The notes below the pieces were generated by a model. That model did not search any database, had not been told where the DNA came from, and saw only the letters and a list, made by a program, of their open reading frames with translations. Position numbers and translations under genes: made by a program. Positions 1 through 29,560 of a stretch of DNA of 29,560 nt are shown piece after piece; within the stretch, counting starts at the first letter, position 1, and each line of letters opens with the position of its first letter. This DNA comes from a virus, in the IMG/VR virus record IMGVR_UViG_3300021960_000350, positions 1 through 29,560 of that record; one strand, written 5' to 3'.

Positions 1-33
1 ACATGTAAAAAAAAACACTTACAGGAGAAAATT

Positions 34-222
34 ATGAACATTAATGAAATCAAGCGCTTACTATCCGACAGAAACTTGCGGGAAGTGAGCCGTCGCACCG
101 GCATTAGCTATTCGACGTTAAGAAACTTAGTCAAAATAAAACATCCAGATCCGAATTTGAGTACGGTTGAGAAGTTGCAGGATTACTTCAACACGACGAT
201 TCCTGGGTGGACAAATGGCTGA
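34..222 (+). CDS. small XRE/Cro-like helix-turn-helix DNA-binding protein
   Basis: A 62-residue protein that is essentially a single helix-turn-helix. Residues 14-40 read as the two recognition helices (VSRRTGISYSTLRNLVK), and the tail around VEKLQDYF resembles the end of XRE/Cro-type domains. It probably binds DNA as a dimer, either repressing or activating phage transcription or assisting the replication protein encoded next to it. A good ribosome site (AGGAG at 23-27) precedes the ATG. The gene overlaps the primase start by 8 bases, so the two are translationally coupled. Only 33 bases of upstream sequence are visible, so its promoter cannot be judged. The fold is fairly clear; the target and sign of regulation are unknown. 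Confidence 0.75.
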   Translation: MNINEIKRLLSDRNLREVSRRTGISYSTLRNLVKIKHPDPNLSTVEKLQDYFNTTIPGWTNG

Positions 223-2227
223 TATACGCGACTTATGGAAAGACTCAAAGAGGTCTGATCCGCCCGAGATACAGTTTCGTCAGGCTATAATTGACGCAGG
301 ACTTGAACCGCCTTCGGAGGTAATACTTGATGGCAAGATTCATAGATTCAATTCGGGAAGCAAAGGACGATCTGGTTTCGGCGATAAAAGCGGATGGTAT
401 GTCGGCTATGGTGATGGTATTCCTGCTGGCCGTTTTGGTGATTGGCGTTGGGGCGTAGAGCATAACTTTGTAGCCGACATTGGTCGTAAGCTAACGGCCC
501 GTGAAGAAATGGAGTTTGCGCGTCACATGGATGAGGCTCGCAAGGTTCGTGAAGCGGCGGAGAAAAAGATGCGTGAGAACGTGGCTGACGTTGTGGACAA
601 AATATGGTCTGAATCCGCAGAAGCTAACGCCGATCATCCGTATCTAGTTAAGAAAAGAATTGATCCAAATGGCGCTAGAGTCACCGGCGACGGTAGGCTC
701 ATTGTGCCGTTATTCAATGCCGATGGCGAAATGACGACTGTCCAGTACATTGACGCGTCCGGTGGCAAGCTCTATCACACTGGCGGTAAGACTGGCGGAT
801 CGTATTGGCGCATCGGGGATAATGAAGATTCGCATATTTACATTGCGGAAGGTTTTGCAACTGCGGCAACTATAGCTCAAGTCACCGAGAGGGCTTGCTA
901 TGTCGCGTACTCTGCATCAAATATTCCAACCGTAACTGGCCTGCTGAGGGATCGTTACGGCCCGTCAAAGCGCATCATCATTGTCGCCGATAACGACGCG
1001 AACGGCGTTGGTAAAAATTATGCCGACCAAGCATCGGCTAAGTTTGGCGCGACTGTCATCATCCCCCCTGTCGATGGCATGGATGCGAATGACTATCTGT
1101 TGGCTGGAAACGATCTCTCAGCCCTTCTAGAGCCGCCTGAGCAGACGTTTGACTGGTTGCTCGATGGTAACGACTTCCGCAACTCTCCAGCGCCTATATC
1201 GTGGCTAATCAAGGGCTGGATGCAGAACAATAGTCTAATGATGGTTCACGGGCCATCGGGATCAGGCAAGACATTCTTGATGCTCGACTGGTGTCTACGC
1301 CTCGCCGCAGTTGATATGGAAAATCGTGACTGGTGCGGACACAGGACTAAGCAAACGCCAGTGGCTTACCTGGCCGGTGAGGGGCATCATGGTTTACGAG
1401 GACGTATCGCCGCATGGCTCCAGCATCATGATGTAGACAGTATACAGATGTGGATATCAAAGAGCGGCACGGATCTAAATACTCACGAAGGCCTTTTAAA
1501 GGTGATTGAGAATATCAGAGCTTTGCCAGTTAGCCCAAAGGTTATCGTTGTAGACACATTGCACCGATTTTTACTTGGCGATGAGAACTCAGCGCAAGAT
1601 GCCAAGACGATGCTCGATTCGTGCGCCGTGCTAATGGAAGAGTTCGACTGTACTGTTATCTTGGTGCATCACACTGGCGTATCCGAAGAGGCACAGCACA
1701 GGGCAAGGGGATCAAGCGCCTGGCGCGGGGCATTGGATATCGAAGTGAGTGTAAAGCCAGGTAACTCGGATCGGCCAATTGAAATTGTGCAACGCAAGAT
1801 GAAAGATGCCGAGATGCAACAGTCGAAGTTCTTCGATCTCAAGCCGGTCACAATTAAAGGTTGGCGAGATGAGGACGATCAATTAGTATCGAGCGTTGTA
1901 CTTGATCCGGTGAACGAGCCAATCAAAGAGAGCAAGAAAAGCTCAAAGGTATCTGAGTTCAGAAAACGATTTGAGCGAGCTTGGCACGCTTCACATCGTG
2001 AACGAGATGCAAAAGGTCGGCCGTTTGTAAATCGGAATGCGATGTTAGATTTTCTAACTGGGCCAGCGATGGGCATGTCAGAATCTGCCGCGAAGAAGTC
2101 ATTGCAAAATGATCCTTCGAGGATGATGGGTTGCTTAATCGATGGAGAAATAGTGGTTCCGTTTGGCAATGGATGGTCGGCAACTGACGCTGCGATGATC
2201 TTGGATTTAGAGTCGCAATGTCGATAA
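215..2227 (+). CDS. phage primase-helicase (Toprim domain + RepA-like AAA_25 ATPase)
   Basis: A 670-residue replication protein, probably priming and unwinding DNA at the phage fork. The N-terminal region has the motif GIPAGRFGDWRWG (residues 68-80) often seen in this primase type. A Toprim domain follows, with E212 in IAEGFATA and the D259/D261 pair in VADNDANG. The C-terminal half is a RecA-fold ATPase: Walker A GPSGSGKT (346-353), Walker B VIVVDTLH (443-450), VILVHHTG (471-478), and an arginine-rich RGSSAWRGALD segment near 498-508. This matches RepA-like AAA_25 helicases fused to TraC/DnaG-type Toprim primases. The start at 215 is preferred over an upstream ATG at 167, because the 16 extra residues lie inside the preceding gene and are not family-like. 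The ATG overlaps that gene's stop. The GGACAA repeat array begins immediately downstream. Confidence 0.9.
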   Translation: MADIRDLWKDSKRSDPPEIQFRQAIIDAGLEPPSEVILDGKIHRFNSGSKGRSGFGDKSGWYVGYGDGIPAGRFGDWRWGVEHNFVADIGRKLTAREEMEFARHMDEARKVREAAEKKMRENVADVVDKIWSESAEANADHPYLVKKRIDPNGARVTGDGRLIVPLFNADGEMTTVQYIDASGGKLYHTGGKTGGSYWRIGDNEDSHIYIAEGFATAATIAQVTERACYVAYSASNIPTVTGLLRDRYGPSKRIIIVADNDANGVGKNYADQASAKFGATVIIPPVDGMDANDYLLAGNDLSALLEPPEQTFDWLLDGNDFRNSPAPISWLIKGWMQNNSLMMVHGPSGSGKTFLMLDWCLRLAAVDMENRDWCGHRTKQTPVAYLAGEGHHGLRGRIAAWLQHHDVDSIQMWISKSGTDLNTHEGLLKVIENIRALPVSPKVIVVDTLHRFLLGDENSAQDAKTMLDSCAVLMEEFDCTVILVHHTGVSEEAQHRARGSSAWRGALDIEVSVKPGNSDRPIEIVQRKMKDAEMQQSKFFDLKPVTIKGWRDEDDQLVSSVVLDPVNEPIKESKKSSKVSEFRKRFERAWHASHRERDAKGRPFVNRNAMLDFLTGPAMGMSESAAKKSLQNDPSRMMGCLIDGEIVVPFGNGWSATDAAMILDLESQCR

Positions 2228-2485
2228 AGTGCTAATGCTGAGGACAAGACTTTATAATCAATATGTTAGAGGCGAAAAAGGACAAAAGACAATTGAGGAC
2301 AAGACAAAATTGTCCTTTTGTGGTCTCTTTAAAATCAATGACTTACGATCAAAAAAAGACAAATGCAAGGACAAAATAATTGGAGGACAAGACAAGACAT
2401 ACTCTTTAGAGTATGTCTTTTGTCCTTTTTGTCCCCGAGATTTGCGAGTAGAATCTGAGTTGTGGATAACTTGCTGGAGTTAGAA
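2228..2485. repeat. GGACAA/TTGTCC repeat array (candidate iterons/origin or operator region)
   Basis: This 258-base non-coding stretch holds five direct copies of GGACAA (2242, 2280, 2297, 2369, 2385) and three inverted copies TTGTCC (2310, 2420, 2429). Three of the direct copies share the longer form GGACAAGAC. Spacing is irregular, at 9-72 bases, so it is not a CRISPR. Clustered short repeats in both orientations next to a RepA-like primase-helicase resemble iterons of a replication origin. A binding site for a regulator of the terminase and late genes is the alternative. A TATAAT hexamer lies at 2253-2258, but no convincing -35 box precedes it. What is seen is the repeat enrichment; the function is inferred. 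Confidence 0.65.
2394..2434 (+). terminator. 11-bp hairpin followed by a T-rich run: possible terminator or origin structure
   Basis: The arms 2394-2404 (AAGACATACTC) and 2409-2419 (GAGTATGTCTT) pair perfectly around a four-base TTTA loop. The arm is followed by TTGTCCTTTTTGTCC, which is T-rich but interrupted. The flanking GGACAA (2385-2390) and TTGTCC (2420-2425) can extend the pairing across a bulge. It could end the replication transcript before the packaging genes, or form a structured element of the repeat array. The stem is only moderately GC-rich, so a terminator role is uncertain. Confidence 0.45.
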
Positions 2486-2893
2486 ATGAGTGAAGAAGTA
2501 AAAATGGGAAGGCCAACTGATTATACTGATGAGTTGGTGGATAGAATCTGCGAAGAAATTGCGGCTGGAAGATCGCTGAATAAAATTTGCAGTGATGAGT
2601 CTTGGAGTCCAGATAAATCTACATTCTATCGATGGATGTATCGGCATCCAGAGATCCGCGACAAATACGCGCGCGCGAAGAATGCGCAACAAGAATATGC
2701 GGCTGAGGACATTTTGGAGATCGCTTACGATGCGACTCCCGAGACTTACAACGTGGCTAGATTGAAGGTCGACGCGCACAAATGGGTCGCGTCGAAACTA
2801 TTGCCGAAACGATACGGCGAGAAACAACAGCTTGAACACACTGGCGAGTCTGGTGGGCCGTTGATCATCAAGTGGAAAGGCGAGAATGTCTAA
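2486..2893 (+). CDS. terS: terminase small subunit
   Basis: A 135-residue protein that would bind the phage packaging site and hand DNA to the large terminase at the portal. It starts with a GRPTDYTDELVDRICEEIAAG-type helix-turn-helix, followed by STFYRWMYRHPEIRDKYARAK, which is typical of Sf6/Nu1-like small terminases (terminase_5-type helix-turn-helix). A helical oligomerisation segment (AAEDILEIAYDAT to ASKLLPKRYG) comes next, with a short polar tail. The ATG at 2486 has GGAG six bases upstream. An in-frame ATG at 2462 lacks such a site and is rejected. The gene lies two genes upstream of terL, the usual arrangement, with a microprotein gene overlapping both. Confidence 0.88.
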   Translation: MSEEVKMGRPTDYTDELVDRICEEIAAGRSLNKICSDESWSPDKSTFYRWMYRHPEIRDKYARAKNAQQEYAAEDILEIAYDATPETYNVARLKVDAHKWVASKLLPKRYGEKQQLEHTGESGGPLIIKWKGENV

Positions 2894-2981
2894 TTTTGAT
2901 AAGTTTCTGTTCGTGATGGTAACTTGTCTGGTGTTAACTGTATTCGCGATGCTCGCGGACTTTTTGAGGTGGCATGCCTGA
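2886..2981 (+). CDS. 31-residue single-pass membrane microprotein between the terminase genes
   Basis: A very short gene. ATG at 2886 overlaps the small-terminase stop by 8 bases, and its TGA at 2979-2981 overlaps the large-terminase ATG by 8 bases. A purine-rich ribosome site (GGAAAGG) lies just upstream. The product begins MSNFDKFLFVMVTCLVLTVF and ends ADFLRWHA: a charged N-terminus, a hydrophobic helix of about 18 residues (8-25) and a short charged end. It has no recognisable family. The gene may exist mainly to couple translation of the two terminase subunits, or the peptide may sit in the inner membrane. The reading frame and overlaps are seen; a function is not assigned. Confidence 0.6.
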   Translation: MSNFDKFLFVMVTCLVLTVFAMLADFLRWHA

Positions 2982-4251
2982 GATAGATATTCCTTATGAA
3001 GCTAGAGATGTAATGATGCCTTTTCACCGGCGCAAGCAAAGATTCGCTTGCCTGGTGGCTCACCGAAGATGCGGCAAGACAGTCGCCGCGATAAATGACC
3101 TGATCCGAGATGCGTTAGTGACCCCGCGCGAAAATGTGCGCGTCGGTTACGTTGCGCCAACATTTCGCATGGCCAAGCAGATTTGTTGGGACTATGCGAA
3201 GCATTACACCCAACATATCCCAGGCATAAAGGTGAACGAGTCCGAGCTTCGGATCGACTTCCCGAACGGCGCGAGGCTTCGATTGTTCGGCGCTGAGTCT
3301 GCCGAGTCGATGCGAGGTATCTATCTCGATTCAGTAGTTATGGATGAGCCAGCCGACTTTCCGGCAAACGTGTGGCCTACGATCATCAGGCCGACGCTTG
3401 CTGATCGTAGCACGCCAGACTCTCCAACTCGCGCAACGTTCATTGGAACGCCGAAAGGAAAGAATGAGTTCTGGGAGATATTCGATAAGGCCAAGGGCGA
3501 TAGCGATTGGTATACCGCAATGCACAAAGCAAGCGAGACCAACATACTGCCGGAGGCTGAGTTAGAGGACGCGCTCAAGATCATGGGCGAGGATAGGTAC
3601 GAGCAAGAGTTTGAGTGTAGCTTTGAGGCCGCAATCATGGGCGCGTACTACGGCGTTGAGATGAAGCGAGCTACCGAAGATAACAGAATCACGAACGTGC
3701 CATACGATAGATCAATGGGCGTTGTTACAGCATGGGATCTTGGTATTGGGGATAGCACTTCGATATGGTTTGCGCAATACGTCGGCGCTGAAGTTAGGTT
3801 GATCGACTATTACGAGAACTCTGGAGTCGGCCTCGATCATTACGCTAACGTGTTGCAAGACAAGAATTATGTTTACGAATCTCACATATTGCCTCATGAT
3901 GTGCAAGTCAAGGAACTAGGAACGGGCAAATCCAGGCTTGAGACGCTAGATAATCTTGGAATTAGACCTGTCGAAATAGCACCGAACCTACGCGTTGACG
4001 ATGGCATTCAGGCAGTACGATCCATGTTGGATCGATGCTGGTTTGATGAGAAGAAGTGTAATCGAGGGATTGAAGCGTTGAGACAATATCAGCGAGACTT
4101 CGATGAGAAGGGCAGAACGTGGCGAGGCAGACCGAGGCACGATTGGACTTCGCACGGCGCTGACGCAATGAGATACTTGGCCGTCGGCCATAGGCCGATG
4201 CAGACAAGCTGGGGCGAACCGATTAGACGTAACTTGAAAGGTATTGTGTAG
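2974..4251 (+). CDS. terL: terminase large subunit (ATPase and nuclease)
   Basis: The DNA-packaging motor, 425 residues. The N-terminal ATPase has Walker A AHRRCGKT (29-36), Walker B VVMDEPADF (121-129) with D124/E125, and the coupling segment FIGTPKG (156-162). The C-terminal RNase H-fold nuclease shows D255 in AWDLG, D309 in LPHD and D397 in GADAMRYL, the expected acidic triad. Length and motifs fit the compact terminase_6-type proteins of podoviruses and related phages. The ATG overlaps the microprotein stop. The final TAG overlaps the GTG start of the next gene, so the packaging genes are tightly coupled. With terS it cuts concatemeric DNA and pumps it through the portal encoded at 19628. 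Confidence 0.95.
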   Translation: MPEIDIPYEARDVMMPFHRRKQRFACLVAHRRCGKTVAAINDLIRDALVTPRENVRVGYVAPTFRMAKQICWDYAKHYTQHIPGIKVNESELRIDFPNGARLRLFGAESAESMRGIYLDSVVMDEPADFPANVWPTIIRPTLADRSTPDSPTRATFIGTPKGKNEFWEIFDKAKGDSDWYTAMHKASETNILPEAELEDALKIMGEDRYEQEFECSFEAAIMGAYYGVEMKRATEDNRITNVPYDRSMGVVTAWDLGIGDSTSIWFAQYVGAEVRLIDYYENSGVGLDHYANVLQDKNYVYESHILPHDVQVKELGTGKSRLETLDNLGIRPVEIAPNLRVDDGIQAVRSMLDRCWFDEKKCNRGIEALRQYQRDFDEKGRTWRGRPRHDWTSHGADAMRYLAVGHRPMQTSWGEPIRRNLKGIV

Positions 4252-7200
4252 TGAATCTATTGCAATTGATCAAGATGGGCAGAGTTATAGATCCGCGCGC
4301 AGCCGACCGAGTAAACGATGCAGAGAAAGTACGCAATCTCTTGTACAGAACAGAAACTACTGGAGTTACAGATCCAAAGCCGGTAAGCATATTCGATTTT
4401 GAAGGACGGCCATTTATATCTGGAATGTCTGATCGAAGTCAGGCTGGTGAGACAGTAACCAACATCAATAACGTTAATTTGAATAGGCCGGTCAATCTTG
4501 AGGGCGGACAGAATTACATGTTCCAGAATCCAGGATTGCTATGGGCAAATGCTCCGACTGAGGCAAAGTACATAAATGATTTTGCCCAGCATTTAAGAGG
4601 TCAGTACGGAAAAGATCCGCTATATCTTCCTTGGAGGATGGGGCCAGGATCCGCAGACTCATCAACCATGACAGGCGACGTGATGTTAAGTTACGCGCAA
4701 TCTGCTTTAGGAAAGCGTGACAGAAATGCAGTTAACAAGTACATCAAAGAGAATTACATACCAGATTGGTACGGGCTTGATGATCCAAGATCAATGGGGC
4801 AATGGAATAATCTAAGCGCCAGCAAGAGGGCTGACTTTGTAAACAAGTTTGGTAACGTTGGCAACGTTAATCAGTTTGGCGGATTGACAACTGGAGAGGC
4901 GAGGGCAATCGTCACTGAGCCGTTCCAGTATTCTGCGCCTGACATGAGATTGCAAAACGTAGGATTGTTAAGTGGCCAAAATGTAGTTCCATCAAATCAC
5001 AGCACATACAAAGCGGCTGTTCAGGGCGAAGGAATTGGGAGATTAAAAGAAGGCGATATTACGCCTTTTGACCTTGATCCTACGATGAAAGCAAAGGCAG
5101 GATTTGCTCCATACGAAAGAAATGTTGATCGAGCAAACTTGACTGGCGACGATAGATACTCATTGCAGATGAACGTTGTCGGAGGACAGATAACCGACAA
5201 AGTGCTAAAGAATCTTGAGAAGGCAGGAGTAACTGCGGCTGGCCTTGCAACGATAGGGGCCGCCGGAGCCGCACCGCCTGAGTTCTTGGATCGCATATAC
5301 AATCCGCAGAACCATAAGTTCATCATGAATGCTGACGGCTCGATATCTACGCATTTGATGGCGGCCGAAATGGACAGAGATGGCAATTGGTATGTGTTCC
5401 CGCTAATTCAAGAGGATGCCGATGGCAACTTAAACGATTACAGGAACGACTTTGACACCGCGATGGAGAAGGCCATTACCAGTGGAAACTTCTTGCCGTT
5501 TGGTCAAAACAAAGATGCCGCATTGGAGTTTAGCAAGAACTACAAGCAAGGAACGCCGCTCGAAGATTTCAATCCGATGAAGCCAACTACTGAGCAGAAT
5601 ATGGAGTCAATGATAAATACTCCAAGACGTTCTGAGGTAAATCCGATTAGAAGAAATGCGGCTTTAGGTCTTATTTCAGATGCATTTAAACTTGGCAAAG
5701 ATGTTTTGAACGATATGCCAAATTTAAAAGCATTTGTTAAGCAAGCATTTGGCGATGTTGGATTTGGGGCAGAAGTAGTTGGCGCAGAAGGAAGAGAGCC
5801 AGTTAAGGTCGAAGGAACATTGCCTATTGGAGATTTTATTTATGGTGAAGCTCCAGAAGGACTTAATGAGCTATCTTATGGATTTCCTATGACTGATCAA
5901 CAAGTGCTAGATGCTGGCTTGATTGGCGCTGGATCTGCAAAGCCAATAATAAGTGGCGCAAAAGCAATTGGCAGAGGCGGAAAAGCATTGTTAGAGGGCG
6001 CTCCAGAAGTAGCTGGCCGCATGTATGAAAATGCTATGGACGCAATTGGTGCAAATAGATATGCAGTTCCCCCAGGAGGAAATCAAGTCGCACAACTAGC
6101 ACAAAGAAACGAGCAAGGATTTTATTCTGCCGTTGAGCAAGCTGGACTAAACTTGAAAAGAAAATCAGGCCCAGGACAAGGATACTTAAACGATATAAAA
6201 AATAGCGCAAATGTAACCAATGAAGAAATTGAATTTATGAGGCTTGATAAGTTTTTGCAAAGCAAGCCAAATTTAACTAGAGAAGAAGTCCAACAATACA
6301 TTAATAGGAATAAACCTAAAGTAGAATTTAAAAACTTAAATATCTCGAATGAAGGGAATTTTGATGTTCCTCAATATACCAAATGGACTTTGCCTGGATC
6401 AATTTACGATGATGTTGAGCTATTAATTAAAGCTCCAAACTCTCAATTCAAGTGGTATGGAAAACATTACGAAAACGAAGAGAATGTAGTTGGATGGGTT
6501 CGAGGCACAGGTAGAACCGATGCCGACGGTAAAAAAGTTTTCTTGGTAGAAGAAGTCCAGTCTGATTTACATCAAGTCGGGAGAGATAAGGGATACGCAA
6601 AATATTCAGATAGCAAATACAAAGTAGTCCAAAATGATATGGATCAATACGACTTAGTTAATTCTGACGGAGACGTAGTAGATACATTTAATTCAAGGAC
6701 AGTAGCAGAAGAAGAGGCGGTTGACAGAACGTCTTGGGATTTAAAAGGTCAAGCTCCTGACGAGGCTCCATTCAAAGATAGCTGGTATAAAGTTGCGATA
6801 AAAAATGCTATAGACGCGGCAGTTAAAGGTGGCTACGACAAAATAGCTTTCGTTGATTCTGCTGTGCAGATAGAAAGATATAAGTTAAGTAGAGTCATTA
6901 AACAGGTAAATGTAAACACTCTTGATGGATCTCCAGATATTAGAAGAATTACTTTGATACCTACAACTGGAGGTGTTGACAACACTATAAACCTGACAGT
7001 AAACAAAGAGGGCGTAATACAAACAGGCAGAATTGGCGATAACCGCAACATGTACAAAGGAAAACCATTGTCTGCTGTAGTTGGCAAAGATTTGGCTAAT
7101 AAAATCATGGCTGGAGGCGAAAAAAATTCAATATCTGGATTGGATTTAGATATTGGTGGTAAGGGCATGAAGGAATGGTACGACAACAAGATTCCTAATT

Positions 7201-7442
7201 ATGTCAAAGATTACGCCAAAAAAAGGTTAAATACAAAATCTGGTAAGACAGTTATCAATGCTGGTGATCAAGGTGACAAAGAATTTTTGTCGATAGACCT
7301 TACAGAAGATTTAAAATCCAAAGTATCTCAAGGCCAGCCATTATTTAGTGCCGCCCCAATCGCAACTGGCGGTTTAATTAATCAAAATAAAGAAAACAAT
7401 AGAAAAAATGCCAGAAATCTGGATACTGGACTCTTGTTTTAA
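4251..7442 (+). CDS. 1063-residue multidomain polyvalent-type phage protein
   Basis: A large mosaic protein. Residues about 45-105 (GRPFISGMSDR, NRPVNLEGGQNYMF, LLWANAP) look like a domain known from phage polyvalent proteins. Residues about 342-430 (NADGSISTHLMAAE, WYVFPLI, YKQGTPLEDF) form a second recurring phage domain. Residues about 710-880 hold a third, with VEEVQSDLHQVGRDKGY (767-783), DEAPFKDSWYKVAIKNAI (837-854) and GGYDKIAFVDS (860-870). The C-terminus ends with GKGMKEWYDNKIPNYV and VSQGQPLFS, both usual companions of the third domain. These belong to the large polyvalent-protein-associated domain type, thought to be packaged and injected with DNA. The enzymatic activity is unknown. 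It uses a GTG start overlapping the terL stop by one base. The DNA becomes clearly more AT-rich after about 5640, suggesting a join between parts of different origin. Confidence 0.75.
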   Translation: MNLLQLIKMGRVIDPRAADRVNDAEKVRNLLYRTETTGVTDPKPVSIFDFEGRPFISGMSDRSQAGETVTNINNVNLNRPVNLEGGQNYMFQNPGLLWANAPTEAKYINDFAQHLRGQYGKDPLYLPWRMGPGSADSSTMTGDVMLSYAQSALGKRDRNAVNKYIKENYIPDWYGLDDPRSMGQWNNLSASKRADFVNKFGNVGNVNQFGGLTTGEARAIVTEPFQYSAPDMRLQNVGLLSGQNVVPSNHSTYKAAVQGEGIGRLKEGDITPFDLDPTMKAKAGFAPYERNVDRANLTGDDRYSLQMNVVGGQITDKVLKNLEKAGVTAAGLATIGAAGAAPPEFLDRIYNPQNHKFIMNADGSISTHLMAAEMDRDGNWYVFPLIQEDADGNLNDYRNDFDTAMEKAITSGNFLPFGQNKDAALEFSKNYKQGTPLEDFNPMKPTTEQNMESMINTPRRSEVNPIRRNAALGLISDAFKLGKDVLNDMPNLKAFVKQAFGDVGFGAEVVGAEGREPVKVEGTLPIGDFIYGEAPEGLNELSYGFPMTDQQVLDAGLIGAGSAKPIISGAKAIGRGGKALLEGAPEVAGRMYENAMDAIGANRYAVPPGGNQVAQLAQRNEQGFYSAVEQAGLNLKRKSGPGQGYLNDIKNSANVTNEEIEFMRLDKFLQSKPNLTREEVQQYINRNKPKVEFKNLNISNEGNFDVPQYTKWTLPGSIYDDVELLIKAPNSQFKWYGKHYENEENVVGWVRGTGRTDADGKKVFLVEEVQSDLHQVGRDKGYAKYSDSKYKVVQNDMDQYDLVNSDGDVVDTFNSRTVAEEEAVDRTSWDLKGQAPDEAPFKDSWYKVAIKNAIDAAVKGGYDKIAFVDSAVQIERYKLSRVIKQVNVNTLDGSPDIRRITLIPTTGGVDNTINLTVNKEGVIQTGRIGDNRNMYKGKPLSAVVGKDLANKIMAGGEKNSISGLDLDIGGKGMKEWYDNKIPNYVKDYAKKRLNTKSGKTVINAGDQGDKEFLSIDLTEDLKSKVSQGQPLFSAAPIATGGLINQNKENNRKNARNLDTGLLF

Positions 7443-7452
7443 GGGATAAAAC

Positions 7453-8304
7453 ATGGATATACCACAAAGAATACGGGCGCTGATACAGTTACAAAGCAAT
7501 TTGGGCTTTCAGGGAGAAGAAATAGACGCTTATCTTGGCCCAAATACCTATGCCAGGGCAAAAAATGCTGGCGCTGATACAGTTAAAGAGCTTCAGAGGA
7601 TATTAGGCGTTCCGCAAACTGGAGTTATAGATAAAGCCACTAAATCTGCCGGATCTGCCAGCAATAGCGATCTCAGAAGTGTAGGTTTTATGAACAGAGG
7701 CGCAAGTCTTTTAGTAGACCAGCAAAGAGATCCAGCTTTAGCTGGAATTTTAGGAAAAATATCACTTGCTGAATCTGCAAATAATCCAGAAGCGGTAAAT
7801 ATTAACTATTCTGCCAAAAAAATGTCAGATATAGATCCTAGCTATAAAGCTCAACAAATGACAATTGATGAAATAATTGCCGCGACTACAGGTAAAGATA
7901 CTGGAGCGTCTGGGCTTTATCAAAACATGCCTGGATTTCTTCGCGATAGAGCGATTGCTGCTGGAATTGATCCGGCTACAGGCAAATACGATGAAAACGC
8001 TCAAAAAGCCATTGCTGAATATTTAATTAAGCAAAATATTGGTATTACACCAGAACTTATGATGCAAAATCCAAAAGAAGTTGCCAAAAAACTTGGTGGA
8101 ATATGGGCCGGTGTACCAATAGGAGAAAAAACAGTAAACGGTAAAAAAGTTAATATAGGTGCTTATGATAAACCAGGAGAGAATGCGGCTACTCAACAAT
8201 ACGCATTTGAAGAACTTTTAAAGGAAATATTAAAGGCTGGCCAAAGAGGTTATATTGGCGAACAAAACTATGGCATACTGCAAAATTTGCCGGAGAATTT
8301 TTAA
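7453..8304 (+). CDS. lysozyme-like virion murein hydrolase
   Basis: A 283-residue protein with a lysozyme-superfamily core. KISLAESANN (102-111) supplies a likely catalytic glutamate, E107. GASGLYQNMPGFLRD (151-165) matches the G-x-YQ substrate-groove motif of lytic transglycosylases. KKLGGIWAGVP (212-222) resembles the later 'IWASLP' motif. The N-terminal part contains VKELQRILGVPQTGVIDKAT, which resembles a peptidoglycan-binding repeat. It would cut glycan strands, probably locally during DNA ejection, because it sits among virion genes and has no signal peptide. Use as the lysis endolysin is not excluded. An AAGGGA ribosome site precedes the ATG. Confidence 0.75.
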   Translation: MDIPQRIRALIQLQSNLGFQGEEIDAYLGPNTYARAKNAGADTVKELQRILGVPQTGVIDKATKSAGSASNSDLRSVGFMNRGASLLVDQQRDPALAGILGKISLAESANNPEAVNINYSAKKMSDIDPSYKAQQMTIDEIIAATTGKDTGASGLYQNMPGFLRDRAIAAGIDPATGKYDENAQKAIAEYLIKQNIGITPELMMQNPKEVAKKLGGIWAGVPIGEKTVNGKKVNIGAYDKPGENAATQQYAFEELLKEILKAGQRGYIGEQNYGILQNLPENF

Positions 8305-8931
8305 ATGACAATCACAAACTACACAAACCTACAATCGACGGTCGCAGACTTCCTAAACCGTAGCGATCTGACCAGCGTCATACCTACGTTTATCCAGTTG
8401 GCCGAGTCGCAAATTAACCGCGACGTTCGCCATTACAAGATGGAGGCCAGAAGCTCTGCACAACAAGACGCTGGCGACGAATATATGCAAGTGCCAGCAG
8501 ATTGGCTCGAAACAATCAGGATGCATGTACAAGGAACTGGAACAACGACGCTTGATCTAATATCCAGAGCTTCCATGTCTGATAAGCGAGAGGGCGCTGA
8601 GGATATGTCAGGCAGGCCTCAGTATTATTGCCATGCGGATGGCCAATTTCAGCTATATCCAACACCGGATGCCCAATACGATATTGAGCTACTTTACTAC
8701 CAAAAAGTGCCAGATTTAGCTTCAAACAGCACAAATTGGTTATTAACAAGCGATCCTGACGTATATTTGTATGGAACGTTGATGCATTCTGCTCCATACT
8801 TACAGGAAGATGGTAGGGCAACGGTTTGGGCTTCTCTTTATTCTGCCGCAGTTCAGCGATTGAATGAGAGTTCAGAGAGATCCAGGTATTCTGGTTCAGG
8901 TTTAACACTTAAAGTAAGAGGACTAGGCTAA
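8305..8931 (+). CDS. head-tail adaptor protein (SU10 adaptor-like)
   Basis: A 208-residue protein starting TNLQSTVADFLNRSDL, followed by VIPTFIQLAESQINRDVR, ADWLETIRM, LYPTPDAQYDIELLYYQK and DPDVYLYGTLMHSAPYLQED. This pattern is typical of the adaptor protein family represented in phage SU10. Such proteins form a ring under the portal and join the head to the short tail. The family assignment rests on these remembered motifs rather than a search. The ATG directly follows the previous stop, with GGAG upstream. It fits the SU10-type capsid protein encoded at 22985. Confidence 0.72.
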   Translation: MTITNYTNLQSTVADFLNRSDLTSVIPTFIQLAESQINRDVRHYKMEARSSAQQDAGDEYMQVPADWLETIRMHVQGTGTTTLDLISRASMSDKREGAEDMSGRPQYYCHADGQFQLYPTPDAQYDIELLYYQKVPDLASNSTNWLLTSDPDVYLYGTLMHSAPYLQEDGRATVWASLYSAAVQRLNESSERSRYSGSGLTLKVRGLG

Positions 8932-9317
8932 TGAGCTTTTCAAATTATCTAGAAACAGAGTTACTAGATCACGTTTTTACAAACAGCGCATACACTGCGC
9001 CTTCAACACTATATTTGGCGCTATTTACCAGCAATCCTGCTGATGACGCAAGCGGAACCGAAGTGTCTACTTCTGGAACTGCTTACGCAAGGCAGACTGT
9101 TACATTTACAGTTTCTGGAAACACTGCGACTACTAGCGCTGCAGTTGAATTTCCTACTGCAACAGCCAGCTTCGGCACTGTTACGCACGTTGCGGTTTAT
9201 GACGCATCAACTGCTGGAAATTTGATTGCTTATGCTGCGCTTACCAGCAGTAAGGCAATTGATACTGGCGACGTTTTCAGAGTACCAGCCGGCGACCTAG
9301 ACATTACTCTTGACTAA
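8931..9317 (+). CDS. conserved phage tail/fibre-associated virion protein
   Basis: A 128-residue beta-rich protein whose signature segments are STLYLALFTSNP, YARQTVTF, FGTVTHVAVYD and the ending VFRVPAGDLDITLD. Proteins with this pattern are widespread near tail fibre genes of metagenomic and proteobacterial phages and are usually annotated as tail fibre or virion proteins. The exact position in the particle is unknown. The TAATG junctions with both neighbours overlap by one base, so it belongs to the adaptor-tail operon. Confidence 0.6.
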   Translation: MSFSNYLETELLDHVFTNSAYTAPSTLYLALFTSNPADDASGTEVSTSGTAYARQTVTFTVSGNTATTSAAVEFPTATASFGTVTHVAVYDASTAGNLIAYAALTSSKAIDTGDVFRVPAGDLDITLD

Positions 9318-10132
9318 TGGCGACTAAAAACGCAAGTGCATTTTCTTACGGAACCAGTACGTTTGGATCGTATACGTTTGGTTCCGCAAGTTTGCCTATT
9401 GCTATCAATGCGGCATCGAGCAATACAGCCACATGTGAAAAGATAGTATTTGGCTCTGCATCTGCGTCTGCAGTAGCAAGTTTTTCTGCAATTGGAGGAT
9501 TCACGGCAAACGGCGATGGATCTTCATCTGCATCTACTTCTGCTACTGCTGCAGCTATAAAAGTAAGAGAATCTAGCGGAACTTCTGCGGCAAGTTCGAC
9601 AAACACATGTAACGGTGCGGCAACTTTTATTGCATCTGGATTAATTAGCTTAACATCATCAACTTCAAGCATTGCAGAAGAATTTGTCCTTAAAGAATCG
9701 GACATGTTCTCTTATGGAACTGCAACTTATGGAAATTATGCATTTGATCAAGCTAATTTGCAGACTGTTTCTTCTGGTTCTGTAAGCTCCACATCTAGCG
9801 CAACAAGAATACAATCTGCGTCAGCAAGTGGATCTGCTTCATCGTCAAATACATCTGACTCAACAAGAGTAAGAGAAAGCGATGGATCTGCTTCCGCTTC
9901 TGTTACCGGATCAGCAGATGGAGTGTTTATTGCTGCCGCATCTGGATCAACGTCTGCTTCAGCTTCTGTATTAATTTCTTATATAAGAAAACGAAACAGT
10001 GGCGCGATGTTCTCTTTTGAATCATCAACTGCAGCTATAGCAAGAGAAAAATGGGAACCAATTGGAGTAACTACTGCAACATGGACTCAATCATCAATTA
10101 ATAGTGTAACTTGGACACAAATAGCCGCTTAA
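9317..10132 (+). CDS. Ser/Ala-rich tail protein with an internal duplication
   Basis: A 271-residue low-complexity protein made mostly of Ser, Ala, Thr and Gly. It contains two similar modules: residues about 9-130 start with FSYGTSTFGSYTFG, and residues about 131-225 start with FSYGTATYGNYAFD. Each carries a central KVRESSGTS or RVRESDGSA motif followed by FIASG or FIAAASG. The C-terminus has the repeated ATWTQS/VTWTQI. A fibrous or beta-solenoid-like tail component is the best guess, given the position between tail genes and the collar protein. No enzymatic motif is visible. Confidence 0.55.
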   Translation: MATKNASAFSYGTSTFGSYTFGSASLPIAINAASSNTATCEKIVFGSASASAVASFSAIGGFTANGDGSSSASTSATAAAIKVRESSGTSAASSTNTCNGAATFIASGLISLTSSTSSIAEEFVLKESDMFSYGTATYGNYAFDQANLQTVSSGSVSSTSSATRIQSASASGSASSSNTSDSTRVRESDGSASASVTGSADGVFIAAASGSTSASASVLISYIRKRNSGAMFSFESSTAAIAREKWEPIGVTTATWTQSSINSVTWTQIAA

Positions 10133-10144
10133 AAGGAGTTAGAA

Positions 10145-10909
10145 ATGGCTGATACTACAACTACCAATTATTCTTTGACAAAGCCAGAAGTCGGCGCGTC
10201 TGAGGATACTTGGGGAACTAAATTAAATAACAACTTAGATACAATTGATTCAACAATAAAATCTGTATCTGACGCATCAGTTACAACTGCTGGCACAGGT
10301 CTTTCATTGGCGAGTCAAACTCTTTCATTAGATGTTAATGGATTAACTTCTGCTACAGCAGCTACAGATGACACGTTACCTGTTTATGACACTTCTGCAA
10401 CTGCAATAAGAAAAGTAACAGTTCAATCTATACTTGATAATGTTGTTTCTTTCGCTTCAGGCACAGTCATGTTGTTTGGGCAAACTACTGCTCCAACTGG
10501 TTGGACTAAAGATACTACAAACTACAATAACTCCGGTTTGAGAGTAGTTACTGGATCAGTAAGCACTGGCGGTACGGTAGACTTTACTACTGCTTTTGCA
10601 TCGAAAACTCCAACAGGTTCAGTCAGTGTTACAAGTGTTACTGGTTCTGCTGGATCGCATACACTTACTACTGCTCAGATGCCAAGCCATAACCATAATG
10701 TTACTCCAGGACAGAGTGGAGGAAGCCAGAACGCAAGGTCTGATGCTTTCGCAACCGCTAATCAAATAACTGTAGGCACTTCAAGCACAGGCGGCGGTGG
10801 ATCGCACTCTCACACATTCAGTTTTTCTAGTGGTTCTGCTACATTTACTGGCAATGCAATTAACTTGGCTGTTAAATATGTTGACGTAATTAGAGCAACA
10901 AAAGATTAA
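10145..10909 (+). CDS. tail fibre / tail-collar domain protein
   Basis: A 254-residue short fibre protein. The N-terminal [20 protein letters not shown] (residues 4-23) is a common phage fibre anchor motif. A collar-like segment follows at 106-123 ([18 protein letters not shown]). The C-terminal region is Gly/Ser-rich with two H-x-H motifs (H182/H184 and H221/H223), which in T4 gp12-like fibre tips hold metal ions on a trimer axis. It probably forms a trimeric fibre that touches the host surface. A strong AAGGAG ribosome site precedes the ATG. Confidence 0.75.
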
Positions 10910-10917
10910 GGAGATTT

Positions 10918-11211
10918 ATGCAATTAAAAAACGGAACATTTTGTCCGCTTATAAAGAAAGATTGTGTGCAAATGCAATGTACTTGGTTTACTAGAATACA
11001 GGGATTTGACACAAACACTGGAAATCAAGTTGACGAATGGCAGTGCGCTATATCTTTAATGCCAATGTTATTAATTGAAAATTCTGGACAACAAAGACAA
11101 ACAGGCGCTGCTGTAGAAAGTTTCCGTAATGAGATGGTAAAAGCTAATGATCAAACGGCAAAAGTGTTATTAGCTAGTGTTGAAAAACAAAAATTAATAG
11201 GAGCTAAGTGA
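10918..11211 (+). CDS. conserved small cysteine-containing phage protein
   Basis: A 97-residue protein whose first half carries four cysteines (C9, C16, C21 and one near 43 in WQCAISLMP), a spacing that could bind zinc or an iron-sulfur cluster. The second half (RQTGAAVESFRNEM) is helical. I recognise the overall pattern (CPLI-KDC, DEWQCAI, TGAAVESFRNEM) as recurring beside tail fibre genes in environmental phages, where it has no assigned function. It lies nine bases after the collar protein with its own AAGGAG site. The following gene overlaps its TGA by one base. Confidence 0.6.
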   Translation: MQLKNGTFCPLIKKDCVQMQCTWFTRIQGFDTNTGNQVDEWQCAISLMPMLLIENSGQQRQTGAAVESFRNEMVKANDQTAKVLLASVEKQKLIGAK

Positions 11212-11522
11212 TGCGAGTAGTAATAATTAAATCAACAGGCACTGTACTAAAAGATGGCCTTTCGATAGATAATTTAGATTTATCTTCATGCGGATTGCCA
11301 AGCAATTTGTGGGCTTTACAGTGGAACGAAAAAGGCGGCGAAAAAGGTCACATTGAATATGATGATCCTCTTGTTCAAAATGAAGATATAACTGAATTGC
11401 CATCTTGGGCTAATTCTTGCTTAACTGTATATCAAACAGAGTTAGATAGAATAGAAGCAGAAGCGGCGGCGGCATTAGCAGCAGCAGAGGCAGCAGCAGC
11501 AGAGGCAGCAGCAAATCCATAA
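11211..11522 (+). CDS. small phage protein with Ala/Glu-rich helical tail
   Basis: A 103-residue protein. The first 80 residues (VVIIKSTG, LWALQWNEKGGEKGHIEY, NEDITELPSWAN) resemble small conserved proteins encoded after phage tail fibres, perhaps tail fibre assembly factors, but this is not certain. The last 20 residues are an alanine-glutamate helix encoded by a GCA-rich tandem repeat. ATG at 11211 is chosen; a GTG three bases upstream is in frame and also possible, since both lie close to the same GGAG site. Confidence 0.5.
   Translation: MRVVIIKSTGTVLKDGLSIDNLDLSSCGLPSNLWALQWNEKGGEKGHIEYDDPLVQNEDITELPSWANSCLTVYQTELDRIEAEAAAALAAAEAAAAEAAANP
11478..11513 (+). repeat. 15-bp tandem repeat encoding AAAEA units
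   Basis: Two exact copies of GCAGCAGCAGAGGCA (11478-11492 and 11493-11507) are followed by GCAGCA. The unit is a multiple of three and in frame, so copy-number change would lengthen or shorten the alanine-rich tail without a frameshift. Confidence 0.8.
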
Positions 11523-11535
11523 GTAGGAGTGCAAA

Positions 11536-13020
11536 GTGGCTTTTATACCATTACAAATACCGCCAGGAGTTGTAAGGAACGGAACTGATTTTGAGCAGTC
11601 TAATAGATGGAGAGATGCTAATTTAATTAGATGGCACAACGGTTCAATGAGGCCTGTTGGCGGTTGGTCTACCAGAGTTAGCTCTGCTTTTGATGCTGCA
11701 CCTAGAGGCATGCATGCGTGGGCAGACAACAGCGATGGAACTCAAATAGCCGCAGGAAACTACGATACTCTTTACTATGTAAATGCTTCTGGTACGGTGT
11801 ATGACATTACGCCAGCAGGCTTAACTGCCGGAGATTTACACGCTGTAGTTAATACTGGTTTCGGTGGCGGATATTATGGATCAGGATATTTTGGAACAGA
11901 AAGGCCTAATTCTGGAGTTTACCAAGAAGCAACAACTTGGTCATTGGATAACTTTGGAGAATACTTAGTTGCATGTAGTTCCAAAGACGGAAAAATATAC
12001 GAATGGCAACTTGATTCTGGAGTTGCTGCTGCACAAGTTTCAAATGCTCCAGTTAATAATCTTTCACTTATAGTTACTGAAGAGCGTTTTCTTTTTGCTC
12101 TTGGCGCTGGCGGGAATCCTAGAAAAGTACAATGGTGCGACAAAGAAGATAATACAACTTGGACTCCAGCCGCCACAAACGAGGCTGGCGACATTGAGTT
12201 GCAAACTTCTGGTCAAATAATGGCTGCGGTAAGAGTTCGAGGGCGCACTTTGATAATTACGGATAACGATGCGCATACGGCTACTTATTCTGGCCCTCCA
12301 TTCGTATACGGATTTGAGCGAGTTGGAACTGCCTGTGGCGCGATATCAAGAAAATGCGTTGCAGCAGTTGATGAGGGCGCATTTTGGATGGGAACTAATG
12401 GATTTTTTGTTTTTGATGGATCAGTTGCCAAAGAGATAAAATGCGATGTAACAGATTACGTTTTTTCTGATATTAACAAAAATCAAATTAGTAAAATTTA
12501 CGCAGTACACAACAGTCAGTATGGCGAGATATGGTGGTTCTTCCCCTCAGAGAATTCTTTAGAGAACAATAAATACGTTGCGTATGACTACCTTGAAAAC
12601 CACTGGGAAATAGGTGAAATTGCAAGAACCGCAGGTGTAGACAGGGGAGTGTACAAAAATCCTATATGGGCAGATCCAAGCGGAAACTTAATTGACCAAG
12701 AATTAAGCGCAAGTTTAGGGCATGGAGGCTCAACTGTTTTTGCTGAAACCGGCCCGATAAGTCTTGGTGCTGGCGACAACATAATGAAAGTTACTAGCCT
12801 AATTCCTGACGAAAAAACTCAGGGAGATGTAACGGTTACATTTAAAACTAGGTTTTATCCAAACGACTCTGAATCGTCATTTGGGCCATATTCAATGGCT
12901 AATCCTACTGACGTTAGATTTACAGGTAGGCAAATTAGGATGAGAGTAAATGGCAATGTAAATACCGATTGGCGAGCCGGAATCATGAGAATTAATGCAG
13001 TGCCAGGGGGCAAACGTTGA
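11536..13020 (+). CDS. tail nozzle/hub-like beta-propeller protein
   Basis: A 494-residue protein starting PLQIPPGVVRNGTDFEQSNR and continuing IRWHNGSMRPVGGW, which is typical of large conserved phage proteins annotated as tail, stabilisation or nozzle proteins. The rest has repeated blade-like strands, such as VACSSKDGKIYEW, LFALGAGGNPRKVQW, FWMGTNGFFVFDG and NKYVAYDYLENHWEIG, suggesting a beta-propeller like those in podovirus nozzles. It probably extends the short tail below the adaptor. The start is GTG, with TAGGAG seven bases upstream. Its gene overlaps the next by four bases. The tail location is fairly likely; the precise homologue is not settled. Confidence 0.65.
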   Translation: MAFIPLQIPPGVVRNGTDFEQSNRWRDANLIRWHNGSMRPVGGWSTRVSSAFDAAPRGMHAWADNSDGTQIAAGNYDTLYYVNASGTVYDITPAGLTAGDLHAVVNTGFGGGYYGSGYFGTERPNSGVYQEATTWSLDNFGEYLVACSSKDGKIYEWQLDSGVAAAQVSNAPVNNLSLIVTEERFLFALGAGGNPRKVQWCDKEDNTTWTPAATNEAGDIELQTSGQIMAAVRVRGRTLIITDNDAHTATYSGPPFVYGFERVGTACGAISRKCVAAVDEGAFWMGTNGFFVFDGSVAKEIKCDVTDYVFSDINKNQISKIYAVHNSQYGEIWWFFPSENSLENNKYVAYDYLENHWEIGEIARTAGVDRGVYKNPIWADPSGNLIDQELSASLGHGGSTVFAETGPISLGAGDNIMKVTSLIPDEKTQGDVTVTFKTRFYPNDSESSFGPYSMANPTDVRFTGRQIRMRVNGNVNTDWRAGIMRINAVPGGKR

Positions 13021-13688
13021 CGTTACCTACCTCTCCCCCTCCTCCGCATGGAGGAACATGGCAAACTTGGGCTGAAAGGCTAAATGCTTTTCTTGCAAGA
13101 TCAAAAAATGCTTTAAACTATCTTACATCAAATGATTCCGCCGCAGATGACGGTCTAATTATGTGGGATAGGTCAAAAGGCCACATGGTTGTTTCACTTA
13201 GTGGCGAATTTTTACCTATTCCATACGGCGAGAACTCATATGGCTTTTTTGCTGATTTTAACAATCAGGCGGCTGTTTCAATTAATACGGCAAAGGCAAT
13301 AACTTGGGATACAGAGGCTTATTCTCACAATGTATCTATTGATGGAGTAGACACCAGTAAGATCGTATTTGATAGAGGCGGCGTGTACGAGCTTACCTTT
13401 ACCGCAGAGCTTGTATCGAGTTCTGCGAGCGCCAAAACGTTCTATTTTTGGCCAAGAGTTAACGGATCAGACATAGCTAATTCAACTATGGTTACCACTT
13501 TAGAATCAAACGGGCAAAAGAAAATAGTATCAAGGACTGGTGTTTTTCAGGTAAACTCTAATGATTACTTACAGGCAATGTTTGCCACAAGTGATTTGAC
13601 GGCATCATTGGTAACGACTGCTGCTACGGCATTTTGCCCAGCTTCGCCGTCAGTTACTTTATCGGTTAGTGAGTTATACGTTCCATGA
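13017..13688 (+). CDS. C1q/jelly-roll-like fibre-tip protein
   Basis: A 223-residue protein. The N-terminus (PPHGGTWQTWAERLNAFLA) looks like an anchor. The C-terminal ~140 residues have the strand pattern of C1q/TNF-like jelly rolls seen in phage fibres (FADFNNQAAVSINTAKAITW, IVFDRGGVYELTFTAEL, TFYFWPRVNGSDI, SNDYLQAMFATSD). Such domains form trimers and often bind receptors. The start is TTG at 13017, overlapping the previous stop by four bases with a GGGGG ribosome site. An ATG start would remove much of the protein. It ends in a four-base ATGA overlap with the next gene. Confidence 0.6.
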   Translation: MTLPTSPPPPHGGTWQTWAERLNAFLARSKNALNYLTSNDSAADDGLIMWDRSKGHMVVSLSGEFLPIPYGENSYGFFADFNNQAAVSINTAKAITWDTEAYSHNVSIDGVDTSKIVFDRGGVYELTFTAELVSSSASAKTFYFWPRVNGSDIANSTMVTTLESNGQKKIVSRTGVFQVNSNDYLQAMFATSDLTASLVTTAATAFCPASPSVTLSVSELYVP

Positions 13689-14068
13689 AGCCAAATGATA
13701 TTAGGACTCTTACAGAAGAGCTTGTTAGGTGCAAAGTTTGGATTGAAAACGCTTTGGCTTACTCTGGCGATACTCACAGTTTCGACGATATTGCTCTTGG
13801 CGTTCTTTGCCACCGTTATCAGTTGTGGCCTCTTGAGAATAGTTGTGCGGTGACAGAATTTGTTACATATCCTAGACAAAAACACTTTCACGTTTTTTTA
13901 GCTGGTGGTACGCTTAACGAAATTTTAGAGCTAAATGAGCCATTTGCTCAGTTTGCTAAGGCTAATAACTGTACCGCTATGACTATAGCCGGAAGGCCTG
14001 GATGGGAAAAGATACTGGACAAACTAGGCTGGGATTACCAGTTTACAACGCTTAAAAGGGAGATTTAA
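13685..14068 (+). CDS. GNAT-like small phage protein
   Basis: A 127-residue protein with HFHVFLAGGTLNEILELNEP and TIAGRPGWEKILDKLGWDYQ. This matches the short acetyltransferase-like proteins found beside internal virion protein genes of podoviruses (T7 gp13-like in position). The GNAT-type ending 'GRPGW..L..LGW' is visible, but a complete acetyl-CoA loop is not obvious, so catalysis is doubtful. A structural or chaperone-like role for the internal proteins is plausible. It overlaps its upstream neighbour by four bases. Confidence 0.55.
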   Translation: MKPNDIRTLTEELVRCKVWIENALAYSGDTHSFDDIALGVLCHRYQLWPLENSCAVTEFVTYPRQKHFHVFLAGGTLNEILELNEPFAQFAKANNCTAMTIAGRPGWEKILDKLGWDYQFTTLKREI

Positions 14069-14563
14069 ATGGGCGGCGGCGGAAAAGGCGGATCAAGAAC
14101 TCAAACAAACGACATTCCTGAGTGGGTTAAACCTTACGCAAAAGAAAACCTTGAAAGGGCAAAACAAGCTCAAGTGCTAGGATACAGGCCATATTATGGG
14201 CCTGACGTTGCGGCTTTTAATCCTACTCAAATGGCTGCTTTTGGATCAAATATAAACGCTGCAGAAGCATTTGGTCTTGTTCCAAGAGGGCAAGTTTCTC
14301 CATTGCAAGACATGGCTCCAACTCCAACAACTTATGCTGGAGGCCTTCAAGGATACTCTTCTGGCAATTTATTTGACCAAGCAGTTGCAGAATTAGCTGC
14401 CAGAAGGCCAGGACAAGTTTCTGCATACAACAAGTTGTTTGTTGATCCTTACAGTGGAAATTATGAAAACTTATATGTTCCACCACCTAATACTGGTGGT
14501 GGTGGCGGAGGCACTTCGCAAGTAACAAGGTTTCATGGCACTGGTCAAATAGGATACACATAA
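14069..14563 (+). CDS. internal virion protein, N-terminal part of a split gene
   Basis: A 164-residue protein starting MGGGGKGGSRTQTNDIPEW, followed by VKPYAKENLERAKQAQ, YYGPDVAAFNPTQ and TTYAGGLQGYSSGNLFDQ, and ending in a Gly-rich linker. In related phages these segments usually form the front of a single longer protein whose later part matches the next gene. The pair therefore looks like one ancestral gene now cut in two. A strong ribosome site (AAAGGGAG) precedes the ATG. It is probably packaged in the head or involved in ejection; no enzyme motif is seen. Confidence 0.6.
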   Translation: MGGGGKGGSRTQTNDIPEWVKPYAKENLERAKQAQVLGYRPYYGPDVAAFNPTQMAAFGSNINAAEAFGLVPRGQVSPLQDMAPTPTTYAGGLQGYSSGNLFDQAVAELAARRPGQVSAYNKLFVDPYSGNYENLYVPPPNTGGGGGGTSQVTRFHGTGQIGYT

Positions 14564-14585
14564 ATTATAAGTAAAGGAATATAAC

Positions 14586-15566
14586 ATGGCAGGCGCACCA
14601 CAAGGCGGAATACCAAACGTAAATGAAGCTGCGGCTCAAGGAGTATATGGCGCTGGATTAGGATCTATAGCTGGCATGGGATACAGGCCTGGGCAAGTAC
14701 GGGCTGGGCAATTGGCCACTACAGACTTATCGCCATACATGAATCCTTACACTGAGCAAGTCATACAGGCTAATGAGGCCGATATATTGCGTGGCGCTCA
14801 GATGGGGCTTAATAACCTTGGTGCGCAAGCTCAAGCCGCTAGAGCTTTTGGCGGTTCTCGACATGGTATTGCAGAGGCTGAATTAGGCAGAAATGTTGCT
14901 CAACAATTAGCGCAATCATCTGCCGGATTAAGGCAGGCTGGATATACTCAAGCTCAACAAGCCGCTTTGTCTGATATAGCTAATAGAATGGCGGCCCAAC
15001 AGTACAACGTTGGATCAGGCTTGCAAGGCGCTCAACAGCGTCTAGCTGCGGCTAATCAGCTTGCCAATATATCTAACCTTGGTTTTGGTATGGGTCAGAC
15101 CGTACAGCAGAATCTCATGCAACAGGGAGCGCTACAGCAAGGCGTACAGCAGGCACTAATTGATGCGGCTAAGGCTCAATATGGTGGTTATGTAGCAGCG
15201 CCAGAAACTAGCCTAAATTACTTGTCAAACGCTTTGCAAGCAACTCCAATGCCTACAACTCAGACTCAAACCGGAAGCCCAGGGCTATTTAACATGCTAT
15301 CTACAATAGCAGGCATAGGCGCTCAAGCTGGAATGTTTTCAGATGTAAGGCTTAAAAAAGACATTAAGCAAATAGGAAAACTTCCTAACGGTATGAATTT
15401 GTACAAGTGGGCATGGAACAAGTTGGGCAAGGCTATCGGGGCAGATAAGTTTCCTGCCATTGGAGTTTTGGCTCAAGAAGTTCAAAAAACTAATCCAGAA
15501 TTTGTTGTTAAAGGCGATGATGGATATCTGAGAGTTAATTATTCAAAAATTTATTCTGTAGGATAA
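14586..15566 (+). CDS. internal virion protein with C-terminal Peptidase_S74-like chaperone domain
   Basis: A 326-residue protein. The middle (residues 48-105) has LSPYMNPYTEQVIQANEADI and ARAFGGSRHGIAEAELGRN, which are conserved in phage internal or ejection proteins. A long Gln/Ala-rich helix follows (105-200). The C-terminus (252-324) reads SDVRLKKDIKQIG, GVLAQEVQKTNPEFV and LRVNYSKIY, the signature of the Peptidase_S74 intramolecular chaperone, with S252 in the SD-x-RLK position of the self-cleavage site. Such domains help trimeric fibres fold and then cut themselves off; on an internal protein the role is less clear. It has its own AAAGGA ribosome site after a 22-base gap. Confidence 0.65.
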   Translation: MAGAPQGGIPNVNEAAAQGVYGAGLGSIAGMGYRPGQVRAGQLATTDLSPYMNPYTEQVIQANEADILRGAQMGLNNLGAQAQAARAFGGSRHGIAEAELGRNVAQQLAQSSAGLRQAGYTQAQQAALSDIANRMAAQQYNVGSGLQGAQQRLAAANQLANISNLGFGMGQTVQQNLMQQGALQQGVQQALIDAAKAQYGGYVAAPETSLNYLSNALQATPMPTTQTQTGSPGLFNMLSTIAGIGAQAGMFSDVRLKKDIKQIGKLPNGMNLYKWAWNKLGKAIGADKFPAIGVLAQEVQKTNPEFVVKGDDGYLRVNYSKIYSVG

Positions 15567-15569
15567 GAC

Positions 15570-15998
15570 ATGAATCCTTTTGATCCTTACGGGTTATATA
15601 CAAATCCTAATCAACTTGGAGTTGGCGCGAATGTCATAGGCGACGCAAGCACTGTGATGGCTAGAAATCCAAATGTTGCCGCTCAAATGCCAAAACCTAC
15701 TAGCGGATTGTTGGCTTCAGGGCCAAATATGTTGAAGCCCACTCCAATGATGGAGGAGGAGAAGGTTGACGGAGCAGGATTTCAAGGGCTTGCAGATGCA
15801 TTCATGAAAGATAAAGAAATTCCGCTTACTTACTCTTTCAATACTGGTGGAATCTCAGAGCCAGGCTTAAAGATGCCGCAACAGACAATTGGACAAGAAG
15901 GAATGGCTCCTAATTATAATTTTCAAGCCCCAACAAATTTTGGTTTGGATCAATCTAGTAGCGGATTAGGATTATTTTTGAATAAATTTGGATTTTAA
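15570..15998 (+). CDS. unrecognised Pro/Met/Gly-rich protein of the internal-protein cluster
   Basis: A 142-residue protein with no family I can name. It starts MNPFDPYGLYTNPNQLG and is rich in Pro, Gly, Met and Asn, with little predicted helix and no membrane segment. Its position between internal virion protein genes, three bases after one and 11 before the next, suggests a minor virion component or assembly helper. Confidence 0.5.
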   Translation: MNPFDPYGLYTNPNQLGVGANVIGDASTVMARNPNVAAQMPKPTSGLLASGPNMLKPTPMMEEEKVDGAGFQGLADAFMKDKEIPLTYSFNTGGISEPGLKMPQQTIGQEGMAPNYNFQAPTNFGLDQSSSGLGLFLNKFGF

Positions 15999-16009
15999 AG
16001 GGCTAAGTG

Positions 16010-17983
16010 ATGACGGATGAAGAAAGAAGAATTAGGCTGGCTCAATTAGCTGAAGAAAGAAAAAGAATAGAGGCTCAACGGCAAGCAAGAATGAATATGC
16101 TTGGTTTGGGGCGTGATTATTATAATGAGCAATTTGATGCTTCTCTTCCGCCAATGTTGACTGGCGTAAATTTGGCTGAACAACAAAATAATGGAGTACA
16201 AATTGATGAAAGCGGCAATCCTGTTTCACCGCCTCAATTTTCATCAATCCCGCCAGATCAAAGGATGCCTCAATTTTCATCTCAAAGACCGTCTGGTTCT
16301 AATGTTTCTCTTTTGAACCCACAAGTTCCTAATATTAATTATCCAGATGTACAAACAATTAATCCGCAACCGCCTACATTGGCAGACAATGCTACTCAAT
16401 TTGCAAATAACGTTATAAATAGAAGAAATAACAGAATTTCTAATCAAGGAATTGATGTATCACAAGGTGCTGGAATAACTTTTCCAAATCAATCTCCGAA
16501 TAACAACCAACAACAAAGCGCTCCATCTTTCCCAAACATATTGGATGCGGTTCAAAGCTATCAAAACCAACAAAATCAAGTTCCTGTTAATCGAGTAGCA
16601 GAAAATGGCCCAATAGCTGGATCAATGGATCCAAGATCATCTAATCAATATGTGTCTGCTATGGAAGCAGCAGGAGCGGGACAGGGACAGACTATTGATC
16701 AAATGGGGCTTAAACCAGGCGGCGGTATTGGATTGCAGTCTGATTTAATTGATTATGCAAAAGATGGCAGTGGAAGGATTTCATATAAAGGTCAAGATAC
16801 TGGATTAACTGCTGATGAATTAAACGATGCCGCAAATAGATTTTCTAATAATTATGGCTCTCCAGATCATTACAAAAAGACTTTTGGTAACCAAGAATTC
16901 CTATTGGCGGTAGCCATTGGGCTAAACTCATTAAGCACATTCCCAAATCAACAATGGGGACAATATTTGCAAGGCCAAATGGAAGGCATTCAAAAGCGCA
17001 AAAACGCTATTGATGGCGCTAATTGGCTATTAAGCAAAGGTAGAAAGGATCTTGCAGAAGCAGTTGCTACTGGCTCTTTAGACTTTGATAAAGCATATGC
17101 TGAATTTACCAAAAAGCCTGAAGAAACATTTAGAGAGCTTACTGCCGCAGAATACAAAGAAATTGAACACGATCCATTAACAGGTGGTCGAATCCAAGTT
17201 AGCGAGACAACTGGCCAACGTAAAGGAGGCCCATACAGTAAATCAACTGCTCCGACCGTGACTGTTAATCTTGGTGACAAAGGCATTGGAAAAGGTTATG
17301 AAGAAATGGGCAAAGAATTTGCTCCTGGAGACGTTAAATTAATTGATGATGCTGAAAAAGCAGTTGGAAGAATTTATTCTCTAAACAATACTGCTGACGC
17401 TATTGTTCGTGGCGCAGTTAGCGAAGGCAAAGAAGGATTTGAAACTGGCCCATTTGCTGAATTTAGAAAAGGTGTTGATGCGTTCTTGGTTGGATTTGGA
17501 AGTAGAGATAAAGCAAGAGTAAACAGATTAACTGACGCAGAGTTGATTAACGCAACACTTGGTGCTGATGTATTTGGCGCAATTGGAGAGCTTGGAATTG
17601 GGGCAAGAGGACTTGATACTCCGGCAGAAAGAGAATTCTTGAGACAAGTTCTTACAGGAACAATTGAGACAACTCCAGCCGCTTTGTTGTACATGACTTA
17701 TATAAGACAAAAAATTCAAAGAAGCGTAATTGATCGATACAACAAAAGGCTTGATAGTAACGTTTATGGCCCATTTAAAGAGCAAAGAGGTTTAAAAAAC
17801 ATTGAACAACCATCATCTATATTTACAGATGACGAAGGCAAATTAAAAGAGTTTAATAGTTACACAGAAATGCAAGATTGGCTTGAAAACAAAAAAACTC
17901 AATATTCTGAAAGCACAACTACACAAGGTGCTGGAACAGTTACAAAAGACGGTGTTGAATACGAAATTGAGGAAGTTCAATAA
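16010..17983 (+). CDS. large internal/ejection-type virion protein, Asn/Gln-rich N-terminus
   Basis: A 657-residue protein. Residues 1-40 form a charged helix (DEERRIRLAQLAEERKRIEA). Residues about 50-200 are disordered and rich in Asn, Gln and Pro. The C-terminal part has a helical domain with DAEKAVGRIYSLNNTADAI and GIGARGLDTPAEREFLRQVL, a motif repeatedly seen in large phage structural proteins of this position. It probably travels inside the capsid and is ejected with DNA. ATG at 16010 follows AAAGGG with good spacing; a GTG three bases earlier is less favoured. The stop overlaps the next start (TAATG). Confidence 0.6.
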   Translation: MTDEERRIRLAQLAEERKRIEAQRQARMNMLGLGRDYYNEQFDASLPPMLTGVNLAEQQNNGVQIDESGNPVSPPQFSSIPPDQRMPQFSSQRPSGSNVSLLNPQVPNINYPDVQTINPQPPTLADNATQFANNVINRRNNRISNQGIDVSQGAGITFPNQSPNNNQQQSAPSFPNILDAVQSYQNQQNQVPVNRVAENGPIAGSMDPRSSNQYVSAMEAAGAGQGQTIDQMGLKPGGGIGLQSDLIDYAKDGSGRISYKGQDTGLTADELNDAANRFSNNYGSPDHYKKTFGNQEFLLAVAIGLNSLSTFPNQQWGQYLQGQMEGIQKRKNAIDGANWLLSKGRKDLAEAVATGSLDFDKAYAEFTKKPEETFRELTAAEYKEIEHDPLTGGRIQVSETTGQRKGGPYSKSTAPTVTVNLGDKGIGKGYEEMGKEFAPGDVKLIDDAEKAVGRIYSLNNTADAIVRGAVSEGKEGFETGPFAEFRKGVDAFLVGFGSRDKARVNRLTDAELINATLGADVFGAIGELGIGARGLDTPAEREFLRQVLTGTIETTPAALLYMTYIRQKIQRSVIDRYNKRLDSNVYGPFKEQRGLKNIEQPSSIFTDDEGKLKEFNSYTEMQDWLENKKTQYSESTTTQGAGTVTKDGVEYEIEEVQ

Positions 17984-19617
17984 TGCCTATATATAAATTT
18001 AAAAATCCAAACACCGGACAGGCTGTTCAAGTATGGGCTGATACAAAAGATATGGCGATTCAAAAGTTTCAATCTGAAACAAGAGATCCAAAAACTTTTC
18101 GTATTAAAGATCCAAGATCAGATGTATCTCAAAATATAACCGCATTTGATGCTAAAGAGGCAGTTAAGATTTCTCAAAACACGCCAAGCGGCGGTCTTGG
18201 AACTCAAATTCTTGGCGGCGTAACTACTGGATTAGCAAATCTTGCTGGGCTACCTGTTGACGCTGTTAGTTCAGCTATGGGCGCTTTTGGGCTTCCAACA
18301 AGTGATAAGCCCATAATGGGATCTGAATTTTTAAAAGAAGCATTTGAAGTTCCATTTTTTAATGTTGATACATTGAAATTTGAAAAAAGGCCGTCAGAAA
18401 TGCCTCCACAAACTGGCGCAGAAAGATTCGCCAGAAGAGGCGCAGAGTATGCCGCAGGATCTGTTGCTGTTCCAGGAGTAGGTGGACTAAAACAAATTGG
18501 ATCAGCTTTAACTGCCGCAGGCGGAGAGCAAACAGCTTTGGAATTGACTGAGGGAGATATTCCAAAATGGTTACAGCCAATTATAGGTATTGCATCCTCT
18601 GTAGTTCCTGGTTTATTAAAAACTGGCGTATCAAAAGGTTTTCAAAAATTTGAAGGTACAAATCCATATCAAGTATATTCTTCTGGAATAAGAAAGGAAG
18701 CATCTAATCTTTATTCTCGAATTCGTGATAATAAAAATCTAGTAATAGATCCAACTATTTTTCAAGGATTGGAGAATGATGCATTTAACTTTGCAAAACA
18801 AAATGGACATACATTTATAGACGATGCTGGAAGAGAAGTAATTAAAAAAGATTTTGAAAAAACAAAAGAAATATTAAGCACTTTGAGAGGAAGAGATCGC
18901 CAAAATTATGTTAGCGGCGCTCAAGCAATGTCTGACAGACTAAGTATTCAAAATGCTATTGAGGATGCTGAAGGTGCAGAAAAGGCAATGCTTGGCTTTA
19001 TTTGGAATCAATATAAAAACAGAGTTTCGTCTCAACTTGGCCCAGAATTCCAAATGGCAAATGAATTGTGGAGACGCTCATCAAATGCTAACAAAATACT
19101 AACTGAATTGAATATTGCTGGAAATGCAATTGATCAAGGCGGAGACGCATATAAGCTGGTGCAAAGTAGACTTAGAAACTTGCTAAATAGAATTGACAAA
19201 GGTTATGAGCCTACTTTTAATGAAAAAGAAATAGAAGCAATAAGAAATGCTTCAAAACAGACAAACGTACAGTCTATGGGAAGGTTCTTGCAACAATTTG
19301 GATTTAGCGGTAGAGGAATTGTTGGAATGGCTACTGGAGCCGCACTTCCAGGAAGCGCTTATGCTTTAACTGGAGATTTAGGAACAACGGCACTTGTAGC
19401 TGGATTGTCAACTGGAGCATCTGCCGCCGGACGAGGCATGGCCAGAGGATCTCAAAGCGCAAAAGTAAATAAAATGATTGAAGAAGTTTTGGCAAATCCA
19501 AAACTAGGGCCAGAAGCCAAAGATCAATTAATTAGGGCTATACAAACGTATGCAGCGCAACAAGCAGGCGGTATTGCTGAAGGCGTTGAATCAGGCGTGC
19601 AATCTATAATGCCATAA
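17983..19617 (+). CDS. internal/ejection-type virion protein with glycine-rich hydrophobic segments
   Basis: A 544-residue protein. Residues 1-50 (MPIYKFKNPNTGQAVQVWAD) form a small beta domain. Hydrophobic Gly/Ala-rich stretches near 70-100 (GGLGTQILGGVTTGLANLAG), 190-210 and 440-490 could insert into membranes. The centre (about 225-420) is helical and charged. This layout fits podovirus proteins that leave the head and help form a channel through the host envelope. No enzyme motif is seen. It directly follows the previous gene by a one-base overlap and precedes the portal. Confidence 0.55.
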   Translation: MPIYKFKNPNTGQAVQVWADTKDMAIQKFQSETRDPKTFRIKDPRSDVSQNITAFDAKEAVKISQNTPSGGLGTQILGGVTTGLANLAGLPVDAVSSAMGAFGLPTSDKPIMGSEFLKEAFEVPFFNVDTLKFEKRPSEMPPQTGAERFARRGAEYAAGSVAVPGVGGLKQIGSALTAAGGEQTALELTEGDIPKWLQPIIGIASSVVPGLLKTGVSKGFQKFEGTNPYQVYSSGIRKEASNLYSRIRDNKNLVIDPTIFQGLENDAFNFAKQNGHTFIDDAGREVIKKDFEKTKEILSTLRGRDRQNYVSGAQAMSDRLSIQNAIEDAEGAEKAMLGFIWNQYKNRVSSQLGPEFQMANELWRRSSNANKILTELNIAGNAIDQGGDAYKLVQSRLRNLLNRIDKGYEPTFNEKEIEAIRNASKQTNVQSMGRFLQQFGFSGRGIVGMATGAALPGSAYALTGDLGTTALVAGLSTGASAAGRGMARGSQSAKVNKMIEEVLANPKLGPEAKDQLIRAIQTYAAQQAGGIAEGVESGVQSIMP

Positions 19618-19627
19618 GGGAATATAA

Positions 19628-21721
19628 ATGAAGCCAGAACGTATGGATAAAACGAAGATTGAAGGCATTGTACAAAACGCTGTGCAAGATGCTGTTGACT
19701 TCATTGAAAGCGAAATAGCAGAAGATAGGATTAAAGCCCAACGTTACTTTGATGGCGAAGTGGATATTGGCCAAGAAGATGGCAGATCAAAGGTAGTTGC
19801 CACTAAAGTGCGGGACACGGTTCGAGCTATTAAGCCAAGCCTTATGCGCGTGTTTCTATCTACTGATAAGCCTGTTGAGTACGTTCCAAAAGGGCCAGAG
19901 GATATAGCAACGGCGCAAATGGCAACTCAGTATATGCACTGGGCATTTAGCGAGATTGGTGGATATCGCATTGTAAATGATGCGTTCCATGACGCATTAG
20001 TTAAGAAAGTTGGAGTTCTAAAGGTATATTGGGACAAATATACAGAATCTGAAACATACTCTTATACGAATCTAACCGATGATGAATTTACCGCAATTGT
20101 TAGTGAAGATGACATTGAAGTTATTGAGCATAGCGAAGAAAGTTCTATGTCCATTGATGAAATGGGCATGGAAATGGAAGCTAGAGAACATTCTGTCACG
20201 ATTATACGAAAGAATGAAAAAGGGCAGTTAAAGGTTGAATCAGTGCCGCCAGAAGAATTTATGGTGGACAGAAACGCTCGATCAATTGATGACTTCTATG
20301 TCATAGCTCACCGCACCGAAATGCGCGTATCTGACGTGGTTAACATGGGATACGACTTTGATCAGGTATCAAAGCTCACCGGAATTGGATCAAGCGATAC
20401 ATATTCAGAACAAGAAGATTTTGAGCGTCGCGGATATCAGATGGACGAGGATGAGCAAACGCCAGACTTGTCAATGAAGCTGGTGGCGATTACCGAAGCC
20501 TACATGAAAATGGATATCGAAGGCACTGGAGTTGCCCAGTTATACAAATTTATACTTGGCGGTAACGACTATCAGTTATTGGATTATGAGCCTTGGACAG
20601 AGATTCCATTCGCCATATTTGAGGTCGATCCAGAGCCACACGCATTCTTTGGTAGATCAGTAGCTGATTTGATTATGACTGATCAAGATGCATCTACAGC
20701 TATGCTTCGTGGCGTACTGGATAACGTGGCATTGACCAACAATCCAAGGCTTGGATTTGTAGAAAATCAGGTCAATGTAGACGATCTCTTAAATAACGAG
20801 ATTGGCGGTATTATCCGCATGAAATCTCCAAACTCTATCCAAGAGATATCTGTGCCGTTTGTAGCAGCTAACACGCTTTCGGCTATCCAGTATATGGATC
20901 AGATGATTGAGGGCAAGACAGGCGTTTCTAGGGCCGCTATGGGCCTAGATCCAGATGCCTTACAAAACACCACCGCTACGGCGGCTCAGTTGACCGCACA
21001 GGGCGGCGCGGCTCAGATAGAGGTAATGGCAAGGAATCTGGCAGAAGGTGGCATGAGGCGCTTATTTAAGCTCATGTTGAAGCTGTTTGTAGAGAACAGT
21101 GACGAAGAGCAATTAATGCGCATGAATAGCCAGTTTGTGCCTATTGATCCACGCTCGTGGAACACCAATATGGACGTTATGTGTAACGTTGGATTAGGCA
21201 CCGGAAAAGACGATCAGAAGGTTGCCGCACTGCAACAAGCTCTAGGGCTACAGATGCAAATATGGCAGACATATGGCCCAGGCAATGGCTTGGTAACGAT
21301 GACGCTAATTCGCAATACGTTGGCAGATATGTTGGCGGTTGCTGGCATTAGAAACAGTGATAGATACTTCTCTCCATTAAATGAGCAAATGGAACAACAA
21401 TTGATCCAGATGAAGATGATAGAAGCATCACAGAAGCCACAGCCAATTGATCCTGGTACGGCAATGGTGCAAGCCGAGCAACTCAAGGCTCAGACTAAGG
21501 CGCAAACAGATTTGGTCAAGATGCAAGTAGATGCTCAAAAAGCTATTGCTCAGGATGACAGAGAGCGCGATAAGATGGATCAAGATTTACTTATCGAGGC
21601 CGCTAAGATACTTGGACAATATGGAGCAAAAGTTGATGTTGAGGCTATAAAACAAGCCCAACAAGCTCCTAGATATCCAGATCAAGCTCCCGCTCAAGCT
21701 GTTACTGGCGGAAGGTTTTAA
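19628..21721 (+). CDS. portal protein (P22-type)
   Basis: The dodecameric DNA gate of the capsid, 697 residues, close to the length of P22 gp1 (about 725). Recognisable segments are AEDRIKAQRYFDGEVD, KVRDTVRAIKPSLMRVFLST, ALVKKVGVLKVYWDKYT, VPPEEFMVDRNARSIDD, IPFAIFEVDPEPHAFFGRSV and GKTGVSRAAMGLDPDALQNT. The last 120 residues are a Gln-rich helix likely to form the barrel or a crown. It binds the large terminase outside and the adaptor ring (8305) below. AAGGGA precedes the ATG. Unusually, it lies some 15 kb downstream of the terminase genes, after the tail and internal genes. Confidence 0.9.
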   Translation: MKPERMDKTKIEGIVQNAVQDAVDFIESEIAEDRIKAQRYFDGEVDIGQEDGRSKVVATKVRDTVRAIKPSLMRVFLSTDKPVEYVPKGPEDIATAQMATQYMHWAFSEIGGYRIVNDAFHDALVKKVGVLKVYWDKYTESETYSYTNLTDDEFTAIVSEDDIEVIEHSEESSMSIDEMGMEMEAREHSVTIIRKNEKGQLKVESVPPEEFMVDRNARSIDDFYVIAHRTEMRVSDVVNMGYDFDQVSKLTGIGSSDTYSEQEDFERRGYQMDEDEQTPDLSMKLVAITEAYMKMDIEGTGVAQLYKFILGGNDYQLLDYEPWTEIPFAIFEVDPEPHAFFGRSVADLIMTDQDASTAMLRGVLDNVALTNNPRLGFVENQVNVDDLLNNEIGGIIRMKSPNSIQEISVPFVAANTLSAIQYMDQMIEGKTGVSRAAMGLDPDALQNTTATAAQLTAQGGAAQIEVMARNLAEGGMRRLFKLMLKLFVENSDEEQLMRMNSQFVPIDPRSWNTNMDVMCNVGLGTGKDDQKVAALQQALGLQMQIWQTYGPGNGLVTMTLIRNTLADMLAVAGIRNSDRYFSPLNEQMEQQLIQMKMIEASQKPQPIDPGTAMVQAEQLKAQTKAQTDLVKMQVDAQKAIAQDDRERDKMDQDLLIEAAKILGQYGAKVDVEAIKQAQQAPRYPDQAPAQAVTGGRF

Positions 21722-21948
21722 TGAACATTAAAGATAAAGCATCAAAGGTTAGACAGCTTCAAAACGACGAGACTTTTATCTCAGTTATAGAGGCTGTTAA
21801 ATCTAAACAAGTTGCAATTTTTTTAAACGCAAACTCTACTGAAAAGGATCGAGAAAAGGCGCACAACGTTATTTGTGCATTAAGCGAAGTCAAGGATTAC
21901 ATTAACTCAGTTTTAACTGACGAAAAAATCTTTGACAAAAACAACTAA
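21721..21948 (+). CDS. small helical protein between portal and scaffold genes
   Basis: A 75-residue charged, helical protein (KASKVRQLQNDETFISVIEA, ALSEVKDYINSVLTD) with no recognised family. Its start overlaps the portal stop by one base, so it is translated in the same operon. Small helical proteins occur at this position in other phages, and an assembly helper role is possible but unproven. Confidence 0.6.
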   Translation: MNIKDKASKVRQLQNDETFISVIEAVKSKQVAIFLNANSTEKDREKAHNVICALSEVKDYINSVLTDEKIFDKNN

Positions 21949-21962
21949 GGGAGATAAGCACC

Positions 21963-22967
21963 GTGTCTGACACGACTGAAAACCAATTTGACGGAAGTAT
22001 TGAGCAAGCAGTTGGACTTATTGTACGAACTGACGAGCCAGAAGAAGTAGAGACAGAAGAAGTTACTGAGTCCGAAGATGCCACTCCAGAAATGGAAGCG
22101 TCAGAAGAGGTATCGGATGAGGTAGATGACGCTGAGGTCGACGACAGCGAGGAAGAAGAGGTAGAAGTCGAAGCGAAGGATAGTGACGAAGAGGCTGATG
22201 ACGAAGCCGATTCTGAGGAACCAGTTTGGCACGTTGTCAAAGTAGACGGCGTGGAAGAGCGGGTAAGCCTAGAGGATCTAAAGCGAGGTTATTCAGGCCA
22301 AAAGTATATCCAAAAAGGTATGCAGGAAGTTGCTCAATCTCGAAAAGAGCTTGAGTCAATGTACAGCGATATCAATGCTATAAGGCAGAACGTAATTCAA
22401 CTAGAGCAGATGTATCAATCTGGTCAAATTCTGCAAGAACCAAAAGCACCTACAAAGGCTTTATTCGACGAAAATCCGTTAGGATATGTAGAAGCAAAAG
22501 CCCAATATGAAGAGGACATTCAGAAATATCAAGCTCAAAGACAGCGAATTGCGGAAGAAATGCATTACGCAAAAGAAGCTGAAAAAAGAGCTAAGGCTAT
22601 TTACACTCAGCAGGAAGCGATTAAATTAATCGAATTAGTGCCTGAGTTGAAAGATCCGCAAAAATCTGAATCTCTTAAAAATAGGATGTATAAGTTAGCT
22701 ACTGAATACTATGGTTACACTCATAAAGACATGGAGGAACTAATAGATAGCAGAGCAGCTAGGATCTTAGCAGATGCCACGAAGTACAGGAATATGATGG
22801 ATGGCAAGTCGAAAGCCGAGGCGAAAGTCAAGGGCGCGAAACCAGTCATAAAGCCTGGGGCAAAGAAAGTTGAAAATTCGCGCCAAAAAGCAATGGAACG
22901 GCAACGGGCCAAATTTAAACAAAGCGGACGCATCGAAGATGCTCTCAGCTTTATTGTTAATGAATAA
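21963..22967 (+). CDS. capsid scaffolding protein
   Basis: A 334-residue protein with the expected scaffold architecture. The N-terminus (about 20-90) is very acidic with runs of Glu and Asp. Long coiled-coil helices follow (about 110-240, for example EVAQSRKELESMYSDINAIR and EEMHYAKEAEKRAKAIYTQ). The C-terminus is basic (KVKGAKPVIKPGAKKVENSR, QKAMERQRAKFKQSG) and could contact the coat protein. It would guide procapsid assembly and then leave. The start is GTG with GGGAG nine bases upstream. The position directly before the capsid gene supports the call. Confidence 0.82.
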   Translation: MSDTTENQFDGSIEQAVGLIVRTDEPEEVETEEVTESEDATPEMEASEEVSDEVDDAEVDDSEEEEVEVEAKDSDEEADDEADSEEPVWHVVKVDGVEERVSLEDLKRGYSGQKYIQKGMQEVAQSRKELESMYSDINAIRQNVIQLEQMYQSGQILQEPKAPTKALFDENPLGYVEAKAQYEEDIQKYQAQRQRIAEEMHYAKEAEKRAKAIYTQQEAIKLIELVPELKDPQKSESLKNRMYKLATEYYGYTHKDMEELIDSRAARILADATKYRNMMDGKSKAEAKVKGAKPVIKPGAKKVENSRQKAMERQRAKFKQSGRIEDALSFIVNE

Positions 22968-22984
22968 CTTTGAGGTAAACTAAA

Positions 22985-23941
22985 ATGGCACAACCAACCA
23001 ATACTTTTGACAGCTATGATGCTGTCGGTATTAGAGAGGATCTCTCTAATATCATTTATGACGTATCTCCAGAAGATACACCTTTTTACTCTAAAGCAAA
23101 AAAAGTAAAAGCAACCAACACTTACCATGAGTGGCAAACAGATGCTCTTCGCTCTTCTGCGGCTAACGCTCACATTGAAGGCGATGACACAACTGCTAAC
23201 TCACGTTCAGCAACTGTACGTCGTGGTAACTACACTCAAATCTTTAAGAACGCAGTTATCATTCCTGATACTGACAAAGGTTTGAATAAAGCTGGTCGCG
23301 CATCTGAGATTGCTTATCAAATGCTCAAGACTGCTAAAGAGCAGAAACTTGACATTGAGAAAGCTCTCTTTGACAACAACGCTCGCGTTGCTGGCAATAG
23401 CTCAACTGCTCGTGAACTTGCTGGTGCTCCTGCATGGTTGATTTCTAACACCGACTTTGGCGACAACGAAGGTGCAGATCCAACTGGTGACGGAACTGAC
23501 GCTCGTACAGACGAGACGACTACGCTTCAAGCGTTTGATCAAACTCGTTTTGACGGTGTTATGCAGTCAATTTGGGAAGCTGGTGGCAAGCCAGACACTG
23601 TTTATCTTTCAGCATTCCAGATGAACAAAGCTCTTGCTTTCACTGGTAACAACAATCAGCGTTCAGCAGTTCAGGCTGGTGACATGAAAGTTGTTAAATC
23701 TCTCGACGTGTACGTCACGCCTTGGGGAACGATTGAGTTCCTTCCATCTCGTGAAAACCGTTCACGCGACGTGTTCATCATGCAAGACGACATGTGGTCA
23801 GTTGCAGTTCTTCGCGGAACTACAAACACTGAGCTTGCAAAAACTGGTGACAACACGAAGCGTCAAGTCGTAACCGAGCTAACTCTCGTATGTAACAACG
23901 AGAAAGCACACGGCGGCGTATTTGACAACACAACATCTTAA
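22985..23941 (+). CDS. major capsid protein (DUF5309 / SU10-type HK97 fold)
   Basis: A 318-residue coat protein. The N-terminus (TFDSYDAVGIREDLSNIIYD, VSPEDTPFYSKAKKV) is the hallmark of the DUF5309 family, which includes the phage SU10 capsid protein. Later segments AELTL-type and FLPSRENRSRDVFIMQDD also fit. It forms the icosahedral or prolate shell. Its codon use is unlike its neighbours: of 16 arginines, 15 use CGT or CGC and one uses AGA, whereas neighbouring genes mostly use AGA, as expected for a very highly expressed gene. GAGGT lies upstream of the ATG. A strong terminator directly follows. Confidence 0.92.
   Translation: MAQPTNTFDSYDAVGIREDLSNIIYDVSPEDTPFYSKAKKVKATNTYHEWQTDALRSSAANAHIEGDDTTANSRSATVRRGNYTQIFKNAVIIPDTDKGLNKAGRASEIAYQMLKTAKEQKLDIEKALFDNNARVAGNSSTARELAGAPAWLISNTDFGDNEGADPTGDGTDARTDETTTLQAFDQTRFDGVMQSIWEAGGKPDTVYLSAFQMNKALAFTGNNNQRSAVQAGDMKVVKSLDVYVTPWGTIEFLPSRENRSRDVFIMQDDMWSVAVLRGTTNTELAKTGDNTKRQVVTELTLVCNNEKAHGGVFDNTTS
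23029..23051 (+). promoter_or_regulatory. perfect 10-bp inverted repeat early in the capsid gene
   Basis: TATTAGAGAG (23029-23038) and CTCTCTAATA (23042-23051) are exact reverse complements around the three-base spacer GAT. They lie about 45 bases into the capsid coding sequence. In mRNA this would form a tight hairpin near the ribosome site. The gene's only AGA arginine codon lies inside the left arm. It may be a translational control or RNA-processing element, or chance. Confidence 0.5.
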
Positions 23942-23949
23942 TGATGTAT

Positions 23950-23975
23950 GGGGGGCTAAATGCCCCCCTTTTTTT
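23950..23975 (+). terminator. rho-independent terminator after the capsid gene
   Basis: A GC-only stem, GGGGGGC (23950-23956) and GCCCCCC (23962-23968), with loop TAAAT, is followed by seven T residues (23969-23975). It lies nine bases after the capsid stop and reads on the plus strand. No room is left for a promoter before the next gene, so it probably reduces, rather than abolishes, expression of the downstream cassette. Confidence 0.93.
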
Positions 23976-23986
23976 AGGAGCTTGTT

Positions 23987-24277
23987 TTGAAAATTAAAGA
24001 AATAGTTCATCACGATGACGGCGGAGATACTCTTACCGTTGAAAGAGTGTATGACAATCAGCCAGTTTTAGATTCTGTCAAGCAAATAAAAGATGCCGGA
24101 CTAGGGCAGACTGGCGATAAAAGGCTGGTAGGACGCATTCCTTTGCATATAATGGCGCAATGGCTCAAAGAGGCTGGCATTAGTTGGACTGACCATGAGG
24201 CGGCCAAAGAAGTTATTAAACGCAAGATATTATCTGGCGATTTTAGTAAGTTAAGAGTATGGGAAGGAACATACTGA
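23987..24277 (+). CDS. conserved small phage protein after the capsid gene
   Basis: A 96-residue protein. The start is TTG at 23987, with AGGAG (23976-23980) six bases upstream. The sequence includes DSVKQIKDAGLGQTGDKRLV, RIPLHIMAQWLKEAGI and the ending LRVWEGTY, a pattern I recall following capsid genes in many environmental phages, with no assigned function. Soluble, mixed alpha/beta, no cysteines. Its stop overlaps the next ATG by one base. Confidence 0.65.
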   Translation: MKIKEIVHHDDGGDTLTVERVYDNQPVLDSVKQIKDAGLGQTGDKRLVGRIPLHIMAQWLKEAGISWTDHEAAKEVIKRKILSGDFSKLRVWEGTY

Positions 24278-24528
24278 TGGATCAAACTTTATTCAACTGG
24301 GTTTTTGGTATAGCTACTACATCGTTAGGATTTCTTGCTCATACCATATGGAGTTCTATACGAGACATGCAGAAGGCTCAATCGAGGCTTCAAACAAGAC
24401 TCAGTGAAGTAGAAGTTTTAGTCGCCGGAAGCTATGTTAAGCGCCAAGAATTTGAAAGATTTGTTGATAGAGTTATTGATAAGTTAGATGCTATCGACGC
24501 TAAGATTGACGGAAAGGCTGATAAGTAA
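24277..24528 (+). CDS. small membrane protein with C-terminal coiled coil
   Basis: An 83-residue protein with one N-terminal membrane helix (residues 4-24, FNWVFGIATTSLGFLAHTIW) and a charged coiled coil (SIRDMQKAQSRLQTRLSEV, VIDKLDAIDAKIDG). This topology is seen in XhlA-like and other small lysis-associated or prohead membrane proteins, but no family is certain. ATG 24277 is chosen over an in-frame ATG at 24259 because it overlaps the preceding stop by one base and places the membrane helix at the very N-terminus. Confidence 0.6.
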   Translation: MDQTLFNWVFGIATTSLGFLAHTIWSSIRDMQKAQSRLQTRLSEVEVLVAGSYVKRQEFERFVDRVIDKLDAIDAKIDGKADK

Positions 24529-24653
24529 TGGCCAAAGTTAAATCTTTCGACGTAAAAGCAAAGCCAGTTCCTAAAAGAAAAAAGTTAAGTAAACGTAAAA
24601 AATTAGCAAGAATAGCAAAAAAATCTAAAGCCAAGAGTCCATTATTCCGATGA
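24528..24653 (+). CDS. 41-residue lysine/arginine-rich microprotein
   Basis: The start overlaps the preceding stop by one base, and the stop overlaps the next ATG by four bases, so it is a coupled operon member. The product is extremely basic (KPVPKRKKLSKRKKLARIAK at residues 12-31) with almost no acidic residue and no membrane segment. It would bind nucleic acid; condensation of packaged DNA or interference with host nucleic acid processes are guesses. No family is recognised. Confidence 0.6.
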   Translation: MAKVKSFDVKAKPVPKRKKLSKRKKLARIAKKSKAKSPLFR

Positions 24654-25222
24654 GAAAACTACTACTAGCGCTACTTTTAACTATCCCAGTTGCAACTTCT
24701 ACCGCAACAGATACTGTAAGTAGCACGGTATCTAGTACGGTTTCTAGCTCATCAAATACAGTCGGCACTACTACTGTAGATAAAACAGTAAACAGCGCAC
24801 ACTCTCCAAACGTAATCGTAAACAATACCGATATCTGTACTACTGGAGTTGCCGGTGCGGTGCAAACTCAGATACTTGGAATATCTGGCGCAACAACCAT
24901 CCGTGACGTTAATTGTGAAAACTTAAAATTGTCAAAACAGCTATACGCTATGGGCATGAAAGTTGCCGCAGTTTCATTATTATGTATGGCGGATTATAGA
25001 GTGTTTCAATCAATGTGGGACGCTGGTACATACTGCCCAATCAATGGTTTGATTGGCAAAAACGCAAAACAAGCATGGCTTGCTAATCTTGATCGAGTGC
25101 CAGAAGGTGCGCTTGAATACGAAAAGTTAGTATTAGCAAAAGAGGTTGATAGGTCAGAAAAGTTTAAAGACAAGCATGATAAACAAAAATGCTTACTTCA
25201 TCCTTACTATTGCGAAAAGTAG
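24650..25222 (+). CDS. secreted Ser/Thr-rich cysteine protein
   Basis: A 190-residue exported protein. Residues 1-20 (MRKLLLALLLTIPVATSTAT) form a Sec signal peptide. A Ser/Thr/Val-rich linker follows (21-55). The mature domain has six cysteines (in DICTTG, VNCENL, LLCMAD, TYCPIN, KCLLHPYYCEK), suggesting disulfides in the periplasm. Core motifs are GAVQTQILGISG and LSKQLYAMGMKVAAVSLLC. From memory, similar proteins occur in marine T4-like and cyanophage genomes without known function; this needs a search. It is followed with overlap by a second secreted protein. Confidence 0.65.
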   Translation: MRKLLLALLLTIPVATSTATDTVSSTVSSTVSSSSNTVGTTTVDKTVNSAHSPNVIVNNTDICTTGVAGAVQTQILGISGATTIRDVNCENLKLSKQLYAMGMKVAAVSLLCMADYRVFQSMWDAGTYCPINGLIGKNAKQAWLANLDRVPEGALEYEKLVLAKEVDRSEKFKDKHDKQKCLLHPYYCEK

Positions 25223-26454
25223 CATTATCGCTACTAATTCCTAGTTTTTGTCTTGCGGTAGATACTACCGACAATCTTATTGACAATGATCAATGGATCA
25301 TTGATGGCGATATAGATTTTTGGGAATCTGGCGCTGACAGTGTTATATGGGTTTATAGCAATACAGAAGCCACCGTATCTCAAGTAATAGATTTAAGCCA
25401 GTACGAGTTCATTGGCGACATAAGATACGGCATGAGCGCATACGGATGCAACAACACTCCTAGCGGCGCTTGGTGCGAGCAAACTGCCGACACCAGCTAC
25501 TACGACACTCTTACTGTTACGGTTAATTATGGGAATAACACTTACACCGATACAGTAACGTTAAATTACAATGATTACTTCGTAGATTACAATTTCTCGT
25601 TTACAGCCACAGAAGATTACAGCACCGCAACTATTAGCTTTACTTCGCAAGATCCAGGCGGATGGAATGGATACTTTGCCAGCGCGACTACAGACGTATA
25701 TTTCAATCTCGATTACAACACTTACACCGAGATGCTAGTTACCGATCCTGCGCTAGATGACATTATCAATCCAGACTTCTCTGATATAGCAATAGATCCA
25801 ATTGCCGACATTGGCATTGATCCATCTATGGATGTTGGCGTTGATACTACAATGCCAGCGCTTGATCCAATAGTTGTTGAGATTGACATGCCTGGGATGG
25901 ATACAACTATGGACGCTCCAATGGACATGGCAGACATGAGTATGCCAGACATGGAGATAGCTCCAATGGAGTCTCCAGAAATGTCAGAAGAGGTTGTAGT
26001 TGAGATCGAAATGTCAGATCAACAACCAACTCCAGAAATGGCTCCAGCAGAGCAACGGCAAGAGCCAGAAGTGGCGCAAGAGCAATCTTCGCAAGAGCCT
26101 GACGCTAAAGTTGAGCAGGCGCAATCTGAGCAACAAGAATCATCTAGTTCATCTTCTGCTGGCAATTCTGAAACCAAGTCTAATGTCATAACGATCACCG
26201 AAATGAGTATGCAACAGGTTGCCGCTAATTTTGATTCAGCCTATGACGCGCAGGCTCAGGCGGTAGCTATTGCGGTTATGTCAATGTCAGCGCCAAGCTA
26301 TGAGGCAGTGGCGCAACTTCGAGATGCTGAGTTTTACGATATTATAGAAATCAAGGAAACTAACAAGCTAAAAGATAGACTTTGGGGCGCAATTTATTTA
26401 GACGATAAGAAATGGAACGAAATGGTGGATGAACAATATGAGTACAGAAATTAA
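25189..26454 (+). CDS. secreted multidomain protein: beta domain, Asp/Met-rich linker, helical end
   Basis: A 421-residue exported protein. A signal peptide covers residues 1-23 (LLLRKVALSLLIPSFCLA). A beta-rich domain (about 25-190, YYDTLTVTVNYGNNTYTDTV and DPGGWNGYFASA) resembles carbohydrate-binding or jelly-roll folds. An unusual linker rich in Asp, Met and Pro follows (about 195-270), then a Gln/Glu/Ser segment, and a helical C-terminus (LKDRLWGAIYLDDKKWNEM). The ATG at 25189 overlaps the preceding gene by 34 bases. An in-frame TTG at 25210 would give an equally good signal peptide with less overlap. Function unknown; it likely acts in the periplasm or on the cell surface. Confidence 0.65.
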   Translation: MLTSSLLLRKVALSLLIPSFCLAVDTTDNLIDNDQWIIDGDIDFWESGADSVIWVYSNTEATVSQVIDLSQYEFIGDIRYGMSAYGCNNTPSGAWCEQTADTSYYDTLTVTVNYGNNTYTDTVTLNYNDYFVDYNFSFTATEDYSTATISFTSQDPGGWNGYFASATTDVYFNLDYNTYTEMLVTDPALDDIINPDFSDIAIDPIADIGIDPSMDVGVDTTMPALDPIVVEIDMPGMDTTMDAPMDMADMSMPDMEIAPMESPEMSEEVVVEIEMSDQQPTPEMAPAEQRQEPEVAQEQSSQEPDAKVEQAQSEQQESSSSSSAGNSETKSNVITITEMSMQQVAANFDSAYDAQAQAVAIAVMSMSAPSYEAVAQLRDAEFYDIIEIKETNKLKDRLWGAIYLDDKKWNEMVDEQYEYRN

Positions 26455-27151
26455 CGTAGGCGGCATTAAATTTACTGGTGGAAAAGTTTTTGCGGTATTG
26501 ACTGCGCTTAGTAGCGCGGCCGGTATCGTTTGGGGAGCCGCGTTGTTCTGGCAAGATTATGAGGGATTAAAAGCAAAGCTCAGAAATCTTGATCCAGGCG
26601 CAATCGAGACTCAAGTAAACACTTCTATGATTAAAGTAGAGGAGGCAATTAGCTATGCAAGAGATATTAAGGAAGATTTACGAACTGATGTTATCAATGT
26701 TGAAAGCGCTTTATCTGATGTTGAAAAAGCCATGCGAGATGTTGAAAAACGGAATCGTGATGTTTTGGCAGAAGCTAAAATCTATTTTGAAGATCGCATT
26801 GGACAGATAGATAGCAAGTCTAAAGAAAACGAAAGCTCCAACCGCAAACTTGTCGAGGACTTTCAAAAGTGGTTTGACGAAAGATTGCAGTCGGTAGATG
26901 CGCAGTCTCAGGCAAACTTAGACAAAAGTCGCAAGGCACTAGATGACGCGCAATCTAAGTTTGAATCAAGGATGGCGGCATTTAATGAAAATGCAGTTGC
27001 ATGGGAAGAGCGCAACAGAGAAGCAATTGTTAACGCTCAGAAATGGTTTGACGAGCGAGTTGTGTCAGTTGACGCACAAATGAAAGAGCTTGAAGAGCGC
27101 ATGAACAAGCGCATAGATCGAGCTATGACTAACATATTGTCGGAGCAATAA
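26438..27151 (+). CDS. membrane-anchored repeat coiled-coil protein
   Basis: A 237-residue protein with one N-terminal membrane helix (about 15-38) followed by about 195 residues of coiled coil. The coil contains related units near residues 112, 142, 171 and 200 (EAKIYFEDRIGQID, FQKWFDERLQSVDAQ, AQSKFESRM, AQKWFDERVVSVDAQ), spaced about 30 residues apart. ATG 26438 is preferred over 26429 because GGTGGAT lies upstream at suitable spacing. The topology is like an inner-membrane spanin but longer; holding envelope layers together or disrupting them is a guess. The start lies inside the end of the previous gene. Confidence 0.6.
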   Translation: MSTEINVGGIKFTGGKVFAVLTALSSAAGIVWGAALFWQDYEGLKAKLRNLDPGAIETQVNTSMIKVEEAISYARDIKEDLRTDVINVESALSDVEKAMRDVEKRNRDVLAEAKIYFEDRIGQIDSKSKENESSNRKLVEDFQKWFDERLQSVDAQSQANLDKSRKALDDAQSKFESRMAAFNENAVAWEERNREAIVNAQKWFDERVVSVDAQMKELEERMNKRIDRAMTNILSEQ

Positions 27152-27426
27152 TGGTTAAAAAAGTCTATCAAAATCCAAAAGGTGGCCTAAACGAAAAAGG
27201 CCGTAAATACTTTGAGAATAAAGAGGGCGGAGACTTGAAGGCTCCAGTTAAGTCTGGAACCAATCCAAGACGCGTATCTTTCGCCGCGAGATTCGCAGGG
27301 ATGAAAGGCCCTATGACTGATTCTAAGGGCAGGCCAACTCGTAAAGCGTTGGCGTTAAAGGCTTGGGGCTTTGGAAGTGTTGAGGCCGCAAGAAATTTTG
27401 CTAACAAACACAAAAAGAGTAAATGA
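27151..27426 (+). CDS. DUF6321-like small basic protein
   Basis: A 91-residue Lys/Arg-rich protein starting MVKKVYQNPKGGLNEKGRKY and containing LKAPVKSGTNPRRVSFAARF, TDSKGRPTRKALALKAWGFG and a lysine tail. This pattern matches what I recall of DUF6321, a family of short phage and environmental proteins without known function. It probably binds nucleic acid. It overlaps its neighbours by one base on each side. Confidence 0.7.
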   Translation: MVKKVYQNPKGGLNEKGRKYFENKEGGDLKAPVKSGTNPRRVSFAARFAGMKGPMTDSKGRPTRKALALKAWGFGSVEAARNFANKHKKSK

Positions 27427-27572
27427 TGAAACGAGGACTTTACGCAAACATTCACGCAAAGCGTGAGAGGATTAAAGCTGGATCTGGTGAGAAAATGAGA
27501 AAGCCAGGTACTAAAGGCGCTCCAACTGCTTCGGCATTTAGGAAGTCTAAGAAAACTGCCAAAAAAAAATAA
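27426..27572 (+). CDS. 48-residue lysine-rich microprotein
   Basis: Its ATG overlaps the preceding TGA by one base; an in-frame ATG three bases earlier is also possible. The product begins MKRGLYANIHAKRERIKAGS and continues EKMRKPGTKGAPTASAFRK, ending in a lysine run encoded in part by nine consecutive A residues. I recall the KRGLYANI..KR.RI.AGSGEKMRKPG pattern from other marine phages, where it has no assigned role. Very basic, no membrane segment. Confidence 0.68.
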   Translation: MKRGLYANIHAKRERIKAGSGEKMRKPGTKGAPTASAFRKSKKTAKKK

Positions 27573-27974
27573 TTGGCTGATCCAGTAGCTAGGCGTAATT
27601 CTCGTTACAAGAACGCTTACGGAATTACTTTTAAAGATTACGTTGAAATAGCATTTAGGCAAGACAATAAATGCTTGATCTGCGGGATAGACGGCAAGGA
27701 TACAGATAGAGGTAAATTATCTGTTGATCACTGCCACAAATCTGATCAAATTAGAGGATTAATTTGTCAGAAATGTAATACTGGGCTTGGGCTTTTTAAA
27801 GACAATCCTAAAAGTTTAAGTAAAGCTATTAGATATTTAAAACGATTTAAGAGGAAGCAGTTATGTTTGGAATGGGGCCGGAAGTTTTATTGGCTGCTGG
27901 CGGTAATCTCATGGGCATTGTCTCCGGTTTACTGGCGAACGCGCAAAAGGCAAAAGCAGACCAACATAAAATGA
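27573..27974 (+). CDS. endonuclease VII-like HNH nuclease with atypical C-terminal extension
   Basis: The first ~95 residues match recombination endonuclease VII. C34/C37 (CLIC) and C65/C68 (CQKC) form the zinc site. D52-H53 (SVDHCH) and N69 (CN) correspond to the T4 endonuclease VII catalytic residues D40, H41 and N62. Such enzymes resolve branched DNA before or during packaging, though related HNH proteins act as homing nucleases. The TTG start directly follows the previous TAA with no clear ribosome site, so re-initiation is likely. The last ~37 residues (from LEWGRKFYW on) are simply another frame of the following gene and look non-native, hinting at loss of an earlier stop. Confidence 0.75.
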   Translation: MADPVARRNSRYKNAYGITFKDYVEIAFRQDNKCLICGIDGKDTDRGKLSVDHCHKSDQIRGLICQKCNTGLGLFKDNPKSLSKAIRYLKRFKRKQLCLEWGRKFYWLLAVISWALSPVYWRTRKRQKQTNIK

Positions 27975-28333
27975 TGATGGAGAAGCTCACGTTCGATCTA
28001 GAACGAGAGAAAATCCATTCAGAGCTATCAAACAAAGAGTTTCAGGTAAGGACTTCTGACAAGTTTTCTAGCTTAACCAGGCGCATATTGGTTTTGGCTT
28101 TTCTAGCTATGGTGGTTGTTATCAGCCTTGCGCCAATGATTGCACCAATAGATATTGCAGTGCCAGTTGAAATGAAGTCTGGCGGCAAGTATCTATTTGG
28201 GCTTATTGACACAACAAAAACATGGACTGAGTGGAAGATTATTGAACACGCGGCCATGTTCAGGACTACATATGACCAAGTGCTTATAATGGTATTTAGT
28301 TTCTATGTAGGATCATCCGCAGTTAAACGTTAA
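27863..28333 (+). CDS. holin-like three-helix membrane protein
   Basis: A 156-residue membrane protein. A hydrophobic, glycine-rich N-terminus (residues 7-24, EVLLAAGGNLMGIVSGLL) is followed by a charged amphipathic helix (KADQHKMMMEKLTFDLEREK), a clear membrane helix at 74-96 (RILVLAFLAMVVVISLAPMI) and a third hydrophobic helix near 139-152 (QVLIMVFSFYVGSS). Short length and topology suggest a holin that would time lysis, but no holin family is confidently recognised. A strong ribosome site (AAGAGGAAG) precedes the ATG. It overlaps the HNH gene by 112 bases. Confidence 0.6.
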   Translation: MFGMGPEVLLAAGGNLMGIVSGLLANAQKAKADQHKMMMEKLTFDLEREKIHSELSNKEFQVRTSDKFSSLTRRILVLAFLAMVVVISLAPMIAPIDIAVPVEMKSGGKYLFGLIDTTKTWTEWKIIEHAAMFRTTYDQVLIMVFSFYVGSSAVKR

Positions 28334-28342
28334 GGAGACAAA

Positions 28343-28459
28343 ATGAAAACTTGCCCAACTTGCCCAAGCCCTAAGAAATGCATGGCCGCTGGTGAATGCA
28401 TGATGAAGAAAATGGCTAAAAAAAAGTCCAAGAAAACCAAAGCTAAAAAGGGATACTAA
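28343..28459 (+). CDS. 38-residue Cys/Lys-rich microprotein
   Basis: ATG at 28343 follows TAAGGAGA, an excellent ribosome site. The product starts [20 protein letters not shown] and continues with a lysine-rich tail. Four cysteines (C4, C7, C13, C19) in C-x2-C-x5-C-x5-C spacing could bind zinc, and the basic tail could bind nucleic acid. No family is recognised. Its stop overlaps the next start by one base. Confidence 0.62.
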
Positions 28460-28596
28460 TGCCATTAATAAAAAGCAAATCAAAAAAAGCCTTTCAAAAG
28501 AACGTTGAGGCTGAAATTAAGGCTGGCAAACCGCCAAAACAGGCTGTTGCCATCGCTTATTCGGTAAAACGTAGGGCTGGCAAAAAGAAAAAGTAA
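28459..28596 (+). CDS. 45-residue lysine-rich microprotein
   Basis: The product begins [20 protein letters not shown] and continues [20 protein letters not shown] with a lysine tail. The '[15 protein letters not shown]' motif is one I recall in many short phage proteins of unknown function. It has one-base overlaps with the genes on both sides. Probably a nucleic-acid-binding small protein. Confidence 0.68.
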
Positions 28597-28835
28597 TGTT
28601 AATCCGCATCCTGAGCTTGCTTATAGCACTGGCTTGCTCAGGATGTAGCGTCATTGCGGCCAAGAAGATATTGGACGCTGCTAGGCCTGCTCCGGTGTAC
28701 AATGTGACTTATCAATGCCCAGCCTTGATCACTGATCGGGCTAAGGAAGAGATCCGGCATGCGGTTATGCAGGAGCTTATGATGGACAGGTATTTTGAGG
28801 ATTGTGACATAGATGTCGACTGCTACAGACCATAA
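28596..28835 (+). CDS. small exported, lipoprotein-like protein
   Basis: A 79-residue protein with an N-terminal signal ([20 protein letters not shown]). A cysteine at 14 or 17 could be lipidated, although neither fits the classical lipobox well. The mature part is short (RPAPVYNVTYQCPALITD), contains further cysteines and ends acidic (DCDIDVDCYRP). A small lipoprotein near holin-like and coiled-coil membrane genes could be an outer-membrane spanin, but it lacks the usual proline-rich content. The next gene starts inside its 3' end. Confidence 0.58.
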   Translation: MLIRILSLLIALACSGCSVIAAKKILDAARPAPVYNVTYQCPALITDRAKEEIRHAVMQELMMDRYFEDCDIDVDCYRP

Positions 28836-29082
28836 ATGTATCTATATAGAATGGGTCGATGCCGTAGCTGACTCAGGATGGGAAGAAACAAAAAAGCCTG
28901 AGCTACACGATTGCTACACCTTGGGCTTTATCGTGGCCGAGGACGACAATGCAATATGCGTTGCATCCGCCATATCCAAAAAAGAATCAAACGCCAAAAT
29001 GCATATACCGAAGGCTTGGATCAAAAGAGAGGCTAGATTCACCATGGAATCCATAAAAAAAGCCCCAAAACGCGGGGCTTGA
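28813..29082 (+). CDS. conserved small phage protein of unknown function
   Basis: An 89-residue soluble protein with YIEWVDAVADSGWEE, HDCYTLGFIVAEDDNAICVA and MHIPKAWIKREARF. I recall this pattern (two short beta strands, then an 'IPK-W-I' segment) as a frequent small phage protein with no assigned role. Its start lies 23 bases inside the previous gene, and GAGGA lies 12-13 bases upstream. The last codons overlap a hairpin that works as a terminator for the opposite strand. Confidence 0.6.
   Translation: MSTATDHKCIYIEWVDAVADSGWEETKKPELHDCYTLGFIVAEDDNAICVASAISKKESNAKMHIPKAWIKREARFTMESIKKAPKRGA
29055..29080 (-). terminator. rho-independent terminator for the minus-strand genes
   Basis: Arms AAGCCCC (29060-29066) and GGGGCTT (29074-29080) flank a seven-base loop, and the plus strand has an A run at 29055-29061. 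Read on the minus strand this is a GC-rich hairpin followed by seven T residues. It would end transcripts from 29560-29099. It sits inside the 3' end of the convergent plus-strand gene. Confidence 0.85.
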
Positions 29083-29098
29083 GGGGAGGAGGAGAAAA

Positions 29099-29317
29099 TC
29101 ATCCGAGAGAGTTGAATGCCTCATAAATTCTCTCAACTGAATCATATCCGTATTTTCTGGCCAAAGCAAGCGCCTCAGAAGCTGTATATATTTTCCCGTC
29201 AATAAACGTAAATAGAGGCTCTCCAGCGCGTTCTTTTCCAGTGGCCACCAGATAGTATGGCCCAAACTTTATGTGCTTTATGCGCTTCTTAAACTTGCGT
29301 AAATTGATGCTCACCAT
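29099..29317 (-). CDS. small hypothetical protein, minus strand
   Basis: A 72-residue protein encoded opposite to all structural genes. It starts MVSINLRKFKKRIKHIKFGP and contains GEPLFTFIDGKIYTASEALA and a helical end (YGYDSVERIYEAFNSL). The N-terminus is basic, with no membrane segment or clear family. Its ATG overlaps the stop of the XRE-type regulator by seven bases, so both belong to one minus-strand transcript ending at the terminator at 29055-29080. Confidence 0.6.
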   Translation of the reverse strand: MVSINLRKFKKRIKHIKFGPYYLVATGKERAGEPLFTFIDGKIYTASEALALARKYGYDSVERIYEAFNSLG

Positions 29318-29560
29318 CCAAGCACTTCTGCCAATCCAAAGTACATAGCCACAAAAAATATTATTACTAGAATCATGGCGCCCATCCCGATGAGGTTAAT
29401 CTTATCTGCCCCAAGGATGCTATGCTCTGGATCTGCGTATGTAAGCTCCTGAGATATGGCGTTAAACACTTCCTCAGCCTTCAGTATCTTATGTATATTT
29501 GGGCAACTATTGCCATTTTCCCAGCTACTAACAGTCTTGGGATGCACCTCAAGTTTATCT
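29311..29560 (-). CDS. membrane-anchored XRE-family regulator, 5' end beyond the window
   Basis: The visible frame runs off the window edge without a stop or good start: 29560-29548 already encodes in-frame helix-turn-helix sequence before the GTG at 29547. VHPKTVSSWENGNSCPNIHK is the second half of a classic XRE helix-turn-helix. A linker (LKAEEVFNAISQEL) and a C-terminal membrane helix (about 24 residues, INLIGMGAMILVIIFFVAMY) follow. XRE proteins with a C-terminal membrane anchor are seen as regulators in bacteria and phages. Direction opposite to late genes suggests an early or repressor-type control gene. Fragment only. Confidence 0.7.
   Translation of the reverse strand, partial: DKLEVHPKTVSSWENGNSCPNIHKILKAEEVFNAISQELTYADPEHSILGADKINLIGMGAMILVIIFFVAMYFGLAEVLGW

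Follow-up and report, generated by a model that had tools for sequence, protein, structure and literature searches.

What are the short words repeated between a primase-helicase gene and a terminase operon for, and which protein reads them? The question is raised by the window, the whole 29,560-nt stretch of viral DNA analysed here (IMG/VR record IMGVR_UViG_3300021960_000350, positions 1 to 29,560), in which the words lie among the following genes:

34..222, plus strand: 62-aa Cro/C1-type HTH protein (Pfam HTH_26/HTH_3), a conserved upstream partner
215..2227, plus strand: primase-helicase, residue 1 being the codon at 218 (Pfam, alignment)
2486..2893, plus strand: small terminase, Sf6-like, next door (Pfam Sf6_terminase)

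By Pfam, the primase-helicase comprises a Toprim_3 domain (aa 207-296), a RepA-like AAA_25 helicase domain (aa 309-489) and a C-terminal domain that matched no Pfam family. The large terminase gene lies downstream of the small one, and an endonuclease VII-like protein is encoded at 27573-27974 (PHROG match). A lone GGACAA adjoins the primase start codon (209-217, GGACAAATG) and may reflect chance or autoregulation. Between the primase-helicase and small terminase genes, the following elements were located:

2242..2434, plus strand: word array of five direct GGACAA (starting at 2242, 2280, 2297, 2369 and 2385) and three inverted TTGTCC (2310, 2420 and 2429), by exact word search and shuffles
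2242..2247, plus strand: word copy 1, GGACAA (exact match)
2256..2268, plus strand: perfect IHF consensus site, AATCAATATGTTA (WATCAANNNNTTR), kept in CGGAAT/CGGATA relatives
2280..2285, plus strand: word copy 2, GGACAA (exact match)
2297..2315, no strand: word copies 3 and 4, inward-facing pair GGACAAGACAAAATTGTCC (exact match)
2333..2345, plus strand: perfect IHF consensus site, AATCAATGACTTA, kept in CGGAAT/CGGATA relatives
2369..2374, plus strand: word copy 5, GGACAA (exact match)
2385..2390, plus strand: word copy 6, GGACAA, left flank of the core palindrome (exact match)
2394..2419, no strand: core palindrome AAGACATACTCT-TT-AGAGTATGTCTT, 12 bp, 100% (inverted-repeat search; layout conserved in relatives)
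2420..2425, minus strand: word copy 7, inverted, right flank of the core palindrome (exact match)
2429..2434, minus strand: word copy 8, inverted, right flank of the core palindrome (exact match)
2461..2469, minus strand: perfect DnaA box, TGTGGATAA, the reverse complement of TTATCCACA (consensus match)

The GGACAA Poisson score reached 11.5 in a 360-nt region, against a maximum of 4.1 in 40 shuffles, and no other 300-nt stretch of the contig held more than two copies. The remaining 29.3 kb contained 12 further copies, about the chance level (13.5 expected from whole-window shuffles). The direct copies start 38, 17, 72 and 16 nt apart, irregularly and with copies in both orientations, and three of them (2242, 2297 and 2385) have GGACAAGAC in common. 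The eight-copy array of the preliminary description is thus real and far above chance; its copies were placed correctly, and the 12-bp palindrome, the two IHF sites and the DnaA box had been missed. That description also named a translated gene with conserved amino acid sequence as the finding that would overturn it. An 84-aa ORF does span 2229-2483, but a stop interrupts it in L028, a 97%-identical relative, and many stops do so in 73% relatives, indicating that the array region is non-coding.

Related loci were drawn from IMG/VR, GTDB genomes and phage records. As in the window, a short word repeated beyond chance stands beside the initiator gene, just past the primase-helicase stop codon, in 123 of the 148 distinct loci whose sequence continues beyond it. 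More than 30 different words are used. GGACAA/GGACA occurs in close relatives and one 73% group, and the others include CGGAAT, CGGATA, GGTAAC, GGGTCA, AGGGGG, CGGACC, GGTACG, GGTTCA, GGTACA and more. Single-linkage clustering placed 185 loci in 38 clusters, of which some are singletons that may be noise and the largest merges several words. No word array was detectable at L039, whose primase is 40% identical. In isolated phages whose primases are related (Salicola CGphi29, Idiomarinaceae 1N2-2, Alteromonas PB15 and XX1924), the array lies right behind the primase and the terminase is not the next gene.

Several loci depart from the common pattern. L020 (3594-3960) carries two complete tandem arrays, GGTAAC followed by GGGACA, with one palindrome each; the neighbouring primase is matched by GGTAAC only, and the double array is possibly a captured or second origin. 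The L010 array (6989-7302) is hybrid: its early words are CGGAAT, those close to the terminal palindrome are CGGATA, and the protein has a CGGATA-type recognition helix, so that the locus looks transitional. In L311, L320 and L322, a shifted word (AAGACA/GACAA) accompanies the helix SSAKKAMQND, near the GGACAA class. A ParB-like ORF instead of terS follows the array at L012 (2950-3100), where the array remains with the primase. At L305 (4731), the linker that joins the helicase to the C-terminal domain contains an in-frame stop, with the domain frame and the array intact beyond it; either this is a sequencing error or the C-terminal domain is made separately. Word arrays also accompany distantly related RepA-like helicases whose C-terminus is a clearly different winged helix, in Burkholderiales and relatives (L155, L157, L161, L173, L176 and L177). 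Several of these loci have a palindrome of this type as well, so that the layout of the origin extends beyond the primase family of the window. In Salicola phage CGphi29, a long non-coding region upstream of the terminase contains repeats in both inverted and direct orientation (L035, 6048-6856). This phage was reported to carry a TIGR-TasH system (PMC12045711), and the repeats may be its TIGR array.

The words vary, and the layout is common: first come spaced words, then a palindrome that is itself free of words and is flanked by inward-facing ones. A first palindrome statistic discriminated poorly (99 observed versus 60 with the spacers shuffled), because the words pair with each other, and a test of word-free stems was used instead. 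By that test, a word-free palindrome with inverted flanking words was found in 83 of 123 loci, compared with 13 expected when the letters between words were shuffled. The palindrome core is independent of the word and often reads CCTWTAGG. Array regions totalling 48.5 kb contain CCTWTAGG 55 times, compared with 6 times in 804 kb elsewhere; the core of the window is a variant of the family core (CTCTTTAGAG). In a reverse search of all viral contigs with the 16-nt core CACACCTWTAGGTGTG alone, 43 of 63 assessable cores lay within 600 nt of an ORF of the same helicase family, and all 43 had a word array.

Sites for host replication factors are concentrated in the same regions. The DnaA box TTATCCACA was found 66 times in 48.5 kb of array regions versus 28 times in 782 kb elsewhere (about 38-fold enriched), and the IHF consensus 42 versus 43 times (about 16-fold enriched). 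DnaA boxes occur in 35 and IHF sites in 21 of the 123 array loci, so neither is universal. The window has both, one DnaA box and two IHF sites, and within its clade both IHF sites are retained as the words change. GC-skew minima in three complete phages lay about 1-2.7 kb from the array, at a boundary of divergent transcription or inside the primase gene; skew therefore does not pinpoint the array.

Based on these comparisons, the array region is very probably a phage replication origin, in which the word would serve as the recognition signal of the primase-helicase encoded directly upstream. The preliminary description had proposed an iteron-type origin beside this gene, and the DnaA boxes, the IHF sites, the conserved core palindrome and the covariation with the C-terminus described below support that proposal. 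One of its refuting conditions, relatives that have the same primase and lack the hexamer, is literally the case for the CGGAAT, CGGATA and GGTAAC relatives; these keep the layout with another word in it, and the origin reading gains strength from this.

The repeat was found to covary with the putative DNA-binding part of the initiator. In a partial Mantel test, array similarity followed the C-terminus given the body of the protein (r = 0.455, reached by 0 of 500 permutations; the loci share ancestry and are not statistically independent, and p-values were not taken at face value), and the corresponding value for the body given the C-terminus was -0.157. Body pairs that are 97-99% identical and have unrelated words mostly have C-termini only 42-50% identical. 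Among 62 loci fetched later and held out, the word was predicted correctly for 69% from the nearest neighbour over residues 618-634 and for 47% from the nearest neighbour by body; where the two disagreed, the helix neighbour was right and the body neighbour wrong 16 times and the opposite held twice. At a single position, Q627 accompanies GTAAC arrays in 24 of 24 cases and V627 accompanies GGAAC arrays in 16 of 16. Supported branches of the body tree show residue 627 and the word switching jointly at least 5 times, and parsimony counts 10 such switches, with zero exceptions.

The part of the protein concerned corresponds to the following stretches of the window:

1934..2224, plus strand: primase-helicase C-terminal domain, aa 573-669, predicted winged helix and proposed word-binding part (AF2 model, weak fold matches)
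2075..2116, plus strand: codons of aa 620-633, proposed recognition helix and loop (residue-word association, held-out test, Q627/V627 table)

The AF2 model of the C-terminal domain, for which the input was the window and the IMG/VR and genome loci only, had medium confidence (pLDDT 74.9) and the element order H-E-H-H-H-E-E. Residues 620-633 form a helix plus loop within this winged-helix-like order. Fold comparison against the PDB returned mostly winged-helix proteins, all weak (best E 0.05), and a PDB sequence search with the domain found nothing meaningful. The C-terminal domain is accordingly only predicted to be a winged helix.

Covariation of this kind could also arise if the C-terminus and the array hitch-hiked as one recombining block and the words had a different reader, for example a host protein. 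C-terminus and array are neighbours on the DNA, and exchanges resembling cassette swaps were seen: L008 and L011 have bodies 98.7% identical, C-termini 47% identical and the words GGACA and CGGAAT, and L102/L104 form a second pair of this type. In 409 pairs of similar C-termini, the word-linked residues peaked at 620-633, and residues 634-641 and 649-657, which lie nearer the array, gave a low signal. L059 and L083 differ at only about 4 of 98 C-terminal residues (bodies 98.7% and C-termini 95% identical), essentially with Q changed to V and SP to AT (QY..SP to VY..AT, SEASAKQYIKPSSPGKP to SEASAKVYIKPSATGKP), and the words switched from the GGTAAC type to GGGAAC/CGGAA, with the adjoining DnaA boxes unchanged. 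Furthermore, phages with the same word and unrelated bodies (W, L047 and L124) have recognition residues in common. The residue pattern and the near-identical C-termini with switched words argue against pure linkage, which we regard as improbable. Two modes of word change are visible, exchange of a cassette of C-terminus plus array (L008/L011) and pinpoint changes (L059/L083). The part of the primase-helicase that recognises the word is most probably its C-terminal domain, the predicted winged helix.

The preliminary description had offered, as its alternative, a cluster of operators for the 62-residue Cro-like HTH protein; another phage regulator of the terminase operon could be considered in the same way. 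Operators may be repeated and inverted, and the HTH gene, two genes upstream, is conserved along with the module. Yet L007, with GGACA words, and L010, with CGGA words, encode exactly the same HTH protein (100% identity), the versions of L030, L059, L068, L070 and L077 are near-identical although these loci use four different words, and the array still lies behind the primase in phages without a terminase as the next gene. The repeat is therefore not matched to the HTH regulator, and a Cro/C1 operator cluster was rejected as very unlikely.

If the array were a packaging site (pac or cosB-like) for the small terminase, this would fit its position directly upstream of terS in the window and the IHF sites there; lambda cosB likewise combines repeated sites with an IHF site. 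Against it, L009 (GGACA) and L016 (CGGAAT) encode the same TerS (100% identity), so that the repeat is not matched to the small terminase either. The array of XX1924 is still behind the primase, with the terminase genes 5 kb off across many genes, and DnaA boxes are unexpected for a packaging site. We rejected this explanation too, as having very little chance of being correct.

That the hairpins are an RNA element or a transcription terminator ending the primase message is the least probable explanation of all, since the T-rich sequence after the palindrome of the window, which gives a terminator-like score, has no counterpart in the many relatives that lack a T-run after the core, no Rfam family reached its threshold, and word switching, DnaA boxes and IHF sites would go unexplained, although a terminator function is possible as a secondary role.

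For the replication origin, we infer a course of binding, ring loading, melting and initiation along the following lines. The C-terminal domain, the predicted winged helix, would bind the word copies through the helix and loop of residues 620-633. Spaced words, DnaA boxes and IHF bends would build a nucleoprotein complex, in which the host proteins bound at the DnaA and IHF sites may assist opening. The inward-facing words on either side of the palindrome might position two helicase rings face to face, and the word-independent palindrome, often CCTWTAGG, would be opened or extruded to allow a start by the helicase and the Toprim primase, with priming performed by the Toprim domain. When the recognition residues are altered, by mutation or because a cassette of C-terminus and array is swapped, every word in the array would change along with these residues.

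Similar arrangements are known from several replicons. SaPI Rep, according to the summary of Ubeda et al. 2007 in PMC7581432, is an initiator helicase that uses its C-terminal domain to recognise short repeats lying immediately 3' of the rep gene itself. A probable short-repeat origin directly downstream of a helicase gene is likewise present here, but no homologous Rep is: a Toprim primase is fused to a RepA-like RecA-fold helicase (AAA_25), with another, Pfam-less C-terminal domain. Compared with SaPI, the phage system additionally has word switching at the level of residues, the word-independent CCTWTAGG palindrome and DnaA and IHF sites, and its carriers are tailed phages from a variety of hosts. 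SCCmec Cch2 is an initiator helicase whose binding sites, 5-nt direct repeats, lie in the intergenic DNA that follows its operon, with inverted repeats nearby (PMC7581432). It resembles the present system in having short repeats downstream of an initiator helicase as a putative origin, and differs in its kind of helicase, its separate polymerase-primase CCPol-MP and its mere three iterons. Because the helicase class and the C-terminal domain differ, the phage system works like SaPI and SCCmec and is not a member of either.

The polyomavirus SV40 core origin too has short words, GAGGC, in inverted pairs around a palindrome. As a functional analogy, its words are recognised by the DNA-binding domain of the helicase (PMC7581432). 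The helicase is unrelated, the virus eukaryotic and the word fixed, so the analogy concerns layout only. Iteron plasmid origins, for example those of pSC101 and R6K, contain repeats bound by the replicon's own initiator together with a DnaA box and an IHF site. Unlike the tandem iterons of about 20 bp in these plasmids, the words here have 5-6 nt and are irregularly arranged in both orientations, and the initiator is itself helicase and primase. The tandem, regular repeats of about 17-22 bp that define classical plasmid iterons were not found. In the phage-related element PLE, repeats at an iteron origin are bound by its own initiator, RepA (PMC7145576). That initiator, however, belongs to the RepA_N family, has neither helicase nor primase and binds long semi-palindromic repeats.

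Our search of an open-access library found no description of this origin class or signature, only the SaPI, SCCmec and PLE analogues. A bolder proposal, which we put forward tentatively and rate as less likely than not, is that these loci represent a large new class of two-layer phage origins, combining a CCTWTAGG opening palindrome with a switching 5-6-letter private address word read by a few residues of the C-terminal helix. The words might then diversify under selection against replication of a co-infecting phage, a satellite or a captured origin by the wrong enzyme.

The signature of a RepA-like helicase, a word array and a CCTWTAGG palindrome flags likely origins in many uncharacterised phages and prophages. 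The pairing of initiator helix and short DNA word, such as Q627 with GTAAC and V627 with GGAAC, would constitute a natural, densely sampled specificity code that is testable with few substitutions in binding assays. It also raises an evolutionary question, namely why the address of the origin keeps changing among phages whose replication enzymes are 97-99% identical.
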